This document shows, piece by piece, positions 1-39,465 of a stretch of DNA of 39,465 nucleotides. The position numbers and the translations under genes were made by a program. Below the pieces are notes generated by a model. The model was given only the letters and a program-made list of their open reading frames with translations. It ran no database searches and was not told the DNA's origin. Source of the stretch: Bacteroidales bacterium (GTDB lineage: Bacteria; Bacteroidota; Bacteroidia; Bacteroidales; UBA7960). Where the stretch lies: contig PWON01000131.1 in assembly GCA_003557385.1 (NCBI GenBank), positions 1 to 39,465 on the forward strand, in the 5' to 3' direction. Each line of letters starts with the position of its first letter. The first letter of the stretch is position 1.

Positions 1-221
1 GCCCCGGGGCAACCGAAACCGGATTTTCCGTGGTGCGTTTTGACGGTGACACACAAAGGGCCAAAGAGGTTTATAAGGGATACAAGCCCCTTTCAGGCGC
101 AGATGTGGCAGAAGTGATCTGTTTTGTTGCCAGCCTCCCCCATCATGTAAACGTGAATGACTTGTTGCTGATGCCCACCGCCCAGGCATCTGCCACAATT
201 TTTCATAAAAGTGACTCATGA
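1..221 (+). CDS. SDR-family NAD(P)-dependent oxidoreductase, C-terminal fragment
   Basis: This is the 3' end of a short-chain dehydrogenase; the gene begins before the window. Reading from base 3 the frame is open and starts with PGATET, the PG-x-x-x-T segment that follows the catalytic Tyr-Lys region in classical SDRs and contacts the cofactor. The tail, with the pattern GYKPL-x-x-x-DVAEVICFVASLP, followed by HVNVNDLLLMPTAQ, is characteristic of the YdfG-like (NADP-dependent hydroxy-acid/serine dehydrogenase) branch. The Rossmann fold and YxxxK active site lie outside the window, so the substrate cannot be judged. The next gene is about 125 bp downstream and has its own promoter. Confidence 0.85.
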   Translation, partial: PGATETGFSVVRFDGDTQRAKEVYKGYKPLSGADVAEVICFVASLPHHVNVNDLLLMPTAQASATIFHKSDS

Positions 222-312
222 ATTCATGCCGGCCTTCAAAGTACAGAAAGGCTGCACCAAATTTCACTGAACAGGCGCATCCGCCCCAACATATCAATCG
301 TCCATTAATTTG

Positions 313-320
313 TATCTTTG
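313..320 (+). promoter_or_regulatory. Bacteroidota-type -7 promoter element for the LptF/G gene
   Basis: TATCTTTG matches the TAnnTTTG -7 consensus of the Bacteroidota primary sigma factor. It lies 25 bp before the ATG at 346, so transcription should begin near 326. This makes the longer TTG start at 310 unlikely. No clear -33 TTG element is visible. Confidence 0.55.
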
Positions 321-345
321 TAATGAGAGATACGTTTCACCCTGC

Positions 346-1803
346 ATGGCAATGAAAAAACTGCACAAGCTTGTCATAACCTCCTATATCGGGCCCTTCG
401 TCGCGACCTTTTTCATATCCCTGTTTGTATTGCTGATGCAGTTTTTGTGGAAATATATCGATGACCTGGTTGGCAAGGGACTGGAGTGGTATATTATCGC
501 CGAATTGCTGTTTTATGCTGCAGCCACATTTGTTCCCCTGGCGCTGCCCCTGGCGGTATTGTTATCATCCATCATGACAATGGGAAAAATGGGTGAACAT
601 TATGAACTGGTTGCGTTTAAATCGGCAGGCATATCTATCCGGCGCATCATGTGGCCCATGGTGATGATCTCCCTGATCATCGTATTGGGAGCCTTTTATT
701 TTTCCAACAACGTGTTGCCGGTAGCCAACCTCAAAAGCCTGTCCCTCTTATACGATGTCAGACAACAACGGCCGGCATTCAATATTGCAGAAGGTATCTA
801 TTACCGGGGCATTGACAACTTTGTTATCAGGGTTGACCAAAAAGACAACGGTGGACAAACGTTGCGCGGGATAAAAATATATGACCATTCTGAAAGGGGG
901 GGCAACACCAATTTGACCCTTGCCGAATGGGGGACCATGGCCTTTACTCCCGACAAACGGCACCTTGTGCTTTCATTGCATAACGGGACCAACTACAAAG
1001 AAGCCGGCGACGGGAATCTTCTGCAGCCCGACAGGCCTTTTCAGCGGACACATTTTGAAAAGCAAATACGAAAATTCGACCTGAGCATGTTTGACCTGGA
1101 GCGAACCGACGAAGAGTTGTTTAAAGGCAATTTTCGTATGTTGAACATCAAACAACTGATCTATTTTGAAGACTCCCTGTCGCAGGAATTGAGCAAGAGG
1201 AAAGACAATTACATCAGTGCATACCGGCGCCGGTTCAGCCATTTTCCGGATACAGCCTCCGATGAATTCAAACACGCTGCTGATGAGGATTTTCGCCGTT
1301 TGGATATAGGGCATATCCGTTCTGCACAAATCAATGAGCGCCTGGTGATAAACAGCGCCATGGATATGGTTCGCACCAACAGGGAAAACACCAAAAGGGC
1401 ACACCAGGAGATCAGGGACAGAAAAAGAACCCTGGCCAGGTACCAGATAGAATTTCACCGGAAATTCACCCTGTCTTTTGCCTGTTTGGTCCTGTTCCTG
1501 ATCGGGGCCCCACTGGGTGCGATCATCCGCAAGGGTGGCTTTGGCCTGCCCCTGGTGATTTCCGTATTGTTGTTTGTGGTATTTCATGTCATTTCCATGA
1601 TGGGTGAAAAGTTCGTCAGGGAAGGCGTACTCGAAGCCCACCAGGGCATGTGGATATCGTCCATCATCCTGTTGCCGGTCGGCGTTCTATTAACCCTCAA
1701 AGCCACCACCGACTCCTCCCTCCTCGACACCGACAGCTACCTGGAAAAACTGGAGAAACTATTCATAAACATTCGCAAACCAAAAACCGAAACACCCGAT
1801 TAA
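346..1803 (+). CDS. LptF/LptG-family permease (lipopolysaccharide export)
   Basis: Inner-membrane permease of the LptB2FG ABC exporter, which extracts lipopolysaccharide and passes it to the periplasmic Lpt bridge. The protein has the YjgP/YjgQ layout: a TM segment right after the N-terminal MKKLHKLVITSYIGPF, two further TM helices by about residue 110, a large periplasmic middle part (roughly residues 120-375) and three C-terminal TM helices containing GAPLGAIIRKGG. About 485 residues is longer than the roughly 360 of E. coli LptG and is usual for Bacteroidota, which often have one such gene with an extended periplasmic, partly helical insert. I chose ATG 346 (ATG 352 is also possible) because a TTG start at 310 would precede the predicted transcription start. 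A GT gene follows 4 bp downstream. Confidence 0.9.
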   Translation: MAMKKLHKLVITSYIGPFVATFFISLFVLLMQFLWKYIDDLVGKGLEWYIIAELLFYAAATFVPLALPLAVLLSSIMTMGKMGEHYELVAFKSAGISIRRIMWPMVMISLIIVLGAFYFSNNVLPVANLKSLSLLYDVRQQRPAFNIAEGIYYRGIDNFVIRVDQKDNGGQTLRGIKIYDHSERGGNTNLTLAEWGTMAFTPDKRHLVLSLHNGTNYKEAGDGNLLQPDRPFQRTHFEKQIRKFDLSMFDLERTDEELFKGNFRMLNIKQLIYFEDSLSQELSKRKDNYISAYRRRFSHFPDTASDEFKHAADEDFRRLDIGHIRSAQINERLVINSAMDMVRTNRENTKRAHQEIRDRKRTLARYQIEFHRKFTLSFACLVLFLIGAPLGAIIRKGGFGLPLVISVLLFVVFHVISMMGEKFVREGVLEAHQGMWISSIILLPVGVLLTLKATTDSSLLDTDSYLEKLEKLFINIRKPKTETPD

Positions 1804-1807
1804 ACGT

Positions 1808-3010
1808 ATGCGCATCCTCCAACTCTGTCATAAGCCTCCCTATCCGCCCGACGACGGCGGGTCCATAGCCATGCATCAGATCACACGCGGGCTGCTTGAT
1901 CAGGGAGTCAATGTAAAAGTAATGGCCCTGGCACCCTCCGGAACACACGGAAAGCTGGATAATATTCCATCCGAATATGTCCGGAAAACACAATTTGAAT
2001 CCTTTCCAATTAACACCAGGGTAAAAGCACTCCCTGCTTTTTTCAACCTTTTTACCCGCGAATCGTATAACATATCACGTTTTTATTGCAAGAAATTCTC
2101 GGAACGGCTGGGCGAGGTACTCAAGGAAGAACCCTTTGACATTATCCAACTGGAAGGTCTGTACCTGGCACCCTATATTCCGGTGATCAGACAAAATACC
2201 GGTGCCACGGTGCTGTTTCGCTCCCACAATATTGAGCATTTCATCTGGGAACGGATGGCCAAAGCCACGGCAAACCCTTTTAAAAAACTTTACCTCAAAA
2301 TACTCGCTGCGCGTCTGAAAGCCTTTGAGATGAAAACGGTTCACCGCGTGGATGGATTGCTGGCAATATCACCAGTTGACCTTAGGTTTTTCGAGAAAAA
2401 CGGCTTTAACCAGCCTTCGGTCACCATTCCCGTGGGGATGGACCCGGATATTCCGAAAAAAACGGATGTTGTTAAGGAAAATACTGTTTTTCATATAGGG
2501 AGCATGGATTGGCGCCCAAACCAGGAAGGCTTGAAGTGGTTCCTGGAAACCGTTTGGCCCCTGGTGACAAACGATAACCGCAGCTTGCATTTTATACTGG
2601 CAGGCAAAAATATTCCGGACATGTTTTATCAATACCAGGGAGAACATGTGACAATCGCAGGAATGGTCTCCGATGCCCTTGCATTTATGCAATCAAATCA
2701 ATTGATGGTGGTTCCTTTGAGATCGGGGGGAGGAATGCGTGTCAAGATCATTGAAGGCATGGCTGCCGGGAAAGCGATCGTTTCAACCAGCATAGGAGCC
2801 GAAGGCATTGATTGTACGCATGGCGAAAACATCTTATTGGCCGACACGCCACAGGAAATGGCCGATGCCATATTATTCTGCTTTTCAAACCAGGAAGCCA
2901 TGAAAGAGATCGGGGACAAAGCCCGCAGTTTCGCCAATGAAAGACACGCCATGAAACCAATTATTGATAAACTATTGGGCTTCTACCGAAGGTTTTATGC
3001 CACCGAATAA
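1808..3010 (+). CDS. Glycosyltransferase family 4-like protein
   Basis: GT-B fold glycosyltransferase of about 400 residues. The N-terminal domain begins MRILQLCHKPPYPPDDGG, the glycine-rich acceptor-side loop common in GT4 enzymes. The C-terminal donor-binding domain carries VPLRSGGGMRVKIIEGMAAG and the following IVSTSIGAEGI, which is the nucleotide-sugar E-x7-E region. It starts 4 bp after the LptF/G stop, so the two are very likely co-transcribed; this suggests a job in envelope polysaccharide or LPS synthesis. The donor and acceptor cannot be read from the sequence. It is related to the 'stp' sugar transferases found with exosortase systems, but I see no exosortase here. Confidence 0.88.
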   Translation: MRILQLCHKPPYPPDDGGSIAMHQITRGLLDQGVNVKVMALAPSGTHGKLDNIPSEYVRKTQFESFPINTRVKALPAFFNLFTRESYNISRFYCKKFSERLGEVLKEEPFDIIQLEGLYLAPYIPVIRQNTGATVLFRSHNIEHFIWERMAKATANPFKKLYLKILAARLKAFEMKTVHRVDGLLAISPVDLRFFEKNGFNQPSVTIPVGMDPDIPKKTDVVKENTVFHIGSMDWRPNQEGLKWFLETVWPLVTNDNRSLHFILAGKNIPDMFYQYQGEHVTIAGMVSDALAFMQSNQLMVVPLRSGGGMRVKIIEGMAAGKAIVSTSIGAEGIDCTHGENILLADTPQEMADAILFCFSNQEAMKEIGDKARSFANERHAMKPIIDKLLGFYRRFYATE

Positions 3011-3020
3011 ATATAATTAA

Positions 3021-3028
3021 TACCTTTG
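3021..3028 (+). promoter_or_regulatory. -7 promoter element before the second glycosyltransferase
   Basis: TACCTTTG matches TAnnTTTG and lies 10 bp past the stop of the first glycosyltransferase and 63 bp before the probable TTG start at 3092. It probably gives this gene and ribBA an internal promoter in addition to read-through from the LptF/G promoter. Confidence 0.5.
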
Positions 3029-3091
3029 CCCGTTAATGACGGCGTCTGTTGAACTTCCCGGCATTGCTTGCCGGCTTCAAATCTCCAGGGT

Positions 3092-4267
3092 TTGAGAAAA
3101 ACAATTTTCATTATCCTTTCGCGGATACCATACCCCCTTGAAAAGGGCGATAAACTCCGCGCATTTTATCAGATTCGTGAGCTTTCGAAGCATCACAATC
3201 TGATTATTTGCGCACTCAGTGACACCCCCCCACATCAGGATGCCGGCAACATTCTGAAAGCCTATTCAAGGTCCCTGTATTTTTTCCGGCTCCACAGGGC
3301 GGGCATTTTCCTGCGGTTGATTCAAGCAGTATTTTCTCAGAAACCCTTCCAGGTGGCTTATTTTTACAACAAACGTATTCATCGCAAAATTACTGAACTA
3401 ATTCATTGCCATCAACCCGACCACATTTATTGTCAGCTTATACGCACAGCCGAATATGTCCGGAACAACGGGACGGATAAAACCATCGATTACCAGGATG
3501 TTTTTTCTGCAGGGCTTAAACGCAGGGCAGACATTGCCCCCTGGTATATGAGGCCCTTGCTTGGCCTTGAATATAAGCGGGTGAGGCGCTATGAAAAAAC
3601 CATATTTGACCTTTTTGACAAAAAAACCATCATCTCTGCACCGGACAGGGAGTTGATCGCCCATGACAAACGTAAAGAGATCATGGTGGTGCCCAACGGC
3701 GTGGATACCGGTTACTTCAAGCCCATTTCGATGGATAAGCCGTATGATATTGTGTTTACCGGCAACATGGCTTACCCCCCCAACATCAATGGGGCAAACT
3801 ACCTTGTCAGAGAAATTATGCCTCATGTATGGAAAGAGGTGCCCGGTGCCAGGGTAGCCATTGTAGGGGCCACCCCCTCGTCTGCAGTCAGATCACTTGC
3901 CTCCGAAAAAGTTGTTGTTACCGGGTGGGTCGAAGATATCCGGGAATATTATGCCGGATCGCGCATTTTTGTAGCCCCCATGCAAATTGGCACCGGTCTG
4001 CAAAACAAGGTGTTGGAAGCCATGGCCATGGGACTTCCATGCGTCACGTCCCCTTTGGCCAACGAGGCCCTGAAAGCCTCTGCAGGAAAAGAAGTTTTGA
4101 TTGGAATAAATCCCGGGGATTATGCGCAACATATATTATCTTTGCTGCGGGATATTGCTTTATACAAAACCATCAGCGAATACGGTTATCAATTTGTCTT
4201 AAGGAACTTTAACTGGGAAAATACCTCTAAAATACTGGAAGCCGTTATCATAGGCAAAGATTCCTGA
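3092..4267 (+). CDS. Glycosyltransferase family 4-like protein (PEP-CTERM 'stp1'-like)
   Basis: Second GT-B glycosyltransferase, about 391 residues. The N-terminus reads RIPYPLEKGDKLRAFYQI, the signature of the sugar-transferase group often annotated as TIGR03087 ('PEP-CTERM/EpsH1 system associated'). The donor domain contains VPNGVD at the start of the second half and APMQIGTGLQNKVLEAMAMG with the E-x7-E residues. It shares its overall architecture with the upstream GT but is clearly divergent from it. No ATG is available: TTG 3092 places the first beta strand four residues from the start; TTG 3068 would add eight residues. It ends 9 bp before ribBA. No exosortase or PEP-CTERM gene is present, so the family name should not be taken as function. 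Confidence 0.87.
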   Translation: MRKTIFIILSRIPYPLEKGDKLRAFYQIRELSKHHNLIICALSDTPPHQDAGNILKAYSRSLYFFRLHRAGIFLRLIQAVFSQKPFQVAYFYNKRIHRKITELIHCHQPDHIYCQLIRTAEYVRNNGTDKTIDYQDVFSAGLKRRADIAPWYMRPLLGLEYKRVRRYEKTIFDLFDKKTIISAPDRELIAHDKRKEIMVVPNGVDTGYFKPISMDKPYDIVFTGNMAYPPNINGANYLVREIMPHVWKEVPGARVAIVGATPSSAVRSLASEKVVVTGWVEDIREYYAGSRIFVAPMQIGTGLQNKVLEAMAMGLPCVTSPLANEALKASAGKEVLIGINPGDYAQHILSLLRDIALYKTISEYGYQFVLRNFNWENTSKILEAVIIGKDS

Positions 4268-4276
4268 TCTGTAACG

Positions 4277-5479
4277 ATGCGAACAAAGTTTCATAAAATA
4301 GAAGAAGCCATTGCCGAAATCGGCAAGGGGAGAGTGGTGATCGTAGTAGACGACGAAGACCGCGAAAACGAGGGCGATTTTATTGCAGCCGGTGAAAGCA
4401 TCACCCCGGACATTATCAATTTTATGGCCACCCATGGTCGCGGGCTGATCTGTGCACCCATTACCAGGCAGCGATGCGAACAACTTGATTTGGACCTGAT
4501 GGTGCCGAAGAACACAGCCATGCACGAAACCCCTTTTACCGTATCTGTTGACCTCAAAGGCAAAGGTTGCACCACAGGAATCTCTGCCGCCGATCGTGCC
4601 AAAACGGTAAAAGCCCTCGCTGACCCGAACACCAAGCCATCAGACCTGGCCCGTCCGGGTCATATTTTCCCCCTCCGGGCAAGGGAAGGCGGTGTTTTGC
4701 AAAGGGCCGGGCATACCGAGGCATCCATTGACCTTGCCAGGCTGGCGGGGCTTCAGCCATCCGGTGCATTGGTTGAGATCATGAATGAAGACGGATCCAT
4801 GGCCAGGCTTCCCGAACTTTTTAAGATTGCCGAACGTTTCAACCTGAAGATCATTTCCATTGAAGACCTGATTGCCTACCGCATAAAAAACGAGAGTTTG
4901 ATCACCAAAGAGATCACGGTAGACCTGCCTACCCAATGGGGACACTTTAAGCTTGTTGCTTACAAGCAAACCACAAATGAAAAGCTCCACATGGCACTTA
5001 TAAAAGGCAGCTGGTCGCCTGATGATGAGATCCTTGTCAGGGTGCACTCATCGTGTATTACAGGCGATATTTTTGGCTCATGCAAGTGCGATTGTGGTGG
5101 CCAGTTACATTTGGCCATGCAAATGGTCGAGGAAGAAGGCAGGGGCGTGGTATTATACATGAACCAGGAAGGACGTGGCATCGGACTAATGAATAAACTA
5201 AAAGCGTACCACCTGCAGGAGAAAGGCCTGGACACTGTGGAGGCAAACATAGAACTTGGGTTCAAAGCCGATGAAAGGGACTACGGGATCGGCGCACAGA
5301 TCCTTCGCGACCTGGGTGCCAACAAGATCAAGCTTATTTCGAACAATCCCGGGAAAAAGACCGGATTAACCGGTTATGGCATCGAAATAACCCGCAACGT
5401 CCCCATTATTGTGCCCACATCAGAACACTGCAAGGTATATCTTGAAACCAAAAAGAAAAAACTGGGGCACCTGTTTTAG
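4277..5479 (+). CDS. ribBA: Bifunctional 3,4-dihydroxy-2-butanone-4-phosphate synthase / GTP cyclohydrolase II (RibBA)
   Basis: Catalyses both entry steps of riboflavin synthesis: ribulose 5-phosphate to dihydroxybutanone phosphate (N-terminal RibB domain, about residues 1-200) and GTP to the diaminopyrimidine (C-terminal RibA domain, about 205-400). RibB motifs seen are [20 protein letters not shown] and [14 protein letters not shown] followed by GHTEA. RibA shows the zinc ligands C260, C271 and C273 within [14 protein letters not shown] (C269 is an additional cysteine) and the catalytic QEGRGIGL. At 400 residues it is full length. No FMN riboswitch sits directly before it; the gene follows a glycosyltransferase by 9 bp. 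Its stop overlaps the stop of the opposing tamB. Confidence 0.96.
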
Positions 5480-8400
5480 TCCTGCTGTTGTGCATCGCCG
5501 GAGCCATTGCCCCGCACCTGCCGGCGAAACAATTCATCCAGCCGGTCAAACTCCTTTCTGTAGAACACCCCTATTCCTTGTGTATACGGCGCATCGAAGT
5601 TGATGATGTCAAAAGTGTTGGACCTGTTAAAGGCCTTCACGCGCAGTTTCCCTTCGGGGGTAATCAACACCTCGACATTTACATCGCCGATAATCTGGTT
5701 TGTTCCTTGTATACTCTGTCCCGTGGCGGTTTGATTCCCTGCCACACCGAAGTTGCCGTCAATGATCACCCGGTTGTCAAACAATTGTGTCGACAAGGCA
5801 AGTTCCACTTCCTGGCTGCTGATTTCATCCCCCGGCCGGTAATTGATGCCAATGTCAAAATCCGAACTGATCTGTGAGAGCCAATTGCTCATCTGGTTCG
5901 ATAACAACTCCGAGGAAGTGGTTCCCACACCATACCCCAGTGCGGTGTTATACTGGTCAGTGGTAGTGGGCATAAACCGGTTGAGCACAAGCAGGGAAAA
6001 CACCTGCCGGTTCATCTCCTGATCGGTGGTTATCACCCGTTCGATCATTTCCCGGATGTATTCATCACCCCCGGGTACAACAATCTCAAAGGAAATATTC
6101 GGGTTGAACAGTTTGTCTTCAAGAACCAGTATCGTTTCAACCGGAATGCGACGGTGGTAAACCTCCGAAACCTCCGGGTCTATTCCCTCGCCAACAAAAA
6201 GATCATATAATGAAGTGCGCAAACGATAAGCTGCACGCAGGTCCACATCGGCATCATTCAAGTCGCCCGTCCACCGGATGGTGCCACCCTGCTCAATACG
6301 GAAACGCTTGTTGATGATATTCTGCAAATTGAAAAAATATTCACCATCAACAATCACATAATCACCATAAATATTAAATGCGCCTTCCGGCGAAACCTCG
6401 AGCCTCAGGTTGCCTTCGCCCCTGCCCCTGATGATGTCTCCAAACTGTGTGTCGAACATTAATTGAAGCTCCGCATCGGGGGTGACCTCCAGGTCAAAAT
6501 TCAGGGTGATCAGGCCGGGAAGCTCTGGTGGGACAAATGCCTGCCCGTTGTCCGCATCATCTCGCGACACAAAGGAGATGAAATGACTTTCGCGTAGCTC
6601 GCCCGTATAGTTTAAGGGGAGTATAACACGCGTCCCGCGGTTGGTGCGGGCGGAAATATCCATCACGACATCATTGACCGGACCGTGTAAATGGGCCATA
6701 CCCGTGACAAAGCCTGTCCCATAATACATAGAGTTATGAGCTGCAGTGGTATTAAAAACGATGCTTTCGTTGGGTCTGATGCGAATATCCAATTCAAAAT
6801 CTTTAAAAACATCATGGAAAACAGCTCCGGAAAAATCAGCCGTATTCCCCAGGCTGTCTCTAAGCAGCACTCCATCAAACAACAAGGCATTGTGAACAAA
6901 CTCCACCGGATGATCGAAGTCAAATCCTACATTAAGATACGGAATGAATACATGTCCATCAGCCACCATCGCATGGCCGGAAAGTTCAGGTCTGTTCAGG
7001 GGACCCTCAAGACGCAGATTACCGGATGCCAGTCCGTTGAACTCAGTGGCAAAGCTAGCCAGGTAGGGTGCCCAGACAGACATTTTCTTTTGTTCAATGT
7101 CAAGGTCAAGATCAAAGTGCTGTCCGTGATCGCCTGCAAAAATATTACCCGAAACTACCACCGGACGAATGACCTCACCCTGGCTCCGGTCAGTAATTTC
7201 ACCATCTACAATGAAGGCTTGCTTTTCAACATCCCAAACGCTTTGAAGCGTAAAGTCCCCGAGATGTATCCGGTTAAAGGAAAAATCTTCGATGTGTATT
7301 TCTGTTCCAATGCTGGGTGGTTGATAAAGACCCGTGAATGAAACATAACCATCCATCATCCCGCCAAATATAAAATTTTTCTCTCCAAGCAAAATGCTGG
7401 AATAGGCAAAATCAAAATTTGAAAAAGACAGCACCATCCTGTCGCCGGGATCAGCGCTTAATGTCCCCTCGGCCATGACAAACTGATCTTCGTGGAAAGC
7501 CTTCAGGCCAACAATTTCAAGACGGTCTTTATCGGCAATGATCTTGTTATCCACATTGATTCTCCAAAGATCACCGTTAACCTGGATATGGGCGGCAGTA
7601 AATTCAAAGTCGAAATGGTTCCTTTCATAAAACCTGCCCTGTCCTTTTATTTCCCCTCCATTGTCAAGGTCCTGGCCGTTGCCTTCCCAATGCATAAACA
7701 ATTCCAGCATATCATCGCCCAACAAAGTACTCAAGTGGAAAGAATCCACATACAAGCTGTCAGAAAACATAAACCGGTCGCTCTCCAACAAAAGTTCATA
7801 GTGCCGGCCGGTAGATTGACCCGACATATCCAGGCCCACAAATTGCCGACCCATCAGAGAAAACAGATCGGAATGCCCGTTCATTTTGAGTTGGCTAAGT
7901 GATCCGTTAAAAGAGCCATTCAGCCATGTACCGTCAGCTATTTCAACGGAAGGAAAGAACAGCCCGGTGAGCTCACGCGTATCTTTCAGCCTGATATCAA
8001 AACGCAGGTCCTGGTTTTGATCGTTGTTCGCAACATGCTTTTCCTGTCTTGCATCGAGTGCAGGAAGAAACACATAGCCAAATTCCTGCACATCACTGAT
8101 CAGCCTGTCAAAATGAATCAAGCCATGCACGTCTGCATCGACAAAATCGGAGCGGATCCTCAGGTGCTGATTGTTTTTGGACCATACGGTATTGTTCACG
8201 ATAATTTCGCCTGTTGTATATGTTTTTATATCATTTTCCAGGCCCGGATGCCCTTCGGGGGGGATTTCCGAGTATACAATATCGCGCAAGGCCAGTTCAC
8301 CTTCCATTTCATCCAAAGACCGGATTTTCGCATTGAGCTTTACATTGGCCGATAACACAGAATCAAACAACGTATCCCGCTTAAATACGTTGATGCGGCT

Positions 8401-9954
8401 CAGGTTTGCCTTGTCAATACGGGCTTCAAAATCAAACACAGGCATATCCTGTTCAAAATCCAGCGTGCCATGAAAGTCCAGGTAGATGTCCGGGTCATCC
8501 AACAAAAAATAACCACTGAATTTTCGATGCAGGACATCACCCGCCAGATCAAGATTATAATATGTATTCTCAAGTATTTCAACAGATTCGACATCCCCGG
8601 CAAGATGAACATCCAGCATATCCGTCGTAAATCCGGTACCCTCAACACGGGTCTGCATGCTGACTTTCCCAAGCAGCTTGCTTCTGCCGAACAAACGCCC
8701 AAGATCAAACTGATCTGCGGTGAGGTTTCCGCTGTAATGGTAGGGGGCATCCGCTGAATCCCTGAACATGGTGACATCGGAATACAAACGCCCTATACCG
8801 GTTTGCACAGAACCTTCCGCCAAAAAATTATTCACTGTGCCGATCAGTTCTCCGGCAAAGGATATATTGCCCAGGTTGTCAAAATAATCCGGAATGTCGG
8901 GTATTTGCCGGTCGAACGCCTCAGAAAACCTTATTTCCCTCAGCGATGCGGCATGACTGTACAGTTCTTCTACCTTGAAGTACAAATGTGTATCCGGCCA
9001 TTGCATCAGGCCCGACAAGTTGAAACTGCCGTGAAAATGGGTATTTTCTCCGTGCGTCAGCTTAACCTGTTTTGCCGTTAAAACATCCCGTGTTCCCTCA
9101 AACAGCCCTTCAATATGCAGGGTATCATCAAGCCCGTACACACTTGGGATAAAATGACCGAGGTCGGCCAAATCAAGTGGCAAGGCACGGATATTTAACT
9201 GATACTCTAAGCCATCGATCAATGTTTCGACCGACTCCAGGGAAGGATAATTCACGGCGAGGTCAACACGGAGGTCTGAATTAGGGGAACGAAAAATAAA
9301 CCGGTCAATGGTGCTCTGATGTGGGCCAATTGTAAAATCGCCCGATATATAATGTACAATAAATCCTGACGACTCCTCATAAAACAGGTAGTCCAGGTTA
9401 AAGTACAGAACATGATCATGCAACAGGATATCATGGACGGCCAAATGAAGGTCACGGATATAGAAGTTGCCGGGATCAAACCCATGATCGCGTTGTTCGA
9501 TATTGTGATCGCGAAAGCGGAACTCCGCACCGCTAATTTTCAAACCGATGCACTTAACATCCCACCGGCCTATCGGTGCGCCGGATGATTCCAGATTTGA
9601 AAAATATTCCACCAGGAATCCGAAATTATATTCCTGTTCGTTTTCTCGCCTGTATATATTCAGGGAGGAATGATCAAAATGCACCTCGTCAATACCCAGA
9701 AGACGTTGCCCAATCGATATCCTGCCCAGTTTCAAACCCATCCGCTCAACAGAAAGCAATTGTTCTCCCTGCTGATCATTGACCACCACATCAGTCAATA
9801 CAACGCTGCGAAATAAACGGAAATCAACACCGCCTACCACGATGTCTGTCTGAAGCTCACTGGAAAGATGGCTGGTGAGATAGCCTGCCAGGTAATGCTG
9901 TACCCTGTTGTGATGCAGTATGGCATACATCAACAGCGGAAGCAGAACAAGCAC
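5476..9954 (-). CDS. tamB: Translocation and assembly module protein TamB (DUF490), AsmA-like bridge protein
   Basis: A 1492-residue inner-membrane-anchored protein of the TamB/AsmA-like family. These proteins form a hydrophobic beta-groove across the periplasm and are implicated in outer-membrane protein assembly and phospholipid transport. The N-terminus is a single TM anchor; the rest is rich in beta strands. The C-terminal about 400 residues carry the conserved DUF490 domain (for example [28 protein letters not shown] and [12 protein letters not shown]). TamA, its usual outer-membrane partner, is not in the window. The start is uncertain: GTG 9954 cuts the anchor short, whereas the open frame continues upstream to about 10041 and encodes a basic KKRRK stretch before the TM but contains no ATG, GTG or TTG there. 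See findings. Confidence 0.92.
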
Positions 9955-9992
9955 TGCCAGTATTGTAATCAGTATTTTTCTCCTTTTTTTAA

Positions 9993-10000
9993 TACCTTTG
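9993..10000 (+). promoter_or_regulatory. -7 promoter element for tsaD
   Basis: TACCTTTG matches TAnnTTTG and lies 43 bp before the tsaD ATG. It overlaps the upstream extension of the divergent tamB reading frame. Confidence 0.55.
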
Positions 10001-10043
10001 TCCTCCGGAACTTTAAAAAGTCCTGTTTGCGTATTTACCTGTC

Positions 10044-11060
10044 ATGAGCATTTATATCCTGGGTATCGAATCATCTTGCGATGACACCTCAGCCGCCATT
10101 ATAAAAGAGCGCAAAATTCTTGCCAATCTTATTGCCAATAAGAATGTTCATAAAGATTTTGGGGGTGTGGTCCCTGAATTGGCGTCAAGGGCACATCAGC
10201 AGAACATAATTCCTGTCATTAACAACGTTTTAACAAAAGCAAAGATACATAAAAAACAAATCAATGCCGTGGCCTTTACCAACGGGCCCGGATTGCTTGG
10301 TTCACTGCTGGTGGGCACGTCTTTTGCCAAATCCTTTGCCCTGGCGCTTGACATCCCGATAATCACCGTTAATCACATGCATGCCCATATCCTGGCCCAT
10401 TTCATCGAAGACGGATCGGAAAAAGAACCACCCCCTTTTCCCTTTCTCTGCCTGACTGTTTCGGGCGGTCACACACAGATCATGCTCGTTAAAAGTCATC
10501 GCGACATGCAGCTGATCGGCCAGACAATAGATGATGCAGCAGGCGAAGCATTTGACAAAGCCGCCAAGATCATGGGACTTCCATATCCGGGAGGCCCGCT
10601 TATTGATCAATATGCGAAAGACGGGGATCCGGAAGCGTTTTCCTTTCCGCATCCAAGGGTGCCCGGGCTTGATTTCAGTTTTAGTGGATTAAAAACATCC
10701 ATTTTATACTTTTTGCGTGATGCCCTGAAACATGACCCTGAATTTATCAGGAAGAACATGCATGACCTGGCCGCTTCTATTCAACACACCATCGTCAGCA
10801 TATTGATGGATAAGGTGCGCGCTGCCGCCAGGCAAACAGGAATAAGGCACCTGGCAATAGCAGGAGGGGTATCGGCCAACAGCGGCCTTAGAAATGCATT
10901 TGAAGCCGAAAAGGAAACCGGCAACTGGGAAATATACATCCCACCCTTTGAATACTGTACCGACAACGCTGCCATGATCGCCATCGCCGGTTACTTTAAA
11001 TATGTAGACGGTGATTTTGCCCCCCAGGATACCACCCCGTTTACGCGATACAATGATTAA
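10044..11060 (+). CDS. tsaD: tRNA N6-adenosine threonylcarbamoyltransferase TsaD
   Basis: Essential Kae1/Qri7/YgjD enzyme that transfers the threonylcarbamoyl group from TC-AMP to A37 of ANN-decoding tRNAs, together with TsaB and TsaE. Evidence: the N-terminal ILGIESSCDDTSAA, the metal-binding pair H111 and H115 in NHMHAHI, the SGGHTQ nucleotide-binding segment, and the C-terminal GGVSANSGLR and the YCTDNAAMIA metal/nucleotide site. At 338 residues it is full length. Transcribed on its own from the promoter at 9993, divergent from tamB. Its stop codon overlaps the stop of the convergent lipoprotein gene, so there is no room for a conventional terminator. Confidence 0.97.
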   Translation: MSIYILGIESSCDDTSAAIIKERKILANLIANKNVHKDFGGVVPELASRAHQQNIIPVINNVLTKAKIHKKQINAVAFTNGPGLLGSLLVGTSFAKSFALALDIPIITVNHMHAHILAHFIEDGSEKEPPPFPFLCLTVSGGHTQIMLVKSHRDMQLIGQTIDDAAGEAFDKAAKIMGLPYPGGPLIDQYAKDGDPEAFSFPHPRVPGLDFSFSGLKTSILYFLRDALKHDPEFIRKNMHDLAASIQHTIVSILMDKVRAAARQTGIRHLAIAGGVSANSGLRNAFEAEKETGNWEIYIPPFEYCTDNAAMIAIAGYFKYVDGDFAPQDTTPFTRYND

Positions 11061-11893
11061 TCTTCATCCGGGGAGTCGTTCCGGGGTTCTATTCTGATAA
11101 ACGGAGGATATTCACGTTCCCTGATCACATGCTCTTCGATGTCGTAATGAAAATAATAAGGATATTCCCTTCCGGATTGTTTTCTGACATAAATGTTCAT
11201 GAGATGATCAAAAATGTTTTGCGCATTTTGCCGGCCAGAAAAATATGCCAGGTCCGAGACATCCTCTTCTGTCAGAAGGTATTTCTGCGGCTGAAAGCGA
11301 ACCTGCCCGGTCGAAAGCCTTATAAACCGTCCCTCCACATGGTCGCTGGTAGCATGTGCATTAAAAAGTACCTCCATTCCAAATCCGGCATCATGCAGTT
11401 TGGCAAATTCCCACCACACATTGTTTTCCAGCACAGTAATATCTACCCTGCCAATGTAACGGTTTACGCCTGACCTGCCCATAAACACCTCTTCATCGAC
11501 ATACTCCAGCAGTTCAATTTGCGCCAAAACAAATATATAGGCAGGCTGATCAAGGGCAAAAAACTGATCCATCTGATCCGGACCATAAGCCTTGACCTGA
11601 AAAAGGTCCAGATGATACTTCAAAGAAGACATAAACTGATCGATGAAAACAGAGTCGACAACTTCGTTGACAAATAGTGCCCGGGGGTCACCGGGGCCCC
11701 GGATGCTGTCGGCGGGAATGCTGTCGGGATGTTCCGGTGCATAGGATTTAAGCAGCGTACCGGGAGGAAGGATCAATACGTGAATGTCGGTTTCCTCAAC
11801 TACAAAACGGTTGGCAAACTGAAGGCTGCCCGCACATGCAACCAGGCACGCATTCAACAAAATGCCCAATCCGATATGTCTTATCCAGTTCAA
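11057..11893 (-). CDS. Predicted lipoprotein of unknown function at the end of the hydF-hydE-flavodiiron operon
   Basis: I do not recognise this 278-residue protein. It begins with a short basic segment, a hydrophobic run and the lipobox LVAC (cysteine at about residue 20), so it should be exported and lipid-modified. The body has alternating hydrophobic/polar strands ([26 protein letters not shown]) and a charged, proline-rich C-terminus. No cofactor motifs are visible. The ATG overlaps the stop of the flavodiiron gene by 4 bp (ATGA), giving translational coupling. Position suggests co-expression with the hydrogenase maturation genes, but a periplasmic or outer-membrane lipoprotein need not share their role. 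Confidence 0.8.
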
Positions 11894-13113
11894 ACCTTTA
11901 ATTTTTCACCAATTTCCTTGCCATAATTGCGGCATAATCCTAATTCATCTTCGTGTGGCGTGAATTTTACAAAAAGCCCTTCGCCCAATACTTTGAGTTT
12001 CAAATTCGACAGAGTGGCATTGATGATCTTTCCCGCTTCTCCGCTCCAACCATAAGAACCAAACGAACCGGCAAGCTTCCGGTTGTCCCGTATGGGGCTG
12101 ATCACGGCAAACAATCTGTATACGGGCAACAAGATGTTCTGATTGATCGTCGGGCATCCGACCACAATGGCACTGCTCCGGGCCACCCTTTGATCAAGAT
12201 CACCCAAAGACATGGTTTCAATATCCGCAACCTCCACTTCAAAATCTCCTGCACTCAAAATGCCATCACGGATGGCCCCGGCCATTTTACCAGTATTGTG
12301 ATATGCTGACACGTAAGGGATAAAAACATGGTTTTTTTGCGGAGTTTGCAGGGCTTCCCTGGCATATTGCTCCGAAAGGTCCACCCATTTTTGCCAGTCA
12401 TTCATAAGTAAAGGGCCGTGTCCGGTAAGTACTGCGTTGATCTCTAACGGCCGGATCTTTTCAATGGCCTTCAGCATGAATTTACTGAATGGCTTCAGGA
12501 TCACATCAAAATAATACCTGAATGCATCACCAAAATCCCCTACCCTGTCATCAAACATGTCGGGGTGGGCATAATGGCACCCGAATGAGTCGCAGGTAAA
12601 CAGCAGCTTGTCTTCTTCCAGGTATGTATACATGCTGTCGGGCCAGTGAAGATTGGGTGCCGAAATAAAACGCAGTGTCTTATTGCCCAGATCAAGGGTA
12701 TCTCCATCCCTGACAACCATGTGCCTGAAATCCTTTCCCAAAAAATCTTTCAGGTATTGGATGGCCAGCCTGCTCCCCACTACAGTTGCTTCAGGAGCCA
12801 GCTGTAACACATTGGCAAGGTTGCCGCTATGATCGGGTTCTGTATGGTTCAACACAATGTACTCAATCTCTGAAGGATTACCAGCTTGCTTGAGTTTGGC
12901 CAGATACACATCCCAGAACTTCTCCTTTGAGGTTTCTATCAGTGCTTTCTTTTCGGCATTTATTAAGTAGGAATTATAGGTGGTCCCGTATTCGGTTTCC
13001 ATCACCACATCAAAAGTAACAATGTCGAAATCGAGTACACCGACCCACTTAACGTCTTTGGTTATGTCCAGGACTTCGGTATCGGGTCTTTTCAGGTCTT
13101 TCACATTTCTCAT
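11890..13113 (-). CDS. FprA-family A-type flavodiiron protein (O2/NO reductase)
   Basis: Class A flavodiiron protein, 407 residues: an N-terminal metallo-beta-lactamase-like diiron domain (about 1-260) followed by an FMN-binding flavodoxin domain (about 265-407). It reduces O2 to water and/or NO to N2O in the cytoplasm, usually using electrons from rubredoxin or a related donor. All expected iron ligands are visible: H90, E92, D94 and H95 in [10 protein letters not shown]156, D175 and H232 in TGHGP. The flavodoxin part shows the phosphate loop region [12 protein letters not shown]. There is no C-terminal rubredoxin or flavin-reductase fusion. It lies 6 bp after hydE and overlaps the following lipoprotein gene, so it most likely protects the oxygen-sensitive hydrogenase system. 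Confidence 0.93.
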
Positions 13114-13119
13114 AATTGT

Positions 13120-14217
13120 TTAATCGTTTCGGGTTGTCTTTCTCTTTTCAAAATGTTTGGAGTCGCCCCCCTCGCCATATCCTATTTCTCCGCCAGCCAT
13201 GTGAATCCGGGCCTCCAGGCAACGTTTGCACTCTTCGGCATCTTCGTCGGTACATGGTTTGTCTTCATACAACAGATAGTCTTCGCGATACCGCGAAGGG
13301 GTCAGGTTGGGCATGATGATATTGGCCCCCACCTTGATGGATTTTTCCCGGCCCATGGGGTCAATGGCTTGCATGGCCGTGGTAGCAGCAATGTTGATGT
13401 CTTTCATTAAAATGCGCAATACAGCCACCATTTTCAAACTCAGGTAAAACCGGTCAATTTTTGGCAAAAGCAGATCCTTATAACGGAACATGGGTGTATC
13501 CTCATGCTCTATGTATGGGCCCATACCCACCATATCGATGTCATGCTCCCTGAAAAACAACAAATCGTCGGCCAGGTCATCCACCGTTTGAAAAGGCAGT
13601 CCGATCATTACACCCGTACCCACCTGGTACCCGATTTTTCTTAACAGGAAAAGAGATTGAAGCCGTTTTTGATAATCGTGGGCCTTGTTTTTTGGGTGGT
13701 ACCTGTGATACAAATCCGGGTTGGACACCTCAATCCTTAGCAAATACCGGTGTGCACCAGCCTCAAACCAACGACGGTAGGTTTCTTCGCTCTGCTCACC
13801 AAGCGAAATGGTAATACCCAGTTCGTTATTACTCATCTGTTTGATCTTTTTGAGCAGATGTTCAATCCGGCGCACATAATCCTTTCCGCTTCTTTCACCA
13901 GCCTGCAGCACAAGGCTGCCAAACTTGTTTTCCCATGCATAGCGGGCAGCTTCAAGTACCTCCTCTTCGGTCACCTCATAGCGGTGCGCTTTTGTATTTC
14001 CGGACCGGATGCCGCAATACAGGCAATTCTTCCCGCAAAGGTTTGAATACTCGATCAGGCCCCTGTAAAACACTTTACGGCCGACGTAAGCTTCCTTGAT
14101 TTCCGCTGCCCTGGCAAATACCAGCTTGCGGTCCTCCTCACCGGCATCCAGCAAAGCTGCAAGATCCGCTTTGGAAAAAGTATCCTGATCCAGTATGTTT
14201 TTTATTCTGTTTGACAT
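13120..14217 (-). CDS. hydE: [FeFe]-hydrogenase H-cluster radical SAM maturase HydE
   Basis: Radical SAM enzyme in assembly of the two-iron subcluster of [FeFe]-hydrogenase. The CX3CX2C motif binding the SAM [4Fe-4S] cluster is C61, C65, C68 in NLCGKNCLYCGIR. The second, C-terminal cysteine set is present as C322, C330 and C333, with the same 8/3 spacing as the accessory cluster of Thermotoga maritima HydE. Family signatures YRGLIEYSN, LQAGERS and GVMIGLPFQT are clear. Length (365) is normal. It follows hydF by 19 bp and precedes the flavodiiron gene by 6 bp. HydG, which supplies the CO/CN ligands, is not in the window. Confidence 0.95.
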   Translation of the reverse strand: MSNRIKNILDQDTFSKADLAALLDAGEEDRKLVFARAAEIKEAYVGRKVFYRGLIEYSNLCGKNCLYCGIRSGNTKAHRYEVTEEEVLEAARYAWENKFGSLVLQAGERSGKDYVRRIEHLLKKIKQMSNNELGITISLGEQSEETYRRWFEAGAHRYLLRIEVSNPDLYHRYHPKNKAHDYQKRLQSLFLLRKIGYQVGTGVMIGLPFQTVDDLADDLLFFREHDIDMVGMGPYIEHEDTPMFRYKDLLLPKIDRFYLSLKMVAVLRILMKDINIAATTAMQAIDPMGREKSIKVGANIIMPNLTPSRYREDYLLYEDKPCTDEDAEECKRCLEARIHMAGGEIGYGEGGDSKHFEKRKTTRND

Positions 14218-14236
14218 AACAATGCGTGATCCGGCT

Positions 14237-15466
14237 TCAAAGATAATCTTCTTTGGTTTCTTTCAGTTTGGTGAACGGTGCTACAGCCCTGTGATAAATT
14301 CCATGCATCCAGGCAATGGCCATTCCGTAATTGGTCACAGGTACGCCGGCCTCGATGGCCTGTGCCAGCCGGCTTTTGATCTGTTTTTGAGTGATCATGC
14401 ATCCGCCACACTGGACCACCAGGGAATATTCGTTCACAGGCCCAGGCAATTCACCAAGCCCCGCTACCACGTCATAATCCAGTTTTTTGCCCGTGTAATG
14501 GCTCATCCACCTGGGAATCTTTACCCGCCCGATATCATCGCATGCCACATGGTGTGTACATGACTCCAATAATAAAACGCGGTCGCCGTCTTTTAGTTCG
14601 TCGATTTTTGGCGTACCCCTCAAATAATTCTCAAAATCCCCTTTATGACGTGCCAGCATGATGCTGAAGCTTGTCAGCGGAATGTCTTTTGGGATGGAAG
14701 CATCGGCTCGCAAAAACACTTGTGAATCGGTAATCACAAGACCTGGTCTGGGATGCAATGTCTTCATCAGGCTGTCCACTTCTTTTTCCTTGACCACCAC
14801 GGCTACACAATCATTGTCAATAATGTCGCGGATGGCTTGAACCTGGGGCAAAATAAGACGGCCTTCGGGGGCTTCATTGTCAATTGGTGTAATGAGCACC
14901 ACCAGGTCGCCATAACGGAGCAAATCGCCCAGAAGGGACCGTTTGCGATAGGCTGTTTCCGGCATGGCGCGCCGGAGCAACGTGATGGCCTCACCGAGGT
15001 TGTCCGGCTTTAGGGCACAAAAAGACAATACAGGCGCACCGTAAGCCTGTTCAATCTGTTGTTTCAATGCTTCATCCAGGGGCGTTTTGTCGGATTTGTT
15101 ATGAAACACAACAAAGGGAACATCCTGTTTTTTAAATTGTTCCACCAGGTGCTGTTCGGATTCATCAAAGCGATTGGCCGTGATGACCAAAACAGCCAGG
15201 TCAACGGTCTTCAAAGCCGCCAGGGAACGTGCCACCCGCTTGGCACCCAGTTCGCCGGTATCATCTATACCGGCAGTGTCAACCAGGATGGCCGGACCAA
15301 TTCCGGGGATTTCCATTGATTTACGCACAGGATCGGTGGTGGTACCGGGTACTTCCGAAACGATTGCAATGTCTTGCTGTGCCAGCGCATTGATCAGGGA
15401 GCTTTTCCCGTTGTTGCGCCGGCCAAATATTCCGATGTGGGGTTTGGATTCTCTTCCTTTAGCCAT
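14237..15466 (-). CDS. hydF: [FeFe]-hydrogenase H-cluster maturation GTPase HydF
   Basis: Scaffold GTPase that carries the two-iron H-cluster precursor and delivers it to apo-hydrogenase HydA. The N-terminal G domain shows G1 GRRNNGKSS, G3 DTAG and G4 NKSD. The C-terminal cluster-binding domain has the invariant cysteines at about C303 (ESCTHH), C353 and C356 (QCGGC). At 409 residues it is complete. The gene is the first of a four-gene operon (hydF-hydE-flavodiiron protein-lipoprotein) read from the -7 box at 15489-15496. Confidence 0.96.
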   Translation of the reverse strand: MAKGRESKPHIGIFGRRNNGKSSLINALAQQDIAIVSEVPGTTTDPVRKSMEIPGIGPAILVDTAGIDDTGELGAKRVARSLAALKTVDLAVLVITANRFDESEQHLVEQFKKQDVPFVVFHNKSDKTPLDEALKQQIEQAYGAPVLSFCALKPDNLGEAITLLRRAMPETAYRKRSLLGDLLRYGDLVVLITPIDNEAPEGRLILPQVQAIRDIIDNDCVAVVVKEKEVDSLMKTLHPRPGLVITDSQVFLRADASIPKDIPLTSFSIMLARHKGDFENYLRGTPKIDELKDGDRVLLLESCTHHVACDDIGRVKIPRWMSHYTGKKLDYDVVAGLGELPGPVNEYSLVVQCGGCMITQKQIKSRLAQAIEAGVPVTNYGMAIAWMHGIYHRAVAPFTKLKETKEDYL

Positions 15467-15488
15467 TGGCTGTGGGTTTTTGGCCCTA

Positions 15489-15496
15489 CAAAGATA
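15489..15496 (-). promoter_or_regulatory. -7 promoter element for the hydF operon
   Basis: On the minus strand the sequence is TATCTTTG, an exact TAnnTTTG match 22 bp upstream of the hydF ATG. This suggests a very short 5' leader. The divergent methyltransferase promoter is about 40 bp away. Confidence 0.6.
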
Positions 15497-15533
15497 TGGA
15501 ATTTGGGTTTAGGGCAGGTGGTGAATTTTGCAC

Positions 15534-15541
15534 TACCTTTG
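15534..15541 (+). promoter_or_regulatory. -7 promoter element for the methyltransferase gene
   Basis: TACCTTTG matches TAnnTTTG and is followed by GCAGCAAGC and the ATG at 15563. This position rules out the longer frame that starts inside hydF on the opposite strand. Confidence 0.6.
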
Positions 15542-15562
15542 CAGCAAGCAAAACCCGGTCAC

Positions 15563-16321
15563 ATGAAGCAATGGTATCAAGCAATGTTCGAGAATTACGC
15601 CAACAACTACGAAAAAGAAAATTTTGTGTTTGGCACAAAAGGTGAATGCGATTTCATAGAACAGGAAATTGGTTTTAACAAATCACTGAAAATTTTGGAT
15701 GTCGGATGTGGTACAGGTCGCCACGCAATCGAACTGGCAACAAGGGGGTATCATGTAACGGGCATTGACCTGTCTGCCTCAATGCTTGATAAAGCCCGTG
15801 AAAAAGCCAGCCGGCAGGGCCTTCGCATTGATTTTGCAGAACATGATGCCCGCGACCTTCCTTATATTGATGCATTTGACCTGGTCATCATGCTGTGTGA
15901 GGGAGGGTTTCCATTGATGGAAACGGACGAGATGAATTTCGAGATCCTGAAGAATGTCACCAAAGCCTTGAAAAAAGGGGGCAAGTTAATTTTTACCACC
16001 TTGAATGGTCTGTTCCCCTTGTTTCATTCGATCCACGACATTCATGACAGCACTCATCAAGAAGGCAATGCCACATACCACAGCAAAGGATTCGACCTGA
16101 TGACGTTTCGCGATCACAACATCACAAAATATACCGATGATGACGGCAATCAGTCAGAGTTGGTTTGCAATGAGAGGTACTACGTTCCCAGTGAAATAAG
16201 CTGGCTGCTTAAATCATTAGGCTACACCAAAATAGAAATATTCGGAGCCAAACTGGGTGCTTTTTCCAGAACCCATAAGTTACAAACCAATGACTTTGAG
16301 ATGCTGGTCATCGCCGAATAA
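15563..16321 (+). CDS. Class I SAM-dependent methyltransferase
   Basis: A 252-residue cytoplasmic methyltransferase with a seven-strand Rossmann fold. Motif I is ILDVGCGTGRHAIEL, which binds SAM. The acidic loop after strand 2 is TGIDLSASML, and motif II lies around FDLVIMLCEGGF. These match the Methyltransf_25/11 families; the C-terminal half, with LVCNERYYVPSEI and LLKSLGY, is typical of small-molecule methyltransferases. The substrate cannot be identified. I chose ATG 15563 because it follows the promoter directly and starts with MKQWYQAMFENYA, a normal N-terminus for this family. The gene is monocistronic, with hydF divergent and the hydrolase convergent. Confidence 0.9.
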   Translation: MKQWYQAMFENYANNYEKENFVFGTKGECDFIEQEIGFNKSLKILDVGCGTGRHAIELATRGYHVTGIDLSASMLDKAREKASRQGLRIDFAEHDARDLPYIDAFDLVIMLCEGGFPLMETDEMNFEILKNVTKALKKGGKLIFTTLNGLFPLFHSIHDIHDSTHQEGNATYHSKGFDLMTFRDHNITKYTDDDGNQSELVCNERYYVPSEISWLLKSLGYTKIEIFGAKLGAFSRTHKLQTNDFEMLVIAE

Positions 16322-16349
16322 TCCAATGGGATAATCCCTTATGGTTTGC

Positions 16350-17306
16350 CTATTTTTTTGATTCCAGGTAATGCAGAAATTCCCGGATGACCCTGATATC
16401 TTCTTCCGGTTTATCCTGCATGGTGAGATGAGCCGCGCCGCCGATCTCTGCAAAGTGAGCTCCGGGAGTAAGGCTTTGAAAATATTGCACGGTCTCAGGC
16501 CGTGCCTCATCATATTCACCCGTGATATAAAGAACCGGCACCTGAATATCACCCAGTGCCCCTGTGCGATCAAAATCTTTTAGCAAGCCTGTAACGGTAA
16601 ATTCACTCGGCCCCCACATATGCATATAGACATCGGCGCCTAAATAGGCAAAGGTGCTGTCTATATCAGCCGACCAGGGGAGCTTGCGGGCAACGAATTG
16701 TTCATAAAAAGCCATGATGGCCTGCTGATATTCGGGTGAATCATAAGTCTTTTGTGCTTCGTGCAACCGTATATCCTTTTGTATTTCCCCGGGAAGCTTG
16801 GTGACCAGGTAATCGGTGTCCGCAATCCACTTTTCGGAAGATATCAGCGGGCTGCTTAAGATCAGGGCATCAATGCCGTCAGGGTATTTCAGGTAATACT
16901 CAATGGCCAGTGCACTGCCCCATGACTGGCCATACAAATAAAATTGCTTTATTCCCAGTGCTTTCCTGAATGCTTCAAGGTGTTCCACAAAAAAATCAAC
17001 ACCAAGCTTCTCCATATCCTCAACGGATGCAGATCTTCCGCAACCCGGCTGATCGAAGAAAACAACAGGACGTTCATCACCAAGGTCCGACAATGGGTTC
17101 AGGTAAAATGAAGGAGCACCCGGTCCGCCGTGCAGCATGACCAGGGGTGTTTTTTCACCTTCACCGACAATACGGTACCAGGTCTCAAATCCACCAGCAA
17201 GTAAGGTTCCCTCACCGGACACCAGTTCTTTTTCCATCTTGCAAGACATCATAAACAGAAAGCTTAGAACAAAAGGAATAAGTAAGATACAATAATTTTT
17301 TTTCAT
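16350..17306 (-). CDS. Proline iminopeptidase-like alpha/beta hydrolase (S33), predicted lipoprotein
   Basis: Alpha/beta-hydrolase of the prolyl aminopeptidase/tricorn-factor F1 group, 318 residues. Visible elements: oxyanion motif HGGPG (59-63), DQPGCGRS (85-92), nucleophile elbow GQSWGS with S128, a helical cap domain, and probable catalytic Asp in TGEYDEARP and His near AAHLTM. The substrate would be N-terminal proline (or related residues) of short peptides. The N-terminus is basic and hydrophobic and ends in a possible lipobox at C22 (MMSC), so the enzyme is probably anchored in the periplasm or outer membrane. It is divergent from the cyclase-like lipoprotein at 17431. A weak -7 box match is the only promoter hint. 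Confidence 0.88.
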   Translation of the reverse strand: MKKNYCILLIPFVLSFLFMMSCKMEKELVSGEGTLLAGGFETWYRIVGEGEKTPLVMLHGGPGAPSFYLNPLSDLGDERPVVFFDQPGCGRSASVEDMEKLGVDFFVEHLEAFRKALGIKQFYLYGQSWGSALAIEYYLKYPDGIDALILSSPLISSEKWIADTDYLVTKLPGEIQKDIRLHEAQKTYDSPEYQQAIMAFYEQFVARKLPWSADIDSTFAYLGADVYMHMWGPSEFTVTGLLKDFDRTGALGDIQVPVLYITGEYDEARPETVQYFQSLTPGAHFAEIGGAAHLTMQDKPEEDIRVIREFLHYLESKK

Positions 17307-17385
17307 AACTTACAGAAATTAGTACAACGGTTAAAAGAAAAAAAGACCTTTTGAAAACAGGTAATGCAAATTAATAAAAATACCT

Positions 17386-17393
17386 TACATTTA
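17386..17393 (+). promoter_or_regulatory. Weak -7 promoter element before the cyclase-like gene
   Basis: TACATTTA differs from TAnnTTTG only at the last base and lies 38 bp before the ATG at 17431. The 124-bp divergent region 17307-17430 contains no stronger match on this strand. Confidence 0.3.
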
Positions 17394-17430
17394 CCGGACA
17401 AGCATATGATTAACCCCCAAATGTATTTCC

Positions 17431-18225
17431 ATGAAGAACACTTTGCTTACAGCACTGGCCCTGGTTGCTGTTGCATGCGGGCAACCAGACCTCATGCAGC
17501 ATCTGATGGATGCCCGGTGGGTCGATCTCACCCACGATTTTGAGGAAAACACCCTTTACTGGCCTACCAACAGGCCATTTACCAAAGACACTGCCTTTTA
17601 CGGAATAACCGACAAAGGATACTTTTACGCTTCTTTCATTTATGCTGCAGAGGAACACGGGGGCACCCACTTCGATTCCCCCCTCCATTTTGGCAGTCCT
17701 GACAGCAAGACTGTTGAACAAATCACCCTGGAGCAGCTCATGGGCCCCGGGGTGGTTGTTGACGTTTCGGAGAAAGCACTGAACGACAGAAATTACCTGG
17801 TTGGAATCGATGATTTTATGGCCTGGGAACATCAGTATGGTCAGATCCCTGATTTTGCCATTGTTTTGCTTCACACCGGATATGGCAAATTCTGGCCCGA
17901 TCCACTATTGTATACAGGAACCGATTTGCAAGGGCCCGAAGCAGTCAAGCACCTTCAGTTTCCGGGACTTGATCCGGATGCCGCCCAATGGCTGGTTGAT
18001 CACAGGAACATCAATGCAATCGGTCTGGATACCCCAAGCATTGACTATGGGCAAAGCGAATATTTCAAATCACATCGCATTCTTTGTGCCGCTGGACTGA
18101 CCATCTATGAAAATGTCGCCAACCTCGACCAATTGCCTCCCGCCGGAAGCTTTGTCATCGCGCTGCCCATGAAAATCAAGGGAGGCAGCGGCGCACCCTT
18201 AAGGATCGTGGCTCTATTGCCTTAA
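17431..18225 (+). CDS. Cyclase-family protein (kynurenine formamidase-like), predicted lipoprotein
   Basis: Metal-dependent hydrolase of the Pfam Cyclase family, 264 residues. The hallmark HGGTHFDSPLHF contains H76, H80, D82 and H86, matching the HxGTHxDxPxH metal-binding motif of bacterial KynB and related enzymes. DLTHDFEENTLYWP near residue 32 and GLDTPSIDYG near residue 190 are also conserved in the family. The N-terminus has a signal peptide with a lipobox ending at C16 (AVAC), which is unusual for a tryptophan-catabolism enzyme, normally cytoplasmic; the true substrate may therefore be an amide or lactone outside the cytoplasm. No tryptophan-pathway gene is nearby. Confidence 0.87.
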   Translation: MKNTLLTALALVAVACGQPDLMQHLMDARWVDLTHDFEENTLYWPTNRPFTKDTAFYGITDKGYFYASFIYAAEEHGGTHFDSPLHFGSPDSKTVEQITLEQLMGPGVVVDVSEKALNDRNYLVGIDDFMAWEHQYGQIPDFAIVLLHTGYGKFWPDPLLYTGTDLQGPEAVKHLQFPGLDPDAAQWLVDHRNINAIGLDTPSIDYGQSEYFKSHRILCAAGLTIYENVANLDQLPPAGSFVIALPMKIKGGSGAPLRIVALLP

Positions 18226-18298
18226 AAAAACATCGTATGAATGACGGGAGGGGCAATTGTTGAAACAAGAGCCGATGCAACAGTAAATACATGCTGAT

Positions 18299-19318
18299 CT
18301 ATGCCGGTGTCTCAGTCCGGCCATTGGCATAACGGGCAAACCTTCCCTGTTGGCGAGGATGCACATGATCGTAACGCCCCCAGGGCCATCCCCCAAAACC
18401 TGTTTCGCGGTAATCGTATATGGCCTGGCGGATCTCATTGGCTGTATTCATTACAAAGGGGCCATGCTGAACAACTGGTTCATTGATGGGCATTCCCTGC
18501 AATAACAATAACCTTGCCTCGTCGCCCAGGGCTTCAATGTGTACCGGCTGATCGGCAAGCAGTTCAATGGCATGTCCGGGCGACAGGTCCATGCCGGCAA
18601 TACGAATCTGCGATCCCCTGTAAAAATACAGCATGCGACTCAGTTCCGGCAAAGCAGCCGGAAGGGTTAACTGTGCCCCGGCCGTCATTTGAATGGTCAG
18701 GATGTTCACTTCATTGTCTTTGTCGGCCGCCCAGGAGTTGGGAGCCGGGTCCGGTGCCACGGCATCATTATATGCACCGGCATAAACCTTTACTTCAGTC
18801 AGACGACCTTGTTTGTCATGAAGCTTCACAACGGGAATGCTTTCCGCCCATAGCATCCGGAAATGCGGGTTGGCGAATTTGTCTTTCCCGGGGAGGTTCA
18901 ACCATATTTGAAACAATTCCAGCCGGTTTGGTTTATCCCCGTTGCGCAAGGGGAACATTTCGCAATGCTGAAGCCCCGCCCCGGCCGTCATCCACTGTAC
19001 ATCGCCCATTCCATAACGACCGGCAGCACCATGGCTGTCGGAATGGTCAACGAAACCATCCAGTACGATGGTCACCGTTTCAAATCCACGATGGGGATGT
19101 GCAGGAAAACCGGGCACCCGTTCACCATGGTACATCCGCCATCCATCCTTCAGTGTAAAATCCTGTCCGAGAAAACGTCCCTCAAGAGAGGCCGCCGGCC
19201 CCATATCCTCATTCCCCTCCGGGTAATGGTCCAGGTGGTGGACACAAAACAAAAACGGATTGCTTACCGGCCACATGAACTCAAGTGGCTTAACATTCTG
19301 AATAAGTTTGTTGTACAT
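18299..19318 (-). CDS. Pirin-family cupin protein
   Basis: Bicupin protein of the pirin family, 339 residues. The N-terminal cupin holds the metal ligands H74 and H76 in HPHRGFETVT and H118 and E120 in TAGAGLQHCEMFP, which correspond to the iron site of human pirin and of E. coli YhhW (quercetinase activity in vitro). The C-terminal cupin follows from about residue 185 and carries the conserved GxPxNEPVVQHGPFVMNT segment. At 339 residues it is somewhat longer than the usual 230-300. The biological role of bacterial pirins is unclear. It is divergent from the CstA gene, sharing a small symmetrical promoter region. Confidence 0.92.
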   Translation of the reverse strand: MYNKLIQNVKPLEFMWPVSNPFLFCVHHLDHYPEGNEDMGPAASLEGRFLGQDFTLKDGWRMYHGERVPGFPAHPHRGFETVTIVLDGFVDHSDSHGAAGRYGMGDVQWMTAGAGLQHCEMFPLRNGDKPNRLELFQIWLNLPGKDKFANPHFRMLWAESIPVVKLHDKQGRLTEVKVYAGAYNDAVAPDPAPNSWAADKDNEVNILTIQMTAGAQLTLPAALPELSRMLYFYRGSQIRIAGMDLSPGHAIELLADQPVHIEALGDEARLLLLQGMPINEPVVQHGPFVMNTANEIRQAIYDYRETGFGGWPWGRYDHVHPRQQGRFARYANGRTETPA

Positions 19319-19343
19319 TCCTGATTGTGATTATGGTATACTG

Positions 19344-19351
19344 CAAATATA
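19344..19351 (-). promoter_or_regulatory. -7 promoter element for the pirin gene
   Basis: On the minus strand this reads TATATTTG, an exact consensus match 25 bp upstream of the pirin ATG. It is the left arm of a perfect 8-4-8 inverted repeat with the box at 19356-19363. Confidence 0.6.
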
Positions 19352-19355
19352 TTAT

Positions 19356-19363
19356 TATATTTG
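19356..19363 (+). promoter_or_regulatory. -7 promoter element for the cstA-like operon
   Basis: TATATTTG, an exact consensus match 33 bp upstream of the ATG at 19397. It is the mirror image of the pirin -7 box four bases away, so the two promoters are back to back. Confidence 0.6.
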
Positions 19364-19396
19364 GATTAATCATATTGTAAACCATCGCCGACAATC

Positions 19397-20788
19397 ATGG
19401 TTTCGTTCTTCACAGCCATTGGCCTGCTCCTTGCCAGTTATTTCTTGTATGGACGTGTTGTGGAGAACATTTTTGGTCCTGATGGAAGAGCAGAAACACC
19501 GGCCAACCGGTTAACCGACGGGGTTGATTACGTTCCCATGCCCCAGTGGAAACTCTTTTTGATCCAGTTTTTGAATATTGCCGGGATTGGTCCGATATTC
19601 GGGGCCATTGCGGGTGCCCTGTGGGGTCCTGCAGCTTTTCTATGGATTGTATTTGGAACGATATTTGCCGGAGGCGTGCACGATTATTTTTCCGGCATGC
19701 TGTCTATGCGGCACAACGGACTGACCATTCCCGAGATCGTCAGCCAATACATGGGCAAAGGCTTTCGATACCTGCTCCACTTTTTTACAATCCTGTTGCT
19801 TTTGTTGGTGGGTGTGGTGTTTGTAGCCGGCCCTTCCCACCTGCTTACGGTGCTGATGCCCAATTCCAGTTTCAGCCTCTGGTTGTACCTGATCTTTGGG
19901 TATTATATATTGGCCACCATGTTGCCCATCGATAAAATCATCGGAAAATTGTACCCCGTATTTGGAGGTGTCATGCTGATGATGGCCCTTGGCATCACCC
20001 TGGGATTGTTTGCCGGTGGATATGCCATTCCTGAAGTAAGCCTTTCGAACATGCATCCGTCCAATCTGCCCATCTGGCCACTGTTATTCATCACCATAGC
20101 CTGCGGGGCCATTTCCGGTTTTCATTCCACCCAGTCGCCCCTGATGGCCCGCTGCTGCACCAATGAAAAACAAGGCAGAAAGGTGTTTTACGGGGCCATG
20201 GTTGCAGAAGGTATGGTGGCCCTTATCTGGGCTGCCGCTGCCATGGCATTTTTCGGAAGTACAGGGGCATTGTCCGACTTCATGGCCGACCATGGAGAAC
20301 AAGCCGGTGTAGTGAACCACATTTCCAAAACCTTGCTGGGGACCGTTGGCGGAATCCTTGCGGTGGTTGGGGTGATCATCAGTCCGATCAGTTCCGGCGA
20401 CACGGCCTTTCGCAGCGCCCGTCTGTCAGTGGCCGATTTGTTGAAAATAGGCCAAAAGTCACTGAAAAACCGCTTTCTTATCGCCATTCCCTTGTTTGTC
20501 ATTGGTCTGATACTCACAAGGATCGATTTCCAGGTCATCTGGAGATATTTCGCCTGGTCTAACCAGACCCTGGCTATGCTGGTATTATGGACAGCTGCCA
20601 TTTACCTGGCCCAAAAAAAGAAATTTCACTGGATCGCCACCATCCCGGCAGCTTTCATGACCGCCATGACCACCACTTATCTGTTGGTAGCCCCGGAAGG
20701 CTTCCGGTTGAGTCATGCTTTTGGCTGGCCGGCCGGCATCATCCTGTCATTAATTGCATTATCGGTTTTTTTATATAAAAAGTCATGA
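19397..20788 (+). CDS. CstA-family carbon starvation / peptide or pyruvate transporter
   Basis: Polytopic inner-membrane transporter, 463 residues, of the CstA family (E. coli CstA and BtsT, peptide and pyruvate uptake). The N-terminal CstA signature is visible: LASYFLYGRVVENIFG, then DYVPMPQWKLFLIQFLNIAGIGPIFG split by TM segments, followed by GGVHDYFSGMLSMRHNG and GFHSTQSPLMARC. About 12 hydrophobic segments can be counted. It is far shorter than E. coli CstA (about 700 residues), matching the short form common in Bacteroidota and Clostridia. Its stop overlaps the next ATG by 4 bp (ATGA), so the downstream membrane protein is translationally coupled. Confidence 0.93.
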   Translation: MVSFFTAIGLLLASYFLYGRVVENIFGPDGRAETPANRLTDGVDYVPMPQWKLFLIQFLNIAGIGPIFGAIAGALWGPAAFLWIVFGTIFAGGVHDYFSGMLSMRHNGLTIPEIVSQYMGKGFRYLLHFFTILLLLLVGVVFVAGPSHLLTVLMPNSSFSLWLYLIFGYYILATMLPIDKIIGKLYPVFGGVMLMMALGITLGLFAGGYAIPEVSLSNMHPSNLPIWPLLFITIACGAISGFHSTQSPLMARCCTNEKQGRKVFYGAMVAEGMVALIWAAAAMAFFGSTGALSDFMADHGEQAGVVNHISKTLLGTVGGILAVVGVIISPISSGDTAFRSARLSVADLLKIGQKSLKNRFLIAIPLFVIGLILTRIDFQVIWRYFAWSNQTLAMLVLWTAAIYLAQKKKFHWIATIPAAFMTAMTTTYLLVAPEGFRLSHAFGWPAGIILSLIALSVFLYKKS

Positions 20789-21879
20789 AGACGCTTTCAG
20801 CCATTTTCGCCTTATTGCTTTTGGTTGCCGCTCCAATCACAGGGGCTTACCTTGCCGGCTATGATATACTGGATTATCTCGACTTCCCGCCCCGCAATGT
20901 GATGCTGCAGCCAGACCACGCGCCATTTTCGGCCACAGTGTACATACTCCTGATCCTTGCCATACTGATTGTAGTGTTGCCATTTGTTATCAAAGTAATT
21001 GCTTCGCAGAAAACTACAAACACCTCTATCAGAAACAAAAAGAGGTTTCCGGCCTGGGGATGGGTTGGGGCAGGCATCATAATTGCCGGATGGATACTCG
21101 CCTGGTCAAGATTTGATTGGTTTGCAGACTGGCAAACCCACACTTTTACACCACTATGGTTTGGTTATGTGATCGTAATAAATGCACTTACCTACATGCG
21201 CAGCGGCCGGTCCCTGATCAGCCATTCACCGGTTTTAACTGCAGTTCTGTTTGTTTGCAGCGCTTTTTTCTGGTGGTATTTTGAATACCTGAATGTTTTT
21301 ATTGAGAACTGGTATTACGTAAATGTTCAAGAACTTGGATCCCATGCATATTTTTGGCGGGCAACCCTTCCATTTGCCACAGTGCTCCCGGCAGTTATGG
21401 GTACCAAAGAATTTTTGCAGACATTTCCGGGCTTTGGTGCCGGACTCGGCCATTATTTCAAATTGCCGGTCCCACACCACAGATTCCTGGCCGCTCCTTT
21501 GATGCTGATTGCAGCAATCAGCCTGGCTTTAACGGCTGTATGGACAGACTATCTTTTTTATATGGTTTGGCTGGCCCCCCTGGTCATTATGGTTTCTGCC
21601 ATGGTGATGGCAAGGAAAACAACCATATTTTCAGGAATGGCCCATGGCCAATGGAAAGAGTTGTACCACTGGGGGATGGCCGCCCTTTTCTGTGGTTTTT
21701 TCTGGGAAATGTGGAATCATTTCAGTTATACCCAATGGGAATATGCCATTCCCTATGTTGAACGGTTCTACCTGTTTAAAATGCCCCTGCCGGGTTATGC
21801 AGGTTACCTGCCTTTTGGGCTGCAGTGTGGCCTGGTGTGCTGCCTTATCCGCGACGCAATGCCCCGGGGGATAACATGA
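20785..21879 (+). CDS. Polytopic membrane protein of unknown function, coupled to CstA
   Basis: I do not recognise this 364-residue protein. It contains roughly ten hydrophobic segments, with a cytoplasmic basic patch around residues 75-87 (RNKKRF). It is rich in Trp and Tyr, notably in FFWWYFEYLNVFIENWYYV (about residues 153-171) and WEMWNHFSYTQWEYAIPYV in the last third; these two W/Y/N clusters look like conserved functional sites within membrane helices. No known transporter or enzyme motif was seen. ATG 20785 overlaps the cstA stop. Co-translation suggests an accessory subunit or a related envelope function. It ends 11 bp before the convergent serine hydrolase gene. Confidence 0.85.
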   Translation: MKTLSAIFALLLLVAAPITGAYLAGYDILDYLDFPPRNVMLQPDHAPFSATVYILLILAILIVVLPFVIKVIASQKTTNTSIRNKKRFPAWGWVGAGIIIAGWILAWSRFDWFADWQTHTFTPLWFGYVIVINALTYMRSGRSLISHSPVLTAVLFVCSAFFWWYFEYLNVFIENWYYVNVQELGSHAYFWRATLPFATVLPAVMGTKEFLQTFPGFGAGLGHYFKLPVPHHRFLAAPLMLIAAISLALTAVWTDYLFYMVWLAPLVIMVSAMVMARKTTIFSGMAHGQWKELYHWGMAALFCGFFWEMWNHFSYTQWEYAIPYVERFYLFKMPLPGYAGYLPFGLQCGLVCCLIRDAMPRGIT

Positions 21880-21890
21880 CCTGGGTTGGT

Positions 21891-23609
21891 TTAATTAGCG
21901 TTGACATGACCCTGAAATTGTTTTTCGAACAAAATGCCAAAGGAACGTCCGCTGCTGGCCTTAAAACCATATACCACCCCGTCGTCGTTGCGCAAAAATT
22001 GAATGCCACTGATGGGGAAACCACCGGAAAACTCATCCTTTGATCCGGCTTTGAGTGGGTTATCGGATAAACGGCGATGTTGCAGGACCAGCCGGCCTTC
22101 ATCGTCCAAAACAACCGAATAAAAGGCTTCCAACTCATCGCTATAGTACCGGCCCTTATACATTTCCAGGTCTTCGGGCGATGGTTCCCAGGCCGCTTCC
22201 ATAATGCGATTTGCCCGGTGATGGCCATTCTGATGCAATGTAACGGCATCTGCCACGCCATCCTCGTTGCGGTGAAATGTCATGCTGGCTTCAACCACCG
22301 TCATGTAAAACGTTGAATCGGAACTGGCATAGATCTCAAAGCGGGATTGCCCGGTTGCCTGGGTGTAAAGGGTATCCCCCTCCCGTGTAAACTCAAGGAT
22401 AAACCCCGGTGCCGCTTCCAACTCATAGCGCCCTGCCAGTTCATCAAACATTTCTGCATCGTAGACAAAATCTCCTGTTTCTTCCTGCACTTGATCAGGT
22501 AAATCCATCACATCACCAAAGAATGCTTCTGCCACCGAATTGGCAACCTGCCCCGGAAAACGACTGTTGTTACTCTGGGTGATCACAGCCCCACGGATTT
22601 CCGGAAACATTAAAAGGGAGGAGCGGTGTGCTACATCGGCACCTCCATGTTGTACCATTTTCAGGCCGTTAAGATCTCCAAGGAACAAACCATAACCGTA
22701 TGTACCGGCCTCACCGCTGTTAAACGCAAAGGGAAGCTGCATGCGCCGAATGATTTCAGGAGTTCCGACAACGGGATCGTGAAAATTCCCGACCCATTTC
22801 GCCAGATCCAGCGCCGTACTGTATATTCCGCCGGCACCCATTGAAGCATAAATATCCGGAAGGGCAACAGATTCATTTTCATCATTGACAGAATATCCCT
22901 GTGCAAAACCTGAAATGACCTGCCCGGGGTGTGTCCGTACCTGGGTATTGTGCATCCCAAGGGGTTCAAATACATTCTCTTTTATCCACACCGGAAAGTC
23001 TTCGCCGGTTACCCGCGCAACAACCATGGCCAGCATAGCATAACCGGTGTTATTGTAATTGAAGGACTCCCCGGGAATGTTTTGCAGTTCAGGTTGGCGC
23101 TGAATCATCGGGATGATCTCCCTTTGACTTATGAAGTCGTTAAGGTTTCGCCCCGACATGGCAAAAGAGTTTAAGTACTCGCGGTAACCGCTGGTATGCG
23201 ATATCAGGTGCCGCAAGCGGATCGTATCGCCCAGATCAGGCAATTCCGGAATATGCATCCGGATGTCGTCTTCGATCGACAACAGGCCCTTTTCTTCCAG
23301 CAAGGCAATGGCAAAAGCAGTAAATTGCTTGGAGGTGGAGCCGATGTTGGTGGGTGTATTGTCCGCAAAGAGAATGTCATGGCTGAGGTTGGCCATTCCA
23401 AAAGCCCTTGTGTATATCACTTCCCCATCGCGCATCACCAGCACCACCCCACCCGGCGTCTCATGGTTATCGTATTCACCGATGAGTTCTTCCAAAATGA
23501 ATTCAGGGCTTTTTTCTGCATCGCCTTCCAGTGAAAAGGCAAGTGCTTGCCTGTCACATACCAATGTGAGTATTAATAGCAGGCCTAAAAATAATGCATT
23601 TGTTTTCAT
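21891..23609 (-). CDS. Serine hydrolase, beta-lactamase class C / D-aminopeptidase-like, exported
   Basis: Exported 572-residue protein with an N-terminal signal peptide (hydrophobic to about residue 18, probable cleavage after ALA near 24). The catalytic domain (about 35-385) has the class C type serine beta-lactamase/DD-peptidase fold: S91-x-x-K94 in IGSTSKQ, Y-x-N in NYNNTGYAM and a HGG motif in QHGGADVAHRS in place of KTG. A C-terminal domain of about 180 residues (residues 390-572, DELAGRYELE onward, with a second GRYYSDELEAFY repeat) is lipocalin-like, as in several esterases and D-aminopeptidases. HGG favours an esterase or peptidase over a true beta-lactamase. It is 61 bp downstream of corA on the same strand and may have its own weak promoter near 23633-23640. 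Confidence 0.9.
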   Translation of the reverse strand: MKTNALFLGLLLILTLVCDRQALAFSLEGDAEKSPEFILEELIGEYDNHETPGGVVLVMRDGEVIYTRAFGMANLSHDILFADNTPTNIGSTSKQFTAFAIALLEEKGLLSIEDDIRMHIPELPDLGDTIRLRHLISHTSGYREYLNSFAMSGRNLNDFISQREIIPMIQRQPELQNIPGESFNYNNTGYAMLAMVVARVTGEDFPVWIKENVFEPLGMHNTQVRTHPGQVISGFAQGYSVNDENESVALPDIYASMGAGGIYSTALDLAKWVGNFHDPVVGTPEIIRRMQLPFAFNSGEAGTYGYGLFLGDLNGLKMVQHGGADVAHRSSLLMFPEIRGAVITQSNNSRFPGQVANSVAEAFFGDVMDLPDQVQEETGDFVYDAEMFDELAGRYELEAAPGFILEFTREGDTLYTQATGQSRFEIYASSDSTFYMTVVEASMTFHRNEDGVADAVTLHQNGHHRANRIMEAAWEPSPEDLEMYKGRYYSDELEAFYSVVLDDEGRLVLQHRRLSDNPLKAGSKDEFSGGFPISGIQFLRNDDGVVYGFKASSGRSFGILFEKQFQGHVNAN

Positions 23610-23670
23610 GGTAATTTGTTTGGTGATTAAAACAAAGATTTTTAAAAAAACAGCCCAAAAGACAAAGCCT

Positions 23671-24732
23671 CTACAGCCATTTTTTAAATTTCATGTAAAA
23701 AACCATGCTCCCGGCCACCAATACCATGGCCAGCAACACAACCGGGTAACCCCAATGCCATTCCAGTTCAGGCATGCGGTGAAAATTCATTCCATAAACA
23801 CCAGCAATAAAAGTAAGTGGCATAAAAATGGCCGCAAAAATGGTAAGGGTTTTCATTACAATGTTCATTCGGTTGGAATTTGCCGCCATTTGTAATTCCA
23901 TCAAACTGGTAATCAAATCACGGAGGCCTTCAAGCGTATTGCTCAAATGCATCAGGTGATCAAAAACATCGCCGAAAAAGCTCATGGTGTTTTCTTCGAT
24001 CAGGAGAATATCTTCCTGTTTGAGTTTACGCATTTCCTCCCTGAGCGGAATGATATTTCTACGGAGAAAAATCATTTTCTTCTTGCCGGTCAGCAATTGC
24101 TCAGAGATCCCATCCAGTCTCTGCTCCAACAAAAGTTCCTCCAACTCTTCAAGGTTATCTTCCAGGGCATCGGTCAGCAAATAATAATGATCTACTATAG
24201 TGTCGAGCAGCCGATAAAACAAATAATCTGCCTTGCGTCTACGCAGACGGCCAGTTCCGTTATTTAACCCCTCCCGGATCGCATCAAAAACGTCCCCGTC
24301 CTTTTCCTGAAAAGTGATCAGGTAATGATTTCCCAGCAACATGCTGACATGTTCCTGACTAATGCCCTGCTTGTTGTCATGGCGGAGCATTTTCAAGGTC
24401 AGGAAAACATAGTTGTCATGATGATCCAGCTTCGGCATGTGTTCGGTATGAAGGATATCCTCCAATACCAGGGGATGGATGTCAAAATGTTTCCCAATAG
24501 ATTCAATCACCGAAACGTTGTGCAGGCCATTAATATTGATCCAATTTACTTTATTCTTATCCAGCTTTTTCAACATAGCGTCAACAGAAGACTCCTCACT
24601 GCTTGAAACGTCTTCTTCCGTATATTGAACAAGCTGGATACTGACATAATCCTGCACCGGATCACGGGTATAGACCAGGCTGCCAGGTGGAAGACCTGGT
24701 TTTTTGCGGAATATGGATCTTGTCAATATCAT
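23671..24732 (-). CDS. corA: Magnesium/cobalt transporter CorA
   Basis: Pentameric Mg2+/Co2+ channel of the inner membrane, 353 residues. The large N-terminal cytoplasmic domain carries PLVLEDILHTEHMPKLD and the long acidic stalk helices; two C-terminal TM helices follow, the first ending in the selectivity filter Y-GMN (residues 314-316) and the second followed by the basic KFKKWL tail. These are the diagnostic features of CorA. The ATG overlaps the stop of the upstream mscS-like gene by 4 bp, so the two are coupled. Confidence 0.95.
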   Translation of the reverse strand: MILTRSIFRKKPGLPPGSLVYTRDPVQDYVSIQLVQYTEEDVSSSEESSVDAMLKKLDKNKVNWININGLHNVSVIESIGKHFDIHPLVLEDILHTEHMPKLDHHDNYVFLTLKMLRHDNKQGISQEHVSMLLGNHYLITFQEKDGDVFDAIREGLNNGTGRLRRRKADYLFYRLLDTIVDHYYLLTDALEDNLEELEELLLEQRLDGISEQLLTGKKKMIFLRRNIIPLREEMRKLKQEDILLIEENTMSFFGDVFDHLMHLSNTLEGLRDLITSLMELQMAANSNRMNIVMKTLTIFAAIFMPLTFIAGVYGMNFHRMPELEWHWGYPVVLLAMVLVAGSMVFYMKFKKWL

Positions 24733-25628
24733 TTGTCTTGTTGTTTTACATTTTTCATCACAATGGTCCTGTATGGGAAGGGTATTTCTATCCCTTCGCG
24801 GTCAAAACGATCCTTGATGATCTTATACATATCTGTGCGCAAAATGAATGCATTCATGGAAGAAGCAGCCCAGGCATAAGCACGCAGGTTCACGGATGAC
24901 TCACCGAATCCCATCACCCTGACCGTAACCTGGGGGACATTTCCGGCAATATCCTCTGCTGTGCGGTTATCCAATGACAGCGGGTGTTTTATTATTTCTT
25001 CGCTTAAGATCCTGATCGCTTTGTCAATATTGCTGTCGTAGCTGATGCCAACTTCAATCAAACTGCATACCTTCTCATCAATGATATTGCTGTTGATAAT
25101 GGTTTGATTGTTAATGACCGCATTGGGAATGATGATCCGGCGGTTTTCATTGTTGCGGATCACCGTGTGTCGCAAAGTGATGTCTTCGACCGTGCCAAAA
25201 TACTCATCGCTGATCTTGATGAAATCGCCCACACGAAAAGGTTTGCTGGATACAATGAATATGCCGGATATGATATTTGCAAATGCCGCCTGCGATGCAA
25301 ACCCTATGATGATGGCAAGGATTCCGGCACCGGCAAATAAGGAGATGCCCAGGTTCTGCAGTTCGGGAATGGTATAAAAAATGATAATAAAGGCCACCAG
25401 GAAGATAAAAAAGCTTACCGCATTTTTAACAAAATGATACCTGGTGGGATCCACTTTAAGTGCGCTCGAACTTCTCTCAAAAAAGCGATTCATCAAGCTT
25501 CTGACTATCCTGCTAATGATGCCGGCCAGCAAAAGAATTGTCAGCGGCACCAACACATAGGTTAGCAATATTTGATTCATGCCAATGATTTCGGGCAGAT
25601 CAACAAGTAAAAAAACGAAGGTTTCCAT
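24729..25628 (-). CDS. Small-conductance mechanosensitive channel, MscS family
   Basis: About 299 residues. Predicted TM helices lie near residues 15-40, 62-82 and 88-112; the third is the pore helix, with the Ala/Gly-rich pattern LGISLFAGAGILAIIIGFASQ typical of MscS (shown here only as far as needed). The beta domain follows with PFRVGDFIKI, then GTVEDITLRHTVIRN and IIPNAVINNQTI, then the alpha/beta vestibule domain. I prefer ATG 25628 (MET) to the codon at 25634. It opens 19 bp after the epimerase gene and is coupled to corA. Likely a turgor-relief channel. Confidence 0.93.
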   Translation of the reverse strand: METFVFLLVDLPEIIGMNQILLTYVLVPLTILLLAGIISRIVRSLMNRFFERSSSALKVDPTRYHFVKNAVSFFIFLVAFIIIFYTIPELQNLGISLFAGAGILAIIIGFASQAAFANIISGIFIVSSKPFRVGDFIKISDEYFGTVEDITLRHTVIRNNENRRIIIPNAVINNQTIINSNIIDEKVCSLIEVGISYDSNIDKAIRILSEEIIKHPLSLDNRTAEDIAGNVPQVTVRVMGFGESSVNLRAYAWAASSMNAFILRTDMYKIIKDRFDREGIEIPFPYRTIVMKNVKQQDK

Positions 25629-25647
25629 ACACATTGGGTTTTTAAAA

Positions 25648-26757
25648 TCATAATGTTGCAGAAAAACCGGTCAATCCCTTCAGGTATTGCAAATCAGGTC
25701 TTGCACCCAGACCGGGGGCTTCCGGCAAAGTAACACGGCCCTTCTGATGATATGTCAACCCACCAATTACAGGGTCTTCATTGAGCATCAGGGGAGAATC
25801 AAAGTCGCAGTATTCGATATGCTCGCTTGCCAGGGCAAGATGGGCCGATGCTGTAATGGCCAGCCTTGACTCCAGGAAGCCGCCAACCTGCATTTTAATA
25901 CCGGCTTGTTCGGCAAGCCGTATGATTTTTAATGCCTTGAATATACCCGATGACTTTCCGAGCTTCAGGTTAAATAACCGACAGGCATCCAGAGCGATCA
26001 GGCGTTTTGCATCATGATGGTCTGCGCACGATTCATCGGCCATGACCGGAATTGGGCTTTCCTGATTCACCCTGCCAAGTTCAGTATAATTCCAACGCGG
26101 AATGGGTTCCTCGCAGAATTGAATATTATATGGTCCAAGCGCTTTGAGGGTTTCAATCGCCTCATCTGTACCCCACCCCTGGTTGGCATCGATGCGCAAC
26201 GGAATGTCCGGCCCTACGGCTTCCCTGATACGCTTAATTCTTTCAATGTCTGCATCTTTTGATTCACCCAGTTTGACTTTAATGCTTTGATAGCCGGCTT
26301 CCTTGATTTTCAGCGCATCCTTTGCCATTTTTTCCGGCTTGCCAAGACTTACCGTATAATCAGTATACAGCGTTTTTCCGTTGTTCCCTCCCAAATATGC
26401 ATACAGTGGCAAACCCGCTTCCCGGGCAGCGATATCATAAAGCGCCATATCAAAGGCACTTTTGATGCTAGAATTTCCATAGATCACCTTGTCCATGGCA
26501 ACAGAACAGCTTTCAATGTCCAGTGGGTTCATTGCCAGAAGTGCCCTGGCCAGGTATTTCCCGACATAAAATGCCGTTTCCATACTTTCGCCGTTAATGG
26601 TCATAAACGGGCTGCACTCCCCATACCCTGTTATGCCATTGCCGGTGCTGATGACCACCAGCACATTGTTTGCATATTCCATCGGGCCCAGGGCAATAAC
26701 AAAAGTCTCCTTGAGTTTAACCGGTGCCTGGTAGATCTCTATCCGTTCTATGGTCAT
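25648..26757 (-). CDS. Dipeptide epimerase (L-Ala-D/L-Glu epimerase type), enolase superfamily
   Basis: Muconate-lactonizing subgroup of the enolase superfamily, 369 residues. The catalytic set is intact: K160 and K162 in IKVKLG, metal ligands D190 (RIDANQG), E216 (CEEPI) and D241 (MADES), and the opposite-face base K265/K268 in LKLGKSS. This arrangement and the C-terminal DFDSPLML motif match L-Ala-D/L-Glu epimerases such as E. coli YcjG and B. subtilis YkfB, which convert the murein dipeptide L-Ala-D-Glu to L-Ala-L-Glu during cell-wall recycling. The adjacent dipeptidase gene, 8 bp upstream, supports a peptidoglycan-peptide role. Exact dipeptide specificity varies in the family and cannot be read off. 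Confidence 0.92.
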   Translation of the reverse strand: MTIERIEIYQAPVKLKETFVIALGPMEYANNVLVVISTGNGITGYGECSPFMTINGESMETAFYVGKYLARALLAMNPLDIESCSVAMDKVIYGNSSIKSAFDMALYDIAAREAGLPLYAYLGGNNGKTLYTDYTVSLGKPEKMAKDALKIKEAGYQSIKVKLGESKDADIERIKRIREAVGPDIPLRIDANQGWGTDEAIETLKALGPYNIQFCEEPIPRWNYTELGRVNQESPIPVMADESCADHHDAKRLIALDACRLFNLKLGKSSGIFKALKIIRLAEQAGIKMQVGGFLESRLAITASAHLALASEHIEYCDFDSPLMLNEDPVIGGLTYHQKGRVTLPEAPGLGARPDLQYLKGLTGFSATL

Positions 26758-26765
26758 AAGGCGTG

Positions 26766-27461
26766 TTATTGAACATCAAAATCAAAATAGGTATCCGGAA
26801 ACGGTTCATTGGACAGGGTGTAATGCCACCATTCTTTTTCATATAAGAGAAAACCATGTTTGAGCATCACATCGCGCAATATCATCCTGTTGTCTGCCTG
26901 TTTTTGTGTGATCAGATTTGTACCATGGTTTGATATTGGACCAAAAAAATCAAACCCGCTGCCCATGTCAACCTCCTCTCCTGTTTCCAGATAAAACAGG
27001 GTAAGGTCAACCGTACTCCCCCTGCTGTGCCCTGATCGTTCGGCAATATAGCCCAGGGAAAACAAGTCTGCTTTGTCTACATCGGGATAGAACCTGGCTT
27101 TTGTCAGGGTGTCGTCCACAGCTTTTGCCCACCTTACAAAATGATCGACAGCTTTTTGCGGCCGGTATCCGTCAAAAACGATGACACCATACCCTTCATC
27201 GGCCAGATCATCGGCAGCCTGTGAGAGGGCTTCAATGGCCTCGTTTGTCAATATGGCCACAGGCTCAAGGTATCCGTCCACAGGCCTGCCTAAAAAATTG
27301 TCATATCCGTGATACCGGATGTCATATACCACTTCGGGTATGGCTTCATGGACATACCCAAATCCCTCGGGAATCTCTGTGTTTTCAGTTGTTGCACAAG
27401 AGCAAAGGGCAAGAGACAATACAGGCAATAACAACAATAAATAAACACGCCAAGTTTTCAT
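26766..27461 (-). CDS. D-alanyl-D-alanine dipeptidase (M15D, DdpX/VanX-like), predicted lipoprotein
   Basis: Zinc dipeptidase of peptidase family M15D, 231 residues from ATG 27461. Catalytic residues are visible: R100 in FDGYRP, zinc ligands H145 and D152 in SGHSRGSTVDLT, and E210 and H213 in EWWHY. The chosen start gives a signal peptide with a lipobox (LCSC, lipidated C22), whereas the frame open further upstream (to 27584) would put a long non-signal segment before it. Lipid anchoring suggests action in the periplasm on D-Ala-D-Ala or other murein dipeptides, not VanX-type resistance: no VanH/VanA ligase genes are present. It leads the run dipeptidase-epimerase-mscS-corA. Confidence 0.92.
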   Translation of the reverse strand: MKTWRVYLLLLLPVLSLALCSCATTENTEIPEGFGYVHEAIPEVVYDIRYHGYDNFLGRPVDGYLEPVAILTNEAIEALSQAADDLADEGYGVIVFDGYRPQKAVDHFVRWAKAVDDTLTKARFYPDVDKADLFSLGYIAERSGHSRGSTVDLTLFYLETGEEVDMGSGFDFFGPISNHGTNLITQKQADNRMILRDVMLKHGFLLYEKEWWHYTLSNEPFPDTYFDFDVQ

Positions 27462-27482
27462 AACAACCGGATTACAAAAGAC

Positions 27483-27496
27483 GGTGGATATCCACC
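27483..27496. repeat. 14-bp perfect palindrome upstream of the dipeptidase operon
   Basis: GGTGGATATCCACC is perfectly self-complementary and is flanked by ACAA on one side and TTGT on the other. It lies 22 bp upstream of the dipeptidase ATG, in the 140-bp region between the divergent dipeptidase and STAS-kinase genes. It could be an operator or a leader hairpin. No terminator-like T-run follows it. Confidence 0.45.
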
Positions 27497-27568
27497 TTGT
27501 AAAAATACAATTTAAGCCCATACGATAAAGTAAATTTTTCAATACCTTTCCCTGCCTCTGAAAAATCG

Positions 27569-27576
27569 TATCTTTA
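27569..27576 (+). promoter_or_regulatory. -7-like promoter element for the STAS-kinase gene
   Basis: TATCTTTA differs from TAnnTTTG only in the last base and lies 25 bp before the ATG at 27602. A second variant, TACCTTTC, lies at 27543-27550. Confidence 0.4.
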
Positions 27577-27601
27577 TCATGCATCCGTCATATTTAATGT
27601 C

Positions 27602-29836
27602 ATGGTAAACATACACGCAGATACCGTAAACAATGTTCCCATTCTGACCATTGAGGGCCGGCTTGACACCCTGAACAGTGAAGAGTTTGAGAAAGCCACG
27701 GCAGGCTTGCTGAAACAGGGCAACCACCTGGTAATACACTTTGGCAAATGCTCGTACCTTTCCAGCAGTGGCATTCGCGTACTGATCTCCGTAACAAAAC
27801 AGATCAGTTCCCGTGAACATGGACAACTGGTGCTGGCAGAAGTACCCGAAGAAGTATCCTATGTGCTCGAGATGGCCGGAATTAAAAACCTTTTCACACT
27901 GGTCCGGGACCAGGAAGAAGCCATTGAACTGGTATTGAAAAACATGAACAAAAACTTGCAAACCAAGGAAGTGGAAGCCGGTCAATGGCTTTTTGATCAT
28001 CATATCGCAGCAGAAAAGGAGCAGCCGGCATATTATTGGCAAGACCAGGGCATAGCAGGCTATGATGAACTGGGTTTTTCCGCAGGTATTGGGATGGCGG
28101 CCGAAATAATGGCAGAAGCCCCTCCCGCTTCGGGACTGTTTTTTACGACTGGGACATGTGCAGGATTTGTTCCGCATCATCGGGCCTCGGCACCCGATTT
28201 CCGGATCAGCATGGAGCCCCTCAGGGCAGGTATTTGGGTAAAGGAAGCGATCTCTTTTAACAAAGAGCCCAATGCGGTGTTGCAACTAAAGAATTTTGAA
28301 CAAATTGATTTTAATGAAATGATCTCTGCCATCCGGGTGGCATCCGGAAAAATCCTGCCCGGCGTTGCCTTGATCGGCTACGTGCTTGTTGACCGGCATC
28401 CGGAAAACCCTTCATTATATACAGGCCTGATCTCTGAAGCCAACTCCGCACCATGCCCGGGGTCAGGCTTTTTTTCATGTATGGATGAGGCTGCACATAA
28501 AGATCAGCCTGTTTTTACGGGAGGCTTGTTTAAGCTGGACAAGTTGAATAAACAACCGGCCTTTCCTTCACTTGAAAAATTTCTGCAAGAAAACATTCGA
28601 TTGGACAACATAAGGGACTTTTCCACTCCGGACAAACATGCCAATCTAACCCGGCCCATTGTGTGGTTATTCTTTGCAAAGAAAACCGAAAACGCCGCCA
28701 CAAAGCGCATTCAGATCGAAGCACACGAGGATTTTTTCTCCACACCCCACAACGCTTTTCTTACACGAAGGCTTTACCAGGATTCATCAAAGCTTGTGTT
28801 GAAACAATTGCAAGGAGGGTTTTCTGCAAAAACATACCAGGTCACCTCATACGATCACAATGGCAGAAAGCTCAGGCCAACCGTGCTTAAACTTGCAGAC
28901 CGCCAGATAATCCAACGAGAAGCAGATCGCTGCCGGGAGTATGCCATGCCTTATATTCTCAACAACAGCGCCATGATTCTGGGGACGGAGTTCTTTGGCA
29001 ATGCCGGGGCCCTTCGCTATAATTTTGTCGGCATTGGCGGAGAGCAAAGCAAACTGAAATGGCTAACGCATTATTTCCTGGAATGGCCTGCAGAAAAACT
29101 GGAACCATTGTTCAATAAGATATTTTTGAAGATTTTGAATCCATGGTATGGGCAAACCGTCATACAGAACATATTTCCCTTCCGGGATCATGATCCGTCA
29201 AAAACTTTTTTCCCGGATATATTTGATAAAGCATTCAACCTGCTTGGGATATCATCCGATGACCAGACGATCATTCCGGAAGAAACAAAAGAAGAAATGA
29301 TCAATCCATACTGGTATTTAAAGCACAAATTCCCTTCCCATTACGGATTTTCCATGGAATATCCTGAATCGATTTGTCACGGCGATTTAAATATGCAGAA
29401 TATCCTGCTCGACGAACAAATGAATGTGTACCTGATTGACTTTTCTGAAACCCGTCCCCGTGCTGTGGTTTCTGACTTTGCCCGGCTGGAGGCGGTTTTC
29501 ATGCTGGAATTCTCACCCCTGGAGACAACAGATGACTTTTTAAACATGGTTGAACTGATGAGGGAGATATACAATACTGACCGGCTCGATCAATGCCCTG
29601 AAGGACATGGTATCCGCAATGAAGCATTCAAACGGAATGTGCGGCTTACAAGACTAATGCGCCAATATGCCTTTGCAAGTGCCGGAAACAACCCCGATCC
29701 AATTCCCTATACCATTGCCCTGCTTGAATGGGTGTTGCCGGTGGTAAACTATGTGCAGGCAAGCCTGCCGCAAAAAAAACTGTCGATGATTGCAGCCAGT
29801 TTTCTTTGTAAAAAACTCATGGAATGGATTGACTGA
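27602..29836 (+). CDS. STAS domain fused to an aminoglycoside-phosphotransferase-like kinase
   Basis: A 744-residue cytoplasmic protein with three parts. Residues 1-112 are a STAS domain of the anti-anti-sigma (SpoIIAA/RsbV) type: PILTIEGRLDTLNSEEFEK followed by LSSSGIRVLIS, the site where such proteins are phosphorylated on Ser by a switch kinase. Residues about 120-330 form a domain I do not recognise. Residues about 395-744 are a kinase fold of the APH/choline-kinase class: glycine loop GGFSAKT (405-411), lysine K430 in VLKLA, E440 as probable helix-C glutamate, catalytic loop H593-GDLNMQN600 and metal ligand D613 in LIDFSETR. All catalytic residues are intact, so it should be active. No SpoIIE-type phosphatase, anti-sigma kinase or sigma factor gene is adjacent. 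The C-terminal part may match the 'ternary complex associated' kinase families; I cannot check this here. Confidence 0.85.
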   Translation: MVNIHADTVNNVPILTIEGRLDTLNSEEFEKATAGLLKQGNHLVIHFGKCSYLSSSGIRVLISVTKQISSREHGQLVLAEVPEEVSYVLEMAGIKNLFTLVRDQEEAIELVLKNMNKNLQTKEVEAGQWLFDHHIAAEKEQPAYYWQDQGIAGYDELGFSAGIGMAAEIMAEAPPASGLFFTTGTCAGFVPHHRASAPDFRISMEPLRAGIWVKEAISFNKEPNAVLQLKNFEQIDFNEMISAIRVASGKILPGVALIGYVLVDRHPENPSLYTGLISEANSAPCPGSGFFSCMDEAAHKDQPVFTGGLFKLDKLNKQPAFPSLEKFLQENIRLDNIRDFSTPDKHANLTRPIVWLFFAKKTENAATKRIQIEAHEDFFSTPHNAFLTRRLYQDSSKLVLKQLQGGFSAKTYQVTSYDHNGRKLRPTVLKLADRQIIQREADRCREYAMPYILNNSAMILGTEFFGNAGALRYNFVGIGGEQSKLKWLTHYFLEWPAEKLEPLFNKIFLKILNPWYGQTVIQNIFPFRDHDPSKTFFPDIFDKAFNLLGISSDDQTIIPEETKEEMINPYWYLKHKFPSHYGFSMEYPESICHGDLNMQNILLDEQMNVYLIDFSETRPRAVVSDFARLEAVFMLEFSPLETTDDFLNMVELMREIYNTDRLDQCPEGHGIRNEAFKRNVRLTRLMRQYAFASAGNNPDPIPYTIALLEWVLPVVNYVQASLPQKKLSMIAASFLCKKLMEWID

Positions 29837-29841
29837 CTTTC

Positions 29842-29858
29842 CCGGAAGAAGGTTCCGG
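29842..29858. terminator. Possible bidirectional hairpin between convergent genes
   Basis: CCGGAA and TTCCGG arms separated by five bases sit in the 50-bp gap between the STAS-kinase stop and the convergent GNAT-like gene. There is only a short T-stretch after it, so termination is uncertain. Confidence 0.3.
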
Positions 29859-29886
29859 TTTGGAATGCGAACCATAGAACAGCAGC

Positions 29887-31008
29887 CTATAGGGACTTGA
29901 TATAAGCCCGGGCACGCTTATGTTGCCGCAGATCGTAACCTTCCCATAGTTGCTTTATCTTTTGGTTGTCTTCCAGTTCCCGGGTGGTTTCCACTTCCTT
30001 AATGCCCCTTTTATACAAAGTGCCGATAATCTTTTCAAAAACCAGTGCAAACGCCCCCTTATTCTGGTACTCCGGAAGCACGCCAATCAAAAGCATATCA
30101 ACAGTATCGTTGTATCGAAGCGCCCGGTATATATGCAGCAATCCAAAGGGAAACAACCTCCCCTTTGCTTTTTGCAGTGCCTTTGACAACGAAGGAAGCA
30201 CCAGCCCGAAGGCCACAACTTCATCCTCGTTGTTTAGCACAATAGACACACAGTCTGTTTGAAGCAGAGGTACAAAATCTTTAACCAGGTAATCAACCTG
30301 CTCCCTGCTCAGGGTTGAAAAACCGTAAATTCCCCGGTAAGCAATGTTGATCAATTCAAATGCCCGCTGACTCAGTCCTATGACATCCTGTTTATTCTTA
30401 AACTCGGCATTGCGCAGTGAATAGCGCTTCTGGACCATTTGGGCTATTTTGAACTCACGCAGGGGTTTTTCACCGGGCACTTTTATATTTTGCTCCACCC
30501 AGTCCACATCCTTTGCATACCCGGCTTTCTTAAGCATCGGGTCATAATAAGGGTAATTGTACCGCCCCCATGTAGTGGGCAACTCATCAAAACCCTCCAC
30601 CAGTACCCCGGAAGGATCAAAGGAAGTAAAACCCAATGGCCCGTGTATATATTCCATCCCCTCTTCCCTGGCCCATGATTCTACGGCATCAAGCAAAAGA
30701 TGGAGCACCCCCTCATTTTCTGTAAAGTCAAGCCAGCCAAAACGCATGTATTTTGTGCCACGTTCCTCGTTATACCGGTGGTTGATTATTCCGGCAATGC
30801 GTCCAACAGCCCTGCTACCGGAATAAACCATCCAATAGCGTGCCCTGGAATGCGAGAAAGCAGGATTGCGGTCTTTTGAAAGCGCAGCAAAATGGTTTTT
30901 GTGGATTGCCGGAACATAGTAGCTGCAACCTTTATAGAGCTTATCCGGGAACCGGATAAAGTTCATCAGATCCTTACGCGAAAACACCTCTCTCAGATGC
31001 AGATCCAT
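29887..31008 (-). CDS. GNAT-fold acetyltransferase-like protein of unknown substrate
   Basis: A 373-residue protein from ATG 31008 (a TTG at 31026 is also in frame). The last 100 residues contain the GNAT acetyl-CoA site pattern LLIGVLPEYQNKGAFALVFEKI, with a strand, then a P-x4-G loop and helix, although the canonical Q/R-x-x-G-x-G/A is relaxed to QNKGAFA. The N-terminal half, with FIRFPDKLYKGCSYYVP and GPLGFTSFDPSGVLVEGFDELPT broken by loops, looks like a second, diverged GNAT-like fold; such double-domain proteins are common as 'hypothetical' or 'GNAT family' entries in Bacteroidota. Substrate unknown. It faces the STAS-kinase gene and is divergent from the DUF134 operon. Confidence 0.75.
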   Translation of the reverse strand: MDLHLREVFSRKDLMNFIRFPDKLYKGCSYYVPAIHKNHFAALSKDRNPAFSHSRARYWMVYSGSRAVGRIAGIINHRYNEERGTKYMRFGWLDFTENEGVLHLLLDAVESWAREEGMEYIHGPLGFTSFDPSGVLVEGFDELPTTWGRYNYPYYDPMLKKAGYAKDVDWVEQNIKVPGEKPLREFKIAQMVQKRYSLRNAEFKNKQDVIGLSQRAFELINIAYRGIYGFSTLSREQVDYLVKDFVPLLQTDCVSIVLNNEDEVVAFGLVLPSLSKALQKAKGRLFPFGLLHIYRALRYNDTVDMLLIGVLPEYQNKGAFALVFEKIIGTLYKRGIKEVETTRELEDNQKIKQLWEGYDLRQHKRARAYIKSL

Positions 31009-31089
31009 CAAAATAAGTTCATTCAATTGTTCGCAATTCGTTTCACGGGCTTGAAAGCCGCAATTTATAACAAAAATCTACCTGGAACA

Positions 31090-31105
31090 AATTTTCCTGA
31101 AAATT
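31090..31105. repeat. Inverted repeat AATTTTC-CT-GAAAATT upstream of the DUF134 operon
   Basis: Seven-base perfect arms with a two-base centre, 45 bp upstream of the -7 box of the DUF134 operon and between it and the divergent GNAT-like gene. It is A+T-rich, so chance is not excluded. It could be a second regulator site. Confidence 0.35.
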
Positions 31106-31134
31106 AGCAAAAATAACTGTTTTGATTTTTATTT

Positions 31135-31148
31135 TGAACTATTGTTCA
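31135..31148. promoter_or_regulatory. Palindromic operator TGAAC-TATT-GTTCA upstream of the DUF134 operon
   Basis: A perfect five-base dyad with a four-base centre ends one base before the -7 box at 31150. It therefore covers about -15 to -29 of the promoter, where a bound protein would interfere with or assist sigma contact. The same dyad with eight-base arms occurs before the cobO operon at 37034-37053, at nearly the same distance from the -7 box. Confidence 0.6.
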
Positions 31149-31149
31149 C

Positions 31150-31157
31150 TATATTTG
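31150..31157 (+). promoter_or_regulatory. -7 promoter element for the DUF134-NifX-Mrp operon
   Basis: TATATTTG, an exact consensus match 21 bp before the DUF134 ATG, implying a transcription start near 31163. Confidence 0.6.
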
Positions 31158-31178
31158 CAGTGAATTAAATTAAACTCT

Positions 31179-31673
31179 ATGTCTCCAAGACATTTACGCC
31201 CTCGAAAAGTAAGCAATCCACCGCTGGTGTCCGGCATGAAGCCTTATGGCAACAAATTGCCTTCCGGGAAACCAAAGACTATTTTTCTTCAATTTGAAGA
31301 ATATGAAGCCCTCCGTTTGTGCGACTATGAGGGAATGAACCATCATCAGGCTTCTATTCAAATGGATGTATCCCGGCCAACACTGACACGTATTTATGCC
31401 CGCGCCAGACAAAAAATAGCCGAAGGCCTGGTTGAAGGAAAACAGATCATTATCGAAGGAGGCAAAGTCTATTTTGACAGCGACTGGTATGTCTGTACAT
31501 ACTGTGGTTGTTTTTTTAACCACCCTGACAAACAGTCTGATTTGAAACACTGTGCACTTTGCGGAAAAGATACAATTGCCCCATGCGAAACTGATCCGGA
31601 GGGATTTGACGAATTTCGCGGTTGCGGCAGGGCACATCGCAAAAGAAAACATCATAAAAACATTGATATATGA
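31179..31673 (+). CDS. DUF134-family DNA-binding protein with zinc-ribbon-like tail
   Basis: A 164-residue predicted transcription regulator. The N-terminal half is the DUF134 domain (MSPRHLRPRKV, then LQFEEYEALRLCDYEGM) with a sigma-70 region 4-like helix-turn-helix around HHQASIQMDVSRPTLTRIY (residues about 53-71). The C-terminal part has paired cysteines, CTYCGC and CALCGK, consistent with a small zinc ribbon, then a basic RKRKHHK tail. DUF134 proteins are regularly found beside NifX/ORP-like and Mrp genes in anaerobes, so a role as the local regulator is a reasonable inference. Its stop overlaps the next ATG (ATGA). The promoter carries the TGAAC-N4-GTTCA palindrome, so it may be autoregulated. 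Confidence 0.9.
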   Translation: MSPRHLRPRKVSNPPLVSGMKPYGNKLPSGKPKTIFLQFEEYEALRLCDYEGMNHHQASIQMDVSRPTLTRIYARARQKIAEGLVEGKQIIIEGGKVYFDSDWYVCTYCGCFFNHPDKQSDLKHCALCGKDTIAPCETDPEGFDEFRGCGRAHRKRKHHKNIDI

Positions 31674-31990
31674 AGGTTGCAATAACAAGCTCGGGCTATG
31701 GTTCCGACAGTAAATTAGACCAGCGTTTTGGACGTTGTACCGCCTTTGCCATTTACAACACTGAAGACGGTCACATTGAAATGATCTCCAACCCACACAA
31801 AGATGGCAGAGAAGGCGTTGGCCCTGCCGCCGTAAAATTGGTGGCTGAACATGGGGTTAAAAAAATCGTATCCGGAGAGTTCGGTATAAAAATAAAATCA
31901 TTGCTCGACAGCCTTGGAATCCAGATGATCATCCTGAAGGAACCAGACATGAGTATTGAGGAGGTCGTTGACATGTTAAAAAACAAATAA
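31670..31990 (+). CDS. NifX/NifB-type (dinitrogenase Fe-Mo cofactor/ORP-like) small protein
   Basis: A 106-residue single-domain protein of the NifX/NifY/NafY and MTH1175 family, RNase H-like fold. Conserved elements are MKVAITSSG at the start, LDQRFGRCTAFAIYN, and VSGEFGIKIKSLLDSLGI. Known members bind metal clusters: NafY and NifX carry FeMo-co or its precursor, and Desulfovibrio ORP carries a Mo-Cu sulfide cluster. No nif genes are here, so a nitrogenase role is unlikely; the context with Mrp and MinD/ferredoxin ATPases favours an ORP-like role. The ATG overlaps the DUF134 stop, and Mrp follows by 9 bp. Confidence 0.9.
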   Translation: MKVAITSSGYGSDSKLDQRFGRCTAFAIYNTEDGHIEMISNPHKDGREGVGPAAVKLVAEHGVKKIVSGEFGIKIKSLLDSLGIQMIILKEPDMSIEEVVDMLKNK

Positions 31991-31999
31991 CGTATTGCA

Positions 32000-32803
32000 A
32001 TGAGTGGCTTGTTTGAAAAAATACCCATGAAGGGGGTAAAACATGTTGTGGTTATCGCATCCGGGAAAGGGGGCGTGGGGAAATCAACAATATCTGCTAA
32101 CCTGGCAGTTTCCCTGGCTCGCGATGGTTACCGGACTGCCCTTGTGGATGCAGACATCTTTGGCCCATCCATTCCAAGAATGTTTGGACTGGAGCAAGCC
32201 AAACCGGAAGTGGAGCTTGTCAAAGGAGAGAAAATGATCATTCCGGTCGAAAAGTATGGGGTAAAACTGCTTTCTGTGGGTTTTTTTGCCGGGGCAAACC
32301 AGGGATTGATTTGGCGCGGTCCCATGGCCGCCAAAACCCTGACCCAACTTTTTGAAGAAACCTTATGGGGCAAAATTGATTATATGATCGTTGACTTTCC
32401 ACCGGGTACCAGCGACATACAACTTACCACCGCACAAAAGCTAGATATTTCAGGAGCACTAATCGTGACAACCCCGCAGGATATTTCGCTGAACGATGCC
32501 CGCAAAGCAGCCAGCATGTTCAATAACAAAGGCATTATGGTGCCCATTACCGGAGTGATTGAAAATATGTCGTGGTTTATCCCGGAACAGCACCCGGACG
32601 AGCGATACTATGTATTTGGCAAAGATGGAGGCCGGAAGCTTGCCCGGGAATTGCACGTACCATTACTGGCACAGATCCCCCTGGTTATTGACATAGGACA
32701 ATCTGCCGAACAAGGCCTGAGCGTATTCAACCTGAAACACAATGGAATTATCAAGGCCTTTGAAGAACTGGCCCGCCAGGTAGCAAATATATTGCCGGCA
32801 TAA
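32000..32803 (+). CDS. Mrp/NBP35-family Fe-S-carrier ATPase
   Basis: P-loop NTPase of the Mrp/ApbC/NBP35 family, 267 residues, likely a dimeric carrier or assembler of Fe-S (or other metal-sulfur) clusters. Deviant Walker A SGKGGVGKST (Lys at both ends), DADIFGPSIPRMFG as switch I region, and DFPPGTSDIQLT as Walker B/switch II. It lacks the N-terminal DUF59/MIP18-like domain of housekeeping Mrp, and the family's CPxC cluster pair is absent: after VIENMSWFIP comes a charged HPDERYYVFGKDGG. This loss is also seen in housekeeping Mrp of Bacteroidota. Its end lies 5 bp from the convergent MinD gene. Confidence 0.92.
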   Translation: MSGLFEKIPMKGVKHVVVIASGKGGVGKSTISANLAVSLARDGYRTALVDADIFGPSIPRMFGLEQAKPEVELVKGEKMIIPVEKYGVKLLSVGFFAGANQGLIWRGPMAAKTLTQLFEETLWGKIDYMIVDFPPGTSDIQLTTAQKLDISGALIVTTPQDISLNDARKAASMFNNKGIMVPITGVIENMSWFIPEQHPDERYYVFGKDGGRKLARELHVPLLAQIPLVIDIGQSAEQGLSVFNLKHNGIIKAFEELARQVANILPA

Positions 32804-32808
32804 TCTCT

Positions 32809-33678
32809 TTACAGGGTCTCCTGGAAAATTTTACGGTAGGCTGTTTTTATTTCAGAAACAATGCCGGAACCAGGGACCCATTCAGTTACTGTTTTGCAAT
32901 GCACCATAGCATCAACAATTATGGGATCAAAAGATATCCTGCCTGCAAGACGAATGCCATTGGCCTTACAAAAAGCTTCAATTTCTTTGCTTTGCGCAAT
33001 ATGCAAATCGTATTTATTGATGAGCACATAAGCAGGCAGTCTTAAAGATTTACACAAAGACCATATCCTTTTCAGGTCCAACATACCGGATTTAGAAGGT
33101 TCGGTAACGATAACCACCTGATCTACCCCGGTAATGGAAGCAATGACAGGACAACCTATGCCAGGTGGCCCATCAATAATGATATTGTTCATTCTCCGGT
33201 CCCTGGCATGTTGCCTGGCTTTTTCCCTGACCATGCTAACCAGTTTGCCTGAATTTTCTTCGCCCGGGGCCAGGCGTCCATAAACCAATTGACCATACCG
33301 GAAATTCCCCGAACACAATGTGCTTTCGCAGTTCTCCTCCATTTCAATGGCATGTTGAGGACAAACCCTGGCACATAAACCACACCCGTCACAGAAAACA
33401 CCTAAAACAATTGCATGCCCGGCAGCCATTGACAGGGCATCAAAACGGCAATAATCCACACATAACCCACAACCATCGCAAATCGTATCATCAATTACCG
33501 CTTCACGGCTACCTGTAAATGACCGGTGTTCTATATTCTCAGGATGAAAAAGTATATACAAGTTTGCAGCATCCACATCACAATCTGCCACCACCACTTC
33601 TTCGGCCAACGCGGCAAAAGCAGCAGCAACGGAGGATTTACCGGTTCCTCCCTTACCACTAATGATGGCTGTTTCCAT
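32809..33678 (-). CDS. MinD-superfamily ATPase with inserted two-[4Fe-4S] ferredoxin domain (second copy)
   Basis: A 289-residue P-loop ATPase of the COG1149 type: a MinD/ParA-like domain interrupted by a ferredoxin. The deviant Walker A is ISGKGGTGKSS at residues 5-15. The insert (about 55-110) has two CX2CX2CX3C motifs, CDGCGLCVDYC and CDGCGLCARVC, for two [4Fe-4S] clusters. Walker B is IIDGPPGIGCP. I chose ATG 33678, which overlaps the end of the upstream copy by 20 bp and starts directly at the first strand. Such pairs (Orp3/Orp4-like) accompany ORP in Desulfovibrio. They probably couple ATP hydrolysis to electron or cluster transfer; this is not proven. Confidence 0.93.
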   Translation of the reverse strand: METAIISGKGGTGKSSVAAAFAALAEEVVVADCDVDAANLYILFHPENIEHRSFTGSREAVIDDTICDGCGLCVDYCRFDALSMAAGHAIVLGVFCDGCGLCARVCPQHAIEMEENCESTLCSGNFRYGQLVYGRLAPGEENSGKLVSMVREKARQHARDRRMNNIIIDGPPGIGCPVIASITGVDQVVIVTEPSKSGMLDLKRIWSLCKSLRLPAYVLINKYDLHIAQSKEIEAFCKANGIRLAGRISFDPIIVDAMVHCKTVTEWVPGSGIVSEIKTAYRKIFQETL

Positions 33679-34522
33679 TCGCAACAATCAGATTGAACAT
33701 TGAAAATAGTTTTTCGCACCATGCTTTGTTTTGCATGGCTACCAAATCGCCTTTTGCATAAGCGGCTGCTATTGATTTATCAAAGGGGATCTCCATCAAT
33801 AAGGGAATCTTTTGTTGTTGCAAGAAGTCATATATGGCACGGTCTCCCATTCCACTGCGATTAATGATCACCCCACAGGATTTATCCAGGCCTTTTAGTA
33901 TGGTAATTGAATGCTTCAGGTCACTCAACCCAAAAGGAGTCGGTTCTGTAACCAGCAACACATAATCGGCTCGTACCACCGTTTGGATAAATGGACAGGA
34001 AGTGCCCGGTGGTGAATCCATAATTACCAGCGGGTCATCATTTGTTTCTCTGACCCCCGCCTGAATCACTTTCACCGGCGAATACACCCCCACACAAATT
34101 TGGGTTACAATCATAGAAGCACCCAATGACAAGTCAAAACGGCTCACCTTTCCCAAACATATTTCTTTTTCATTGATTGCTTTTTCATTGCAAGCGTAAA
34201 GGCATGCCCCACATCCATGACACAATTCTTCCAGAATACGGATGACCTTCACTGGAGGAATAATAAACACCGCATTGTAATTACAATATTCATGGCATTT
34301 GCCACAATAAGTACAACGTTTTGTATCAATTTCCGGAACCTTTAACACAACTTCCAAAGTGTGTTTTTTCTTGCCATTAAAGAAAATACCTGCATTGGGC
34401 GCCTCAGCATCACAATCCAGTAATGTGGGCACAAGACCTTCGTTTTGCAGTGCATAAAAAAGATTTGTAGCCACAAAGGTTTTTCCGGTTCCACCCTTGC
34501 CGCTGGCAACAGCTATTTTCAT
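33659..34522 (-). CDS. MinD-superfamily ATPase with inserted two-[4Fe-4S] ferredoxin domain (first copy)
   Basis: Paralogue of the next gene, 287 residues from ATG 34522. Deviant Walker A ASGKGGTGKT at residues 5-14. The ferredoxin insert (about 60-115) has CTYCGKCHEYC and CHGCGACLYAC, again two complete CX2CX2CX3C sets. Walker B/switch II is IMDSPPGTSCP. The ATG lies 4 bp after the stop of the NifX-like gene, and the 3' end overlaps the second MinD gene by 20 bp, so the two ATPases should be made together and may form a heterodimer. Longer in-frame starts (to 34564) would run into the NifX-like gene and are not favoured. Confidence 0.93.
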   Translation of the reverse strand: MKIAVASGKGGTGKTFVATNLFYALQNEGLVPTLLDCDAEAPNAGIFFNGKKKHTLEVVLKVPEIDTKRCTYCGKCHEYCNYNAVFIIPPVKVIRILEELCHGCGACLYACNEKAINEKEICLGKVSRFDLSLGASMIVTQICVGVYSPVKVIQAGVRETNDDPLVIMDSPPGTSCPFIQTVVRADYVLLVTEPTPFGLSDLKHSITILKGLDKSCGVIINRSGMGDRAIYDFLQQQKIPLLMEIPFDKSIAAAYAKGDLVAMQNKAWCEKLFSMFNLIVANGNSHH

Positions 34523-34526
34523 AGAC

Positions 34527-34946
34527 CTACCGTTTACACCTGCCGTGACCATGAAATGAATCATGGTTACAATAGTTGGCTTTTAATGTCAGGCGGTTTT
34601 CCAGGAAATCATCTACCAGTTCATCTGCAGACTTAACAGGTGCACCTGCAAATACATTAATCCGGTTCTTGTTAAACAACTCAATAGCCCGCTCACCAAT
34701 GCCGCCGGCAATTACATCTGTTACCTTAAACCCGGCCAACCATTTCGGATACAAACCAGGTACATGTTCCGGAGGCGTATAAGCCTCCCGGTCAACTACC
34801 CTGCCATGATCAACGTGAACAATGACAAATTTTTCACAATGGCCAAAATGTGATGACAACATGTCATTCTCAACAGGAATGGCAATGCAACAATGCATTT
34901 TCTGTTTTTCCAAAGGTTTATTTTCCTTTGGTTCATTTTTTTCCAT
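34527..34946 (-). CDS. NifX/ORP-like protein with His/Cys-rich tail
   Basis: A 139-residue protein from ATG 34946. After a charged linker (MEKNEPKENKPLEKQK) comes the NifX/MTH1175 domain: MHCCIAIPVENDMLSSHFGHCEKFV, which contains the family's SxHFGxC start, and VIAGGIGERAIELFNKNRINVF, the conserved GG-x-G helix. Both patterns are typical of this metal-cluster-binding fold. The last residues NHDSFHGHGRCKR form a His/Cys-rich tail often seen in this group and suited to metal binding. It is distinct from the shorter NifX-like protein of the opposing operon (31670). Between DUF5320 and the MinD pair, it is the best candidate for the cluster-carrying ORP-like subunit. Confidence 0.9.
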   Translation of the reverse strand: MEKNEPKENKPLEKQKMHCCIAIPVENDMLSSHFGHCEKFVIVHVDHGRVVDREAYTPPEHVPGLYPKWLAGFKVTDVIAGGIGERAIELFNKNRINVFAGAPVKSADELVDDFLENRLTLKANYCNHDSFHGHGRCKR

Positions 34947-34975
34947 ACTGTTCTGTTTGCTTACGATTAGATAAT

Positions 34976-35155
34976 TCAACTACCGGCCCTAAGTCTTTTC
35001 CCTTTTCCTATACCTCCATCAACCCTGCGTCTTTTTCCCATTCCGCGACCGAGTTGTTGATCCAGTTCTTTTTCAGACGGCTCTTTGCAGCGTCCCAGTT
35101 TGCGGCCTGTCAGGCGTCCCTTGCCTTCAGGGCCAGTTCCATCAAGTCTTGGCAT
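34976..35155 (-). CDS. DUF5320-type small basic glycine-rich protein
   Basis: A 59-residue protein on the minus strand: MPRLDGTGPEGKGRLTGRKL at the start, then GRCKEPSEKELDQQLGRG and a basic Gly/Lys/Arg tail. The opening pattern MP-x-x-DGTGP-x-G-x-G-x-x-TGR is characteristic of DUF5320 proteins, which commonly accompany NifX/ORP-like and MinD/ferredoxin genes in anaerobes. There is one Cys. Function unknown; it may be a small structural or cluster-binding accessory. It is the first gene of the minus-strand operon, 29 bp before the NifX-like gene. Confidence 0.8.
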   Translation of the reverse strand: MPRLDGTGPEGKGRLTGRKLGRCKEPSEKELDQQLGRGMGKRRRVDGGIGKGKRLRAGS

Positions 35156-35188
35156 AATGTTTCGTTTTTTAGGTAATACAAAAAATAT

Positions 35189-35203
35189 TGAACTAAATCA
35201 TTT
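35189..35203. promoter_or_regulatory. Degenerate copy of the TGAAC/GTTCA operator before the DUF5320 operon
   Basis: On the plus strand TGAAC-TAAA-TCATTT; read along the minus strand, a half-site AAATGA then TTTAGTTCA. GTTCA ends one base before TATTTTTTG (35179-35187), a -7 box with one extra T. The other arm is shortened by two bases compared with the copies at 31135 and 37034. Confidence 0.35.
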
Positions 35204-35273
35204 CCTGCATGGCAGCATGTCAACTCCCAGGGAAACACCCAGTCTTCTTGAAGGCACCGGACCGAACAAATAC

Positions 35274-36455
35274 TTATACATGATTCAGGGCCTGTTTGAG
35301 GTCTTCAATTATATCGTCAACATCTTCGATGCCCACTGACAATCTGACCAGGTCATCAGATATGCCAGCCGCCAACTTATGTTTTCTGCTCACGGCCGCA
35401 TGCGTCATCGAAGCCGGATGCTGAATAAGGGTTTCCACCCCACCCAGGGAAACTGCCAGGATGGCAAGACGCACATTATCCATGAGTTTCTCTCCAGCCT
35501 TAAACCCCCCTTTTAAACCAAAACTCATCATAGAACCCGGACCGTCCATTTGTTTCCTGGCCAATGCATACTGCGGATGCGATGACAGTCCGGGATACTT
35601 GATCCAGGAAACTTTCGGATGAAATTGAATAAATTCAGCCAGGCAAAGGGCATTGTTCTGTGCACGCTCAATACGCAAAGCCAGTGTTTTAAGACCGCGT
35701 AATGCCATATACGCCTGTGTCGGATCCATATTACAGCCCATATACGTCATCATATGACGTACTTTTTTATACACCCGGGGCTCTTTGGTTACAATAACCC
35801 CACCTACAATGTCTGCATGTCCATTAATAAATTTGGTAACAGAGTGTAACACCACATCTGCACCTAAATCCAGGGGTTTTTGCAAATAAGGTGAACAAAA
35901 GGTATTATCAACCACCAGTAACAGATTGTGCTTCCTGGCAATTTCAGCACAAGCCAGAATATCTGTAATTTCCATGGTAGGATTTGCAGGAGTTTCAATA
36001 TATAAAACCCGGGTGTTGGGCTTGATGGCGGCTATGATATTTTCGATATCAGACGTATTGACAAAACTTGATTCCACCCCAAACCTTGATAAATCAAACT
36101 CAAGCACACCCCTTGCCGGACCATACACCGCCCCGGTGCTGATAATATGATCGCCTGCGCCCAACAATGCCATATACACACTGGTTATGGCCCCCATCCC
36201 GGAACTGGTGGCAATGCCATCGTATGCATTTTCCAGTTCGGCAATGCTTTGCTCAAAAGCGCGTATGGTGGGATTTGCCAGCCTGGTATAAATATATCCA
36301 TCACTTTTTCCCGAAAAACAATCCGCACCGTGTTTAGCATTTTTAAACCTGAATGTAGAAGTTTGATAAATAGGCACTGTAGCACTGCCGTAAGGTTCTT
36401 CGATTTCACCTGCATGTATAAGCTTTGTGTTAAATCCTTTGTTTTTTGTATTCAT
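35274..36455 (-). CDS. Methionine gamma-lyase / cystathionine gamma-synthase-like PLP enzyme
   Basis: Trans-sulfuration enzyme of the Cys/Met metabolism PLP family, 393 residues, complete. PLP lysine K208 in HSVTKFINGH, D183 in VVDNTF, tetramer-contact YTRLANPT (57-63 region), and the C-terminal LAVSLGGVETLIQHPASMTH. Overall pattern is closest to methionine gamma-lyase (L-methionine to methanethiol, 2-oxobutyrate and ammonia), especially PGLSSHPQY, SLGG-x-ETLIQHPASMTH and RLSVGIED. However the active-site Cys of characterised MGLs (C116 of Pseudomonas putida, in YGC) is here P113 in YGPAR, so the activity may be beta/gamma elimination or synthase on another substrate. It is 21 bp downstream of cobO. 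Confidence 0.9.
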   Translation of the reverse strand: MNTKNKGFNTKLIHAGEIEEPYGSATVPIYQTSTFRFKNAKHGADCFSGKSDGYIYTRLANPTIRAFEQSIAELENAYDGIATSSGMGAITSVYMALLGAGDHIISTGAVYGPARGVLEFDLSRFGVESSFVNTSDIENIIAAIKPNTRVLYIETPANPTMEITDILACAEIARKHNLLLVVDNTFCSPYLQKPLDLGADVVLHSVTKFINGHADIVGGVIVTKEPRVYKKVRHMMTYMGCNMDPTQAYMALRGLKTLALRIERAQNNALCLAEFIQFHPKVSWIKYPGLSSHPQYALARKQMDGPGSMMSFGLKGGFKAGEKLMDNVRLAILAVSLGGVETLIQHPASMTHAAVSRKHKLAAGISDDLVRLSVGIEDVDDIIEDLKQALNHV

Positions 36456-36476
36456 TGCAATAGCCTTTAAAATATG

Positions 36477-36998
36477 TTAATACTCTATACCCTTCCGGGC
36501 CTCTACACCCTGATGGTAGTAATGTTTTATCTCTTTCATCTCAGTAACCAGGTCGGCCATATCATACAACACCTCCGGTGCAGACCTTCCGGTAAGCACT
36601 ATTTCCATATTGATCGGTTTATTCTTTAACAAATTGATGAGTTCGTCCAATGAAATTAATTGATATAAAAGGGCAATATTGACCTCGTCCAAAATGAGCA
36701 AATCGCACTCGTTGTTCCTTACAATGGCATCAATTTCAACCATCCCCCGGTGTGCTGCCTGAAAGTCCTCACGGCTAGGTTCATTTTTTATGAAGCATTT
36801 CCGGCCATATTGTTTCAAACGGATCGACGGGATCATTTTCAACACATCCAGTTCCGCGTAATGCATGCCCTTTACAAACTGTGCAATAAAAACATTTTTC
36901 CCCGCTCCCGCAGCCCTTATAGCTAAACCAATGGAGGCAGTGGTTTTGCCTTTTCCATCGCCTGTATACAATTGTATGTACCCTTTGTGTGATTTCAT
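36477..36998 (-). CDS. cobO: Cob(I)yrinic acid a,c-diamide adenosyltransferase (CobO/BtuR/CobA type)
   Basis: ATP:corrinoid adenosyltransferase, 173 residues, which attaches the 5'-deoxyadenosyl ligand to Co(I) corrinoids to make adenosylcobalamin forms. The P-loop YTGDGKGKTTA at the N-terminus, AQFVKGMHYAE, and the Walker B segment CDLLILDEVNIAL are diagnostic of the CobA/CobO/BtuR fold (not the PduO type). The family's C-terminal VTEMKEIKHYYHQGV-x-ARKGIEY tail, which closes over ATP, is present. No cobalamin riboswitch-like region or other cob gene is adjacent. It is first in an operon with the MGL-like gene, and its promoter carries the perfect TGAAC-N4-GTTCA palindrome. Confidence 0.94.
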   Translation of the reverse strand: MKSHKGYIQLYTGDGKGKTTASIGLAIRAAGAGKNVFIAQFVKGMHYAELDVLKMIPSIRLKQYGRKCFIKNEPSREDFQAAHRGMVEIDAIVRNNECDLLILDEVNIALLYQLISLDELINLLKNKPINMEIVLTGRSAPEVLYDMADLVTEMKEIKHYYHQGVEARKGIEY

Positions 36999-37026
36999 AA
37001 TCCCATTTTACTATTATAAGACCCTT

Positions 37027-37034
37027 CAAAGTTA
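37027..37034 (-). promoter_or_regulatory. -7 promoter element for the cobO operon
   Basis: On the minus strand TAACTTTG, an exact TAnnTTTG match 28 bp before the cobO ATG. It abuts the palindromic operator. Confidence 0.55.
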
Positions 37035-37053
37035 AATGAACTATGGTTCATTT
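37034..37053. promoter_or_regulatory. Palindromic operator AAATGAAC-TATG-GTTCATTT upstream of cobO
   Basis: Perfect eight-base arms with a four-base centre. The GTTCA half-site (minus strand) ends two bases before the -7 box TAACTTTG. Same core and placement as the dyad upstream of the DUF134 operon at 31135-31148. Confidence 0.65.
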
Positions 37054-37164
37054 CAAAATTTTTTTAATACTATTTGTTTGTTATGATTATTATTTGATCA
37101 CGAAAACTACCCGGCTAAAAAAATGCTTACATCAGCATAAATGACCGAATCAATTAAAAGTTGA

Positions 37165-37172
37165 TATATTTG
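37165..37172 (+). promoter_or_regulatory. -7 promoter element for the LytTR gene
   Basis: TATATTTG, an exact consensus match. The expected transcription start is near 37178-37180, almost on top of the ATG at 37181, so either the mRNA is nearly leaderless or translation starts at ATG 37199. The rest of 37054-37164 is A+T-rich with no gene. Confidence 0.55.
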
Positions 37173-37180
37173 TTCGCAGA

Positions 37181-38059
37181 ATGATAAACGATGCCCCAAT
37201 GCATCAATGGCTGCACAAAAAATGCCTGCAAAATTATATCATCCGGAATCCCGGGGCCGGGGCACCGGTTATGGCCGCATTTTGTTTTGTTTTCCTGATC
37301 CTTTATCGTCCCCTTGATACCCATCCCGGTCATTTTCTCGGATATGAAGCGACCATGGCCGTATATTGCCTGATAACAGGCCTGTCTGTTTTTGGCCTGG
37401 CAACATGGCTGAAGCATTTCAGATATTTTTCCGATCAGAAACAATGGACCATTCTCAGGGAAGTATTATCGATCCTGTTCGTGCTAACCGGCATGGGGTT
37501 TACCATATTTCTCACTGCATTTCTGATCGAACCCCCGGCTTACCGGTGGAACTTTCAAACACTGGCCGACTCCATTAAAAATGCCTACTTAATAGGCATT
37601 ATCCCTTTTGCTTTCTTTTCGCTGGTCAACACACGCTTTTGGCTTCCGTCAGAATATGTGATGGTAAAAAAAGAGGCCATGGGCCTGCATCCTGATGCCC
37701 CGGCAGAAGAAACAATCACCATCCGGTCGCAACTAAAAAAAGAAACATTGAAATTTCATCCGGATCAATTGATCTATGCTGAATCCGAAGGCAATTATGT
37801 AGTATTCTATTTAGAAGACAACCAACAGATCCAAAAAAAGATGATCCGCAACTCCATGAACAACATTGAGCAGGATCTTGAACAAATACCCCACATCATC
37901 AGGATACACAGGGCTTTTATGGTCAATTTAAAAAAGGTCCGCATGAAACGGGGCAACACGCTGGGTTATCGTCTGAAGCTTTCCGGTATAGAAACCGAGA
38001 TCCCTGTTGCCCGAAACCATACACGGCATTTTAATCAGCTTACCGAGCAAATGAGCTGA
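37181..38059 (+). CDS. Membrane-anchored LytTR-family transcriptional regulator
   Basis: A 292-residue protein with four predicted TM helices (about residues 30-45, 53-77, 95-115 and 135-152), a linker, and a C-terminal LytTR DNA-binding domain (about 190-285). The LytTR part shows FHPDQLIYAESEGNYVVFYL, then IRNSMNNIEQDLEQIPHIIRIHRAFMVNLKKV broken into its beta strands and helix, and the terminal IPVARNHTRHFNQL; these are textbook for LytTR. There is no receiver domain, so it probably senses a membrane or envelope signal directly. ATG 37199 (MHQWLHK) is an alternative start. The outer-membrane receptor gene follows after 162 bp on the same strand and may be a target. Confidence 0.9.
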   Translation: MINDAPMHQWLHKKCLQNYIIRNPGAGAPVMAAFCFVFLILYRPLDTHPGHFLGYEATMAVYCLITGLSVFGLATWLKHFRYFSDQKQWTILREVLSILFVLTGMGFTIFLTAFLIEPPAYRWNFQTLADSIKNAYLIGIIPFAFFSLVNTRFWLPSEYVMVKKEAMGLHPDAPAEETITIRSQLKKETLKFHPDQLIYAESEGNYVVFYLEDNQQIQKKMIRNSMNNIEQDLEQIPHIIRIHRAFMVNLKKVRMKRGNTLGYRLKLSGIETEIPVARNHTRHFNQLTEQMS

Positions 38060-38171
38060 TCCACCCATCCCAATTTTTTTCCGTTCATCACAAAATATTC
38101 CGTTGCCATTGCCACCGGCAACAAATCCTTGCCATGTGTCCCGGAAATTTGCAAGGTCTTTTAAAGGGCAT

Positions 38172-38179
38172 TTACTTTG
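38172..38179 (+). promoter_or_regulatory. Weak -7 promoter element before the outer-membrane receptor gene
   Basis: TTACTTTG differs from TAnnTTTG at the second base and lies 43 bp before ATG 38222. It is the best match in the 162-bp gap 38060-38221. Confidence 0.3.
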
Positions 38180-38221
38180 CTGCAGAAACAATGTAAATGT
38201 CTCACATAAAACGTCTTAAAA

Positions 38222-39465
38222 ATGAAAACAAATATCAGAACATCCGTAAATACAAACACGATAAGGCAATATGTCCTTGCATGCCTGTTGGCGATATTCT
38301 CTCCCGCGCCATTATGGGCACAAATGCAACAAACACAGATTACCGGGAAGATACTAAATGCCGGTACCGGTCAAACGATCCCATTTGCCAACATTGCCTT
38401 ATATAATGAAACCGGCACAGTCCAGGTTGCCGGCACATCAAGCAACCTGGAAGGAGAATTCAGCATTGGGGGGTTGGACAGCGGACATTATCAGCTGTGG
38501 ATCAGTGCCCTGGGATATGATCGCCTTGAGAAACAGGTTGTCGTAAAAACAGGCAGCTTATTGATGCTTGACAGCATTTTGTTAACTGCCAGGGAAATTC
38601 AACTGGAAGAAGTTTTGGTTGAGGCAGACCGGGTCAAGGCATTGGAAAGCAACGGGGTGACCACTTACCTGGTCAATCAAAGCATGGTGGATGCTTCCAA
38701 TAACGGCACCGATATCTTGCGGATCATTCCTGGGGTACACGTGGATTTCAGGCAGGAGATCAGCCTGTATGGCAGCCGGGACATTTTGATCCTTGTGGAT
38801 GGTGTAGAGCGCGACAGACAATTTATCCAGCAGCTTCAAGCCGGTCAGATCGACAAGGTAGAGGTAATTGCAAATCCCCCGGCCATCTATAACTCAAATG
38901 TCACGGGGGTGTTGAATATTCAACTCGTAAAAAAAACACAGAGGGGATTGGACGGACATGTATACCTGGAAATCCCCACATCTTTGTCGGAAGTATATAG
39001 CTTTCCCACCTACAGTTTACACTACAGTATTGACAGACTCAACATATTTACATCTTACAATGGTGAGTTGAGTTATTTCGACATACAGGAATCGCAAAGC
39101 AGGAAAATATTTCACGAAACAGGGATGCGTGAAATCACGACCACCCAGTTTGTGAAACAGGAAAACTGGTCGCACCGTTATCATTATGGCTTTGATTATT
39201 TTATTAACGACAGAAATCAAATGAACTTTTATGGATTTCACAATCCTTATGCCCAGGAACATAGCGGACATGTAGTGATGGAAACAAGTGGTTTTGATAC
39301 GGATCACTGGGTTGCCGAAAAAACAGACGATGACCGCAATCTGACCAATTACTATTCGCTGTATTACAAACATTTTTTCAATGAGACACCCGGGCATGAG
39401 CTTACCTGTGAAGCAAATTACCAGGATTTGCGCGCAGATAACAGCATCCGCTATGTAAATGAAGA
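38222..39465 (+). CDS. Outer-membrane beta-barrel receptor with CarboxypepD_reg-like N-terminus (TonB-receptor fold), 3' truncated by window
   Basis: The first 414 codons of a large outer-membrane protein; the frame is open to the window end. Signal peptide ends near residue 33 (PAPLWAQ). Residues about 37-120 form a CarboxypepD_reg-like/DUF4480-type beta-sandwich (QITGKILNAGTGQTIPFANI, then GEFSIGGLDSGHYQL). A plug-like domain follows from about 130 (VTTYLVNQSMVDAS, LRIIPGVHVDF, ILILVDGVERD, KVEVIANPPAIYNS), then the start of a barrel (OMP_b-brl_3-like). The plug lacks the usual TonB-box-rich start of SusC proteins, so it belongs with the outer-membrane beta-barrel/TonB-dependent receptor family proteins and not SusC/RagA. 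Ligand unknown. The LytTR gene lies upstream. Confidence 0.88.
   Translation, partial: MKTNIRTSVNTNTIRQYVLACLLAIFSPAPLWAQMQQTQITGKILNAGTGQTIPFANIALYNETGTVQVAGTSSNLEGEFSIGGLDSGHYQLWISALGYDRLEKQVVVKTGSLLMLDSILLTAREIQLEEVLVEADRVKALESNGVTTYLVNQSMVDASNNGTDILRIIPGVHVDFRQEISLYGSRDILILVDGVERDRQFIQQLQAGQIDKVEVIANPPAIYNSNVTGVLNIQLVKKTQRGLDGHVYLEIPTSLSEVYSFPTYSLHYSIDRLNIFTSYNGELSYFDIQESQSRKIFHETGMREITTTQFVKQENWSHRYHYGFDYFINDRNQMNFYGFHNPYAQEHSGHVVMETSGFDTDHWVAEKTDDDRNLTNYYSLYYKHFFNETPGHELTCEANYQDLRADNSIRYVNE

Follow-up and report, generated by a model that had tools for sequence, protein, structure and literature searches.

The window, by which we mean the whole 39,465-nt stretch analysed, carries two convergent gene clusters. 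The plus-strand cluster opens with a DUF134/UPF0251 protein of 164 aa (31179..31673; PF02001, E 3.7e-21), which combines a helix-turn-helix (HTH) with a Cys-rich, zinc-ribbon-like tail and is a clear member of its family, scoring 76 bits against a curated cut-off of 27. Its stop is overlapped by a gene for an Orp8-like NifX/Nitro_FeMo-Co protein (31670..31990, plus; PF02579, E 4.2e-17), followed by a single-domain Mrp/NBP35 Fe-S carrier ATPase (32000..32803, plus; PF10609, E 4.8e-86) that resembles Orp9 without the Di-Nase domain and matches positions 1-249 of the MrpORP model (E 1.2e-72), below the model's cut-off. The minus-strand cluster runs, all on one strand, in the order cobO-MGL-DUF5320-NifX-MinD-MinD. 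It begins with a CobO/BtuR corrinoid adenosyltransferase (36477..36998; PF02572, E 1.9e-62; above the cut-off of NCBIfam PRK05986) and a PLP enzyme of the Cys/Met family (35274..36455; PF01053, E 6.2e-151) that is nearest to methionine gamma-lyase, whose models ranked top yet stayed below their cut-offs. Next come a small DUF5320 protein (34976..35155; PF17253, E 2.8e-10), which at 59 aa is absent from the ORF list because that list stops at 60 aa, and a second NifX/Nitro_FeMo-Co protein (34527..34946; PF02579, E 5.2e-16) resembling the MrpORP C-terminal domain (model positions 252-365, E 3.6e-32). The cluster ends with two Orp3/Orp4-like MinD-type ATPases carrying 4Fe-4S motifs. The first (33659..34522, within ORF 33659-34564) starts at the ATG of MKIAVASGKGG; our search queries for it began two residues after this ATG, and 100 of the 295 genomes surveyed across the order Bacteroidales contain relatives of it. 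The start of the second (32809..33678, within ORF 32809-33687) was likewise placed at an ATG.

We compared this gene content with that of the Orange Protein (ORP) system. The window has a pair of MinD-type ATPases that both carry 4Fe-4S motifs (the Orp3 and Orp4 type), as well as two PF02579 proteins of the NifX type (Orp5 and Orp8), for which a one-to-one correspondence is not established. The two-domain MrpORP (Orp9, an NTPase plus Di-Nase) is not met in the window, where the separate NifX protein at 34527-34946 matches the Di-Nase part; the fused form does occur in Peptoclostridium (L375). We infer that the two clusters together encode an ORP-type metal-sulfur cluster system, with cluster binding and complex formation unassayed.

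Each cluster is preceded by a palindrome placed 1-2 bp ahead of a TAnnTTTG -7 box, in promoters which we take to be of the -33/-7 type of Bacteroidota. Operator 1, TGAAC-TATT-GTTCA (TGAACTATTGTTCA, 31135..31148), ends 1 bp before the plus-strand box TATATTTG (31150..31157), with the DUF134 ATG downstream at 31179. Operator 2 has 8-bp arms, AAATGAAC-TATG-GTTCATTT (37034..37053), around the core TGAACTATGGTTCA at 37037-37050; 2 bp beyond the core lies the minus-strand box TAACTTTG (37027..37034; the full pattern match spans 37027-37050), upstream of the cobO ATG at 36998. From sequence alone, the two sites are inferred to flank two halves of an ORP locus. TGAAC-N4-GTTCA matches the window exactly twice, with a mean of 0.01 matches expected in dinucleotide shuffles and none of 100 shuffles containing two, so the original prediction held both in the coordinates, shared core and shared placement of the dyads and in its claim that they are hard to obtain by chance. 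Random scatter in coding DNA, which would have counted against it, was not seen for the core with its box. The organism's own draft genome (2.13 Mb, 80% complete) has four bare cores and no match to a reversed control, and the two that are not in the window (on contigs C107 and C224) lie inside ORFs; core plus -7 box matches only the two window sites.

Across the order, a search of 295 genomes located the operator plus -7 box 138 times, distributed over 99 genomes, whereas the reversed pattern matched only 6 times (a manual count from the result table). The bare 14-mer was unspecific, with 118 forward and 74 control matches over 41 genomes (summed from the table), and was dropped as a genome-wide marker; only the core with its box discriminates from background. 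Genes near the 138 sites were named by BLAST against the window proteins (E up to 1e-4), and DUF5320 by a loose motif, with three such proteins confirmed by Pfam. A DUF134 gene follows 87 of the sites (73 before a listed DUF134 match and 14 by BLAST within 1.5 kb), an ORP-type gene lies within 1.5 kb at 25, the window's second site included, and neither lies within that distance at 26, of which 14 have perfect arms. DUF134 was found in 93 of the 99 genomes with a strict site; 62 genomes have DUF134 without a strict site and 134 have neither (OR 33.5, p 8e-27, uncorrected for relatedness). Conservation in orthologous promoters also held, as all 7 genomes of the genus that bear DUF134, our own included, keep the site with at most two mismatches, and one congener (L181) retains both convergent clusters, bordered on either side by an operator.

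The original prediction had read the shared operator as joining metal-cluster ATPases to corrinoid adenosylation and methionine breakdown. We recast this as co-regulation of two parts of an ORP locus, because the cobO-MGL cluster continues through DUF5320, NifX and two MinD/ferredoxin ATPases. Methionine-lyase-like genes recur in the clusters of relatives. Of 41 genomes, 7 including our own yielded cobO. In the DNA retrieved for the six other loci, all in relatives, the strict operator plus box was absent, so that it is seen before cobO only in the window; we therefore rejected cobO as a conserved direct target. As a separate observation, cobO also lies near DUF134 and MinD genes in two further genomes (G029 and G239).

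The architecture of the site was examined at 225 pooled DUF134 genes without duplicates by 70-aa core. A dyad scored above threshold in 181; the 43 genes without one, and one gene (L229) without a readable helix motif, were excluded from the operator tables. The dyad ends exactly 1 bp before TAnnTTTG in 131 of the 181 operators, under a score that favours a box within 2 bp but does not demand one, and a smaller group (16/181) lies at 9-11 bp, about one helical turn away. Of the 149 genes with room for a second dyad, 37 have one at exactly 26 bp downstream, with no other offset seen more than three times. Arm variants, surveyed in 130 of at least 150 DUF134 matches, alter both arms jointly: TGAGA/TCTCA, TGCAC/GTGCA and TGTGC/GCACA. 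One could argue from its position within the core promoter that the dyad merely tunes promoter strength or acts at the RNA level in ORP operons, with no dedicated regulator. This is all but excluded by the paired arm changes, by the exact 26-bp second copy and by covariation with a protein residue (below); moreover, transcripts starting at this promoter are unlikely to contain the first dyad, which is positioned ahead of the -7 box.

In the absence of binding data, the strongest argument for DUF134 itself as the binder is that its recognition helix covaries with the operator. When alignment columns were compared with arm position 4, which the dyad score ignores, residue X of SRPTF-X-R was the top column (z 18.5; next 7.6). 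X=T/S pairs with A and X=A/G with G (18/0 versus 4/88, p 3.7e-17) in a set of 110 of 129 aligned genes taken at a slightly lower threshold, in which the window's own gene was not included. Exceptions among the pooled genes numbered 12 of 158 for X=T/S, where an arm contains G, and 1 of 23 for X=A/G, where neither arm does; two X=S genes, L290 and the plasmid gene L380 (SRPTLSR), have TGAGC. Tree tests yielded only three or two supported independent contrasts, which agree with the pairing but are underpowered for significance. By this covariation in relatives, the proposed specificity residue of the window protein is T70.

DUF134 was also found in 82 of 296 genomes outside the order. Taking all our searches together, the family is represented in Bacteroidota, Clostridia, Treponema and a conjugative enterobacterial plasmid, as well as in two methanogens that served as control genomes of the search; no relatives were found in the viral contigs scanned. 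We scanned 23 of 30 loci from this search for dyads, plus 20 further regions chosen without knowledge of their operators (two second copies of family f136, and 18 of the 20 matches left over outside that family). All 19 genes with a dyad fit the pairing (16/0 versus 0/3, p 0.001). X=Q was grouped with A/G only after its operators had been seen (G in L429, L436 and L439, but TTGAC in Roseburia); without the three X=Q genes the result is 13/0 versus 0/3 (p 0.002). For two loci (L437 and L438) the assessment was visual, and the 19-gene test does not include them; dyads in plasmid records were partly read by eye. In f136, which we take to be Chlorobia (a guess), none of the 22 scanned DUF134 genes has a perfect dyad within 110 bp of its own start.

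A referee might hold that another regulator owns the site, for example a Crp/Fnr-family protein with 5-4-5 half-sites, and that DUF134 is merely one of its targets. FNR boxes do have a 5-4-5 layout, but only the spacing resembles. Six genomes carry the pattern without a DUF134 detectable by Pfam or our own profile (G034, G127, G179, G221, G301 and G312); the site in G301 is chance-like, and G034, G127, G221 and G312 are 91-99% complete and have ORP-type sites. The profile's positive control succeeded in 6 of 6 cases, including sister genomes of G127 and G221. Against this alternative, operator and DUF134 occur together across families, and the operator changes with the recognition helix both within the order and beyond it, which a third party would leave unexplained; because of this covariation we set a Crp/Fnr or other third-party regulator aside as very unlikely. 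Sequence comparison shows operator conservation, target genes and helix-operator covariation, with operators before DUF134 genes across the order and beyond. In the absence of binding data, it lends strong support to the original prediction of a single regulator common to both operons, for which DUF134 is the candidate.

The structure model places T70 within helix 66-86, in a block predicted with pLDDT 90-97 over residues 41-90. By profile, the nearest solved HTH is that of Bacillus subtilis DeoR (SRPTVSR versus SRPTLTR; E 0.0019 over 37 residues), and Foldseek superposes the two at rmsd 0.7 over 40 columns, though only at E 0.14 and ranked alongside sigma region 4. DeoR (SorC family, 7bhy) is described as a repressor whose operator begins ATTGAAC (PMC11229326). 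It shares with DUF134 an HTH that may be similar and a TTGAAC half-site, and SorC proteins repress from promoter-region operators placed similarly to the putative DUF134 operator. DUF134 differs in its 5-4-5 dyad with tandem copies 26 bp apart and in carrying a Cys-rich tail or NifX domain in place of the sugar-binding domain. The C-terminal effector-binding domain of SorC/DeoR (about 250 residues) is not present in the window protein, and a Pfam scan of its 164 aa returned only DUF134 and a weak Sigma70_r4, with no sugar-binding effector domain.

Our main reading, which we consider likely (probability about 0.8) without binding or expression data, is that the DUF134 protein from 31179-31673 binds the palindrome as its operator and thereby controls both clusters. 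A DUF134 dimer would read two TGAAC half-sites through its sigma-4/DeoR-like HTH and so control its own operon (DUF134-NifX-Mrp) and the convergent one (cobO-MGL-DUF5320-NifX-MinD-MinD). The operator takes up the interval from the -33 to the -7 element, so that, judged from position alone, bound DUF134 would most likely block RNA polymerase, giving autorepression; the second operator found 26 bp downstream in many relatives would lie close to where transcription is expected to begin. As effector we consider a metal, a metal-sulfur cluster or the thiol state probable, perceived through the Cys-rich tail; in some relatives the sensor may instead be a fused NifX domain. Binding, dimerisation, one transcript per cluster, repression and the effector are all inferred. 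Alternatively, DUF134 could bind and activate, for example in the manner of MerR proteins, which realign a long -33/-7 spacer. MerR-type activators bind in this spacer, which the operator occupies, and the dyad-to-box distances of 1 and 9-11 bp differ by about one helical turn (131 and 16 of 181). Blocking is better suited, however, by the +26 dyad near the expected start and by the overlap of the dyad with the -35 TTGACA in Roseburia (L377). The fold matches are sigma region 4, DeoR and SorC, with no MerR protein among the 50 Foldseek matches inspected, and DeoR is a repressor (PMC11229326). We regard activation as unlikely.

The locus comes closest to the ORP system of Desulfovibrio vulgaris, where the divergent orp1 and orp2 operons depend on sigma-54, the activator DVU2106 and IHF (PMC3897727; PMC6345978). 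Both systems comprise two operons with two MinD/ferredoxin ATPases, NifX-type proteins and Mrp/NBP35. In D. vulgaris, and by our proposal in the window too, the operons are co-regulated through palindromic sites, and the regulator that uses these sites represses its own gene as well. In contrast to D. vulgaris, the window clusters are convergent, their promoters are -33/-7-like, the proposed regulator is DUF134 and Mrp lacks a fused Di-Nase domain.

A bolder reading is that DUF134 constitutes a widespread, unrecognised family of metal-sulfur-cluster-responsive repressors. In it, a DeoR-like HTH would be coupled with a sensor that is either zinc-ribbon-like or of the NifX type (molybdenum-iron/copper cluster); RC-ATAT-GY palindromes would be read in several phyla by a code in which X=T/S specifies A and X=A/G specifies G at arm position 4; and DUF134 would regulate ORP-type systems, unlike the sigma-54 regulator of Desulfovibrio. 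We would lean slightly against all of these parts holding together. DUF134/UPF0251 (PF02001) is annotated as of unknown function, and its operator, targets and specificity residue are proposed here. In the literature searched, no title on its function was found by family name, the operator motif strings were absent from the texts searched, and one candidate paper (PMC10434189) was rejected, its text containing DUF1349 and no whole-word DUF134. A family of unknown function thereby gains a likely job as a self-controlling regulator, a role that the proposed operator, targets and specificity residue make testable. It also offers a handle on the purpose of the ORP metal-sulfur proteins, as the signal that lifts DUF134 off DNA would be the signal to which the ORP system answers.

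Both perfect dyads of the form TGAAC-N4-GTTCA that the original prediction had placed before the DUF134 gene (31135-31148) and before cobO (37034-37053) were located at exactly these positions. TGAACNNNNGTTCA matched the window exactly twice, compared to a mean of 0.01 in shuffled sequence, and two matches occurred in none of 100 shuffles. The draft genome from which the window comes contains four copies of the bare core and none of the reversed control; the remaining two copies lie within ORFs, and when the core was combined with the -7 box (TAnnTTTG), the two window sites were the only matches. The bare core is weakly specific, with 118 matches versus 74 for the control across 41 genomes (summed from the table).

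DUF134 (PF02001/UPF0251), the proposed binder of the operator, was found in 16 of these 41 genomes, seven of which belong to the same genus, our own included, and all seven retain the dyad with at most two mismatches. Across 295 genomes of Bacteroidales, the operator followed by the -7 box yielded 138 sites in 99 genomes, compared to 6 for the reversed control. DUF134 was present in 155 genomes (above the cut-off in 153), such that 93 genomes carry motif and DUF134, 6 the motif only, 62 DUF134 only, and 134 neither. The 138 sites comprise 73 that lie 8-401 bp upstream of a listed DUF134 domain match, the second site of the window, and 64 others outside our own genome. Within 1.5 kb, 14 of these 64 have DUF134 (by BLAST), 24 have a gene of the Orange Protein (ORP) metal-sulfur type, and 26 have neither, 14 of the latter being perfect-armed. 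Relatives of the MinD-type ATPases (E up to 1e-50) occurred in 100 of the 295 genomes, 93 of them with DUF134 (odds ratio 28.5, p 7e-26), and 49 of the best 50 matches fell in DUF134 genomes, 34 of these 49 no more than 8 kb from a listed DUF134; the co-occurrence p-values take no account of relatedness. At four fetched loci (L148, L164, L131, and L161), perfect operators precede other genes, which encode a 453-aa FAD oxidoreductase (recognized by eye) and glyoxalase-like proteins (one of them assigned by Pfam) and are possible further members of the regulon.

A DUF134 profile search gave no match in the six motif-only genomes, while the same profile recovered DUF134 in six of six control genomes, including sisters of G221 and G127. 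The site in one motif-only genome (G301) is imperfect and chance-like. Four genomes that are 91-99% complete (G034, G127, G221, and G312) carry ORP-type operator sites with no DUF134 found by the profile; loss, assembly gaps, or a different binder could each explain such sites.

Site 1 heads DUF134-NifX-Mrp, and site 2 heads cobO and the methionine gamma-lyase-like gene, after which the same strand continues with DUF5320 (59 aa), NifX, and two MinD-type ATPases that bear 4Fe-4S motifs. The genes of this cluster are spaced by gaps of 21, 118, 29, and 4 bp in gene order, then an overlap. A single transcript is inferred, with a promoter inside the 118-bp gap not excluded. Relatives of DUF5320 are the first gene after the operator in several other genomes. 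The DUF5320 gene itself (34976-35155) falls barely below the customary 60-aa ORF cut-off, and a LytTR-domain protein gene (37181-38059) is divergent from the cobO cluster. The congener G011 (locus L181) keeps the two convergent clusters with the operator at both outer ends, and in the position of cobO its first gene has no match to CobO. cobO also lies near DUF134 and MinD genes in G239 (L191) and G029 (contig C133), and the strict operator was not found at either cobO in the loci examined. The gene set of the window is similar to the ORP complex of Desulfovibrio vulgaris (PMC6345978), whereas the window Mrp lacks the fused Di-Nase domain; Desulfovibrio orp operons are controlled by sigma-54, DVU2106, and IHF (PMC3897727).

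We pooled the DUF134 genes of the fetched loci, 225 in all and free of duplicates when compared by a 70-aa core, and 181 of them had an upstream dyad above the score threshold. A dyad scores for being symmetric, for its TG ends, and for a box close by, whichever bases stand at arm positions 3-5. In 131 of the 181, exactly 1 bp separates the end of the dyad from the TAnnTTTG downstream of it, and a logo of 130 of these 131 showed a weak TTG 6-8 bp upstream of the dyad. Since the dyad is flanked by these elements, which we take to be the -33 and -7 promoter boxes, it occupies the spacer between them. A second dyad starts exactly at +26 in 37 of the 149 genes with room for one (every other offset, at most 3), and this pair also occurs outside the order (L425). 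The distance from dyad to box in the 181 promoters peaks twice, at 1 bp and at 9-11 bp, with roughly one turn of the helix between the peaks.

Dyad forms differ among 130 genes of the order, with TGAAC most frequent and TGAGA, TGAGC with TAAGC, and TGCAC also present, and many variants are altered in both arms. When arm position 4 was compared with the protein alignment columns, the top column was the recognition-helix residue X, within SRPTF-X-R (T70 in the window protein; z 18.5, next 7.6). A G in an arm accompanied X=A/G in 18 of 18 genes and X=T/S in 4 of 92; in a larger, overlapping set, these counts were 22 of 23 and 12 of 158. Outside the order, we tested 21 genes, comprising 19 matches outside f136, another DUF134-bearing family (L409 included), and two second copies from f136. 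The scan found a dyad in 19 of the 21, and all 19 fit the code: A with X=T (3/3), G in at least one arm with X=A/G (13/13), and G with X=Q (3/3). X=Q was assigned to the A/G group post hoc; with Q left out, the split is 13/0 versus 0/3 (p 0.002). Most of the 19 share one operator and related genomes and are not independent cases. The two genes without a scan dyad (L437 and L438, X=G) carry TTGGCATATGCTAA by eye, and none of 22 f136 genes scanned had a perfect dyad within 110 bp of its own start. In trees built without the motif, X changes seven times, and the supported independent contrasts, only three or two, agree and are too few for significance. Since the operator base found with X=Q is A in Roseburia but G in L429, L436, and L439, the code holds for T/S versus A/G and not for Q. 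Two X=S genes are exceptions (L290 and L380), L380 having TGAGC.

On named plasmid records from other phyla, related sequences, read partly by eye, lie upstream of DUF134: TTATTGACATATGTCAATAA in Roseburia, overlapping a -35-like TTGACA; two copies each of TGACAAATGTCAG in Treponema and GCATATGCC in Klebsiella; GGCATATGC in Proteus; and GACATATGCC in Peptoclostridium, where the gene row is DUF134-NifX-MinD-MinD-MrpORP. No recognizable related sequence was found upstream of the Salinivibrio gene. DUF134 matched 186 plasmid records, mostly Klebsiella and Citrobacter. DUF134 proteins of about 270 aa with their own dyads are encoded on plasmid records of Phocaeicola massiliensis (L379, 4001-4813) and Parabacteroides distasonis (L380, 4001-4814, truncated at the record end), and a Klebsiella plasmid carries a DUF134-NifX-PaaI thioesterase cassette (L382, 2498-3852).

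A structure model of DUF134 (36 sequences) had a mean pLDDT of 75, with block means of 90-97 at residues 41-90, and predicted helices at 39-50, 55-61, and 66-86, the last of which contains T70. The top Foldseek rows were sigma region 4 and the DeoR DNA-binding domain, all weak (E at least 0.09); a profile search matched DeoR at E 0.0019 and the tail to zinc-ribbon proteins at E 0.1-0.4. DeoR SRPTVSR aligns onto DUF134 SRPTLTR. The DeoR operator begins ATTGAAC, and base contacts are made by R34 and R39 of DeoR (PMC11229326); judging from a two-residue numbering offset, X would be the counterpart of the residue immediately before R39. Among the 225 proteins, the tail has two CxxC motifs in 128 and four in 79. 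Fusions to a NifX domain were confirmed by Pfam in three proteins from other phyla and seen by eye in several from Bacteroidales.

The operator motif strings were absent from the open-access literature searched, where UPF0251 appeared in a mutation-table passage; subscription papers and preprints were outside this scope, so a mention in print elsewhere is not ruled out. Altogether, these findings demonstrate conservation of the operator, its target genes, and its covariation with the DUF134 helix. We infer that DUF134 binds the operator as a dimer. Repression is favored because the dyad lies in the promoter spacer, a second dyad lies downstream, and one dyad overlaps a -35 box; bound DUF134 would cover the promoter, an inference from position with no data behind it, and a metal, cluster, or thiol signal may free it from the DNA.
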